From Ectocarpus siliculosus (taxonomy: Eukaryota > Sar > Phaeophyceae > Ectocarpales > Ectocarpaceae): a stretch of DNA of 64,000 nt. The stretch spans positions 62,001 through 126,000 of the forward strand of contig FN649728.1 in the NCBI GenBank assembly GCA_000310025.1, read 5' to 3'. Below the pieces are notes generated by a model that was not told the DNA's origin, ran no database searches, and saw only the letters and a program-made list of their open reading frames with translations. Positions 1 through 64,000 of the stretch are shown here, piece after piece. The translations under genes and the position numbers were made by a program. Position 1 is the first letter of the stretch, and each line of letters opens with the position of its first letter.

Positions 1-890
1 CCCTTTGCCAGCAAGACACAACGTCCGAACCCCCGCGACCCCGACCGCTCTGCACTACAGAAGTGTCCTGAACGACGCGTGCCTGTGTACAGGAGGAGTA
101 GACACGGGTTGCGCAAAAAAAAAAACGCAAGAGCTCATGGATCCCAGTGTTGGTCGAGAAGCACAGAGCTGACAACTGGGCACGAACCATCCAGTACCGG
201 CCTAAAAGGCACACTCAAAGCCCTTCAGCAAAGATGTATACAAACCAATACGGAATGTTGTTGTGGGTGTGCTGTTCTCGGCGAAAAGAAACCGCGGCAG
301 GCACATCTTTCCGCTGAACACCATTTGCAGCGAAAGGGGCCGAGTTTGCCGAGTACTTGTTTTTGGAGCTTGCTTGCCGTCCTATTGGTCGGACCTTCTC
401 GCCCCCAGTTCTAGGTTATCTACCGTCAAGTGTTGTCTCTCTGAAAGCACGTCAATTTGTTCCTCACACATAAACCTGCTCGAGGAAATCAAGCCCAACG
501 AGATAAAAATAGAGATCGGTATATAGTAGACTCTGAACGTTCTACAACCTAAAAAAATATTGGCAAGGAACACGTACACCAAAACATCGGAACCACACGA
601 CATCGGTGAGAAGTAAACCAACAGGGGAATCATGTCCATGATTGCGGCCAACCCCCATCTATTTGCTCCCTCGAGTGGGCTGAGCCTTGGCCCCAAAGGA
701 AAGCATGGATCTTTCGAGTCCCGTGAGAAAACTTATTTGCTGTCTGTAGGCTCATACAGTCGTAACAATAGAGAACTGACTGTTTCCAGAAAATTTCCTC
801 GTGTCATATTGCGCACAAACCTGTCCCTGTCATCGTAACCCGCCCATCCCACCCTCTGTGCGGTATCGTGGATTGATGGCATCCAGCTAC
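1..890. other. Stretch without recognisable gene
   Basis: Only short overlapping ORFs are present on both strands and none shows a recognisable domain. A possible 3' splice site near 891-896 suggests this may be intron or upstream region of the plus-strand polyQ gene. Nothing else is supported. Confidence 0.4.
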
Positions 891-915
891 TCACAGGGAA
901 AGACCTTCTCGGCAC

Positions 916-1352
916 ATGCTTGGCGACAACCCCGTCAACATCAACCCCGACACCACCGCGAACAATTCCTCTCCGACGCGAGCGGGAACTAGCCGCGAGA
1001 GGCTTCACGAAACTCATCGTTCCAGCATCGCTTACAGGGCTGCGACTAGGCAACATCTGGGCCCGTCTGGCAATGTGTTGGGCCCCCAACCTTATTCACC
1101 CGTTATAAAGCACGAGGATAGGGTTGCATCGAATGGCGGCGGCGGCGGCGGCGGTGGGATCGATCGCGGGTATGGTAATTGTTTTCCCCACGGTGGTTGT
1201 GGACCGCGACCATCGTCCCCGTCCTCGACGTTCACGCAAGGAGAGGGATACCCCCATCGTTTCCGCCGAAACCAGGTTGGCAGCAGGGGGGAAAAATACG
1301 CGGTGCGGGCAGCCCCAGCGGTTAACGATGAGACGTACCGGTACCCGCACCA

Positions 1353-1383
<31 letters not shown>

Positions 1384-2544
1384 CAACAACAGCGGCAGCA
1401 GCAGCAGCAGCAGCACCAAGACCAGCAGCAGTGCCATCAGCAACGTTGGACAGTTATCGCCCCTTCTGGACCCGACACCGGCATGGCGGTGATCGGTAGT
1501 CCAAGGCACTGTCGAGCCGGGGCGAATAACCCGATAGAAGAAGCAGAGCCAAGACCAATTCTTCGCGGCTTTCGTGTTCGAAGCTCTCGTACCCCCGGTG
1601 AATATGGCCGTGACATGTCTCAGGGAATAGGAAAGAGAGAGCCCGCCATGCCTCAAGTCCGTATGGGAGGTGTGCAAAGCAGGCATGAGCAGAGAGGGAT
1701 CGCGACAAGAGATATATTGCGGGGGGATCCGACGGTCACCTCTACGAGTTGCGACAGCCTGCAGCACGCGACCGCAGCCGAAGAAAACGATCGAAGAACA
1801 CGTTACTCTTCTCGTCCTCTTGCTCCTTCTGATGGTCCTCTTGCTTCTTCTGATCTTCCTCCTACTCCAACCACGTCGTACGGGTCCGAGGGACACTTCT
1901 ACCGCCAAGGTCCTGACCATAGTAGATCGTTCTGTGAAGAACCGTTACGCAAGAAACACTGCCACCAACAACCGTTCGGCACAGAAGAACGGTTCGTGGA
2001 ACGACGCCCTTTCCGGGTGCGCGAGGAGCCGTTCACCTGTGGTCCCGGCAGGAACTGGGATGGCATTGGCACCGGCTGGTCGATGAAAGAAGGGCTTGAG
2101 GACGCGCCCGCACGAGGTGCGTTCGGAAGGGCGAGCGAGTCTGTTCCTGTGGCGATGGCTGTTGCTACGGAATCCATTGATGGGTACCATGCTCGCGGTC
2201 GTTCCACCGGTACGTTTTTCGCCGGTGACGGGCGTGACTACCGCCGTCATCCGGATCACCTTCACGCCAACCACAACAACACTAACAACGATTCGAACAC
2301 GTACTTCAACAGTCGAGACGGCAACCACGGCTTTGACATGGGAAGCCGGCACGGGCAGCAGAGGGGTCATTCGCACCACAACGGCCAAGATTATTACCGC
2401 GAGGGATTACAATCTCAGCATGAGACTCCCCAATACAAGCCTCCCCCGACAGGGCGGGGTCTAGCTTCCCACGGGGTGGATGACTGGTCACAACAATGCA
2501 AGATCGGCGGCTGCAGCTTTATGGGACCGTCCCCCATCCATTGA
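916..2544 (+). CDS. Hypothetical polyQ, His/Asn/Gly-rich protein (542 codons), probably a last exon
   Basis: I do not recognise this gene. The ORF is open for 542 codons and has an eight-glycine run near residues 75-82 and a long glutamine tract near residues 146-170 encoded by mixed CAG/CAA codons, then His- and Asn-rich segments near the C-terminus (HANHNNTNNDSN). I see no known domain, signal peptide or membrane segment. The frame stays open upstream of the ATG only back to a TGA at 874-876, and a good 3' splice site (CTACTCACAG, ending at 896) lies inside that stretch, so the ATG may be internal and the segment the last exon of a larger gene. It is convergent with MDN1. The mixed CAG/CAA codons and the length argue for real coding; low complexity and lack of homology argue for caution. 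Confidence 0.5.
1351..1431 (+). repeat. CAG/CAA trinucleotide tract (polyQ)
   Basis: An interrupted (CAG)n/(CAA)n tract, in frame with the 916-2544 ORF, encodes a glutamine run broken by single Arg, His and Asp codons. Eight CAGs are followed by five CAAs and then more CAGs. The opposite strand reads as a leucine-rich ORF, which is a shadow. Confidence 0.9.
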
Positions 2545-5429
2545 TGATCAGGCTTGATGCGTTACAGCGGTAAGACCGTGTCCAGTGTACAATGCGGATT
2601 TACAAGTGTGGGACGGTTGTCTTTCGCGGAAGCACAGAAAACCTGGATGAGAAGCCTGAAGGCCCTTCCGTATGTAGCCGTAGCCACCATTACCAATCAA
2701 TGTTGTTGCACATTTTTCTTCTGTGTGAAGAAAATCGGGCCTTTTGGAAGCTGGTGTGACCTATCTATTCATCCAGACGGCGGTTTTCGTTGTTTCGGGC
2801 TTCCGAGTATCCACGTATGTACAGTCACTATAATAATAGATTTTTCGCCTTTTGTAGCAAACAAGCACGTTTGTTTGTTTTTTAACCCTGGTCGTCACTC
2901 ACTGTTATTTTTGTGGTTGACTCGTCCGTCTTGCTTGGGTCTGCCCGTTAGCAATGAGTGTGGTGGAGCATGGCAGCGTAAGGTAGATGCCAGATAGTCG
3001 GGTAGTGGGGGGGGGGGTACTTTGGACGTAATAATCTCCTGATCGTCAACATGTCGAGTACATTTGTGGCGCGATTGTCGGGCACTAGCACCGGCTGCAG
3101 TCAGTGCGGATAGTTGCATATGGTCTGCCGATGCCCCATTTTCCTGCTCGCGTGGATGATGCTGATGATGCCGCTGCTATCGATGGTGCTTGTGTTTGAA
3201 TCCATTCGTCACATTGTGGTTGACAGAGCCTGAATGTCCAGCGCTACAGGCGGGCTGCAGAGCAAGGGGCAGAACGTGCGGCGCCGGGGGCAGTAGCCTG
3301 TTCGTATCATGACGCCATGACCTCCAGCGCATCCTGAGGGAGCGCTCTTCTTCAAATAGGCGCTTTAGTTGGTAGTGGACCCTACGTACGCTCTCAAGTT
3401 CGTGGCGTGCTTCCAACCAGGAACGAACGGCGCCTTGGGCCCAGCAGCTTGATTACTACGCTGGGATCGAGAACAAAGGGCCTGGCCGCAGCCACGCGTA
3501 TTGTCCCCTGGGGGTGCGGGAGTATAATAGGAGGGCAGATATATATATAGGAGGGCACATATATATATATATATGTCAATTCTCATCCACAGGTACAGGC
3601 TTGAATTGAACACATTGATTGATTGATGAGGAAGTCGCGATCGTACGTACGTATGTATGCGAAAATTAGTCTCGAATGAGTTGGCGGTGGAGGTGGGCCG
3701 CCTCGGGTAGTTTTCGCTGGCACAACTTCGGCGATGTGACTGTCATTTCTCTGCGGATAGTTCCTTCTTAGGGACCTGCGGATGTTTTTGGCCACACAGA
3801 ATGGCTTCGATAATTTTACTACAATTAATTTTACCAGTTTTGGTTGTTTTTGTTCGTGATGGGGACGGCGATGAGATTACTGGTGGTATTGATGCTTGGG
3901 CGGGAGGTTGCGACCGCAGCGAGCGGCGGTGTCTTGTATGTCTTATGTGTGGAAGACGATGGATTGACGGTGTCAACGATGCCTCAACTTTATTGTGTTG
4001 TTTGTTTTTATGTTTTTATTGTACGGGGAAATCACTGAGGCTACCGGGGTTGGTTGTCGACTAGACTACTTGTTTGTTTCTCGTGTTTCGTTGTTCTGGT
4101 ACATATATTTTCTGTGAGACTTTTGGACAGACGGTCTGTCTGCTTGTTTGCAACATGAGTTTTAAGTTAGGGAAATTTGAAATTTGTTGACCGGACATCG
4201 TACTTGTAGATGGGTGCGACTTCCAGCATTCAGTCCTTTGTGTAGGCTCAATGTCTGCCCTGTCTGCTACAACGGGGTATGGCGATAGCTCGCTGTATGC
4301 CGCGCTAGCCAGAGTGTTGTGTGGTGTGGAAGGTATGTATGTACGATTACGAAGACACGTGTTGAAGCACTCATCATGTACTTCGAAGAATATGCTCTTC
4401 TTGCCCAAAAATGGGTCGGATTTGTTGACATTTTAGGACCTACGTACAGTAGTTATCCGCGAGGAGATGGTTCCTTCAGGACGATCGATGGGCTTGTTTA
4501 TTTGTTTCGTGGCTCTCCTCTGGTCTTGTCCACGCAGTCAAATTCCGAGCGCGAGACCAGCACACCGTGCGGGAAACTAAACGGCCCGCAAGACACTGCA
4601 TCACTTGTGTACACAGCCAATTTGCTGTCGACAGCGTCCCGAGAATTATCTCTCGAGGAACAGCCCAAGTCTTAAGAGGCAGTGGTGCTGGAGGCCCATG
4701 TAACAAGATCTGTCTCAAGCCCAACGCTCACCTGCACAAACGATTGTGCCGGGAACTAGAAAGCAAACCAATGAGATCTCGCGCATGTTTGTTTGTTCAG
4801 ACGTGGGAGCCTCACTTGCACAGTACATAAAACATGTACAAGTCTCATGTCTTTCGTTCAAGGATGATTTCACCTTCGAACTCCGTCTTTTTTCACCCTT
4901 TCGTCGTCTCGCAATGCAAGCATGCACACTCAGTCATGTCACGCATCACCAAAACCCAACCCGTACAAGACATTACTCACACCCACCACACACTACGACG
5001 TTCCGCATATGATCATACTCTGCACAAACACACTCCACTTGGGTAAAACAAGTACTCTCCAACCAAACGCCGCGGTACAGCAGTAGCAGTCGCAGCCTGG
5101 CCTCATCCCAAGGGAAGGGCCGTAACACCGAGAGACAAAAGCCGACCTTTCTACATTACAGGCAGATACACAGGAAAAACAGCGCAAAGGAGGCATACAT
5201 ATATTGTTAAGTTAAAAACCAAACTGGACAAACGATGCGTCACGTTCCGCCTATAACGAACGAACGCGGCATCAATGCCCAAAACAACCGATATATCCGG
5301 CATCCAAAAATAAAATTTCGACTTCGACACGAACGTTCATGACAGCATCACACAAGCACAGCCTCGAACCTCGTGCAAACCACCGCCCTGCCAAAGACTC
5401 CCAACAACCAACACCCCCAGCAACCAAGC
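2545..5429. other. Convergent intergenic region and 3' UTRs
   Basis: No convincing coding sequence is visible. From 2550 to about 4.8 kb the plus strand is T/G-rich with many TTTG runs, as expected for a long 3' UTR of the plus-strand gene. From about 4.85 kb to 5.43 kb it becomes A/C-rich, as expected for the 3' UTR of MDN1 on the minus strand. The switch point is a reasonable estimate of where the two transcripts meet. An AT microsatellite and a G homopolymer (3006-3016) lie within. I could not identify a clear polyadenylation signal. Confidence 0.5.
3537..3576. repeat. (AT)n microsatellite
   Basis: Two short runs of alternating AT/TA separated by GGAGGGCAC lie in the convergent 3' region. 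This is simple sequence with no coding content. Confidence 0.85.
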
Positions 5430-8400
5430 CTAGCGAGACGTCTGACGCTGCAGCAACTCGAACCACTGCCTCAAGGCATCCGCAAGAGTCTCTGGTAGAG
5501 CCTCGATGTGGTTGAGCAACATGTAGAGGGGGAAAGGGTACTTGTCGAGGTAGCTGGTGAGCACCAGCTTGCCGTTGACGTACGTAGCCTCTCTCGTCTT
5601 GAGGATGGACGTGTCCCCTTCCTTGTCCAGGACTGCACGCCAACAACGGCAGCAACGTCGATAGCGGAAGCGCTTGCTGATCAATGTACGAAATATAGGT
5701 GCGCCACGCAGCTGGGTACACGACTAGACGTGGAACCATGCCAGATACCATTGATACCGACCAGACAAGTATTCAAAATGCCACGGATTGTCGCGCGTGG
5801 TTCGACCGCAGGTACAGCACATGCACATCGACCTCGAAATAACGGCCGTCATTTAGAGCGTCAGTCCAATAACTGTCAACCAAACAACACAACGCGCCCA
5901 GCAGGAGGCTCCTGGCAAGCACGGCAAAAAACACCCAAGCATCTACCGGTATACATACGACACCGTGAGCATTAGTGTATATCAGTAGTGGTCCCGATGT
6001 AGTGGCACCTTGCATATTTGGTGAAATACCACGATAGTGGCATCAAAATCTCTGGTCACAATATCAAAATGTACATGAACCTGATATATCGACTAGGGGC
6101 ATATTTCGCTCTTGCCCCTACATGTCGCTAATCGGGGCCACTTGTGCTGTACGAAATGTTTCTTCGCCTTTCGGCGGTGGTTTCAGCCCAACGCATGATG
6201 CGAAGTCAGCAGCAAGCAATGTCCGAACTCCTACGTCCCAACACCAGAATGGGAGAGCGTCATTTTGATCGCGTTTGGAGCGGGATAGCGAAAGGAGTCG
6301 AAGGGGCTAGGGTGCTTAGTCCTGGCCCCCCACGTTTCATCTAGCTCGAGGAATTTGGGAGGTACAGGCAATGTTGTAAACCCCTGCATCCCAGCTAGAC
6401 CCTCGAGCAAAAACAACACAACTTTGTTTGCACTCTGCAACCCAGTGTTACACAACGCTATTTCAAATCAAACGAGCAGTTCGGATATGTAATCCCCATA
6501 AAAAACAACGGAATGAATCGGGGCCAAGGAAAAACAATCCCATCATTGCACATCGTGGGGAAGTCATCAAGCACACGCGGAGACAATGAACACCGAAGGC
6601 TACGTTGAACGAACGTACCAATGAGCACCAGCAGCTGTCCCCTCTCATTCATCTCTCGAACCAGCTTTCGCAAGCGATCTTTGTTCTCTCGATCGAATCG
6701 GCCGTCGGACAATAGCAGCACCAGCTGGCGAGGGGTGCCCTTGCTGCCGACGCCTCCTGAAGACATCGAGAACCCGCTTCGGGCCTCCTGACAAGACGTG
6801 ACGTGTCATGTGTCATGGCACCAGACAGCCAACAGGGAGTGCAGGCATGTTAGCATGAGGATTGGAGTGGCCAAGAGAGTTGGGGGTGGGAGGTGGTCGA
6901 AAGTAACAAAGTTTTATCCAGGTCTTTTTAGCGCGGCAGCAACATGATGCAACAGGTGTACAAATGCCTTCATCAACTACATGAACCAGACCAAAAAATA
7001 ATCAAGATTGCAGAGCCGTTTGCACCTGCCCCTGTGCCTATCTTACGGAGTTCCAAACGACAACGATCTCCGCTAAAAGCACGTGCTGCGTCGACACCAT
7101 GTGGCGGGGGCGATGCTCACCTCCAACAGAGACACCAGGCCTTCGAGGGTGTGAGCGGTGTTGGTGCGCTTTTGATCGAAGGTAAAGCCATCAACAATCT
7201 TGGCACCAGCCTCCTCCGTGAAAGGGTCGCCGAAACCGTGAAGCAGGTCGAGGTCTTCTCCAAACCTTTTCGACCACACACATATTGTCGGAGGGAGCAG
7301 TTCGAGGCCGAAAGGGGAAAGAGACGGAAATTTACCGTAATGCCTTGTTTTAAACAGCACAGAACACATCAACAATAGGATGATGAGGTGCGATCAAAAA
7401 CAACAAATCAACACGTTTGGCCCACAAAGGTCAATACGAGCAAGACACCAACGAAACGAAACGATACGACGCAGCGCTGCGAATTTGGACATTCCACGGG
7501 CTGAATAAAACAAAAAAATAAAACGCTGTCAATTGCTATGCAATCCACTAGACCAGCTACCATGTACCCACAATCAGAAATATGCCCAAAGCAAAAAAAA
7601 AGTGTTGGACGCGTTAGAGGCGAGCCCGCAGCGGAATCCCTGCGGACCTGCCCTGTGTTGCCGCCCGAAGTCTGATATCGGCGAGGTTTTAGCGCCGCGT
7701 GCGCCACTGTGTATCTCACAAAAGAGATGCACGGCACTGCGGAGTAGTTAAACGCCTGGTTCTGTTTGCACATGTCCAGCTACGTACACATATGCAATAT
7801 GACCCTTTGCCACGTACTCATCAAGCAGATCCATTCTCAGCAGGCCCGCTTACCGCGTACACCTCGTGCGTTTTTTGGCAAGGGATGAATAAAAAAAATT
7901 CAGGCCGTCACCGGGTGATGACGTCGGACATACAAATGCCCGACAGTCAGGGTTATCTGTCCAAATTTTTAACTCCCGATAGACCCAAGTCACCCTCAAA
8001 AGTTCACCTTCTCATCTTCAGCACACGTGTGTCCACACCTTCAAGACTCAACAACGCTACGGTGTTTTAACACGCGCCAAGACAGCGGTGCCATCGAATT
8101 TTCGTGTGTACCGACGAGCGTCAGATGCGCAGTTGTATGATGGCAGGACATGGACACCCGCCACACACAAAACAACAGCATCTCGACACGAAGAGCTAAA
8201 CCTACAAGAGGCGCCGGATCGGTTAAATGTTATGTTATCTTACCGTGCAACCGCGAGTTGTCCGGCCTCGAGCTGAGTGAGTCCAGAAGCCACCATCGTC
8301 ATCGCCGCCAGGGCAAGGGCCCCGGCTCCACAGTCCGCCATAGACTCAGAATCGTCGATGGCCATCAGAATCTATCAAGACACACAAAGAGACAAGAGCG

Positions 8401-9865
8401 AGAGTAACAGCGGGTGAACGGCGTTAGGCCCAAGACGTCAGGGTCAAGGGACAAACGATCCGAAAGAGAGGTGAAAACAGCTTGCATGTACGCCTACTGG
8501 AGACGGCGACGGGAAAACTGCCAATGGTGTAGATACACGCGGAAACTAGAAGCTACCGTAGTGGTGAATGGCGTCATCATCATGAGCAAGCTTCGCCAAA
8601 AACAGCAGTCATGCCGCGCAGCAACAACGACAACAGTATGCACACGACGGCGCAACAGTATCGGGCACCGCCGCACGACTGCTCTCTCTGTGTGTGCGCG
8701 GGAACAGCAATGGATGGGAGGGCCTCTTGACAATGTTTGGCATGTTGCTTGTTCCAGGCAGCGGGGGGCTGCAGTGGCGCGAGAACCCCAAGACAGGCGC
8801 ACCCCGCCTGTCAAAGCCCCTGGAGTGGTCATGTTTGTCATCATCGGCCGAATCAAACCCACCGCACTCCCACGCCGGCCGGAAAGCCAGACAAAACTCC
8901 GGGACGCCAGTACCAGCACGAGACACACAGGGTAGACTATGATAGCAGACAGTACCTGGTACCCAGACAGTACCTAACGCGAAGTATGCATCAGGCAAAC
9001 AACTCCGAACCACACTGCGAATGACCAGCTGGTTCTCCAAAAGAAACGACAACCAGAACACGGCACAGCAGTCGAGGTCCCTGTTTAAGGACGCCACGTG
9101 CCACGGCAAAACACCGGCCTGAAAGGGGCAACGGGCCATGTTTTTCACACTATGAGACAACTTGAATATTCCGTCTGCGGCAAGCGATTTCACCTCGGCC
9201 TCAAGCAGCAACGCCTACTGGGTACAAGTATCCTACAGTACAGCAGCAAAGTCGGGCACATCTCCACCTAACAGGTCGGACAAAGCGCGCACGTTCTCGT
9301 CCCATTCTCGTTCTCACTCTCACTCTCACCTGGTAGTCCCTCTTAGCGGGCTTGGTCCTCCTCAGCCAGATCTTGTCCTTCCTGAACCCCGACGCGATGT
9401 ACGGGATAACCCTCCGCATGTTGATCCTCTTCCCCGACCGGTAGTCCCCCTGCAACTTCGTCGCCACCATAGGCTCCAACACGAGACGAAGCTGCTCGCA
9501 CAGTCGTTGGGACAGCGCGCCGGTGACGCTCCTTAGCCTACCCCAGAGCTCCCGCGAGACCTCACGGCCTTCCTGCCCGTCACGGTCACGCTTCACCCGT
9601 TGCAACTCCTCCGCCAGCGCGTGGAGCTCCTCCCTGAGCCTGGTCTCACGGCCCCGGGAAGATTGTCGCCCATTTTCTTCTTCTTCTTGGTGTCCACGAG
9701 AGGCAAGAGGATTTGTGACGATGGCACCGTTGGCGTTGTCTCCGGCACCCGGGGGTGGCTCCTCCAAGGAATTGAGGTCGAGGGAGGCGTTTTCGGTGTC
9801 GGGGACAGGGGGTTCTTCGTCTTCGTTCCCGTCTTCCTGCTGTGGGTCCGTCCCGTCTTCCACAT
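5430..9865 (-). other. MDN1: Midasin exons 50-54: MIDAS (VWA) substrate-binding domain and C-terminus
   Basis: Exon 50 ends with the highly conserved lead-in SQRLCEQLRLVLEPMVATKL, QGDYRSGKRINMRRVIPYIA and DKIWLRRTKPAKRDYQ. Exon 51 opens ILMAIDDSESMAD, where DDSES is the DxSxS metal-ion motif. Exon 52 has RFGEDLDLLHGF and the segment FTFDQKRTNT that should supply the MIDAS threonine. Exon 53 has LVLLLSDGRFDRENKDRLRK, with the third MIDAS acidic residue in SDG. Exon 54 ends YPFPLYMLLNHIEALPETL then RQWFELLQ before the stop TAG. This domain binds the UBL domains of Ytm1/WDR12 and Rsa4/NLE1 (family knowledge). All MIDAS residues I can identify are present, so this is a functional C-terminus. Confidence 0.97.
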
Positions 9866-12800
9866 CTGTCACAACAAAAATGCCATACCGTAAGATACGC
9901 ATGAAAACCATCGGACGGCACGGCACAATGGTGACTAAACGGAGGAGAGAAAAGGCATGGCATGCCATGCTTCTAGCGATTTGTGTTCGTTTGCATTCAT
10001 TTTCGCGACAAAAATCGACATCCGTGTGTGCTGTTGGCATCGACGAGGCAAAGAGACGACTTGACGCTGTCGTCACAAAGCACGATCCTCAAGTGTTCAC
10101 TCCACTACTCCACTACTTCTTCGAAGTAAACACTCTTTCTACGGAACGTGCTTGACTTGGCAAGCTCAACGGCAAATCGATTCCTTTCCTAGAATCGAAA
10201 TAAACCATTCTGACCCAACCTGATACTTCGCGATGTATAAAAACAAAGTGTGCATGTTGCCAGCGTTCAGCCCGTGCGGGTAGTGTGCAGACGATGTGAC
10301 CACCGCCCCGGTACCCCACGGTTCCTATCATAATACTGACAAGCTTTGCTCTGCGCAGGTCATGGCAGACGAACACGCCAACGGTTTGGCGGAACTCTGT
10401 GGCAGATAGACCTGCGGGAACGTTGAAAGACCTCAGAAACATTATTTGCACGTCACACTAAATGCAACGTTGACCTAAAACCAAAATAAAACGCACTCCG
10501 TCTCCGTTTGCACCCCTCATTAAGAACATGTCACCTACAACGAGTAATATTAATCAGGCCACGAACACTGCTGTCCTGCGCAAGTTGCTGGAAGGATTGC
10601 TGTTGTTTCTCCTGCTTACAAGTCCGTAGATGACATCGTCCTCACTGATTTTCGACATTCTTTCTGCAGCGCCGAGGCTCAGAGTTTAATTAAATTTGAA
10701 GCTCACAGGACGAACGCCAACAGACTTTGATGGACACAACAAACGACCAACAACAACTACAGAGCAGCTTCGCGTGGAAAAAAAACAATCACCTTCCCGA
10801 TGGCCGTCCTTGTCCCTCCGCTTGCCGCTCTTTCTGGAAGAATCAACCACCTCCGAACCATCTTTGTCAAGACCTTCATCATCACCATCAGCTCTGGGCA
10901 CCTGCTCGCCATAGATAGAAACCCAGAGCACAGCAAAAATAAAAAGATTCAATGATCCGAGGCTCATGCAACGCTAGGCAACGACAGCGGCAAGTGACTC
11001 TTGTATGATCCTACTATTCTCTTGCTCTTCGTCGCCGACTCGCCACCATGAGTTGCACGGTGCCAGCAACAAGCAAACACTGCCCAACAAAGCACTACAA
11101 AGAGGGGAGGCTACAGGGCATATCCGTGAACCCCCATTTTTTACCTACACTAGTATCTGACAACAACAAAAATCAGACAGGCCGACATTCTGCGGCCCAC
11201 GTCCAACACTCTTGTCACCTCTTGTTCATGGTCTTGGTCCATGGCCTCGACTCCATCATTCGCATCAGCGTTATCACCATCCCCATCCGGATGTTCGACA
11301 ACGTTGCCCTCCTCGTCATCATCCCCATCCCGCTCGTCTTGGGCCTTCCTCTGTTCCTCGTGGGCAGCTTCAGCGGCTTGTTCTTCGGAAACGCCTCCGA
11401 GCACCTGCAACAAATCAACACAAAACAGCACCAAATTCACGTCATCATTGGGCCCCACAGCAGCAATCGTACACTTCTCTCTCGCAATCTTACGCTCGTC
11501 GTGTGTCAGGCCAAGTCAGGTCAGCAAGTAAAGAACTTCCGAGCAAAATCAGCATCATCACCCAGAGAGCGGGCTAGCCAAAAACACCAAATGCACACAC
11601 CAAGCCAAGGACGTCACACAAGCATGTCGATACGGCAGGTACATCATGAGAGCAGCAAACCACAGTCGTGTGGGACTTGGTTCTTGCAGTCTCATGGCAC
11701 CTACAGACCCGCGACCCCCAAGCTACTCTTATGGCACACGCGTGACAAGCGCTACAGCAGCACCATACCTGGCTGGAACCTCTCTCGGTGGAAGTAACGT
11801 ACTCGAACTTGCCCTCTCCACCATCACCATCTTCCTTTTCACCATCACCAGTGTCATCGCCGAGGTCCTTCTCCCCCTCCCCCTCCCCCTCTGCACCGCC
11901 AACAGAAGGAGGAAGATATAACGGGGAACAGGGGATATGAGCATACACCCAATTCAAAAAAAGGCTAAGCTACAGCATGCTGATTTGATATGGTTTCAAA
12001 AGGCCTGCCGGCAGTGAACCAACTGCCGTCGTGCACGTCGCATATCAAGCTTGCTTCACACATCGGAGACCCCAGCCAGCAGAGGCAAAACAGCCATTCT
12101 TTGTGCCCGCGTAGGTGATAGAGACGAAAACAAGGGTGTTCCCGCTCTCACCCTGGGCGGCCTCTTCCTTGCCCTTATCCTGCAGCATGTCCAGACGACG
12201 GTGCCAATGCCGCATGGCATCCCCAGGATCTCTGTGCCAGGTTAGGAACACCGGGACATTGAACATCTTGCAATTTAGAAAAACGGCGGTTAAGGCCTTC
12301 ATATCCAACCTAATTCCGCGCCTATACTTGCAGAGAAGATCAAAAATACGGTAGACCCTAGGGCAATGAAAAAAATATTGTGATTGGACACGGGTGATGT
12401 AGAGCGATTCTGCTTGACAGCAAGGATGCCATAGGGGCAATAGTTTTGACGAAGGACAAACAAACTCGAGTAGCTTCAAACAGTACCCGACGCCTGGGAC
12501 GACAGCACGTCTCAACCAGCGCAGGTGCATAATCAAATGTTGACAGCGTTCAGCCCGTGCGGGTAGTATGCAGACGATGTGACCACCGCCCCTGTACCCC
12601 ACGGTTCCTATCATAATACTGACAAGCTTTGCTCTGCGCAGGTCATGGCAGACGAACACGCCAATGGTTTGGCGGAACTCTGTGGCAGATAGACCTGCGG
12701 TGTTCGGAGGACAAGCAACCCTTACCCGTGTTCCGGAACCATGATATCCCAACACTCCATTTTGTTGCGATAAAATCAAATCACGTCAAACGCAGGCACC

Positions 12801-15800
12801 AAACTAATTCCGAAAAAAACACAGAAATAAAAAGAAGTAGGTCGTGGCATGTGTGTCACCTGAACGGATTGGGGGCATCCGGTCTCCTTCTCTTATCGTT
12901 GCCTTGACCTTCTCCCTTCCCTTCTCCGCCTGACATGTCGGGTCGCCACTCTCCTCCCTCTCCCTCTTCCCCCTGACCACCACCGCCTCCATCATCTCGC
13001 CCATCGGGAGCACTCCCTCCACCATCCTGCAGTCCCACAGCAGTCACAAACAAACACACACGGTGTGTACTGAGATGGCGCCTTTGAAAGCACAGAGAAC
13101 GATCAGGACTAACCTTAAGCATCGGGCAAACAAACCCGTGTGTGAGCTTGAACGTGGGATTTGGCGTTGAAAGATTAACGACAAGTGGGTCTAAACCACA
13201 AACAGTTTGTTCATTTGTGTAGGACCGCCGCACCTGGCTGTTACACAACCTACAGGTAAGCCGCTTAGCAGTACCGGCCCGGGTACCCGACGAATGGTAG
13301 ATTCAGAGATATAAAACCATCTCGTCTAACACGCAATCCACGATTCGTCCGGGCCGAGGTCTTTCTTCTACAGAGACAACCCTGCGATACCTCAACACCG
13401 GGTCGTACACCCTCGGTTCATATCATCTGGGTAACAAGTGTGACTGACCTGCTGTCCTAAATCGCACAAGGAGGAGAAGGACCTAAAACCCAACCGGTGT
13501 GGGTTGCCGTTACATACCGTACTCCGTAAGTCCGACCAAGCAAATACACGACCCAACGTCCGCTGCATTAATTTTTACTGTTGGTTGGCTCTACGTTACA
13601 AAAAAGCTGCGGTCTCTGCCCAGTGTTTTCACACGCCAAAACCAACAACCAACAATCGTTTCAACATTGCACCCTTGGGGAAAGACCATGGGTAGCCAAA
13701 GGAATTAATGCGTCAGAACCACTATTTCAAACAACCAAAGCACAGCGTACAGCTGATGCTGAACACGGTGTGCCATGTTGCCAGCGTCCAGCCCGTGCGG
13801 GTAGTGTGCAGACGATGTGACCACCGCCCCTGTACCCCACGGTTCCTATCATAATACTGACAAGCTTTGCTCTGCGCAGGTCATGGCAGACGAACTCACC
13901 AATGGTTTGGCGGAACTCTGTGGCAGATAGACCTGCGGGAAATAGATACCACCTATAAATTTCCTGGAACATTCACGTCCATGACTAGGTCTTCGAAAAT
14001 GTTGTATATTGCATGCACAGCCCGATAAGCAAAATAAGATACGAAAGTGTCGAGAATAGAAAGCAACTTGGGGTGTCAAGCGCGAGACACCCCAAAGAGG
14101 AAGAACAAAAAAAAAAGAAAAAGGGAAGGCATAAGCTCACCTGCCCCTCCTCTTTGTCTTGCTCTTCATCTTCTCCTTTCTCGTCCTCCGTAGGCCTTCC
14201 GTCTCCCTGCAAGAGAATCGAAGACGACATAAGGCAGGACCAAATGCACGAGTGCTTGTCATCAGAATGTAGAAAACCAACATGCTGGCACTCTGGCATG
14301 GTGAGAGGACTAGCGTATGCACCATACATGACGCGGCGTTGATACAGGGAAGGCTCAAAAGCAAAAAGCAGTCAGGGCTACCAATGACAGTTACACCTCA
14401 AGAGTCAGCAAGGTGTCACCAATGGAAGGCCTAGATGCCTAGTCGGTGATTCAAATCATCAACACCTACACTCATACTGTACGTAAGACTACGCCGAAGA
14501 GCCTAGCGCCAGAGCAGACTGAACCAACACACCTTGACACCCCTCTCGACATGTTGACACGAGACACGGCGTATGATACACATGAACATGTCCCCCGTCT
14601 TACCTCTTCCTTGGCTGCTTCGAGCACAGAGCTATCGCCACCTTCCCCCTCCACGCCAAACGCCGGGGGCTCTTCCGCTCCCTCGGCCCTCTTCGTCTCT
14701 TCCTCCACGGCAGCATCCTCCTCCTCGTCTCCACCATCTTCTTTTTTCTCATCGTCGCCTTCTTCTTCCCTCTTCTCTTCTTCCATTGCCTCAACGTCGG
14801 CGGGACCAGGGTTACCCGAACCCTGAAACATTCACCACCAACACATGTACGCGAAAAACGGTTGTCAGTACTATTATTACAGCCGTGGGTAGACTGTGAA
14901 GCCATCTGGTGTATAGAATAAGAGCCTTGGGGGTTCAGTACGGTGAACATTAGAGTTAGACAAGCCGGAACCTACCCTTTAAAGCTGCCCTACCATGCGT
15001 TCCAACAAACGGTCAGTACAACAGCAGTAGGGTTAGTCGCCGAAAGCTGTGCGTACCTGAGGTTGTTGTTCGTCTTCCATCAAGTCTTCCCCCTCCTCCT
15101 CCTCCCCGTCCTTTTCAGGGGCCAAGGACTCGAAGCCCTCTTTCTCCTTGCCCTCTTCGTCTTCGTCCTCTCCATCTCCCCCCTTGTCATCATCATCCCC
15201 CTCTCCCTCCTTGCCCTCCTCGTCGCCACCATCCTGCCCGAACACATCGCCCACCGCACCGCACCGTCAATGAATCGACAAGAATGCAACTTATGAAAAG
15301 CAGAGCAGAGCAGAGCAAAGCAAGGCAACGCAACGCAAGGCAAGACACTTTCTCGACACACTCGCTCCTTCCTACTCCTACTCAGGTAATCCTCGGCCTG
15401 ACTGCGGAGTCGACACATGGTAAAGTCGAGCCTCAAAACAACCAAATAGAAAAAAATCGCCTTGCTTGCCACTGTTCCTGCTGGAAAGAAATGATGCAAT
15501 ACGACTTAGCCGTCTCGACAGCCACGTGTGTGTGCCAAAGAAACACGGCTGACACTCCTTTCGTAGGCTTGAACTTGTTCAATAGTCATAACCAAATTTC
15601 CCGCTGGTGCTAGAGGGCACTACCAGATCGATTGATGCGTTGTAAAGGCCCCGGCAATTAAGTTTCAGCGATGTTCATCTCCCGTGTCTCAACTTGGGGG
15701 CGAGCCCTTGGGTCAATCGTCGACTCGCCTCCAATGGGGACCGGTTGTGCTACGCAAGCGCTACCCCGGGGCTTTATCCGCAAGTAGAAAAAAAAACAAT

Positions 15801-18800
15801 TCAAAATAACCGGTCGAGGACAGATGACGTCTGTGATGCAAACGAAGAAAACGAGGGAAAGAGGCATGCCGGTGCTCGCTACTTCATCGGTGAAAATGAC
15901 CTACCTGACGTGGACGGGACTCAGTGAAGCCGAACAAATTATCGCCCAGCGCTTAAATATGCATGTAAATATTTGGGTCCGACCAACAGAGATCTCATGA
16001 GGAAAGCTCGTCAACATCTTGTATGCCTACCTCTTGAGCATTGTCCAAGTTAAGGTCGTCTGGAATGTCTTCGTCTCCTTCTTCGTCCCCTTTGCCATTG
16101 CCGTCCTTCTCTTCCTTTTCCTCGACATCCCTACCCTCCTCGTCTACTTCCATCGCCTCGTCTTCGCCACGCACCTGGCCACCATCACGTTCCAACGGCC
16201 ACACGCCCACGACACCGTCAGGATAGAGTGATTACAGGATGAGTTTTGCAGTATTTAGTCTACACGGCAAAAGACGTCATTCCTGATTTGACGGGGCTGT
16301 ACACTCCTTCGCGACCGGCCTCGACTTCATACACACGGTTAGAACAACAATTATGTAAGCACCCCCCCCCCCTCTACGGTCAAATGACTATGGCAAGCAA
16401 CAAATGAGTACGCCCCCCCCCCGCCCTCCCAAAAAAACAGCAAAGATCGTTCGGCTTGATACTTAAATCAAGTGTTGCCAGCGTTCAGCCCGTGCGGGTA
16501 GTGTGCAGACGATGTGACCACCGCCCCTGTACCCCACGGTTCCTATCATAATACTGACAAGCTGTGCTCTGCGCAGGTCATGGCAGACGAACACGCCAAT
16601 GGTTTGGCGGAACTCTGTGGCAGATAGACCTGCGGGAATTTTGAATGACCTCGTCTCCAAGCGCCTTCTTAACACGAGTACCCAAATTTGGCTTCGCCAA
16701 CCATTTGTTCGGAAAGAAACTCTCATGATACGACATGTTGTGAGCTACCGAGCGCACTTCCACATGTTTCATATGGCAAGCACACCACATAAGGATGCAA
16801 TAGCATAGGAGAGGAAAGAAGCTCTTGCTCACCTCGACACCCATAGGTTTGTCCTCGTAGTTATCCTCTAGATCATCGTTGACTGGGCCTTCTCCTTCTG
16901 CTTCTCCCTCCCCTTCGTCGCCATCCTCGCCTTCCTTCCCATCTTGACCGTCCGCACCATCACCATCCTCGCCCTCCTTACCCTTCTTGTCTTCTTTGGT
17001 GTCATCTCCCTTGCCCTCGTCATCCTCCTTGCCATCTCCCTGACGGCAGTCACACACAAAAAATGGAAACATATTTGAGTGGGCATCAAATCCAGAAGCT
17101 TTAAAGCGTAGGTATAAAAAATCAGCACGACCCAACAGCTCCAATCGTCCAAGCAATAAAGCAGTTGGAATACTGGAACGAAAACGTTGACATAACAACA
17201 AGCCAAGCTACTAGGAGCGCAAAGTTGATCTTCTCATCTTGCTTTTTACACCACTGACGCACCAGCAACAACACACATGGGACACATAAATAACCCCCGC
17301 TGCCTCCCAGCATGCTCCCCGCTGGTGATGATCCTAGTTCCAATCACAGATTTCGCTGTTTTGCTACGCCGAGAAGGAAGCACGCATTCTCTCTCTACGT
17401 CTGTCTCCGTAAGCAACACCAAGCAATTTGGAAATAACTACTAAATTGAAGACAAGGTCGTGATTCAAGAATGTTGCCAGCGTTCAGCCCGTGCGGGTAG
17501 TATGCAGACGATGTGACCACCGCCCCTGTACCCCACGGTTCCTATCATAATACTGACAAGCTGTGCTCTGCGCAGGTCATGGCAGACGAACACGCCAATG
17601 GTTTGGCGGAACTCTGTGGCAGATAGACCTGCGGGATTGCCGTCCAAGGCATAACACTCCACACACAAACAAGCACTAAACCCCTGAGCGAGGGAAGAGG
17701 GAGGGTGCAAGTGGCCATGCACATCAAACGCGCTCCATTGTTGACATTGTCAACACCGACGGGTATGGTCGAAAGCACATCACATCCCCGTGCCAACAGA
17801 AGATGGGGTGGATTAGTAAATAATACCTTGTCACCATCGTCTTGGCCATCCTCTTTGGTGCGAATCTCGTCTTCTTCGGGTTTTTCTCCGTCCAGACGAG
17901 ACCTGCATGTACCACAGGATAAAAAAAACAGCAATGGTAACAATCGGGAGGCCAGAACGATCGTCAACATTTATTCAAACATACCTTGACGGGGAAACAC
18001 ACCCGCTACTGTACCAGTGGCATTAGGCCACGACATTGGCTACATACTGCGTTTACTCGCAAGAACGTCCTTCGAATTCGCTACTGAAATCCGCCCAGTA
18101 TTTCGGCAAAGCCTACTAAGAAATATCGTCAAACAAGTGCGCTACAAAGCGAGATGAACACATTTTCACACGGTAGAGCGCTCTGGAGAGGCATACTTCT
18201 AGTGCATGTGGGGCGACACATAAGTCCTCGACAGGCCAAGGAATCGCTCGTGAGGACAACGCTAGTCGCACAGCCTTTTCACCCAGAAACTGGAAAAAGG
18301 GCCTTGGTTTCTTGTGGCGCAAGTATGAAGCTCGCAAGACGTGGGGGTTTGAACTGGCCACGAGCTGGAAAAAAACGAAGTGCGCTTCTATACGACCATA
18401 CAACAATGATTCATGAAGCGGCGGACAAATGGCCACGCAAATCAGGTCTTCTGCGTCTTCCAACCTAAAGGGTATCAAGAAGAGACTACAGTGACTCATG
18501 CAGAGGCTCTCACCCAGCTTCGAACTTCTCCTCCCCCTGGTCGTTCCCTTCCTCCTGATCTTCGTCTTCGTCATCCTCGTCCCACAGCTTCTCGTCCACA
18601 ACATCGGCATCGTCTCCGAGGTCTCCCATTTCGCGGTCGAGTTCCTCCTTTTCATCCCCGTCGTCCGCCTGAACAAGCACAAAAAAAAGGTAGTAATCGT
18701 CAGCAATCATGCTTTTCTTTTCAAGCACATCGGAATGGTCATTCGCCAACAAGGGCAGCCTAGGACAATGATGTCTCACGCGCATTCTAATAAAAAAACA

Positions 18801-21800
18801 CACCGGTGCCACCTTGTCCTCAAGCAACCACAAGAGTTTTGTGGCGGTCAAAACGGAGCAAAGGCTATGTAGGCAAATGTGCGAGGCCAACGACCCGCGG
18901 CGAAAGTGGCCAGCATCCAAAAACGGAACCGGCTTTCAAGCGCGGGATTGAGAGGAATCGCAGCAACCGTAAAGGTCGCAGTTAATTTAGCTCGAGTATA
19001 GTGGGATCACCAGGCATAGTCCGGAGACGCCTGGGTCCCGGCTGGGGGCCATTCGAGCATCACACCACGGACAAAAACAAGCAGTGATTATCTACATAAT
19101 TCGCCACGCAGAGAAGGACCTTGGGCACTAAGAGCTGACCTAAGCTAACTACATCACATAGAGACTCAAATTAGCTCTGGTTTTCGGAAGCATGAGGGAC
19201 TTCGGCCTGAAAAAGATAAAGGCAAGGGGCCTCAGACCGTTTAGCGTCCGGAGCATAACCCTAGGGAGCAACCACAAGGGTATCGTACTAAATATTTCAG
19301 ACCATGCGTACAATTTGCTCACAAGAGAACATAACGGAACGTGTTTCAGATTGACTCTACGAACCGAGTTCAGCAAAAAATATCTTCGAGCGCCGAGCGC
19401 GCGACCGGAACATACAAACGCGTCTCCCGGCACACATAACGGGTCGTTCTTGACGCATAACACCCGTCGCCACTGCCATTGCCACACACCTTGTCATCTT
19501 GGTCTTTCTCGTCTCCCTTCGGCACGTCGAACATCTCCCCCTCGAAGTCATTCTCCATTTCCATTCCCTTGTCCTGGTCGTCTTCACCTGCAACAGTATC
19601 ACACATAAGACCGACCGGCGAAATCAACATTCAAGTCGTGCAGAAGCCACAGAATCGCCAACACCAACACGCTCATGCCGCTGCGTGGGACGCATGAGAT
19701 GCAGTTGAGAACCCAACTGGAAACTCTTGCTGATAACAACAACCAAACAACAAAGTTGGGACGAAATAGGAAACGTCCTCGACAACCTCATGAAACAAGA
19801 GGAATCTACTACACCACAGTGCGCGTGACAGCAGCACACACACCTAGCTCCTTGGCCTCTTGAGCCTGGTCTTTATCCGGCTCTTCGTCTCCCTTGAGGC
19901 CAAGAAGCTGCTCCTCGTCTTCGATCTGGTCCGTAACGTCTTTCTTGCCCTCGCCTTCGCCCATGCCCGTACCCTCAACATCGTCGTCGAACTACGGCCA
20001 ACCAATGACAACGATTGCACGATGGAACATATCACCACCAAAGTAGACAAGTGAAGTGCTCAACTCAACTAGGAAGAAAAAGCAACAAGTTAGGTTTGGT
20101 CTTGCGATACAGGTGGGGCTCTGTTCGTGGAAGTGCCACATACATGTAAACATCCCATAGAGAAAATCATTCAACGGGTTGGACGGGCCGAGAGCGCAAC
20201 AACTACCCCGAGGACTGGTTCGTGAGCCAGCTTGCTCAAATCGCAGTTATGCAAGCCATGTGCCATGATGAGTGATGCGTTCTTACCCACTCCACGCGTG
20301 AACTAGACGCCATGTGCGACACATCAAAGCGTGTATGTACCAAAGGTAACGCGTGTTACCTTCATTCCATCAATGTCCCCGTCTCCCTCCCCCTCTCCCT
20401 TTTCACTCTCGTCCGAGCATAGTCCCTTGGAGAGTAACGTGCGGAACACCCGAACCGTCACGTAATGCAGCTTTGCCGTTCCCTGCCGCGCAAGACAAAC
20501 ACCATGGCATATCAAACAATGTTGCAAAAACAAGCGAAACAGGAAAGCGAAGTGCCTGGCACAGCAAGGGGGTGTGTACAATAATAACATGCGGGCGAGG
20601 CAAAGGTGTGCGACCGATTAATCGATTTGAAAACATTTCTTGGTCAATTCAGTCCTGTACCGACGTACCGACACCGCTAAGGCGTTCAGCAAGAGTGAAG
20701 TATTGGCGGACGACAAACACAACTCCATACAGCTGCAATTCGTAAACTCATGAAATATCCCGCTGGTGCTAGAGGGCACTACCAGATAGATTGATGCGTT
20801 GTAAAGGCCCCGGCAATTAAGTTTCAGCGATGTTATGTTTATCTTCCGTGTCTCAACTTGGGGGCGAGCCCTTGGGTCAATCGTCGACTCGCCTCCAATG
20901 GGGACCGGTTCTGCGCACGCAACCGCAACCTTGGGGCCAAACGCACATCACCAATAACAAACAGCCCCATGTATTCGACCTAAACGATAGACAACACATC
21001 AAGGGAAACGCGTACAGGGTGTACTCGTGTTGGAAAGAAACTTAGCTACCCCACCTTGTTGAGTGCGACCATGCCGATCAGCACAGCCTTCCCGGCGGAC
21101 AACACCTGCTCGGCCAGCACCAGCACCTCGCGGCAGAGCGCAACAAGCGCAGCCGCGGCGTCCCGGGCCGAAGCGCCTAGAACCGCCTCATCCTCCGCAA
21201 AATCCCTGAGGGCAAGCCGTGCAGACGCCATCGCCGATGCACACCTCCACAGCTTCAGCCCCCTGGCCTGCTCGAACGCAGAGGCGTGCGCTTCGAAGAG
21301 AGTGGTCCCGGTAGACCAGGCATCTTCCTCCTCCTCGTCTTGACCGTCAGCATTACCGCCGTCCGTCGCAGCCACTGGTGACGGCGAACCCGTACCATCC
21401 GCCGGTCCTTTTTCCGCCCGCGGGCAGAGAGACTGGACCGAAAGCAGCATTGCCTTTACGGCAGCCGTCAACCGCTCTCCGACCTCGGTGGCGTGCTTGG
21501 CTGCCGCTTCCCGCGAGTCACCATAACCTTCAGTCTCCTTGCAGCAGCCATCGGCGGCGGTGCTGTCATCGGCAACCGCAACTGCATCGGCCAGAAGCCA
21601 CGAGCGCATGGCCGAGTTCCCATCAAGCGCGGACCCGACGCTCACGTCCACATCGCACAGGTGGGTGGCCACCCTCACGAGCATCGCGCGGGGCAGAACG
21701 CCGGCGAAACGGTCGGATATCTCCCTTGCGTCTGCCGAGCGAGCTCGCAATGCCTCTCGGTTTTCTACCACAAGGCGGGCCGCCCGCGCGGCTAGCAGCG

Positions 21801-24800
21801 GCGTCGCCGCCTGTTCAGCATCATCGCCGACCTCCAAAGCTGCACCGTGGATGGTAGACGGGGGGGGGTATCGCTGGACGGCGCAGAGCATCCCCGAGAG
21901 GGATCGCTCGAGGGAATCAATGGCGGTTTTGACCTCGGCATATGTTGCGGCATCGGTGGCCGCCTCGCCCCACCCCTCCCCGCCTCTGGCTGTCCTCAGC
22001 CGAGACTCCGGAGATGATGTCGAGGCAACCGGAGGGTCAGCGCCTGCCATCGCCGTGTGCAACAGTTGCACTTCGCGCACAGCCTCGAGGCCTCTCAGAA
22101 GCCCCCGACGCTGAGTCTCCAACGCCAGCCGAAGGGTGGACTGCGGTGGGATAGCTGACGGTTCGCCAGCAGTAGTCCGGGGAGATGCTTCCGCAGCGCT
22201 CGCCGCGGAAATACCGTAGTCCGTGGTCAGGGACTGGATCGCCCTGACCTCCTGCAGAAACGAAAGGAGGTCCGATTCGAGGGCGGTGGCGGCGCCCCTT
22301 TGCTGCAACACCAGCAACCCGAGGTTTTCGGCCAGACCGCGCATCACCTGTGTGAAACACGTTCGTAAAGCGGACACACAGCGTGACGTCAGAAAACGGC
22401 AGCCCTTGTGGTCGTGGTCAACACAGTCTTGCGTGCATTGCCCTTGAGTTGTACCCGTACCTTCACCGCTTGGTGATTTTGGGCAACCAGGTTCAAAAAA
22501 AAAAAAAATCAATTTGACCAAACACAAAAAGGCAGACGCGCCGTACCGAGTATCCAGGCCACAACGATCCACCAAATGTTGGGACACATCGTCCACTGCA
22601 GTACGTCAAGTCAAGTGCAAATCACTTTCGCCAACCTGTATAATAAAAATTAAAACGACAGCAACTCCCAAAATATGGTGCGACTTAATGGTCCTCCTAA
22701 CGGCTGTAGGCCGTGACTGGGGGACAAAGTGAGTCGTACCGAGCCCTCCACTACAGAGGGCCTTGGCTTTAATCTCGCACTGGCATGAAACTCATCCGAC
22801 GTGGGGGTCAAATCAAGTCGAGACGAGAGATTAATAGTGCACATCTTGGTGACATCTAAAATACTACATTACGCCACAATCTTCACTGAAAAAAAAGAGG
22901 AAAAAAAGACAAGGCTAGCGGAACCAGACACAAAACAACGGTTGTTCCTTCATGCGACGTGTTAAAAAATCATCGCATCGCATTAACAAGTCATTCGATT
23001 TCGACACGCCCCAAACAACCACACGATTTACCTACAATCCGCTCTGTACGTTCGAACCCGCTCCTAGTGTAGCGTGTCACCGACGAAAGCCAACGCCGAC
23101 ATCCAACCACCACAACCACAAGCACGAGAACGATATCCTACCTCCGCTTCCCTGCGTGTCATGTCGCTCGACACGGGTGCTCCCGCCTCCAAGCGCAGCC
23201 TCGACACCTCGCTCACGCCACGAAGGTAGTACCGCTCACTCCTCCTCAATAAATCAGCAGCGACCTCATCGGTGCCGTTAACCTCAGCCTTGCGGGTTCC
23301 GCCTTCTCCGGAGAAAAGCCAGGCGACGTCGAAGCCGGCGAGGCCATCTTCGCAAAAGGGCTGCGCTAGCGCCATGACGTGGAGCATGTCGGAAGTCTGG
23401 GGAGGAGTGTTGGACTTGGCGTGGGAGAGCCCCTGCTTTCGCATGCCTCCCAGGAGATCAAGCACCGCACGCTTCTTGACCTGTACCGTTGTCATCAACA
23501 TTGTGTGCGGAATGACGAGGGTGTGGGTGACTGAGATACATAGATCACTACTTCGAAGAAAATATGAAGTGTAACAGTTGTGTTTCGACGCAAGAGGCAG
23601 AAATGGGTTGGCGGCCGCAGGGCCGGTTTGTGTCCCCTGATGGCTTTCATCACCGAGGAGTTACGCGTAGCGCTCCGCAGAGGAGCATTGCCAAATCCGA
23701 CCCTACCACCTCTTGAGAAAAGAGCCTGACTGCGAATACGAGGAAGCAGCACGAGCGGGGACCTTCGAACCACTGCTTGCGTGTGCCAGCCCACACACAC
23801 ACCTGCTTCCCAACGCCTTTCGCCCTCAAGCCCTGGATCCGGGCAAACACCGCCAGGCACAGCTCCTCCGCCAGACCCGCGCCGACAAATCCGGCAGGCC
23901 GACCACCATCCGCCCACCCCCAACCCGAACCAGTACGCCCACGGGCGTAAACACCCCGCAGCAGCAACGACCGCATGCGCTGCGCTAGTGGTGCCAGACG
24001 AGCCACCAACGGTGGTCCCGCCGCAGCCGTACTCGAAACGACACCAGTTTCGGCGGTGGCGTCGGAGCTGCCGGTCGAGAATAGAGCCTCCTTCAACCAA
24101 ACAGGAGTCTCCCCCGTGTCCCCAGCAGCGAGTCCAGGCATGGAGGCGGTATGATTTGGCGGTGCCACCGGCAGGCACGCGTCGAGAAGCTCGAGGGAGT
24201 TCCCGGCGGCCGGCGTGGTCTTGGAGGTGAGCCGTTTCGGCTTGGAGGGTTTCGCAGGAGCGGGATGCGTTTTCCCGTCGACGCCGCCCTCAGGCCGCTG
24301 CTCCTGCTGCTGCTTCAGCGAGCCGTCCAAATCGCTCCGTTCTTCTTCTTTGTCATCATCGAGGAAATCGACCGCGGTGTCCACCTGCGTCACATAGAAC
24401 AGCAAGCACGAAAAACAAAAAAGAAGGAACGACGTAGGTGAGAGGGGCTCCAGCGTTTGTGGCACAACGAACTAGTGCGCTCGTGCCATAAAGTGCCCAC
24501 AGCAAAACCAACCTCACAGACTAAACTCGTCCTCGCCGTACCTTCTTGACGACGGAGAACATCGATCCAAGCGTCGGAATCTCGGTGCAAGGGGCCATGG
24601 GGTTCGGGTTGTTGCCTTCCTGCCTCTCCCCGATGCCGGCGATGAGAGTGCGGTGGAGCACCTCCGATACCGACACTTCCAGCACCTCGTCGTACTGGGA
24701 CACCAGCTTAGACAGTTTCCGGTGCGACTTTTCCGAAGACTCGGCCAGGGAGTAGTACGTCTGTTCGTCCCACCTGAAAAAAACACAAAACAGACGGCGA

Positions 24801-27800
24801 GTCAAGGGAAGTCGTGGTTCGGCACTGACTCGCTGCAGAAATAGCGGGACTCAGGACAGATTTCTTGGACATGTTCAGCCGACATACAAAAGGGGAACTC
24901 CTGTCAAAAGCTTGGCCATCGAGTGTGTGCACTCACTTTGCGAGCTTAGCTTCCTCCTTCAGCTTCTTCTCGATGCTCTTGCGGACGAGCGATCTCGCGT
25001 TCTCCACTTCCTCGGAAAACTGTTCGATCAAGCACCAACACAACACAGGCGCCACGCGAAAAGAAAGTGCAGTTAGAGAAACAGAGGGCGCGGTGCTCGA
25101 CATGTATGAGCCGCTGTAGGCGGCTCATTCTGCTTCAAAAATAATTCGACAACCCAATCTGCCAACCTCAATAGCTTGTGAGCAACCCTCTCGATCGCAG
25201 TCCCATCCACACAAAAACAATGCGCAATTCGTTATCGTCGTGCTAGAACTGCGTACAACTTGGTCGAGCACGAAACAAACTGTAGTTTCCAAAGTGAGTG
25301 TCTGTCCTTCAATGCATCCGCATGACCCCAAACCCCTGCATACCTGCGAGTAGTACTGCCACAGGCCCTGCACCACGATACCCAACGCCTGTGCTCGCCT
25401 CGTACAAGTCTTCGAATCATTCGGATCATCACGGAAAGCAGTGGTGGCACCGTTCGAGGAGGAACACAGCTGTGCGGCGAAGGCTCTCAGCATCTGCAAC
25501 CTGGCGAAAAACTCTCCGATGTTGGACGTGCGCAGGAAGTCGTCGAGAGGCTGAAATAGACCTGCGGGGTGTGCCGTAAAGCGAAAAGGGATCGATCGAT
25601 CAACAAGACACCAGAGCGGACGTTCACAACCGCGCAGGAACACGCGACATCGATGTTGCCACCACATACAATTTGCTGTTCCATCGCCGAAAACAGAGTT
25701 TCAGAGGGGGTCCGTCGCAACATCACACAAACCTAACCCTAACCCTAACCCTATTATAGTTAGTGCAGCAAACACACACGGTTGTGGAGAAAAAACGACC
25801 TACAGTCGACCCCAACCAAAGCAGTTTGATGCGTTTGTGGTGATCGTCAACGTCAAATCCAGCTGCCTGAATAACGCAATACCGCACCATTTCGATCAAC
25901 GACCAAATCACAACGACACGACACGACACCAAACAAGGACAATGCGACCCGCGCGGGTGCTAGAGACACATGTAGACAGAGGGGTGCTCGGTCAAAATGC
26001 TTTTAGTTGACATCAGGAACAGCCCTTGCGAGATGTCCTGTCAGTGACGATGAAATACGGTTTGATCGCCATCGCACCCAGCGTTCGAAGTCAAACACAC
26101 AAAGAGAGCAATACAACAACGAGACAAACGTCTACTGACCACAACAAAGGCGCTCAGTCCAAAGCTTTTGGTTTGACATCAGGAACAGCCCTCGCGGGAT
26201 GTCCTGTCAGTGACGATGAAATACGGTTTGATCGTCATTGCACCCTGCGTCCAAACCTCACCATAAAAGAAAACTGCACAAACCCATTGAATAGCCTACC
26301 GACGACGATAAAGGCGCAAAGTCCAAAGCCTTTGGTTGAAATCGAAAGTAGCCCCGAGAGACAGCTCCATCACTCCGAAGTCCTGTTCGTTCCCCTACTG
26401 TCGTCATGCGTAGATAGAATGGTATTCTTTGCCATGCATGCGGTGCGACCGCCTCGTAAAGATTACACTAAAAATACCACACAGGTTGCGTGACCGGGAG
26501 ACAGAGATACAAAACGAATCAGCAAAAGAGATCGGAGTCGCAGAATAAACCATCACAGAGACAACGCGCAGTGAGAAACAGCGTCAAACCGTTTTGGTCT
26601 TCAGAAGCAAATCACCAAACCACGAAGCAAGGTCAGGGGCGACTTAATCGCCGTTTGGTTTGTTTGTCGTCAATTCCCCTTCACTAAAACGCCTCCTAGC
26701 ACTAGCACTCCAACTGATACAACCATCGGCAGCCTTTCCATCTACCTCTCGAGTAATGGAAGAAATAGTATTCCTATGAAAGTAGAGGGTGTCACAGCCC
26801 TGACCGAAACCCTTTTCAAGACTTGCAGGGATTCCGCAAGCTTTATTGCGACGTCACCTCCATAAGGACGTGCGAGACTCAAGGTTCAAGGCGCCCTGGA
26901 CATGCCTCCAACATGAGCGTAACACAGCACATCCAGGTGGAAAGGACTACAACAGAGGCTGCGTGCAAACAGCGGTGCTCGGTGTGAGGGTTTCTTCTTC
27001 ACAGGTGAGAGCACAAAGTGCCCTCATCCAGGAAATAACAAGTACTCCAGATTTTCCTCATCGCACTTCCGTTCGCACCCCTCTGTGATTGGACGTCATG
27101 TAACGCCACCGCGGAAAATTCAACAGTTGGGATTAATAAACGTTTCTGCCCTACTCGGTGCTTTGTCGTATTCAAAGAGGGAAGAAAAATAGTGATCGCC
27201 TGTATGCATTTATTAACATGATACCATGGCCCACGCCTGCCTCAACCTTTCGTGCCGAAATTAGATTCAGCTCTAGCCCAAACATAATGTTGAAATTTCG
27301 ACAGTTGGTCTGTATCAAAAGTAACTCAAGTCGAATACGCTTGTAGCCAATGTCAAGGGATCGATAGCGAGAGGGGAGATTGGTGCCGTGTGAAACGGAC
27401 CGAAGCATACCAGACACAGAACAAACACCGAAAGGCGGTAGTGCAAACTGCGACAAGCATGCGCATGACGCCAGCGACAAAACTCACGTCCCCAGTGAAT
27501 CCTATTCGTAGTCGGACACCAACTGCCATGACAAACAGATCGAAAAAATCAAACACGAGCTGGTCGTCCTCTGTGTATGGGTGAGGACGTGCACAAAACA
27601 ACCCTAACCCTAAACCCTCTCCCGTAAAACGTTACCTCGCGCGTGGTCGAGCGATGCCGCATCGAGGCCTCCTGATGACTCCTCTGCGACACCCGCGCCC
27701 TTCTTCGATACCAGCCCAGACCAGAGCCAATCGGGGAAGTACCCGCTGGCACTGGGCCAATCAGGGGCCTTGAAAACCTTACCGCCAGGAACTTGCTGTA

Positions 27801-30800
27801 CAGCTGCTGGGCCATCGGAAACAGGCACCCCTCCCGGTGCAGCTGCGGGGTCACGCTGGAGTTGCAAAGGGTTGGAGGCTTGCAGGTCCTTGTTCCACTC
27901 TCCCGTCAGAAGGCGGTGGAGATGCAGCCACCAGCGGTTTGCCTGTTGCGAAAACAAATGTAAAGAAGACCGGTCAGGTGTCAACTAAAATGCACAGCAT
28001 GAAGTACACGGCACTATGCATATTAACATTGTATCCTGAAACCGTCGTTGGCGGCAAAATCGTTTACTCCCGGAGTACAAGCATCCGTGATATTCATCTC
28101 AAGACAATCAATCATCCCTCGCCGATGACCCAAACTGTACCCAGCCTTTCTCCCACCCTTACCTTCAGCACGAAAGCGCCTTCCCGGGCATCAAGCAGCT
28201 GCGGCCAGCTCTTGAGCTCGATGGCCCTCCACCTCACCACCAGAGAGCTCAGGGACCGCAGCTCGTCCTTGAGACTAACCCCGCGGTGTGCGTGCTGCTC
28301 CCAGTCTTGAGCCTTCCGAAGCGTGAGCTCGACACCGGCGAGTACCGCAGCCAGGGGTGAATGCAACGGCATGCGGCGTACACGGTCGGCGACCCTCGCA
28401 AGCTGGCAACGGGGGACAACAGGCACGGCAAGAGCGACGGGACGAAGCAGTCAAGGGTTTACCTTAAAAAATCGTGACATCATGCAAACCTGAAATTTTG
28501 TACTTCCAAAAACTTGACTTTAGCACAACATACCTGTATGAGAACGCCGTGACCAGGGAAATCTTCCAGCAAACCCGCAACTCTCCGCAGCACCGACGCC
28601 AAAGGGCCGTCCGCAAGCCTCGTCTCGGCAACGTTGCCGTCCAAGTGGAAGTTCACCAGAGGGTCTACCAAGAGAAGATTTCTCCTGACCGCGCCCTCGC
28701 CGAGCCACCCAGCAACTCCAACTCCAACAACACCGTCTCCCCTGCCCTTTTTCGAAGCCTTTTTCGACGCGGTGGGTTCGCCGCCCGCGGCGGCATCCTC
28801 CAGCAAGCTCCTACCGGTCTTGCACAATCTCGCCGCATCCGCGAGGGCCAGCAGGTGTGACCCCGCAAACGCGCCTTCCATGTGCAAAACCGGGCAAGCC
28901 GCGTCGGCCAAGGTGGGCGAAGCGAGTACAACACAGGAAGAGAGCTTCGACGTGGGGGCGGCCAGAAGCACAGAAGACCGGTACGAGTCTCTAAACGCGA
29001 CCAGCCTCTCGGCGTCGCTACAGGACCTTCCGCCAACGAAACCAGCCGTTTCAGGGGATGTGCCTCCCCGAGATGCAAACAGACCGCGCAACAAGCGGCG
29101 TCTTCTTGCCGACAGCGACAAGAAGATGCGGCAATGCCGAGCAACGAGGGATGAGAGGTGCTTGTCCGACATGTGGCCGAGAGCTTTGGCGCGCGCGTCG
29201 AGAGCGCCCTCGCTGGTCCCAGCCCCATCGGCAGCTTCGTCCTGCTCGCCGCTGTCGGCGGGCGCGTTCTCGGCCATTATGTCCTTAAAACCGCTGTGGT
29301 AGTCCGGGAATAGAGCCCGAAGTTTGGCGAGGTTTATCGCTTCCTCTGACTCCACCTGAGTCAGGGGGATTCCGGCAATGTTGGGCACGATACCGCCGTT
29401 ACGAGGTGCATAGAGCATGAGATTTTACAAGGCCGGACCAAGCCAACCAAGAGGGAACACAGAATTGAATGCATTGGAGAAACGGATCCAAATCACCACG
29501 ATTCACCTCAACAAACCATTCAAAACCGTAGCAGTAGAACGCAAAATGCACGTATTCAGTCGAGTCGCATGGTGAGCCATCAGTGAAAAAATTAGAGTGT
29601 TTGTAAGCTAAAGGTCCTCACGAACGTAGGATAGCTTGCTTTCATCAACTGGCCAGAACACAGACTCGAAATCGAAACAGAACACAACACAGGCAGCACA
29701 AACTAAACACTGCCAAACCCAAGTCACGCTGTAAAAGTCACGCAACCGAGGGTGGATCGATCAGAAAGAAATATGCTTGGTCATCTTCAAGAGTGCGTGG
29801 GTAGGCGTGAGGTACGGTGTCAAGTGTAGTCCCACGGGTACCCTCGCGATTGCAGAACAGGTCTCCAAGACGTTTTCTCATCACTTCGATTCAAAAGTAG
29901 TTGATGCAAAACATGTGAGAAAACACACACGAGAGCCAATCTCAAAACGCTCTATAGCTAAAAGGGCATTCCGTCAGGAAAAAATTAGAGTGTTTGAAGC
30001 TTTAAATGGTCCTCACTGAGATAGGACATGCTTTTCTTCTTCATTCGGAATGCCCCGCACAATGCACACTAACCGATCATGCTATCGCATGCAACATTGA
30101 AGCAAAATAAAATAGACGCTTCACACCGATATACAACACGGCTGGGTAAACAAACAAAAAACGACGCAAACCCCACCAAACCATAAAATAAAAAAAGGTA
30201 GCGCATATCTCAGGTATCCAAGAACAATACAGCACTACACACGAAAACGCACCACGTGCTCTTGCATCTTGTACTTGAGGATCTCAGCCTCCTTGCGGCG
30301 CTTCTCTGCCTCTTCCGCCTCCACCCGAGACCAAGCGTCGACTGCTCCTTCCATAGCAGACACGGCGGCATCGACGGCCGGCTGGGCCGAGCACTCGGAC
30401 GACAGCAACAACTCCGCACGAGACAGCACCGCCTGTAAAATCGAGAAGTAAAGCCATGGGAAAATGTGGCGGGAATAAACATGGAATTCGAGCTACAATA
30501 CTGCAGGTATGACGACAACCTAAGGTCAGCGAGCCGTGAGGGAATTGTGAAAGATTCCACGTCATTTACAAATCATTTGCGACTTGCATGTGCGTACGAC
30601 ACTGCGACTGTCCATGCAAAACCACCCAACCTATCTGCATCGATTCATGAGTCTGCTACATATTTACTTGTGAGATGAGAACAAAGCTGACGTAGGCCCT
30701 CAGGCATGCACCTGAAGCTCCATAATACCATACGTCTTGTATCGGAAATACATTATGTGCGTCCCAAACGACCCGCGGCGAGAGTGACCAGCAACCGAAA

Positions 30801-33800
30801 AACGGCACGGGCTTTCAAGCGAGGGATTGAGAGGAATCGCAGCAACCGTAAAGGTCGCAGTTAATTTAGCTCGAGTATAGTGGGATCACCAGGCACAGTC
30901 CGGAGACGCCTGGGTCCCGGCTGGGGGCCATTCGAGCATCACACGAACCAAAAAAAAATTCGACGAAGAGAAGAGCTCAACAAAATCGCGACGACCGCTG
31001 TCAACCAAAAACCCACCTGCAACAGCATCATATGCTGAGCCCCGAAAGCCCCGCCACCAGCGCCACCACCCCCGTCAGCACCAGAGCCTAGCGTCGACCG
31101 CAACGCTTCGCCGAGACCTTCCCCGGACCCGTCCCCAGCACGAGTCAGTCCCTCACAGCAAGGGTACGGGAAGCTAAGAAGCGTACCCTGGAGCTTGGCC
31201 AAGGGTCTCGGTGCCACCTTCCCCAGCGGCGTGGCGTCTGTTGGGCTGAAATAGGCAGCGGACGAGCAAGCAGCCGCAAGCACCCGAAGCCCGAGCCTCG
31301 TCACCTCCACAGCGTCGCAGATACCAGTCACGACGTCCGCATAGGCATCCCCGTACTCCGTACGAAAACGACTCACGAAAGCACCGGCGGCGTCCTGCCA
31401 CACCATCTCTTCCTGAAGCGAAGCCGCTCGATCCAGAGCCTTGCCCTTTCCTGCGCCCCAATCCTCCTCCAGCCCAGCCACGCCCCCTACGAATCGCGCG
31501 AGAGAATGTGCCAGAGCCGTGACGCGGCCGGGGTCGGCGAGGCCTCTCGCGAAGGCGTGGACGTCACGGAAGAGCGAATGGAAAGTCGGGCGGCCGTCAG
31601 GACGCTCGATGGCCTCGAGCCCAAGCCGGGTACACTCGTCGCGAAGGCTCCGAGCTTGTTGCAGCAGGGGTAACATCTGCAAGAACGCGCGTAACGCCCG
31701 ATGGGAAGACGAAGCAACACCGATCAAAATGCCTTGTCGCGAAACAAAGAAGCACGTAAATACGCTTGACAAAATGTAGTGTCCTGTAGAAAAAGACGTA
31801 CCAGCAATGAAAAACTCAGTGAGAGGATAAGTACAAGGTAGCAAATGCAAATATAACAATCACTTCGACAGCGAACCGAAATACAACGAGGCCCACACAC
31901 CACACATGTCGTTGGCGCGTCAAATGTTCCAGGATGCACCCTAGCGGTCACGCCGCATCAAAAATGCGCGGCGAACCAAAGTAGTGAGGGCACAATCCGG
32001 GTTAATCTCAACGGCGTAAAGCCGTTTTCGAGTACTGTTGCAAAGCTGCGAACCGACAAAGGAGATAGCTCCAACCCGCGTCGACCCGGAGGTTACACAG
32101 GGGCTCCAAAGTGGTGACGTGTTTGCGTTTCATGATGTGTCGTGAGGAAGTTGTGTATCACCGTCGGCATCGGAAGGCCACGAGGACAGACCGCTTAGAA
32201 AAGAGCCGATAACGAGAGCGCCCACGGCGGTTAGTCAGAGTACCTTCAGATAACCAGTTGTTTTGCATGTCATGTAAAGCGAGGCTGACGGTAAAATCAT
32301 TCCACAAGCTCTGGAAACGTATGACGCGTCTGTTGTCGATTGACCAAATCAATCCCTGCCTAAAATCCCACCTGAGAGAGCAACACTAGAGCAACGGGGT
32401 CATAAATGCCCCCAGTTCCATCCAAGGATCCCCCATCTTCAAAATAGAAAGTACCCACCTCGGGAGACACGTCCCCGCCTCCCTCGAGTCTCATAGACCA
32501 CCGCCTAACCGTGAGCTCCCCTCGGTATCCGCCCAGCCTCTCCCCCAAGAGCTCCCTCTTGAGAGCAGGCTTCAGACCCGGATCCACAGGAGAGGAAGGC
32601 AGAAGCAGGACGAGCTTCAGGCACCCGAGAAGCGCCATCCCAAGCCCCGCAGAGGCCTCAACACGTGCCGTCGGCCCTTCCGCCCTTTGACCCACCAGCT
32701 CTTCCTTGGCAACAAGGAGGTGCCGAGCCGCAGGTAAAACCAGCAAATCTGTTTGAGCGGCAAGCCGCTGGTCTGGGCAGGATTTAAGGGCTTGGCGGAG
32801 CGGTCCCTCAACCGTCCCCCACGAAGTAGATAACGGAACACTACTTTCTCCGCCGGCAGCAAACAGAGCAGCTGCGAAGGTGGCCGGCGCTTCGACTCCC
32901 GTGGCCTGCACGTCATCGAACGCGCCCAGCGTGCGGCAGAACCTGGCCCACGCCAGCTGCACCAATGGTTTGAGCGCACCGCCTGGCTCACCCCCCCAAC
33001 CGCCGCCGCCACCGTACGTCAGGTCCCGCACGCGGCGCATGGCCGTCCTAAACTGCCCGAGTCGCGCAGAGGCGTTCATGAGGGTCAAGTCCACCACGTG
33101 CCGCTTGCCTCCTGGCACAACACCGCCACAGAAGACAGCCGTCGACAACAACCGCAACAAGAATGAAGACCGGGCAAGAGTTAGGAGCTGTGCCGGACCT
33201 GCTAACCATGTGTCGGGCGAGCCTGTCGGCGTGTAGTCCTGGTGTCCCTCGCCGCCGCCGTCAACCATCTCGGGTGGAGCAAGCTGGAGCGACAACGCCT
33301 CGGGAGCACCCACGACATTATCCCAGAGGCGACGACCAAAGGATGCCATGGCCACCGGAAGCAGCCGCTTCAGCAGGGGTGCCAAAACATCGGGCCAGGA
33401 ACTCGAATCGTCCAAAGCCCACAGCAAGGTCTGGTGTGGACGCGCCGCGGCAGGCGAGAGCGAAGGCGTCGCCAAAATCGCCGAACGCAGCCTGGACAAG
33501 CGCGCCATGAGGCGCGGCTCCGAGCTGACTCCCACCACATTCTCTCGACCTCCAAGAGCAGCGGCGACGTCGAGCCCGGCGAGGGCAGCCAGAATTTCGC
33601 ACTCCTCCACAGCGATCCAGTGCTCCATCAACGGGGAGAGCTGAACGGCCGCCCAGTCCTGCATCACGCCTCCGCCGCCATGAGAAACTTCTTCATCACG
33701 ACCGGCAGAACCAGAATCTCCGGCCACCACAAGGAGCGTAGCGTTAGCCACCGCCTCTGTCGCCTCGGTGTCGAAGTCGTCAAACCTCTCTCCGAACTCC

Positions 33801-36800
33801 AAGTCATCCTGGTGATGCTCGAGGCCGTCATCCCGCCGATCGGCACCACCGAGCCGAGTACCCTTGTGCGCAGCCTCGAAGCGGGCGCGGGAAGACTTGA
33901 GGGTGTCCTCGAGCAACTCCGGCAAACGCGCAGCAAGAGAAACGCCGCCGCCATCTCCCTCGTTGTTGGGCAAAGCGACCGGGTGCGACGAAACACCAGT
34001 ACCATCCTCGACCTGCTCTTTGGAGAACACCCACTGGAGAGTGCAAAGCGCGTGCAAAAGCTCCCCGCGCATGTCACGCGACACAGAGAGGGAGGGATGC
34101 GCCTTCCGCATTAGGCTTCCGAGGGACACCACACCAGAATCCGCAGATACCGAACAAGTGGACGGCAATATCCGGAACTCATCCGCGAGACGGCCGAGCC
34201 GCGCGAGAGCAATCGCCCCAGCAGCAGAGGAAGGAGCGGCCGCCCTAGGCCCGTGCTTCCAAAGCGTGTCCCTGGTCGGTGCGGCACCCCCCGCGTGCTG
34301 CAATACGGCGGCGTTCACGCGGGCCCCCACAGCGTCAAGAGTGGCAAACGCTGAGGACACGTTGGCAAGGCTAATGACGGTAGGAGAAGCACCCAATGTC
34401 GTGCGGAGGGCCTCCAATCCCTGCTGCAGCCACCGCCACGACACTAAGAACGGATCCCACGCGAACAGCAGCTCCCCCCGAGGCCCTCTTGTGGAAGCAG
34501 CATCAGCGCAAGCCCCTTCGTCCTTCGAGGCGGACGCCACGACCAGCAACCCCGACAAGGTATCACGTGCTTCCATCACCGACCGCACTCCTCCAAGCAA
34601 CCTGTTAGGAAACTCTTGGCCATCCTGCCCGGAAGTCGCCAGCTCCGCCACCTCCCTGCAGGCCAACCGCTCAACAAGCACATCAATCGCACGCAGAAGG
34701 GGCCACAGGTACGGACCTAACGAATATCGTGCAAGACGGGTATCCGTGGAGCTGGCGCCGCCCCGGCCTCCACCTCCCACCATCGAAGCATCCCGACCCC
34801 CTTCGCATATAAGCCACGAAAGACCGAGCCACCCCAAGCCAGCCTCCCCACCACGACCGGAAGATACCCGGCTTTGCGCTTCGGATACCTCGGCGCGCTC
34901 CGCAAGCACAAGCGGAAGCCTTCGGACTAGGAACACGTCAACGATCCCAAGCAGAAGCATGCAAGGCCCCCACGTGCGTGATCCATGAAACAACCGCCGG
35001 AGAGAACCGAAGAGGTCCGGGTTTTCTCGCGGGTCCGAGGGCGACCAACGGTTACCCGCGAGCGCCGCGGCTTGCCGCAGCGACGATGTCTTGTTGCCCT
35101 GTGCACCACTGCCGCCACCCCCAACATCGGCCTCCGACTCCATCTCCGCGAGCATCGCCGAAACTTCACACCGCGCGCGCGAGTCGAAGAGAGCAGCCAT
35201 CATCGCGGACACCGCCTCTCCCACGCTACCCGCCAAAGCTCCCCGTCCAAACCCTGACGAACCGCGCGCTGTAGACCCTGTCACCCTATGGGAGGATATA
35301 ACCCGCAGATGACGGTCTGCCGACGAAGCTTTCCGGGCAACCAGAACGGCGGCATGGGCGAGAAGCGTACGGCTTACACTCGAAGTAGACGCGGCCTCTC
35401 CAGCCGTGAGCAGTAGAGCCGCATCGTCCGGCTCCAGTCTTAAGTCCGTGAAGGGCGGCGATTGCCCACCGCCAACAGCGTCAACGACCAGCGGCAAGAG
35501 GCAACGATCGCCTCCCGCAGAGGCTTCGGTGCTGCTCGCTGCGAGGACGATCTCGACCAGCTTCACGTCCTGCAAGACCTGCCTTACGACGCTGTCCTTC
35601 ACGGTCTCCCTCCAGCCGCAAGGCACAACGGAATCGATCACATCGGCAGAAGAAAACGACTCCTCCGACCCCGAAGCCAGAGGCCCGGCCATGCAGACCG
35701 ACACAACAGTTCTGGCCAGTTTCATCTCGGCTGACGATCCACCTCCTGGGCTCGACCTCGGATACGCCAGCGGGAGACACCGCAGCCACGCGTCAACATA
35801 ATCATCGTCTCCCTCGGAAGTCACACGCCGACAACGACTCGCCGCGACCAGCTCAGCCCAGAGAAGCAGTGCACGAGGCGAGGGTCCACTCCCCGCAGAA
35901 TCATTCCCGCTCCCAGTACACCTCCTCGCCACCAACGCAGAGTGAACGGCAATCGCCGCAGTTGCCTCCCGCGGTTCCGTCATCCCAGCCGCACGCACCA
36001 TCGACAGAAAGTCTGCGGCATGCTCGGTGACGGCCTTGGCCGGTAAAGCATCCTCGTCAGCCCCAGCGCCGACGTCAGCCGTTGCCGGTTGAGCGGGGAC
36101 AACGGCAACTGCCGGCAGCGCGTCAACCAGAGACACCTCCACGCAACGGTTCCGCATTGCGCGGGAGACTTCACCGCAGGACGGGTCCGCCGTCAAGAAC
36201 AGCCGAAAGTTGGGGTGCGGTCGGATCGTCCGGTGGCTGGTGGAAGACGCCCCGTTGGCGCCTTCTTGTCCATTGCCGCTTGAAGTGCCGCATTCCGTGA
36301 GGGGTAGGACACCTCCAGGCTCCAGAAGGGGGTTTAACCGGTCCAGAACACTGCCAACCAACACATTCGCATACAGTGCCGCACCAGGCGAATGGGCAGG
36401 GAGAAAGGCAAGGACCATTTAAGAACGAGCATCTTTGCCATCCTCAACACGCTGTCTCTGCATCACTCCGCTTCCAAATGTACCGGCTTCCAAGTAAAAT
36501 AACGTCATCACCGTGTACTAGGTTTCGATAACTGCTTTACCTCAACTCCAGCATCGCTCAAATGAGGGCGGCAAAGCGTTCTTCAAAAATGGTACCTGCG
36601 GCGAACGTGGCCACGAGCTTGTGCAAGCCAACATCACGCATGATTGCAGCCAGGACGATATTTTCACTGCCGGGAGGAATATCGCGAGCAGCAATCCGTT
36701 ACAGTATTTTTTCATCAAACTGTGAACAATGAAGACTATCACAGCAGCCACAAAAGACCCTGTTGACGCTACACTACAAGTCACCTGGAAGAGCACAGGT

Positions 36801-39800
36801 TGGCGCCGTCCAACACAACCCAGTCTCCCCTTTCCAGAGCCTGAACCAGCACGCCATCGCTCCAGCAGAAGCAAGATGCAGAAGACGACTTTCTGCCCCG
36901 AGCACCGCCGCCGGAACCGTCCGCGCTGCCGTCCGAAGTGGCCGAAATAGCGGCGTCGGTCGCCGCTTGCTGCCGCACAGTCGTAGCGAGGGCTACCGCC
37001 CTTTCTACCCACCGTTCCAGGGAGTTTGTCTCGCTCATGCGCGCTGTTTCCGTGCCGGTCATGTTCGGGTCAGCTCGGATGCGTTCCTTGGCTGCCTTGA
37101 GCAGCAAGAAGAGATGGTCGACTGCACCCATTCCCTGTGACGTGCAATACCGGGCACAGGGGTCCGGCGTGAAGGATCAACACTAGTTTTTCAGTGCTTC
37201 AGAGCAACGTCGCCCTGGTCAAGACATCCCCAGCTACACGTCTTCGCCATGGGATATTCAACATGCCTCAACAATATAAAAGAGTCCATGTAAACGATGC
37301 GTGCACCGAAATAAACGCGAGGAACTCCACACCCAAATAAGCCATATCGCGAACAGCCATTCCATACCAGCTAACAGGAGAGATAACGAGAACGAAAAAC
37401 ATGCACTGGGGCGAACGGAAAGATCCAGATTCCTCTTCGATAAAATTGTTCGCATGCTAGTCTCAACACCGACCGTAGGACAAGACTCTCTTAAAACCCG
37501 GAAAAGCAGATCAAACAGGCAACCACCGTCCGTGTGTTTTTTTTATCACATGCACCAACAACTGTGTCCACATAAAACACACAAAAGACTGAGAGGTAAC
37601 GTGCCTCTTGACTCTCCATTTTTGCTAAAGCAAAAATACAAAAATTTCCCCAAAATTCCTATAACGATCGCCCGGAGGTGTGCGGGCGACGGTCTCAAAC
37701 ATTCGGGGACAGCGGTGTCTACGGACACCGCTGATTCAATGTAGGCATTGCGTTCGTTTTCAAAAGGAGGTGATCTGCGTACGGTGCGGCTTTTGCAAAG
37801 CCAACACAGACACCGCTGCTGCTGCCATTGCTGTCAACACTTCGTTCAACAACCACAATAATCGAAACTTCACGTCACCTAGAAAACACCTGTCGCAACA
37901 CTGCTCTGCCCTACATTCCTGTACCTGAGAAGTGAAGCCCAGGATGTTGCCTTGAGGCCCTCCATCAAGACCCGGAGCCATTGCGTTGCGGTACGAGCGA
38001 CGCACTGCGTGCAGAGCATCCCACACCGCGCCCGCAGTAACGGCAGCCTCCGGCAGGATATCGCCCGAGACCTCGAGCAACAAGCGACATGTCCTGTCCG
38101 CCAACTCTTCCAGCGTTTCGACAAGAGATTCTTGCACCGCCCTCGCATCGGTCTATTTACGGTCCATCAAACGCCAAGCGTAAGAAACAACTGGTCAGAA
38201 TCGGTGGTCAGGACAAACATGTATTAATACCCCAGTTGGTGTCCACGTACACAGAACGCGAAATTAGGATCGACTGTCGGCGTCTGAAGAAAATCATTCT
38301 CGTACCAACGCCCACCTCAATACTGCAACGCAAGTAAAGAGTGACAAACTCTCTCAGCAGCCGAGGGCGACCCATCGAAGTTACCAAGGCGACAGAATGA
38401 CCATAGGTTTCCACCAGCACTTTTGCGGGTATTCCAATGACCAGGCAATTCCGAGCTACGATCCAACGACAGCCCTAGGGTGGCTCGTGGCTCACAAAAA
38501 ATTCCACACATCCTCTACACAAATGTTCGCGTCGACTTCAGCAACCCGTACCACAGAGGCTTCTCAGCCACCAACGAGATAGAGCGCCGCGTAATCGATG
38601 CCCCCCGCGACATAAAGATAAACATCGCGCCTTCGCAGGCGTAACGCTGCCGGGGAGTTGGTTTAATGTCTCCCCGAATTTGACAACCACCAGGCCACGT
38701 GAAATTTACGTGAAAGTAAGACCACGGCGGATAACACTACCGGGGAGGTTGTTGGCGCCCTGAGGCCCAACCAGGTAATACCAAGCGGAATGACCAGCAC
38801 TTCGACCACCTTGACGCCAGTCAATCATTATTACAATACTCAACCTTTTCAAAACGAAAAACGAAAACGATGTATTTACTTCGCTAAAGCCTCAGTGACA
38901 CAGGAAGGTTGGTTCAATCCACATCGAGAGAAAACAGCGCCTCCTGAGAGTGCGGTTAGACTCTACTACCGGTCAACCGTGTTTTAATCATAGGCCCGCG
39001 TTCGCTTCCAAGCGATGCGCTTACCACTACTCAAACGATATAACTGCTCGCAAACCTGTACGCTATTGCTAAGGGCTAACTCATCAAGCTACCAAGATAC
39101 GGACACTTGCTAGATTTCTTCTTCGATAAGGTAACAACAATGGGCTCCGTCAACCTTACGTAGCCCAAACGTACCTGTTCGAAGCATCCGAGCAGTTCTG
39201 TGACGTCAACAGACGGTGTCATGGCAACCTCCGTAAGACGAGCCCCCACGCCAGCGGCCAAGCCCTTGATAATGCCTGACTTCCCAGACCCGCGATGCCC
39301 AATCACCAAGGCCGGCCAGCCCATCGCCACACACCTATCATTAGGGGAAATCATCACGTTCGGAGGGCAAACATCAAGATTGGCTGCCTCCAGCAACATC
39401 AACCCCAGGACTCCGTTGGTACTCCAAGACCGCACGCACACACGAGACAACACCAATGACAACAACATTGTCCAGGGTGCCACCCATGTCCTCACCTCGC
39501 CAGAGCCTGCAACGGTCTCCTCAACGCAAGAGGGATCGTTATGCCCGCCCTTAGGCCATCCGCGTCACCATCCGATGCCGAGGTCCCGTTTCCCCAACAC
39601 CCGCGTGGAAGCACGGTCTGCCCAACCTGCATCCACTCCGGAGTCACCTTCAGCACCGGGTGCGTCCCAATCCCTCCTTCGCGCCAGCCGGAACAACTCT
39701 CAGTACCAACCGCAGAGGAGGGCGAAGAATTTTCGAGGAACGATTCGGGGAACGTTTCCCTGAACCGGTCGAGGACAGCGGCTCTGTCCGACCGGGTGCG

Positions 39801-42800
39801 CAATCGCTGTATGTAGAGGGTATCGACCACTAGCCAGGGCTCCCAGCCACCACCCGCGTCGGATTCGCTGCCACTGTGCTGCTGCTCTCGAAGCATAAGC
39901 TCGCACCACCGGAAGACGTCACGGAGGTTGAACTCCCAGGGAGAGCCTCTTCGCCCGTAGCGCCCAGCCGCCATCGTATCCTCTTGCACCAAGCTGCACG
40001 CCACGGCAAACGAAGTTCACATGCAAAGGTAAGCGCGAGAAAACACCCCCTTTCATCCAAGACGATCAAAGTGGTTAAAATTTGGAGTCAACCGGAGAGG
40101 CCAGGCTAAAGAGACTCACTCCTTTATATTTAATCCAGAACATCACACACCACCGGCGGTAATAGGGGTATGTATATTGACCTCACGTACCAGAGCGATG
40201 GCGGCATGTTCCGAAAGCTTTTGCCGAAGTCGTCGATAGATTGCAAAGGTGTTCCGAAAGCTCTTGCCTAAGTCGTCGATAGATTGCAAAGGTGTATAGT
40301 TGGTTCATCCTGATCGACAAGGGGTCCGGTGCCTTACTATTTTAAGGTATCAGCAAGACCGCTACCGGATCGCGAACGCAACATCCTCAGCCCGACAGGC
40401 TAATCGTGTGAGCGTAGAAGAGGAGACGACAGATCTATGTCGAGGCGTAATTTTTTGCTCGACCAGGACAGCCTAAGTCTCAACATGTTGGTCAGCGTCA
40501 AATTCATTCTGTTACCCTGAGTAGGTTTAACATTGTGTTGCAACCTTGTTACATTCCAAGGGCGCTATGGTTAAAATTGCACTGTAACCATACTGTCTTA
40601 ACACGAAATAAAGAACACAAAAACAAAACACTAGTGATCATCTTGTCAAGTTAAGCAGGTTGATCAATTCAACGTTTGTACCAACACAATCTGTGAATGC
40701 CCTGGCAGTGAGCACGTTGTTCTGGGCAAGTATCGGTAGTATTGGGTTATGGCCTTAGCCTCCGACTTCTGACAGCCTGAAAGAGACGTACATGCGCACA
40801 CCACAAGGAAAACTGTTCTTCATTCACGTCCGCCATCAAATACCTCCTTCTTGCATTATTACGAAGCGGTTGGAGAGCCGTCGGATGGGATTTCACGTTC
40901 GGGGGGTGGGTGTGTACAGAGGACGACCGACGTAGGGTTCGACCCGGCTCTCGGCAAGGTTTAGGGTTTAACCCCATCCATGCACATGGTTTAACCCCAT
41001 CCATGCACATGGGTTAGGATCGATTCCCACCCCCCATAGGGGCCAGAATGGGACGGGCGGCCAAAGTCAGAGGCAAGTCTACAACAGTTGTTCTCACGGG
41101 TAGTCGAGCAAGAACTTAGTAAACATTCAGAGGTAGACAACGTGGCTTGTTCACGTGTAGAGGAGGTCGTTTGATTGTAGTTAATCTAACGCCGCTACCT
41201 CCCTGCTTTCCAAGTATTAAAAACCCAGCAGCGGCAGATCATCACGGCGACGATGGAACGATCATTAACATCCAAAGGCCTGTTGAAGGAGACAACACTA
41301 TTTTGGTGTCAGGAGTCACCAAAAATGACCACGTGGTCACCGCAAAGGGGTGTCCTGAGTGAGAGAGGATTCACTTTGGACGAAAAAGACTCTTTTCGAC
41401 ACTACAGTATGCGTGACGGACATCATCGAGGGGCGCGTCACATAGAGGGGGGCCCAGAGCCACCTACGGAAAACGGAAGGGGCAAGAACATGGTGAATGC
41501 TGTCGTCGTAACGTACCGTACATGCAACAAGAACCACAGAACGAAACGAGTCCGCTTGAAAGGACCAGCGACAAAAACTCAAAACGGAGATATCGGAGAT
41601 CACAGCCTACGCCCAGACGAAAAACTTGGAATTTAACGGGGCATGGTTCGGAAAAAAAAGACGGGAACTCCCAGTCAATTCAGCGACTCCAGCCCTACGC
41701 AACCGTCGCTCATCACCGACTGCACAGATAGAGAGAGCAAAAGTGGAGGTGTTGATATTCGAGGACTTGGATGCATCAGAGCCATGGGGTATGGCCAGAA
41801 GCGGAAGACGAATGTGTTGTCCTCGGTCATGCTGATAGTAAATCAGCCCACGCGTTTCTCAGGCTCACTGCCGTCTCATCGACGATTTGGATTCATCCGC
41901 TGCTGTTGAGCCATTCTTTGCTGCTGAACCTCGACACTAGTCGAATCCCATAATACTTGCCAAGACGGCACACCTCTAGCGCACAACCCAAGGGCGACAA
42001 TGAGCACGTTGTGCCAAAAACTTGTGGACCGAAAAAGTTTTCGGGGTACATCAAAGCGGCTGGCATCGAAAAGCTGCGGAAGGAATCCAACAGCAGCATC
42101 TATTATAGGTAGACAACCAAAGCTGAGTTCAACTCGCCTGTTGAACGCAATCATGCGTGAGAGCATGGACGCCGCATCGCAAGGAATACATGACGATTTC
42201 TCGTTATCCTGGCTGTTGCCGTCCGTGGCCGCAATCAGAGCAGCGTCGGATGACACAGGTGATGATGATGGCGATGGCGGTGCTGCGAGGGAAGGAAACT
42301 TGTTGACCGCGATGTACAGCAGATCGTCCGGGGTGAGTGGATCCACATATACCTGTCGACACAATAAAATTGAGCGTCGCCCGAAGACAAAGTAAGAATC
42401 AAGAGACCGTACTAGTTGGGCATCGGAAAACCACAAAAAGCAAGGAGAAAGGTGCTGCCGCGGCTGTGCGAAAAAAACATATAACCTTTCGTGCGTCAAA
42501 ACGTGGAGGCAAGCCCATCTAAACATCAAAGGGCGAGATGGAGACGGACCACGCACTGATGACCCCAGTGCACTTTGTACTCTTAACAAACTGTACTCTT
42601 AACAAAGATCGACCCATCAAACATACCTTGGTGAAGCGACTGAGGAAAGATCTAGGAAGACCCTTCCTGCCACCACCTTGTCCCAGAGGATTCTGCGCCG
42701 CGAAGACCTTGAACGTCGGAGGGCATTTAAACGAACGCCCGAGCTCCGGGATGTACACCTCGGCACGGTGATCCAGGCAAGCATTAAGGCCCTCGAGCAC

Positions 42801-45800
42801 ACTCTGCGGAAATCGGAACACAACATGATACAGGCAACAAATGAGTAACTCAGGAAACCATGCGGATCATCAACGGCCGTGGGTCAATCACTGAACCTTA
42901 CACCAAGCAAGCGCTGCGGCCGCCTTGTTGACAGGAGAGCTACCCACTGTTGATCCAACCTCTTCTGAACGTTTCCATATCTACGAAGATTTCTCTACAT
43001 ACAAAAATATGAGACGACTCTTGTACATACGAGGGCGGGTTGGAATGGGACGGTTCTGGAACACAAACAATATACACGGATCCTTTGAACAACATTACGC
43101 AAAAAGAAAAGCGTACCTGAGTAGCCAAGTTCAGCTCGTCGAGCAGAACCCATCTGCCAGCCTTCAGCGCGCTCAGAAAAACCCCGTCGCACCACGAAAA
43201 CCGAGCGTTGTTTCCGGCGCTGCCTTCGGTCGGTTGGCCAGTCTGTTCGCCTGAGTCCGTATCGGGAACGGGAAGGTCCGAGCCGAAGAGATCGGACACG
43301 TCCGTTTGCTCCGAAAGATTGATCCGCACAAGCTGGAGAGGAAATGAATAGATTGACCCGAGAACAGGCAAATTAAGGAACTGATTACATTGCGACGGAC
43401 CAGCGCACCGAAACAAACCGAAAGTCTTGCGACCCAGGGAGACTTCTCACCGAGTACATCCGCGCAGGTTTTGCGGAACCCAAGGCGCAAAAAATTCGAT
43501 GGATGTGCATGGTAAGGGTCGGTTTGTTCACGACCTGTCTGTCGTGGGGTAAAAAATGCTCCAAAAACCGCTGTCGTTCTATTTCAGACATTCATGCAAT
43601 ACACCAAAATATACTCGAGAGCTTACCTCGTGTCCCGTTGCCGCTGCCAGTGCGGAGATGAGGCTAGTCTTCCCTACACCAGGGCTGCCCTCCAGGAGGA
43701 CTGCCTTTCGTATCTGACGGAGTAATTGATAGAGTGCGACGAGAAAGGTTAAGAATAAATCACAACTCTATTCGGCCAGAAATTGGTCTATTGTCTGGTC
43801 CAGAAAAAGATGGGGGCTCCACTGCGCAACCAACCCACCACACGGAGGCATAGGTCGGAATCAGACCTCACGGTTTCATTCGACAATGGGACTGTTCATG
43901 ATCTTCCTAATTGGGGAGTTTGACCGGTAGATTCCAAGGTACAAATCGTGCACAGCCACCTTTCAATCAAGCCCCTAACGTACATCGAGTGGGAATTAGC
44001 CTTTCAAAGAGCGTTGTACTTAGATATGAGCACCCCATCCTGTGCTGGTACAGTGGGAAAAAAAGGAACAGTTCGTGAAGCAAAACCATGCCTACTACAT
44101 ATTTCACCTCCACTCAACCCTACCTGAAGCGCTCGAAGAACCCGTCGAAGATTCTTGGAAGTAGTCGGCGCCTCAACGGAAAAGTCCAGGTTCGCGCTCT
44201 CAGACCCCAACACCTTAGCAGGTCCGCAGGGGGTGAAGAACGGTTCCACACCAAAAACGAAACGAGGCGTGCCGGTGGTCTCTTCAGCCGCGTCTTCCAT
44301 TTTCACGGACGTCAATTCGCGGACTTCAAACGCCAGTGACGTAAGCTTGTCCGGACGTTCTCCTCCATCCCTGTCCAGCTGACCTAGCGCCGAGGTTTGC
44401 TCGGGACACGATGGTATCTGGTCCGGAATGTACACAACAAATGTACACATGGTAAGTATCCATGTAACTCTTAAGTCTTGGTCTTGGGAGGGAATGATCA
44501 CACAACAAAATGAGCCAACCACATGGCGACGTTTACGTACGACGACGTCCAGCACAACGCATGGAGCAGAAACATACAAGCTCAGTCGAGGCGAGACATC
44601 ACAAGCGTTGGCTAGTCGATGGTGGAGTCCATCCATTCTATGATCAACAACAGCTGGTTCTTCACACATTCCACCGGTCGTGTCGCAGGGGCCGGAAATA
44701 GTACAATGAGGTAACCAATTGCTCTCTCCTTCTTGCCCCAGCTCAGAAGGAAGAAAGATCACGTTCAACGAGTCATACCACCAGGGTACCGTGAGCCAGT
44801 TGAGTCGTGTAGGTCAGCCACGACAGGGCCTGGTTACTTACTACGCGCCCGCTGTTACCCAACGATCGGACAGGTGAACACGTTTGCTTTCCAAGTACCT
44901 TACCTGGGTACTTGGTTCCTGGCATTTCGCCTGCACCGCCCGATCCTATCCTATGTTCAACAGTATTTAGACCCCCTGCTTATTGACCACAAAAGCACAT
45001 CGTACCGCTGCGCGCCTGTAATATACCTGCTACTTCTGTGAAATTGAAGGTTGGGATAAGCTACCTGCCCTGAAAACGCCCACATCCCGTCGTGATATTC
45101 CATCGGACCCCCACTGTGCGGTTCTCAAAGGCCGAGTTCCACAAAAGGGAAGAGTGACTAAGTCCGCTCCAGACAATCTTGACCATGGTCTTGGCTTTTG
45201 TCCTTGATCAGAGGTGCGATTGGCTTTCATCCGATAAATCAAGACGATAAGGATAAGGGCAATATCCCGTGGCCTCCTTGACCGGCCTCGCGCTTGTCCT
45301 ACCCAAGGGTCCCAAAAATGCAATCGGCGGACGTAGGTCGAGCACCTTTCCCTTCCCCTATCACCCCTGGGCGATCGGTCGACCATATTTTAACGCTACC
45401 GGGGATGCACCCTCGTTTGACCTCGACCGCGGCGGAATGGCCGTTAGCATGGCATGCCTATCAACGTCGGAGGGTACCTCCTCACGCAATCGAGAACATG
45501 CGGGGGTGCATCCCCCGTACCGTGACAAGATTGTCGGCCAGCACCTCCCGAGGGGGAACCAAAAAAGAGGCCCTCGATCAACGCCCGCCACCATTCAGGG
45601 CACTATGTTGTGCTATTAACGGTAGTGCGGTCACCCGGCAGCACGGGAAACAAACACATTTCGCACATGAATGTAGAACGCGGTACGCGATGATCACAAA
45701 GAAAATACAGCTATCCAATCAGACCAACTTCTACCATCGTCAAATAAACGGGCAAAACGTATGTATCTAGCCGATTATGCCGCACCGGCCAATGGCGCTT

Positions 45801-48800
45801 TGCAGCGTCGGGCAAGCGGGCGGCATCTTGAAGGCAGACGGATTATGAATGACAGTCTCGCGTCACCGTATCAAGGGTACGCGAAACCGTCGAATCTTGC
45901 TCGTGGCGTGTAACGTCCCTGGGGGGTCGCTAGGCTGCGGATCCCCCCACTCTTTCACGCCAGTCCCCGAAAGACCAAACACAATATCAGCAGCAATGTC
46001 AATCCTACAAAAAAAAACGTCCCACTCGGACTCAAACCCGTCCGTACGATTCGCCTTAAATCAGTCATGTCCACAGTCAACGTGAGTAAGCGCAAGCTGG
46101 ACGCATTTCCAACGACGGACGACCATCAGGCTTGTAGGTCAGCACAAACACCCATCAACCTCCGAATCGTCGGTAGCTTCATTACTTCGCCTGCCAACAT
46201 GAGGGCGCCCTCTGGCAAGCGTCAAGACCAAAAGCTCATAAGAGACTCGAGCGCAACGGTTTACAGCAATCAGAGGAGTTGCCTGGAATGCCAGGAAAGA
46301 AACGAGGGATACTAGAGGTTTAGCGTAAGACGGCGGCTTCAGGAAGCGGCGACGCCGACTGAAGCTCTCCAACCTCTTGTAGGCCTCGGTTCTTCCCTGC
46401 CATTTCAGGCGACTGCTCTCATTTCCCGCAATAAAAAATAGCCTATCTTGAGCTCTCATGGCTGTAGCCCGTACCCTGCTCCAATTGATCTTAGCGTGAT
46501 CCCTACATGACAGCCATGTCGGCGGCCAACGTGAGAGAACGCTTTGTCAAGCGTAAGAACCAAGGGTCGTAACAGCCTCAAGCACGACGGTTTCAGCAAC
46601 GAGAGGAGTTGCCTGGAAAGCCAGAGAGAGGCGGGGATATCATTGAGATCCGACAGCTTCAGAAAGGAAATGTCGCTCCCTGAGCTTCATGGAGCGAATG
46701 CCGCTCACTGAAGCTGTCCGATCTCGAAAATATTCCAGTTCTTCATTAGCATTCCAAGCAATTCCTCCTTTTCCACATGATAAAGGACAGTTCATCTCGA
46801 ACTCTAACGGGTCGATGTAGTTTTTTTCGATCAAACATCAATTGCGACTGGAGGTTGGGTGTTTTTTTATATATTTTTCGTTCACATCTGGGGAGGCCAT
46901 GTGGCACACGCTAGGGAATTAGGTCACATGCTGGCCAACCAACAATCTTCGATTGGATCCTATTTAATAGCTTCATCACATCGTCGGTCCTATCGGCGGC
47001 AGTCGTGAGAGCACGCTCTGGCGAGCGGAAAAACCAAGGCTCATAAAAGACAACGGTTTACAGGAACCGCAGGAGTAGTCTAAAATGCCAGGAAGGAACC
47101 AAGGGCGACTAGAGGCCAGAGCGGTAATTAGAGCGGCGCCTCGCTCCTTCCCTCGAATTTCGGGCGACTGCTCTCCTTTCACGCAATCATCTCTCGAATT
47201 TTGATGGGTCGATATGCTTTTGGACCAGTATAATAGCACATCGATAGAGGCTAAGTAGGTTTCGTTCATTCACTTTTGGAACGCACTATCGTCATCGCTC
47301 ACGACTCTAACCCTAACCCTGCCCTTACCTGCCCCTTGAGGAACTTGACGCAGGCCTGTCGAAGACGAACAACCGAAGAAGGCGAGAGCCCCGCACCGAG
47401 TCCCATTCCGTCCAACAAGATCAAGGCAGACCCATGCACATACGCCTCCCAAGGCCGCAGCCCCGGTTCAGATGATCGGCTATCCGGAGACGAGCTTGTC
47501 ACCGACGAGGTGATGAAACCTGCCCATGACAGCAGGTCCCTGACCGACAACGATAAACCATGACCCCCGCCCAGCGATGACGACGCCTGGTAGGCCAACG
47601 GGCAGAGGATGCATGAATAGCAAAGAGGTGGGCCTCGTGAAACATAACCACAAGGGAATTATACTGTATAGGAGGGGGGAACGGTGGTTTACAGCGGCGC
47701 AAGCTCGGATGTTTGCTGACGGCTGCAAGCTATCCCTTCCGTTCCACTCCAGGAGAAAGACCAGAAAAAGATCGACGCGATCGCGGGCGTCTCACCGTAC
47801 TGTTGAACCACCAGGCAAAGTCAAGCATCGGGCCGGCCATTCTGGTGAGGTCCGTGCTTGCCATCGAATTGTTGTTCCCGAAACGAAATGCCTTTTGCAC
47901 CACGCCTTCCATGTCCTCTCGATCTGACAGTGCGGGCACCCAGACCTTCACCGCATCACGACCAATCAAGCGCGTTTCAAGATCAGCGCTATGCACAACA
48001 TACATCATGGTTGACTTGATGTGGCACATGTAATGCATCTCTTCTCGAGGTGAGCCTTACAACAATACGATGGAAGACCGCATTTACGCAACAGGCTGGA
48101 ACAGTACTGGAGTACCAGCTCTACTAGGAACAGGCACGAACCCAGGTTCGTTCGGACCCTGACCACAGCAGTTCAAACACCCAACGGAAAAACAAATGCT
48201 CAGTGCAGCCGGTAGCCCCCAACACCGTGTAACCGACCAGCAGGGGCCGACGTGTTCACATTTTGAGATCCGGTGCGTACTATGAAAAAAATCATCAAAA
48301 TAATCGACCGAAGTAATGACTGCAAGCAGACCAAGACATCAAGACACACCTCTGTAAACCGAGATCGGAGCGCTGGAGACAGCTCCCGCTTACCGAAGTC
48401 CCCGCCTGGATTCATCGTCGCCATCACCCTGAGAATATTTAAAAACATGGAAAGGAGTGTCAAGGGAGGACCAAAACACTTACAACGGCTTACAAACCAT
48501 GTTGATGCCAATTTGCGTTTAAAATGTGCAACTGTTCAATACGCACACAACGCATCTTCGACCCACCAACCTGACGTAGTAATCCCCAGTCAATAACACA
48601 ACGCACCTAAATCCCGGAGCGGCTACTACTGCCTCCGCCGCGCCCTCGCCGCCGACGGCACCCTTCCCCCCCTTCTCCGCCAACGTGATGGACCGGCCGG
48701 GTTCAAGTACAGAGTTCAGTCTCTCAAGGACGGCATCTTCAGCCAAGGAAAGCTCGTCCAGAAGAATCAGTTCACCCTTCCGCATGGCGGTCACGAGAGG

Positions 48801-51800
48801 CCCGTCCACCCACTCGAACAGCCCCTTCGTACGCACCGCCAATGCCTTGAGCGACACAAACTCCCTCTCGAGGGCGTATTGTTCTTCCAACCCGGTACTC
48901 TCTCCAGGGGTCGGGTTAGGACCAACAACCGTGTCCTTCCTGTCTGCCGCTGCGGGAGGAGGCGGACGCTCATGGTCGTCCGAGGCACCTTGTAGTCTGG
49001 ACGACTCATCAGCCGCTGCCTTCCTCCGTTTTGCCCCTCCACTCTTCCGCCTCCGGCCGCCGGTGGACGGCTCTGCGACCGCTCTCGCCTTTACCGAAAC
49101 GACGTCAGGTCGATGGTCATTTTCGTTGGAGGCACCGACGAAGCCGTGCTTGCCGCTCACCGCACACTCGGGGGAATCAGGTTCAGGATAAGCGCGTTTC
49201 TGCTTCCGCCGATAAGCTTCTGCTGAAACCTTAGCTCCGTTCACGTCTCCGTCACCTCCCACGCCCCGGGAAGACTGTTTTTGTCGCAGTTTGGCCCACG
49301 CGGCCTGGTGCAAGAGAAATGGGGGACGATAGTTGTTCGCAAGGCCAAACACCCCCATCCGTTGACGCGAACGTGAACAGTGTAAAACCACACTACCTGG
49401 TACACGATGGCAAAGGTTGCGCCGTCTCCTGCGGTGGCCTGTTTTCCCGCCCAAAAGCGACGACAAGCCATGAAGGTCGTGCCTAATCGTCTGCATTCGG
49501 GTTAAACCAAAATCACCGACCGCGTATCGATATGTTCCAAAAAATCGAATCGTGTCTCAAGTAACGCTGTACTATACTACAGAGCCACTCGCGACCCGAT
49601 GACGACGTCTTGGACAATATCAACCACGGTCGGCATGAATCCAGACGGCTACACACGGTTATCATGAAACTTTTGATTGGGTTTACACCCGGAATCATGT
49701 TAAAAGGCTAAGGTTTCGTTGCTAGGTGGACGGGTGAAAATGAGAACCACAAACAGTACAGACAATGTAGCGGCAGCTGCTTGAGACGTGTTTTGAAATC
49801 GTGATCGCGTGACTGAACGTCCGGCGGGGCAAAGGCTATTTACGGTACAACGTCACACGATACAAGATACAAGATAAGGCCACAACCCAGGATTCGTGTT
49901 TCGTTCGCAAACATCCCATCCCCGGACACAGGAATCGCTGTGCGTCCAGGGTTAATATTTTCGCGTCAAAAAATGCACAAGCGGTATTATTTCGATGTAG
50001 TCTCAACCCAACAACACGTGCTCCTTTCTTGCCTACAAGGTGTAGTGTTCGTGCCAGAAATGAAAGTGTGGGGCGTTCGTCCAAGGCTTTACCCATGAGT
50101 TGCGTCGCCGTCGACCGCAGCTTCAGAAATTCCTCCCAAAAAGGGTTTCCTAACGACGCCGCGGGAGGCAGGCGCAGGGCGAGAGCCTAACTATACGCTC
50201 GCTCCGAATTCAATCTTGCATCCGTCACATAAAGTGTTGACCGCTCAAGATCATGGCGTGAGATCAAGAGGGAGATACCGATATGCTTCGCTGTCACGAC
50301 ATTTACTGATTGAAAAAAAACGTATAAAAAATGCGAAACGATCAACAATCAGGCTGAAGATTCGCAAACACGAGAGTAATGTTTTTTCACATGTTGAGCG
50401 AAGAGCTTCATACATCGGATCGAGACGTCGGATCCTGTACTTGTATTTCGCCCCACCTCGACACACGGAAAATCAACCGAAAGTTTCACCTGCACAGCCG
50501 CCATCAAGCCGACCACGTCGAGGTTGTCCCCAGTCCACTCCATACCATCTCCGCCTTCGTGCCCTGCCTTGGTACAACGTTCAACGAACACTTTGGCCCT
50601 ATCTCGGAGCTCCTCGACTAGGACGTCTCGACCCCTCAGCGGCCTCAGGCCGCCAAGAAGGTCAGCGGCCTCAGTGTTCTGGTGGCAGTTGACGACGTGC
50701 ATCCTGCGATCGACAACATGCAAGCAAGCAACGCACGTGCCGCGGCGACAATGGAGCGTTAGAATCCTTGGGACCTCGTATGAACGACGTTGAAATCGCA
50801 CCGGAGGCTTTCTGGTTCTCGAATCAAGGCTTCCTAACAGGGTCTAGTACGAAATACGACCACACCTGGTACTAATAGAAAAATGGCCAGCCTCCTTAAA
50901 AACAACCTATGGCGGTCACAGAGAGACTTGCTGAAAGATAAGGGTGTCCAACCTAGCACAACGCACCTACGCTGGAGCAGCATCGAGTACAGCTGGCACA
51001 CGGTCGTCTTGCCACACCCAGTAGCCCCAACGAGAAGCAGCGGCTCGATATGGCTCAGACATCGCCCGGAAAGGCGGAACAATCGTCGCATATGCCTGCA
51101 GCGCGATGGCGTAGGCGGGGAAGGAGGGGGGGGGAGGGGGGGGGGGCGCAAAGAATTGAAAACAATACGGCGTTAGAGAGAGATGGTTGAAACGGTCGAA
51201 ACACTGATGAAGCGATACGACGACGAAATGACGTTGTAACAGCTATCCCAACTCTACATCAACGAAGCTTGACGGCAGGGCTCAGTTAATGAGATTCCAC
51301 ACGGTAAATCCTCACGTGCGGCACCTCACTACAAGGGCCATAGGATACTCGCTTTTTACATCACGGCCCAGACGCCTTGTTTGAATGACACCAACTTCAA
51401 GTCCTCCAAACAAAACTCAGACAAAGCACTCTTGATCAATGGTCACCATGTTCCTCGTTCTCAACCCCAAAAGAATGTTTACAAAGGGGAAATATCGTTT
51501 AGCACGATACGATACGCACGATACGCCTCCGAGATTAGCAGCCTAATCCGATAGCACTCGGGCACGACTGCCCTCCCTACAACTCTTGGTTCGAACAAAA
51601 AAAGACGGCGGGAGACGTGGGTGGCTCAGTTAAGTAAGATTCCGTTGCGGTTTTATCCCCACCGCCGAGCCCACTACAGGCACAGCGTACGGATGTCCCT
51701 AACTTTTCGCATCACTGCCACACCACAAACCCAGTATGAACAGGACTACGCAGCAGCTTTGGCTCAAGATAGCCTCTATTGCAAAAGTATACAAAGCTTG

Positions 51801-53249
51801 GAAATCGCGGAAAAACAAGCTGTTTGTTGCAGGCAGCGCGAACGATCATCAAGACTGAAGACGGTGGATCAAGAGAGCTCAGTAAATGGTATGAGATTCC
51901 GTGTAAGTTGTCCACAACGGCGACGCACTACACGCCACCAATCGGAGTCCTTATCTTTAACGTCACAGCTCGGATAGGATCCACATACACAGCGAAAAAA
52001 GCGAACAACCTTGTTTTGGAAATCCCTGTTATATTGACTAGGAAACGTGAGACACGGAAACACTGCAGGCCGCATCGTACAGATATTTCGATTGAGAGAA
52101 ATAAGCGACATTATCTTAGGGTTACCCCCCACGGTGTTGCCAACGGGCAGTGGTCTCAACATTCGAATGTCAGCGACGTTCCTTTCTCCCAAAATGTCGA
52201 CAACGAAATTAAGCAAAGCAGCAGTAGCGTTCGGCCGCTCGCGACAGGCTGTAGGCAGCCAAATCAACAACCGGAACGTCACGCCTCCATCATCACTACA
52301 ATACACACTTAACATTCAGCCAACAAGCCAAACAAGAAAAGGCAACGTGAACGTTCGAACGGCCTCCGTCCAAACAGTATCTTATTCCACAAGTGACAAT
52401 GATAAAGGGCCAGTTCGGCCAGCCGTCCAAAATCAACCATGGGACAGAATCATTACCACTTAATACAACTGTGCTATATCCTCCTTTGCGGCACGGTACG
52501 TGTAAGTGAAATATTGCAAGGGTGTGTTCTGTAGGGTACCCACAGAAGGTACCGGCGGTATTTTTCCGGGTATTTAGCCTACAGAACGTTACAGACGAGT
52601 TCTGTGGTACTTCCGCTACCCTACTGGATACTTCTGTGAGATCTGTGGCACTTCCAATACCCTACAGAAAACGCCTATGAGTTCTGTGACGCTCCAATAC
52701 CCTACAGAAAACCTCTGTACACATTTGTTAACCTACCCGCTATGTTCTGTGAGATCTGTACGACCTTCGCACAAACCCGATTTTTTCTGTTGAGTTCTGT
52801 GGCACTGGCGATACAACACCGGATATTTCTGTAAGTTCTGTGGCACTTCCGATACCCTACAGAAACGTTCTGTGAGGTTCTGTAACCCTTTCGATACCCT
52901 ACATAATTCTTCTGTGAGTTCTGTCACACTTCAAATACCGTACCGGACGCTTCTGTGAGATCTGTGACACTTCCAATACCCTACCGGAAACTTCTGTTCG
53001 ATCTGTGACGCTGTCAATACCCTACCTACCGGGCTACGCCTGTACGCTCTATGTTCTGAGTCAGGCCCACCAACATCATGGTGAGAATGCACCGCACACA
53101 TACATACACCACACACATACACATCATTGTGAACAACCACGACGCATCTGTATCGCTGTGGAGGAGAGGGACATGAGCTCTACCTCTACCACCGCGGACC
53201 CTCCGAGCGGATCATCGATCGCTGCGAGAGGAGTCAAAGCGCGGGCAAA

Positions 53250-53286
<37 letters not shown>

Positions 53287-56200
53287 CCACCACCACCAGA
53301 ACGCGAGGGAGCGGTAGAGACAGTTGACGCGGGAGGCGGTGATGCAGGCGTGCCCGTAATCGCACCCGCAGCCGTCTACAACAAGAACGGGGAGCCGCAT
53401 GCCGTGGACGCGGCTGTGGTGAAGGCAGTCGATGACTTCACGGTGCCAGCAGGCTTTGTGAGGAAAGGGTCCCGCGAGAAGTCGTACATGTATTCGCTTC
53501 GAGTGTACATCGAGGCGTCGAGCAGCGACAAGCACCAGTTTTTCTGCATGGCCGACTCCTTGTGCCGCCGCAAGAACAAGATGATCCCCTGCAAAGGCGG
53601 CGACCACAGCAACGTCAACTCGCACCTCAAGAATGGGCACGGAGTGCAGGGGATGGGTGGCGTCGTGAAGGAAGGGAAGAGAAAGGGGCCGAAGCAAGAG
53701 CATCACGGCAAACTTCGCGGCGAGCAAGAACTCGGGTGTCGGGACGGACAGGTGTGTGCGTCAGGTTTCTCTGCTTGTTGTGTGTGTACATGTATGCATG
53801 TATGTGTGACTGCTGTACTGCAGTAGTACTCCGTGAGGAAACCTTACCTGCGCGAACCACGTAACCAACTGACTGATGTTGGTATCTCACGCTTGTCCCG
53901 TTCTCCCCTTTGCAATGCTGTGCCGATACGGTACATTGTATTGTATTTCTGTTTCTATTCGTTCCCTTTGGCAGAGTCCGTCAGCTCCTGGCTGTGAAGA
54001 TGGTCGTGGAAAAGTTTTTGCCCTTCTGTTTTTCTCATCTGGCACAACTTGGCGGGATCTCACGGGGTTGTTCATTGCCCAAGACACACCTTTTCCGGCG
54101 CTCTCGTCTCGGCGCGTCAAGCACATCCTTGTGGAGTTACCAGGGCGAACAACCGGATGCAGAGAGAGCGGGGGGGGGTGGTATATACCTGGGGTATTCA
54201 TTTGAGCAACATGCTTAAATGCCCCCCTATTTTCTGTTCTGTGACACTTGCAATACCCTACAGAACGTTACAGACGAGTTATGTCACACTTGCAATACCC
54301 TACAGAAAGCGGCTGTGAGTTCTGTCACACTTGAAAACCCTACGGACACTTCTGTGACGTCTGTGATGCTACAATACCCTACAGAAAATGTGACTTCGGC
54401 GACGCTCCAATACCCTACAGAAAACTTCTGTGAGCATTTGATAACCTACCCGCGAGGTTCTGTGAGTTCTGTACGACCTTGGCACAAACCCGATTTTTTC
54501 TGTTGAGTTCTGTGGCACTTGCGTTACAATACCGGATATTTCGGTGGGATCTGTTGCACTTTCAATACCCTACAGAAAACTTCTGCGAGTTCTGTGACAC
54601 GACAGTACAGTACAGAAAACGTCTGTAGAGATTTGTGAACCTACCCGAAATGTTCTGTGGGTTCTGTACGACCTTCTCACAAACCCGATTATATCTGTGG
54701 AGTTCTGTGACACTTCCAATACCTACCCGATAGTTCTGTGAGTTCTGTGACAACTTCGGATACCCTACAGAAAGTTACAGACCCTACAGAACATACCCTT
54801 GAAATATTGAGTGTTCCAATCTCCCGGCCAAATGTTGACGGCGTCCAGATTACAGTTATCTCCGTCAACTTCCGTGTCGGTACATACACGTAATATTTCG
54901 TGCCACCTTTGGCAGCCACTGTCACCTCCGCAGTTCCATGGTTACGGCCATGTCCGCAAGCCTAAAAAAGGTCAACAATCGCGGCACTCACTTACAGAAC
55001 GGTGGCTTGCCACAACCTTGTGGTCTTCCTCAATTTCCATTGCAACCCGCGCGGCAATCGAAATGAGGCACAACTGAGGGTAGTCGCAAACCACAGGTCG
55101 GTAGATCAGAGCCGTGATCGTTCACCTTCAATAGTGCAGGAAAAAACTCTGGGCGCAGACAGCGCCCTCTATAGTGCAGGAACCTGCCCTATTGAGGATG
55201 GACCCGTTATAGATCAGGTTGGACACACACACCGAGGGTTATTTTTTAAATGCTTTCATTTCACCATCACTCTCCTTCCTCTCATCGCGCCCAATCCCAT
55301 CATCATTTTCACAGCTATTTTAGCTCTGCGTCGTTTGTTGTGGGAAAGCTCATCGGGTGACCTTCCCCGCAACGAACGGCGAGGGCCAGAACAGAGGGAA
55401 AAATGACGATAAGACGGAACAAGCACTGCAAAACGAACTCGAGTGCAAGGTATTAGCCCGGGTTAGACATTTGCAGTCTTCTTCTGTTGCTACAGTTTAC
55501 GTTCTCCATCCGCCGAGAAAAACTAAGCCTCCCCCATGCCGCCCGCTCACGGGGCCCCAGGTAATGGCGTTTAAAAGAGTGTTCCGTTCTTAACCGCCCG
55601 GAGACTGTGGTGTGTGTATTCGTGAGAAGGTTAGCGCGGTCGATGCTAATCATGAAGACAAACCAACCCGGACAAAGACACCTGACAGTTGCAACGCAGA
55701 ACCGAGGGTACACGTGCTGCTGCAGACAACAAGCACTCTCCGCATTGCAAGGGTTTGGTTCGTGCGACAATTCAGGATGTGCAGTACTTGTAGAGTACGC
55801 GTGCAGAGGCATGATCAAATACAGACACAACATGCCACAGGGGGAAACCACACGTGTCGCGAGGAAGACTGCTCGCGCCCACGCTACCCCTTCAACCAAT
55901 TTCATACTCTGATAGCTCCGCGAACCGTGAGCGTCAAACCATGAACTCAAGCCTCTACTCAACAGTGCAGGACATGTAATATTGAGGACCTCTTCTGATT
56001 GGTGCAGGTGCCGGTTATAGAGGAGGTAAAATTTCTAGCGGCCCACCGTCACAAGCCTGACGTCATTGACTGGAATTGCTTCGACTCCCTCAATGGTACA
56101 AATGAATATCCCTATCGCTGGATAGGGCAGTGAAAGCGGCGACCAACCATCAAAAAAGACGGTAGGATGTCATCCGCTGTTGTGTTGGGTGTTGTTCGGT

Positions 56201-59200
56201 CATAGCAACGTCACAATATCGCAAGGCCACCAACCTGGTCATCGCCACTCGTTGAAGACCAGCCTCGAGACCCTCGCCCCTGTCCAGCATCGGCTCGATA
56301 ACAGCCAACTGCGAGAATCCTCCAAGATCAGACTCGTCCACTAACGAAAAATCTTCACCGGTCTCCATTGCGTTTACGGCGATGGCCTCTCCCGCGTGTT
56401 TCTGGCTGGGAGGCGGAGACGTGCCGTAGAGGCAGTCAGGATCTAACGGCACGCCGATCTGCGCAAAGCAAAACGCAGATTGCATCGAATCGTTACGACA
56501 AAAAAAATGCCAACTTGAAAAAGCAGTCAGTTCCTGACTCATGACACAGTTTGGTAACCATGTCCCCTTTAACGTACCCGACCCTCATGCTACTGACATT
56601 AGAATCTTGTTCAGGCACCACGTGCGGCTACTTACAGATAACACATGACAGATCTCAGCCGGTTCTTACGCCGCCTACCGATGTATCGAGCTTCAAACTT
56701 GTCTGTATGCGTGTGTCTGGGAGGAACCAAAAACCTAGCTTCCCGTGGCGCGACGTTGTGCAAGCAGTAAAACTCAAGAAAATGGCCATCGGTGTCACTC
56801 ATACTCCGTCAGGCGCAAGTTTCGACGGCCTTACATGATGTCCAGGGCCGCTGGCCCAACTCATCATGTTTGTCAGAATACCTTAAGATCGTAACACTCA
56901 ACGGGATCATCTCGAAACTTGACTATTCCTTGTTCGGCAATGAATGATCACGTTTCGGGATCACCCGGTTGAGGGTTGCGACCTTGCGGCACTGCTGACA
57001 ACCAGGGTGAGTTGACCAAGCCGTCCACGCGGGTATATCCTAGGTCGTCGAAACTTTTGGGTGGCAACGCATGGGTGAATTCAGACCATTCGATGTAGTA
57101 ACATTGTGGATAGTGTGAGAATCCTGTTTACCAAGCGCAGCTGCCGCTGTGTGCGTTGTGTGTGTTCTCGATACGGCTTTCCCTGCTTTACGTTCCCAAC
57201 GAATCGGACCGGGTGGCGGTTGATTTCGTTGTCTGCGCCGGAACAAGGGTTGATAATGCACGGTACCGAGGAACAACCCGTTTGGCTGGCATTCCTCCGA
57301 CCGTTTTCAAAACTATCCCCAAGAGCATGCGCTTCGGATCTCCAACAAAGGAGGTCAGTACACCAGGTGCTCTAGCACCGTGAGTTTCAACACACATATT
57401 TCAAAAGCAAAACCACGTGCTCCCTTAAGAGCAAGTGCCGACATTGTTCCACGTGGGCAACAGCACGACTACGTCGTTTATATCGACGTCGCACGTCACT
57501 GAATTTTCATTACAGCGATGCATTCAACGGTGCACCATGTTGAGAACGATTGACCAAAGCGGTGGCCATTCATACGACACAACCCGTGTTTCTTGCATTC
57601 GTCCGACAGTTTCCGAAACTTTTTCCCCAAGAATACGCCCTTCGGCTCTGACACAGGATGAAAGTACACAAGGTGCTCCAGCACCGTGTGTTCCACCACC
57701 ATCCATCTCGAGCAATCGGACGTGCTCCCAGAGCAAGTAGAAACATCGTTTGGCGTGGACAACAGCACGACTACTTGACCAAAGCGGTCGGGGTTCATAC
57801 GAATCAATCTGTGTTTATTGTATTGTTGTTCAACAGTTTCCGACAGTTTCCCCAACAACGTACCCAAAGGTTACGAGTCAGCGCACAGGGGTGCGAGCTA
57901 TTTTCAAAGCGTAATTTCTCTACAACCAGAGGAGGTTACCACTGTCGAATAGGGCAGTTTTGGAAGAATCTCGTCGAGAGCTTTCCTGAGAAGTATTGGT
58001 GGGCGCTCGCACGCTTGGGGTTAGCGATATATTACGCTTTGAAACTCGATCGCACCCGTGTGCGCTGACTCCCAACCTTACGGTATCCTCGTTCTTGTGC
58101 GCCTCACACACTGACACAAGGTGCTCTGGCACCGTATGCCAGTACATGAGGAGGGAATCAACGAGGAACGTGCTGTTGGACAAGCTGGAGATAACGCTTC
58201 ACGAGAACAGCAACACGGCGGTAACCTGTGAAGCCATCTAGTGGAACATATATATATACATGTATCGATCATAGGCGGGGCGAACGCGTGCCCGGCGAAA
58301 AATCAGCGTGCTACATCGCGGCTTGGAGGGGATGCGAGGTCAGTGGTCGAAGCACCACCGGATGACCGACTATTGAGTTTTGTCAACAGCAGAACGTGTT
58401 CCCCAAGCCGTTGCGGAAATTGTTTGACGAGGAAAACAACGCCGCTATGTCGTTTAAAGCGATGTGGTACGCAACTGAATCTTTCCTGTGCATCGGCGCA
58501 TTCAGCGGTGCAAAAAATTGATCAAAACAGTCATCAAAAGCGGTCCGTATTCACACGAAACAACTCGCGCTGCATGAATTCGTCCGACCGTCTGCGAAAC
58601 TTTCCACAAGAACACGCCCTTCCTCAAGAGCTGGAGCACCGCGCCTGCTAGCGCCATGAAGAAACCAAAGCAGAATCACGAACTCCCAGAGCAAGTACAA
58701 AAATCATTTGAGGAGGGCAACAGCACGGCTTCTTCGTTTGAGGCGCCGTCGAACGTCATCTTACAGTGTATCTTGCTGAGAGCATCCGACCAAAACGGTC
58801 GGCGGTCATACGCAACACCCCGTTTCACTTGATTTCATCAGACAGTTTTTGAAACTTGCCCAAAAAAACGCGACGTTCGGCTCTGACACAGGATGCCATT
58901 GCACATGGTGCGCAAGCACCGTGTGTTCTAGCACTCTGAATCGTAAGCAGAGCGACGTGCTCCCAGAACAACGGCAAAAATTGTTTGACGAGGGCAGCAG
59001 TGCGGCTGTGTCGTTTGAAGCGACGTCGTCTCATCAAAAAAAATCGTCGGTGGGTAAAACGATACACCATGTTGCTGAAAACATTTGACCGACGCCATCA
59101 GCATTTAAACTATATGAAACGGTGCACGATATTGATGAAACCATTTGATCGAAGCCATCAGCATTCGTACGCAACATCCCGTGTTCCTTGTATTGGTCCA

Positions 59201-62200
59201 ACAGTATCCGATATTTTCCCCAACAACAAGGCACCTCACACACTTGACACAAGGCTTTCTGGCAGCGTATGCCACGAGGAGGGGAACAACGAGGAACGCG
59301 ATGTTGGACAAGCTGCGGATGTCGTTTCACAAGAATAACAACAGATATTGTGCAACAAATGTATATCGATCACAAGCGGGGCGAACGCCCCCCCCCCCAC
59401 CCGTATGCCCACCATCCCCCCAGCCACCCTACTCTCCCGCCCTTGCTGCGGAAATGTGAGAACCTGCCCCGGTGAGAAATCACCGGCACGTGTTGTTCAG
59501 GCGTGAAAGAAATGATGCAGATATACGTTGTCGCGTACCTGCTCTTCGAGTACGGCTCTCATGGCGGCCTTCTCTTCCGCGCTTCGCAGCCGCTCGGCCA
59601 GCAGCATGTACCTGTCACCAGACAACCAACGGTGGGGAATCCACCCATCAAATTTCCAACTTTGAAATGACGCCAACATCGAGGCCCGAAGGTAACTGTA
59701 CGGCACGATGAGAACACCGCCTAGTACCTTCGACATCATCTGACAGGATTCGGCGACCTTACCCTTCCTCCGCCAGCTGCTGCTTCCCCTGTGGTTTCCG
59801 GCCGGCCCACCGGAGGAGGTCGCGCGGAGAAATCGCGCCGTGTTTTCCCAAGAAAAGCCGGCTGCTTTGACGTTGAGCCTGCTCACGGACAAAATTTAGC
59901 GTCACAAGAGAGGCGAATGATCAGTAACATCCTAGACACGATCAACATCAACGATCAATTTGCACCACTACCAAACGTGATATGTTACATGACCTACAAA
60001 GTGACCAAAACCGTGCTTTTTCCGAAAACAACTGTTCACCCTTAGGGTACCTAACGTACAAGAGTGCAAGGCGAGTCGCACATCCGTTCACCTGAAGCTC
60101 GTGAAGCACCTTGACGAGCAGCTTGCAATGACTCGGCGGGAGGCCACAGCGTTCGGCAAGGATGATTTCCCACTCTGCGCCCGGAATATCATCAACATGC
60201 ACCTGAAAACAAAACGCACGTCACGCATCGGTAAAAGAGCGAGCTCCGTCAAGATTCAACAGATGTCATGTTCTAAGCAACACAACGTTCAAACCCCCCC
60301 AAAAAAAAATGTGCAACTACATGGACTCCAAGGAAGGCAATATTTTGGACCTAAAAGAACCACACAAGAAAACAATTCGATACTTTTATCGTTGAAACTA
60401 CTCGAAATGCTAACACGATGGCGTAGTCTTTTACACACCACATAATCCGAACCAGACCAAAAAATTTCGCACCGTTGGGTACTATTAATAACGCGATAAC
60501 GGGAGTGCTGCAGGAAAACACCAATTGATTTTAAGTACCTCCATGAAACGATTCCTGAAGGCGCGGGAAAGCGGCTTGCGGCCACCGTAAGCGCCGGGAG
60601 GGTTTTGTGTGGCAAACAGGCGAAAGTTGGGGTGGGGCTTGATTGTCTCCTGGGTCTCCGACAGGTACAGCTCGCGGTTGTGGTCAAGAAGTCGGTTCAG
60701 GGCCTCCAGGACCTGAGGGGAAAGTCATATCCGTAAACACCAGGGGCAACTTTTAGTCAACCCGTTCCAGCCAAGCGACAGCGTTTCTACCAAAGGCTCC
60801 ATGCACGTCCACTGATAAAAAATGTCTCAAACAAACTTCGACTTTTCTCAGCGTCAACGGGATTGTCAATGTTTGCCATTACAGGGTAAAACAACTACGT
60901 ATAATACTTACCTCGGAAGGAGCCAGGTTGAGCTCATCCAAGATGATCCAGTAGCCCTTCCGGAGGGATTCAACAAGGACGCCCTGCAAGGAAAAAGACA
61001 TGCACACATCACATTTTAGGTATGGTTATCACACGTTGGTATGTTGTGGGGAACAAACTGGTTGCTCTGCAAACAGAATAAAAAAACACTGTTACCGTTC
61101 GATCAGAATCAACCGATCACCCTCTGGCTTGGCGGGGTCGGCTCTTTCAGGTTCAAGACATGGTCGGTCCTGTTTGGGGAAAGAAGATTGTTCATCACCT
61201 CGAGAGGGGCATTGAAACTAAGATATAACCCAGAAACACATCACAGCGGTACCGATGTCCAAAAACAACGTTCTCGCGCTACAGCCTAGAAGATGCAAGG
61301 CGGAGTTCATGTCCAATTTTCAGCAAAAAATTTGGCATGATTACCTTATGAATCACTTCAACAACAGAAACAGTACGTGATAGCCCAACTTTTTTGCTCG
61401 ATCAGAATCAACCGAACACCCTCTGGCTTGGCGGGGTCGGCTCTTTCAGGCTCAAGACATGGTCGGTCCTGTTTGGGGAAAGAAGATTTCTCATCACCTC
61501 GTGCAATGCATTAAAACAGCGAAAGAAAACAAGACAAAAACGGAACATGAGGGCACTTGTTACAGTCCAGTAGACCCGAAAAGGCTATGAACAAATCTCG
61601 TAAGTCCTGCTCCGCAGTTCACCATCATGTCAGCCCTTCTCGTTAAAGAAGCCTACTTCCATCAAAAGCAGAGACCATGAGTTCCTGACGCTATCATAAT
61701 CCTTCGCTCTCAACACGTCTTGCTCCCTAGTAAAACGTTACAATAACCGTTCTCAGAGATGAGGCTTTCACGAACAAAAGACGCTAGGGCTCTTTCGAAA
61801 AAAATCGTCTGTTGTAAGAGATATGAATCAGTACCTAAAAAAATACTAGCGACCACAGCGTGTAGCACCGTGCCAACAAACCCTCGTCGATCGTCACAAC
61901 CGTATGATACAACTCCTAATCGCGCTAGGCTTTCGCTCGATCAGAATCAACCGAACACCCTCTGGCTTGGCGGGGTCGGCTCTTTCAGGTTCAAGACATG
62001 GTCGGTCCTGTTTGGGGAAAGAAGATTTCTCATCACCTCGAGCCACGAATATTAGTAGTTCCTACAAACGTTACAACGCACCTAGGCGCGGGGAAGCAAT
62101 TTTTCAACATTTTTCAAACGACAATCTCTACACCCAAACAATCCTACACTCAGACACGCTGTTGGGTTCAACGTCAAGGCAGAGAGGGTGTGGCAATCGG

Positions 62201-64000
62201 CGTGCCGTGGATCGGAAAAGTGAATGCATTCTGTAATCTTCAACGTGCGCTTGCTTGCAGCCGAGTGGCTGATTGACAAGACAAGCAACGTTCCGCAAAA
62301 TCTTATTCTTCATCTCGGCACCCGAACCGATTGACACTTGACACTTGACACGACACAACACAAAACAACTTTCGCTCGAACAATCAACACGTGAAAGTCC
62401 AGCCGCCTCGACATACAACTACGCTAAAGTTGTTGTAATCAAATTAGTCCGACTGACGCCGACGTTTTTTGAGGTGACAAGCCAACCTCCCAAAAAGTGC
62501 GTACGCCTTACGCCGTAAAAGAAAAAGTTTAATCGCACATGGTTAACGCTTTGAAGCGTCCCCTTGCGTAAAAACGCTGAAGCGTTGCGAGCAGACCCGG
62601 GTGCGGTCAAGGGGACCGGTTTGGGCCTACGAACAATGGCGTACCGTTTAAGCTGCGCGTCATCGGACCATCTTTATAGGCTCAACGCAAAAGTTTATAC
62701 ATCGCCTCCTGCACTACGATACTAAACGGGGGTGAACTAGACCATACGTCGTACGCATATTTCCAAGATCATTCTGTCCAGATGGTCAAGCGCTCGCAAC
62801 GTCCAGTTCATCGATGCTAAGCCACGTTTGCACGAAATTTTATTTGTTCGACGTTACACTACTTTACGTCTGCCACATCGATCAGAAAGAAATATGCTTG
62901 GTCATCTTCAAGAGTGCGTGGGCAGGCGCGAGGTACGGTGTCAAGCGCAGTCCCACGGGTGCCCTCGCGATTGCAGAACAGGTCTCCAAGACGTTTTCTC
63001 ATCACTTCGATCAGACGTTAACACAACGACAGAAATTCCTCTAAAAGACAGATACAGTTCATTCGTACAATTGATCGAAAACACCCGAGGACCAAGGTGA
63101 ACCCGTCGAAAACAGGAACCATTACATGTCAGAAAAAACCAAACAACCCCCAAGACCCTAGCAACTTGATGACCCGCGAGGTTACCTTCAGACCCACGCC
63201 AAAATTTGCGAGCTGTTGATCTTCACATTTCAGACACGACGGCACGGTATTAGCTATGACCACCCAGTTTGACGAATAGAGCTATCACGAAAACAAAAGC
63301 AAACAAATCTAAGCAAGACCTCGTCGTTTGTCGATCGGATAGTGGTGCATGTTGATTCTTCAAAAGATGGCGGAGAGAAAAGCTCGGGATCAGGAAACGC
63401 TTTACAGCGCAACCATACTCCCGGGCGCGCTCCCTCGCCGATTACAGAACAGGTCTGTGATAGGATGTTCTCTCCTCATATCGACGACGACAAGGTCTTG
63501 GCCATTTGCACTACTTCTCGGATATCTGTCCCAAGGCGAAGTAAAAATTGATATGTACACTTATCCTACAGGCGCCCGCCAATTGTCGATCAGATAGTGG
63601 TGCATGTTGAATCTTCAAAAAACGGCCAAAAACCAACCTTGGGATCCGGAAACGCTTCGCAGCGCAACCATCCCCACGGGCCAGTTATTTTGCCGATTAC
63701 AGAACAGGTCTGTGATAGGATGTTCTCTCCTCACATCGACGTAAGGAATGGCGCCTGAAAACAACTGAAGCATTCAAGAAAGAAACCTGCCGGGCCTTTG
63801 TCAAGACACAAACCACAAAAAACAGAAACCCCATCGCTGTAGTTTCCTCTCTTCCGATACACATCCATGCAACCCTGAGGCAATAAATGTTAACACCGAT
63901 GCAGAGGGACACACACACACAACTTCCAAACCACGGAGCATCCACTCCAAACGTTTTGCTGCGCCTGCTACACACCTCTTGGAAGGCCAGCTTGCCGTTG
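5430..64000 (-). CDS. MDN1: Midasin (MDN1/Rea1), giant AAA+ ATPase of 60S ribosome biogenesis; 5' end outside window
   Basis: Nuclear/nucleolar dynein-like ATPase that strips assembly factors (Ytm1/WDR12, Rsa4/NLE1) from pre-60S particles. Exons in transcript order: 64000-63976 (partial), 60983-60912, 60712-60539, 60202-60092, 59878-59763, 59611-59539, 56458-56235, 51095-50967, 50703-50490, 49304-48607, 48428-48350, 47945-47796, 47586-47329, 44417-44124, 43713-43627, 43332-43117, 42803-42627, 42352-42138, 39993-39496, 39334-39175, 38152-37925, 37134-36785, 36350-32372, 31676-31017, 30432-30241, 29355-28534, 28402-28163, 27942-27636, 25561-25344, 25019-24937, 24773-24542, 24384-23803, 23480-23142, 22347-21055, 20482-20360, 19991-19844, 19587-19490, 18668-18514, 17902-17827, 17039-16833, 16174-16031, 15233-15057, 14822-14604, 14206-14141, 13026-12860, 12231-12152, 11890-11769, 11404-11219, 10901-10793, 9865-9330, 8371-8244, 7265-7121, 6787-6619, 5632-5430. 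The coding sum is 16,753 bp: one leftover base, 5,583 codons and a stop. The part from AAA3 onward is already as long as whole human midasin (about 5,600 residues), so this protein is large for its family. A missed symmetric exon cannot be excluded; transcript data would settle it. Introns not described separately show nothing I recognise. Confidence 0.96.
10255..10419 (-). repeat. 165-bp intronic repeat, copy 1 (MDN1 intron 49)
   Basis: First of five near-identical copies. In MDN1 sense the unit begins TCCCGCAGGTCTATCTGCC and ends GCTGGCAACA. No terminal inverted repeats and no target-site duplication are evident. One frame is open across the whole unit (55 codons). The copy lies between exons 49 and 50. 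Confidence 0.92.
12538..12700 (-). repeat. 165-bp intronic repeat, copy 2 (MDN1 intron 45)
   Basis: Same unit and orientation as the copy at 10255-10419, slightly shorter because the last two bases of the shared end (GGGA) are missing. It has TGTTGACAGCG where the others read TGTTGCCAGCG. It lies between exons 45 and 46. Confidence 0.92.
13776..13940 (-). repeat. 165-bp intronic repeat, copy 3 (MDN1 intron 44)
   Basis: Full 165-bp copy in the same orientation as the others, between exons 44 and 45. It differs from the consensus at a handful of positions (for example GAACTCACC for GAACACGCC). Confidence 0.92.
15600..15746 (+). repeat. ~150-bp interspersed repeat, copy A (MDN1 intron 41)
   Basis: Begins CCCGCTGGTGCTAGAGGGCA and ends GGGGACCGGTT. 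It matches the copy at 20759-20910 almost completely apart from a few-base indel near the middle. No TIR or TSD seen. Confidence 0.88.
16473..16637 (-). repeat. 165-bp intronic repeat, copy 4 (MDN1 intron 40)
   Basis: Full 165-bp copy between exons 40 and 41. It shares the AAGCTGTGCTC variant with the copy at 17472-17636, so these two are probably the closest relatives. Confidence 0.92.
17472..17636 (-). repeat. 165-bp intronic repeat, copy 5 (MDN1 intron 39)
   Basis: Full 165-bp copy between exons 39 and 40, in the same orientation as the other four. Confidence 0.92.
18889..19065 (+). repeat. 177-bp interspersed repeat, copy A (MDN1 intron 37)
   Basis: Starts AACGACCCGCGGCGA and ends ATTCGAGCATCACAC. 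It matches 30767-30944 over its whole length with scattered substitutions. The 3' third can fold a CCAGGC/GCCTGG stem (19010-19015 with 19029-19034) and carries a TAGTGG and an ATTCGAGC string that vaguely resemble tRNA promoter boxes. Confidence 0.9.
20759..20910 (+). repeat. ~150-bp interspersed repeat, copy B (MDN1 intron 34)
   Basis: Partner of the 15600-15746 copy, in the same orientation. It sits between exons 34 and 35. After the shared end the two sequences stay only loosely similar. Confidence 0.88.
25732..25753 (-). repeat. Interstitial telomere-like repeat (TTAGGG)n in MDN1 intron 28
   Basis: About three and a half units of CCCTAA on the plus strand, so TTAGGG in MDN1 sense. It lies about 170 bp upstream of the exon 29 acceptor. 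Confidence 0.9.
25984..26365 (+). repeat. ~165-bp tandem repeat (2.3 copies) in MDN1 intron 28
   Basis: Copy 1 is 25984-26149, copy 2 is 26150-26313, and a partial third starts at 26314. The core shared by the first two includes GACATCAGGAACAGCCC and GTCAGTGACGATGAAATACG. The sequence is unrelated to the 165-bp dispersed repeat at 10-17 kb. Confidence 0.88.
27600..27623 (-). repeat. Telomere-like/G-quadruplex motif just inside intron 28
   Basis: In MDN1 sense it reads GGGAGAGGGTTTAGGG then TTAGGG: four GGG runs with 3-4-nt loops, beginning about 12 nt after the exon 28 donor (27635-27634). This meets the usual sequence criterion for an RNA G-quadruplex. Confidence 0.85.
29582..30040. repeat. 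Direct repeat pair (~65 bp) in MDN1 intron 25
   Basis: Segments 29582-29646 and 29975-30040 both contain AAAAAATTAGAGTGTTTG, then a GGTCCTCAC and a TAGGA string in the same order. They flank one copy of the TCGATCAG-family repeat, so the pair may mark a former insertion or duplication. Confidence 0.7.
29756..29891 (+). repeat. TCGATCAG-family repeat, copy 1 (136 bp, intron 25)
   Basis: Begins TCGATCAGAAAGAAATATGC and ends CATCACTTCGATT. It is nearly identical to 62877-63012 and a distant relative of two copies near 63.4 and 63.7 kb. Confidence 0.88.
30767..30944 (+). repeat. 177-bp interspersed repeat, copy B (MDN1 intron 24)
   Basis: Second copy of the family at 18889-19065, in the same orientation, ending about 70 bp from the donor of exon 24. 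No flanking target duplication is obvious. Confidence 0.9.
32372..36350 (-). other. MDN1: Midasin exon 23: 3,979-bp exon, end of AAA6 and start of helical linker
   Basis: This single uninterrupted exon encodes about 1,326 residues. It opens with T completing an AGT serine codon, then VLDRLNPLLEPGG (Walker B-following helix of AAA6) and the sensor segment FLTADPSCGEVSRAMRNR. The rest is the beginning of the long linker that connects the AAA ring to the acidic tail. It is poorly conserved, alanine-, leucine- and glycine-rich, with short acidic and GGG stretches. It ends LVLLSQ at the donor 32371-32370. It is roughly 13 times longer than the mean exon here, while other parts of the linker are cut into exons of 83-1,293 bp. 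Confidence 0.93.
36350..39993 (-). other. MDN1: Midasin exons 19-22: AAA5-AAA6 connector and AAA6 module
   Basis: Exon 19 holds GSPWEFNLRDVFRWCELML, the connector that follows AAA5 in midasins. Exon 20 begins with CVAMGWPALVIG and has Walker A GHRGSGKSG, then SVDVTELLGCFEQ. Exon 21 is a helical insert. Exon 22 carries WVVLDGANLCSS at the Walker B position, with G in place of the catalytic glutamate. The module continues into exon 23 with VLDRLNPLLEPGGVLPL and sensor-1 FLTADPSCGEVSRAMRNR. A degenerate Walker B in AAA6 is known in the family (human has a comparable change), so this module is probably structural, not catalytic. Confidence 0.92.
37668..37732. other. Twin-hairpin element in MDN1 intron 21
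   Basis: Two stable stems stand 21 nt apart. TCGCCCG (37668-37674) pairs with CGGGCGA (37683-37689). AGCGGTGTC (37711-37719) pairs perfectly with GACACCGCT (37724-37732) around a 4-nt loop. I could not assign it to a known RNA class; clear snoRNA boxes are not visible. Confidence 0.6.
40208..40293 (+). repeat. 43-bp tandem duplication (MDN1 intron 18)
   Basis: Two adjacent units beginning GTTCCGAAAGC and ending GATTGCAAAGGT differ at two positions. Confidence 0.9.
40965..41010 (+). repeat. 23-bp tandem duplication (MDN1 intron 18)
   Basis: Two perfect adjacent units of GGTTTAACCCCATCC plus ATGCACAT, flanked by TTTAGGG- and GTTAGG-like strings. Confidence 0.9.
46185..47215 (+). repeat. Three diverged copies of a ~130-270-bp repeat (MDN1 intron 13)
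   Basis: Copies begin near 46190, 46520 and 46985. Each contains in order GAGAGMACGCTYTG-like, CCAAGG/CCAAAAG, ACGGTTTACAG-like, GGAGTTGCCTGGAA-like and GGCGACTGCTCTC-like strings. Divergence suggests an old family. The middle copy contains a strong hairpin. Confidence 0.75.
46645..46735. repeat. Nested hairpin inside the intron 13 repeat
   Basis: Arms 46645-46662 (GAGATCCGACAGCTTCAG) and 46718-46735 (CTGAAGCTGTCCGATCTC) are complementary over 18 bp with one mismatch. Inside the loop TCGCTCC and GGAGCGA form a second perfect 7-bp stem. It could be a MITE-like core. Confidence 0.85.
47307..47337 (-). repeat. Telomere-like repeat and G-runs spanning the exon 13 donor
   Basis: In MDN1 sense the sequence across the splice site is GGGGCAG then GTAAGGGCAGGGTTAGGG, giving four G-runs that overlap the 5' splice site (donor at 47328-47327). 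Confidence 0.85.
48350..51095 (-). other. MDN1: Midasin exons 8-11: AAA4 module
   Basis: Exon 8 has HMRRLFRLSGRCL followed by Walker A GATGCGKTT. Exon 9 has the conserved NTEAADLLGGLRPLRGRDV. Exon 10 (698 bp) has a long low-complexity insert and then Walker B LILLDELSLAEDAVLERLN. Exon 11 has the sensor-1 and arginine-finger segment ATMNPGGDFGKRELSP and RSRFTE. Walker A, Walker B and the arginine finger all look intact, so this module is predicted to hydrolyse ATP. The insert in exon 10 contains two basic clusters (RRRKSG and KRRKAA) that resemble a nuclear localisation signal. The splice joins restore R at both the exon 8/9 and exon 10/11 boundaries. Confidence 0.94.
52509..52516. repeat. Target-site duplication AAATATTG (left)
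   Basis: Exact 8-bp match to the sequence directly after the right TIR. Confidence 0.9.
52517..53030 (+). repeat. Left subterminal array of the hAT element
   Basis: Repeated units of about 40-60 bp built from TTCTGTGAGWTCTGTG, ACACTTCCAATACC and CCTACAGAAA. TTCTGT and ACAGAA alternate, so many units are short palindromes. A longer segment around 52745-52806 (ACGACCTTCGCACAAACCCG) recurs in the right array. Confidence 0.88.
53173..54205 (+). CDS. Truncated hAT-like transposase fragment with BED-like zinc finger (two exons, pseudogene-like)
   Basis: Proposed exons are 53173-53751 and 53975-54205 (phase 0 join, GT-AG intron), giving 269 residues. The ATG chosen starts MSSTSTTADPPSG; an in-frame ATG at 53005 lies in the repeat array and is less likely. 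Residues about 27-39 are a polyalanine run. Residues about 100-160 read VRKGSREKSYMYSL.. FFCMADSLC .. HLKNGHG, a C-x5-C plus H-x4-H arrangement resembling a BED finger (DNA binding). The second exon has LTGLFIAQDTPFPALSS, similar in pattern to the segment after BED fingers in hAT transposases. The RNase H-like core and hATC dimerisation region are missing. It could be a DNA-binding-only product or simply decaying. Confidence 0.5.
54226..54800 (+). repeat. Right subterminal array of the hAT element
   Basis: Same motif set and same orientation as the left array. It contains a higher-order repeat of about 191 bp: the ACGACCTT..CACAAACCCG segment occurs near 54476 and again near 54667. Confidence 0.88.
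54802..54809. repeat. Target-site duplication AAATATTG (right)
   Basis: Exact 8-bp match to 52509-52516, directly abutting the right terminus CCCTTG. Confidence 0.9.
57395..59345 (+). repeat. Degenerate tandem array (~5 units of 260-330 bp) in MDN1 intron 6
   Basis: Units near 57.40, 57.71, 58.38, 58.68 and 58.96 kb share, in order, CGTGCTCCCAGAGCAAGT-like, GACGAGGGCAACAGCACGGC-like, GACCAAARCGGT-like, GTCCGACAGTTTCCGAAAC-like and TCGGCTCTGACACAGGATG-like segments. Several units stay open in one plus-strand frame with the pattern LPEQxQKxFDEGxSxAxSFEA, which looks like a decaying coding repeat. I do not recognise the family. Confidence 0.75.
57861..58085. repeat. Imperfect inverted repeat (~54-bp arms)
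   Basis: Arm 57861-57914 and arm 58031-58085 are reverse complements with several mismatches; both include GCGCAC, GATCGCACC/GGTGCGAGC-type and TTTCAAAGCGTAAT/ATTACGCTTTGAAA strings. The loop is about 116 bp. Confidence 0.8.
61098..61204 (+). repeat. ~105-bp repeat, copy a (MDN1 intron 1)
   Basis: Begins CGATCAGAATCAACCGA and ends TTCATCACCTCGAG, with CTCTGGCTTGGCGGGGTCGG in the middle. First of three copies. Confidence 0.92.
61396..61501 (+). repeat. ~105-bp repeat, copy b (MDN1 intron 1)
   Basis: Nearly identical to copies a and c, in the same orientation. Confidence 0.92.
61936..62042 (+). repeat. ~105-bp repeat, copy c (MDN1 intron 1)
   Basis: Nearly identical to copy b over the full length, including CTCGATCAGAATCAACCGAA and TTTCTCATCACCTCGAG-type ends. 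Confidence 0.92.
62877..63012 (+). repeat. TCGATCAG-family repeat, copy 2 (136 bp, intron 1)
   Basis: Close match to 29756-29891, about 33 kb away. TCGATCA occurs at both ends of the unit. Confidence 0.88.
63331..63485 (+). repeat. TCGATCAG-family repeat, copy 3 (155 bp, intron 1)
   Basis: Begins TCGATCGGATAGTGGTGCAT and ends CTCCTCATATCGAC. It shares GATTACAGAACAGGTCTGTG with the copy at 63586 and a degenerate form of that segment with the 136-bp copies. Confidence 0.85.
63586..63740 (+). repeat. TCGATCAG-family repeat, copy 4 (155 bp, intron 1)
   Basis: Tandem-oriented partner of the copy at 63331-63485, with the same length and scattered substitutions. Confidence 0.85.

Follow-up and report, generated by a model that had tools for sequence, protein, structure and literature searches.

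The element studied here is, judging from its sequence, an internally deleted, non-autonomous hAT transposon. It very probably arose by internal deletion of an autonomous hAT, was mobilised in trans and inserted recently into an intron of the midasin gene (MDN1), with an 8-bp duplication of the target. A slight reservation attaches to this explanation, since no database match supports the exon upstream of the insert. The coupling between the end and array sequences of the family, and its target preference, are the points that deserve further attention. The window, which is the whole 64-kb stretch of DNA that was analysed, corresponds to C3:62001-126000 of a 189-Mb genome in 492 contigs.

Boundaries of the element

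The sequence-only reading had proposed that an exact 8-bp duplication and near-perfect terminal inverted repeats (TIRs) delimit the element to the base, and this was confirmed. The target-site duplication (TSD) AAATATTG is exact at both borders, the 21-bp TIRs are complementary at 20 of 21 positions, with one mismatch, and the element between the duplications is 2,285 bp long.

52509..52516, no strand: left target-site duplication, AAATATTG
52517..54801, plus strand: non-autonomous hAT element, 2,285 bp
52517..52537, plus strand: left TIR, CAAGGGTGTGTTCTGTAGGGT
54781..54801, minus strand: right TIR, ACCCTACAGAACATACCCTTG
54802..54809, no strand: right target-site duplication, AAATATTG

The TIRs are as short as those of hAT elements, with the tip CAAGGGTGTG. 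When up to two mismatches were allowed, the terminal 21-mer had at least 56 matches in the genome, sister families included, and the reversed pattern, used as a control, had none; its recurrence is therefore not due to chance. The element had also been called complete-ended, which is true of its ends but not of its interior, the latter being deleted as in a non-autonomous derivative.

Copies of the family, target-site duplications and age

A search for other copies with 8-bp TSDs had been suggested as a check on the element. Searching the genome with the element gave 60 matches, including seven further near-full-length copies. The 90-93% identities returned by this search count gaps; over ungapped columns, the seven copies were 95.1-98.9% identical to the window copy (L001 98.9%, L002 97.8%, L003 98.0%, L004 97.2%, L005 97.0%, L006 97.3% and L007 95.1%), and L002 and L003 were 99.8% identical to each other. 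Over 2,275 columns, each with at least five other letters, 14 substitutions are private to the window copy, counted where the other copies were unanimous. With its nearest relative 98.9% identical and so few private substitutions, the window copy is young, in agreement with the earlier description of the insertion as fairly recent.

Both flanks were compared in 14 copies: the window copy, L001-L006, L008, L010, L024 and the sister elements L027-L030. Exact 8-bp TSDs, differing in their letters, were present in six of them (the window copy, L003, L005, L006 and the sisters L029 and L030), the six duplications being AAATATTG, AAACATTT, AAAAATTC, CAACAGTT, CAATATAG and GAATATTC. The remaining eight had no exact TSD: L027 was one base off, L001 and L004 differed by a one-base indel, L008 comes within one base only when the damage to its left tip is counted as a deletion, and the flanks of L002, L010, L024 and L028 did not match as a TSD. 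L007, with a damaged left end and a right end running into N, stood outside this comparison. One short element, L045, has both ends.

Coding remnant

The interior of the element retains parts of two transposase exons.

53173..53751, plus strand: transposase exon 1 remnant, frameshifted past the finger, then GT (start and splice site placed by eye)
53545..53640, plus strand: BED-like finger, C-x5-C ... H-x4-H, within exon 1 (motif read from the sequence)
53975..54166, plus strand: transposase exon 2 remnant, with a one-base gap common to L001 (splice site placed by eye)

Exon 1 is homologous to the first exon of a hAT transposase-like gene on C30 (L015, C30:2076500-2085500, minus strand). This gene has four open exons, the others being exon 2, a 482-residue exon and a last exon which matches PF05699 (E 2.8e-5, above the curated cut-off). 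Exon 1 was 61-69% identical to the C30 exon in the five copies that aligned in one piece (L001, L008, L004, the window copy and L006), and it was 28% identical, a weak similarity (E 0.002-0.007), to exons at C17, C25 and C27 that precede PF05699 matches by about 2 kb. The hAT identity first proposed for the element is thus upheld both by same-end copies with different 8-bp TSDs and by the homology of exon 1 to the first exon of a PF05699 gene.

The later exons of L015 had no DNA match in the element, which retains exons 1 and 2 only. As these are frameshifted and the later exons are unmatched, the element cannot supply its own transposase. A hAT transposase combines a BED finger with a C-terminal dimerisation domain. 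The BED-like finger of the element was not recognised in a Pfam search, and an AlphaFold model of its exon, built from the single sequence, had a mean pLDDT of 35 and was left unused.

Exon 1 aligned in one frame in L001, L004 and L008 and required two frames in L002, L003, L005, L007 and L009, and several copies, the window's included, have frameshifts in exon 1 or 2. The pN/pS ratios among copies ranged from 0.32 to 5.93 where defined, giving no consistent sign of selection on the retained exons. The frameshifts and the scattered ratios fit coding remnants that are passively carried. Truncated products of the P element act as repressors of transposition, and the retained BED-like exon could likewise encode a short DNA-binding protein with this role; several copies, among them the window copy, L001, L004 and L008, have an open finger frame, and pN/pS against the C30 exon is 0.47-0.59. 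However, the latter value may reflect only constraint in the autonomous ancestor, and with the frameshifts and the among-copy ratios also against it, we consider a repressor very unlikely.

Search for an autonomous partner and other hAT loci

An autonomous copy with these ends (CAAGGGTGTGTTCTG) was not found, as none of the at least 56 TIR matches was near any of the at least 24 PF05699 matches. The surroundings of 14 of these PF05699 matches were taken, and 13 were scanned for TIRs with TSDs. L027, a 4.8-kb element with sister ends, had no open frame of more than 222 codons. Within 21 kb around the C30 gene there was neither a TIR pair flanking the gene nor an array of the family; the region did contain four isolated hits to the 10-bp TIR tip, each with one mismatch, a sister motif seen once, also with one mismatch, and, about 6 kb off, an unrelated 46-bp array. 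The 482-residue exon of this gene had one match in the genome, itself, and L015 is either an old copy without its ends or a domesticated transposase.

That no copy in the assembly was found joining these ends to a hAT transposase could also be explained by an element of another superfamily with 8-bp TSDs, which had captured its exons from a host hAT gene. Such an origin is highly improbable, as the TIR, the 8-bp TSD, the subterminal repeats and a pair of transposase exons that follow each other as in the gene all fit a hAT without any capture.

Other hAT loci were encountered in the same genome. L039 (75-5764) and L040 (3214-8908) belong to another hAT family, with the TIR TTGGCCCGGCC, PF05699 inside, exact 8-bp TSDs (GTCATGGG and ATACACAG) and 21-bp arrays near one end. 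In L033 (3539-7313) and L035 (3819-7595), two more putative hAT elements, PF05699 is enclosed by exact 11-bp TIRs and exact TSDs (GCACAAGT and GTAGGAGG); they come from a TIR and TSD scan of 13 loci whose shuffled control produced 2 hits. L016, L017 and L018 form a hAT-like family of about 4.5 kb with copies 95-98% identical; L016 and L018 have a 42-bp array near the right end, and in L016, the copy examined for both domains, PF05699 was barely over the cut-off and zf-BED far under it. The genome also contains 87 matches to PF00504 (chlorophyll-binding protein), so the host is photosynthetic; given its kilobase introns as well, it is probably a brown alga or a relative of that group.

The host gene and its intron

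Minus-strand frames at about 59.5-61 kb and 51.1-48.2 kb of the window matched midasin collinearly among PDB chains (whole-query E 1.5e-78 and 1.2e-73). The high-coordinate side covers 1084-1170, 1169-1214 and 1228-1283 of 6i27_A, and the low-coordinate side covers 1298-1344, 1339-1371, 1420-1477 and 1486-1516. Two of these stretches are weak singly (1228-1283, i-Evalue 11; 1339-1371, i-Evalue 1.4) and are backed by their order and their neighbours. As midasin exons flank it collinearly, at about 59.5 kb on one side and 51.1 kb on the other, the element is inside the midasin gene.

51096..56234, minus strand: predicted midasin (MDN1) intron, GT-AG, 5,139 bp; no database match to its upstream exon itself

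This exon, which starts at 56235 and runs to higher coordinates, gave no match of its own in the PDB search. It is predicted because its frame is open, a GT is present and it joins in frame (...LQRVAMT/RHMRRLFRLSGRCLSHIEPLLLVGATGCGKTT) with the GCATATG exon at 51095. Assuming this exon, the intron is 5,139 bp long with the insert and 2,846 bp without its 2,293 bp, matching the 2.85 kb or so that had been expected on removal of the element; if the exon were dropped, the midasin intron would extend to about 59.5 kb. The transposase remnant is on the plus strand and midasin on the minus strand, so that the element is antisense to the gene, as had been noted. The midasin intron would be spliced with the element still inside.

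The sequence-only reading had correctly placed the insertion between midasin exons, but it overrated the surprise that splicing should tolerate it, since intronic transposable elements (TEs) are common in brown algae, the group to which the host probably belongs or is related. For Ectocarpus, PMC12477816 gives TEs a 20.1% share of intronic sequence and counts a genic insertion in 81% of genes. The insertion itself is therefore ordinary. When an empty site was sought within the same assembly with the joined flanks, the only matches were the two halves of the filled site.

Degenerate repeated units were observed in midasin introns at 57428-59217 and 61068-62050 of the window: a 71-nt unit in five copies, 277-674 bp apart and 62-73% identical to the reference copy, and a 145-nt unit in three copies (79 and 88%). 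At 40207-40295 of the window there is a 43-bp unit in 2.1 copies (95%).

Subterminal arrays and their coupling to the ends

Arrays of units repeated head-to-tail are present at both ends of the element.

52597..53029, plus strand: left subterminal array, mostly 41-bp units, core ACCCTACAGAA, interrupted at about 52713-52784
54236..54773, plus strand: right subterminal array, 41/42-bp units with a 195-bp higher-order unit, in the same orientation as the left array

Reverse-complementing the inner half of the left TIR gives the 11-bp core ACCCTACAGAA. Allowing one mismatch at most, the 64-kb window has 13 occurrences of this core, all within the element, with 0.74 expected. The array cores share one direction, the left TIR excepted, in the window copy and in each of L001-L006; read inwards from the tips, past the TIR, the sites are antisense at the left end and sense at the right.

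Coupling between ends and arrays was assessed in 28 termini, 20 of which could be assigned to three classes by their inner motif (ACCCTACAGAA, ACCTTACCGAA or ACCCTACCGAA). For these 20 classified termini, from three families, 54 of the 55 exact motif copies in the elements matched the motif of their own end, in a set whose rows are related by descent and include two overlapping rows of L029. When the labels were shuffled 20,000 times, the count averaged 20.2 and never exceeded 47. Five of the 20 had no exact copy of their own motif. The eight termini with other inner motifs were left out (L025, L028_R, L050-L053, L055 and L056); none of them has an exact own-motif copy, and copies of another family's motif occur in L028_R (two), L056 (one) and L025 (one).

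That end and array co-vary between sister families, with 54 of 55 motif copies fitting their own end, suggests that they are transposase binding sites. By likeness to the subterminal repeats of Hermes and Ac/Ds, the BED-like finger of the transposase would recognise the core ACCCTACAGAA, which recurs in the TIRs and both arrays. A full transposase acting in trans could then mobilise the non-autonomous element left by internal deletion of an autonomous hAT, and cut-and-paste would have brought it into the midasin intron, making the 8-bp duplication on recent entry.

The arrays could instead be passive tandem duplications of TIR-proximal sequence that bind no transposase. Their units are head-to-tail and variable, and common descent of the families alone could yield agreement between TIR and array. 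We think this rather unlikely, given that the agreement extends to two variable positions in three families and that Hermes has subterminal repeats bound by its BED domain (PMC10368747). Binding of the arrays by the transposase is the reading we prefer. Helical phasing of the arrays was considered from spacings of 41/42, 84, 21 and 63 bp at several hAT loci and was rejected, as the same element also has spacings of 154, 188 and 195 bp; spacings of 18, 22 and 24 bp at other loci contradict it further.

Target-site preference

The hAT Ac group generally prefers the target nTnnnnAn. We compared 28 left flanks from the sampled termini, many of them considered at this one end only, with two neighbouring control positions. 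The palindromic pattern nAANNTTn was found in 11 of 28 left flanks (controls 0 and 0 of 28) and nnnTAnnn in 4 of 28 (controls 0 and 2 of 28). The Hermes and Ac-group preference nTnnnnAn was not followed, with 0 of 28 (controls 0 and 3 of 28). Among the six exact TSDs, four fit nAANNTTn, three nnnTAnnn and none nTnnnnAn.

The described targets are nTnnnnAn for Hermes (PMC10368747) and nnnTAnnn for Buster (PMC3517528), and the preference of the Tip group is left uninvestigated according to PMC3942097. Tentatively, and with some doubt, the family could represent a hAT lineage that falls into neither the Ac nor the Buster target class as described, with the palindromic target nAANNTTn and with a BED-like finger and 11-bp TIR and array sites that co-evolved in each family. 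This reading is made somewhat less probable by the fact that half of the exact TSDs also fit nnnTAnnn.

Comparison with known systems

The value of this family is that end and array sequences vary in parallel among close relatives within one genome, so that the rules by which a hAT finger chooses its sites, and those of target choice, could be tested by comparison. In its few copies, and possibly in having a related host, the family resembles the hAT families already counted in Ectocarpus, a likeness of published counts and not of sequences; the table row in PMC12477816, "DNA/hAT 4 128 13 0.05%", is read here as families, copies, intact copies and genome share.

Like the Ds-del, Ds2 and Ds-l3 classes of maize Ac/Ds, as described in PMC3260210, the element combines an 8-bp TSD, a short TIR, a deletion in the transposase gene and repeated subterminal transposase sites, putative ones in its own case. 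The Ac sites are AAACGG hexamers, whereas the putative sites of the element are an 11-bp core, present also in the TIR, in mostly 41-bp tandem units. In housefly Hermes, one copy of the subterminal repeat lies inside the right TIR, the left repeats STR2-STR7 are antisense and the right repeats STR1-STR5 are sense (PMC10368747). This is the same repeat polarity as in the element, if "sense" in that paper is taken from the tip inwards. The two differ in that Hermes has the motif AAG(T/C) and the target nTnnnnAn (PMC10368747), whereas the element has ACCCTACAGAA in both TIRs and nAANNTTn.
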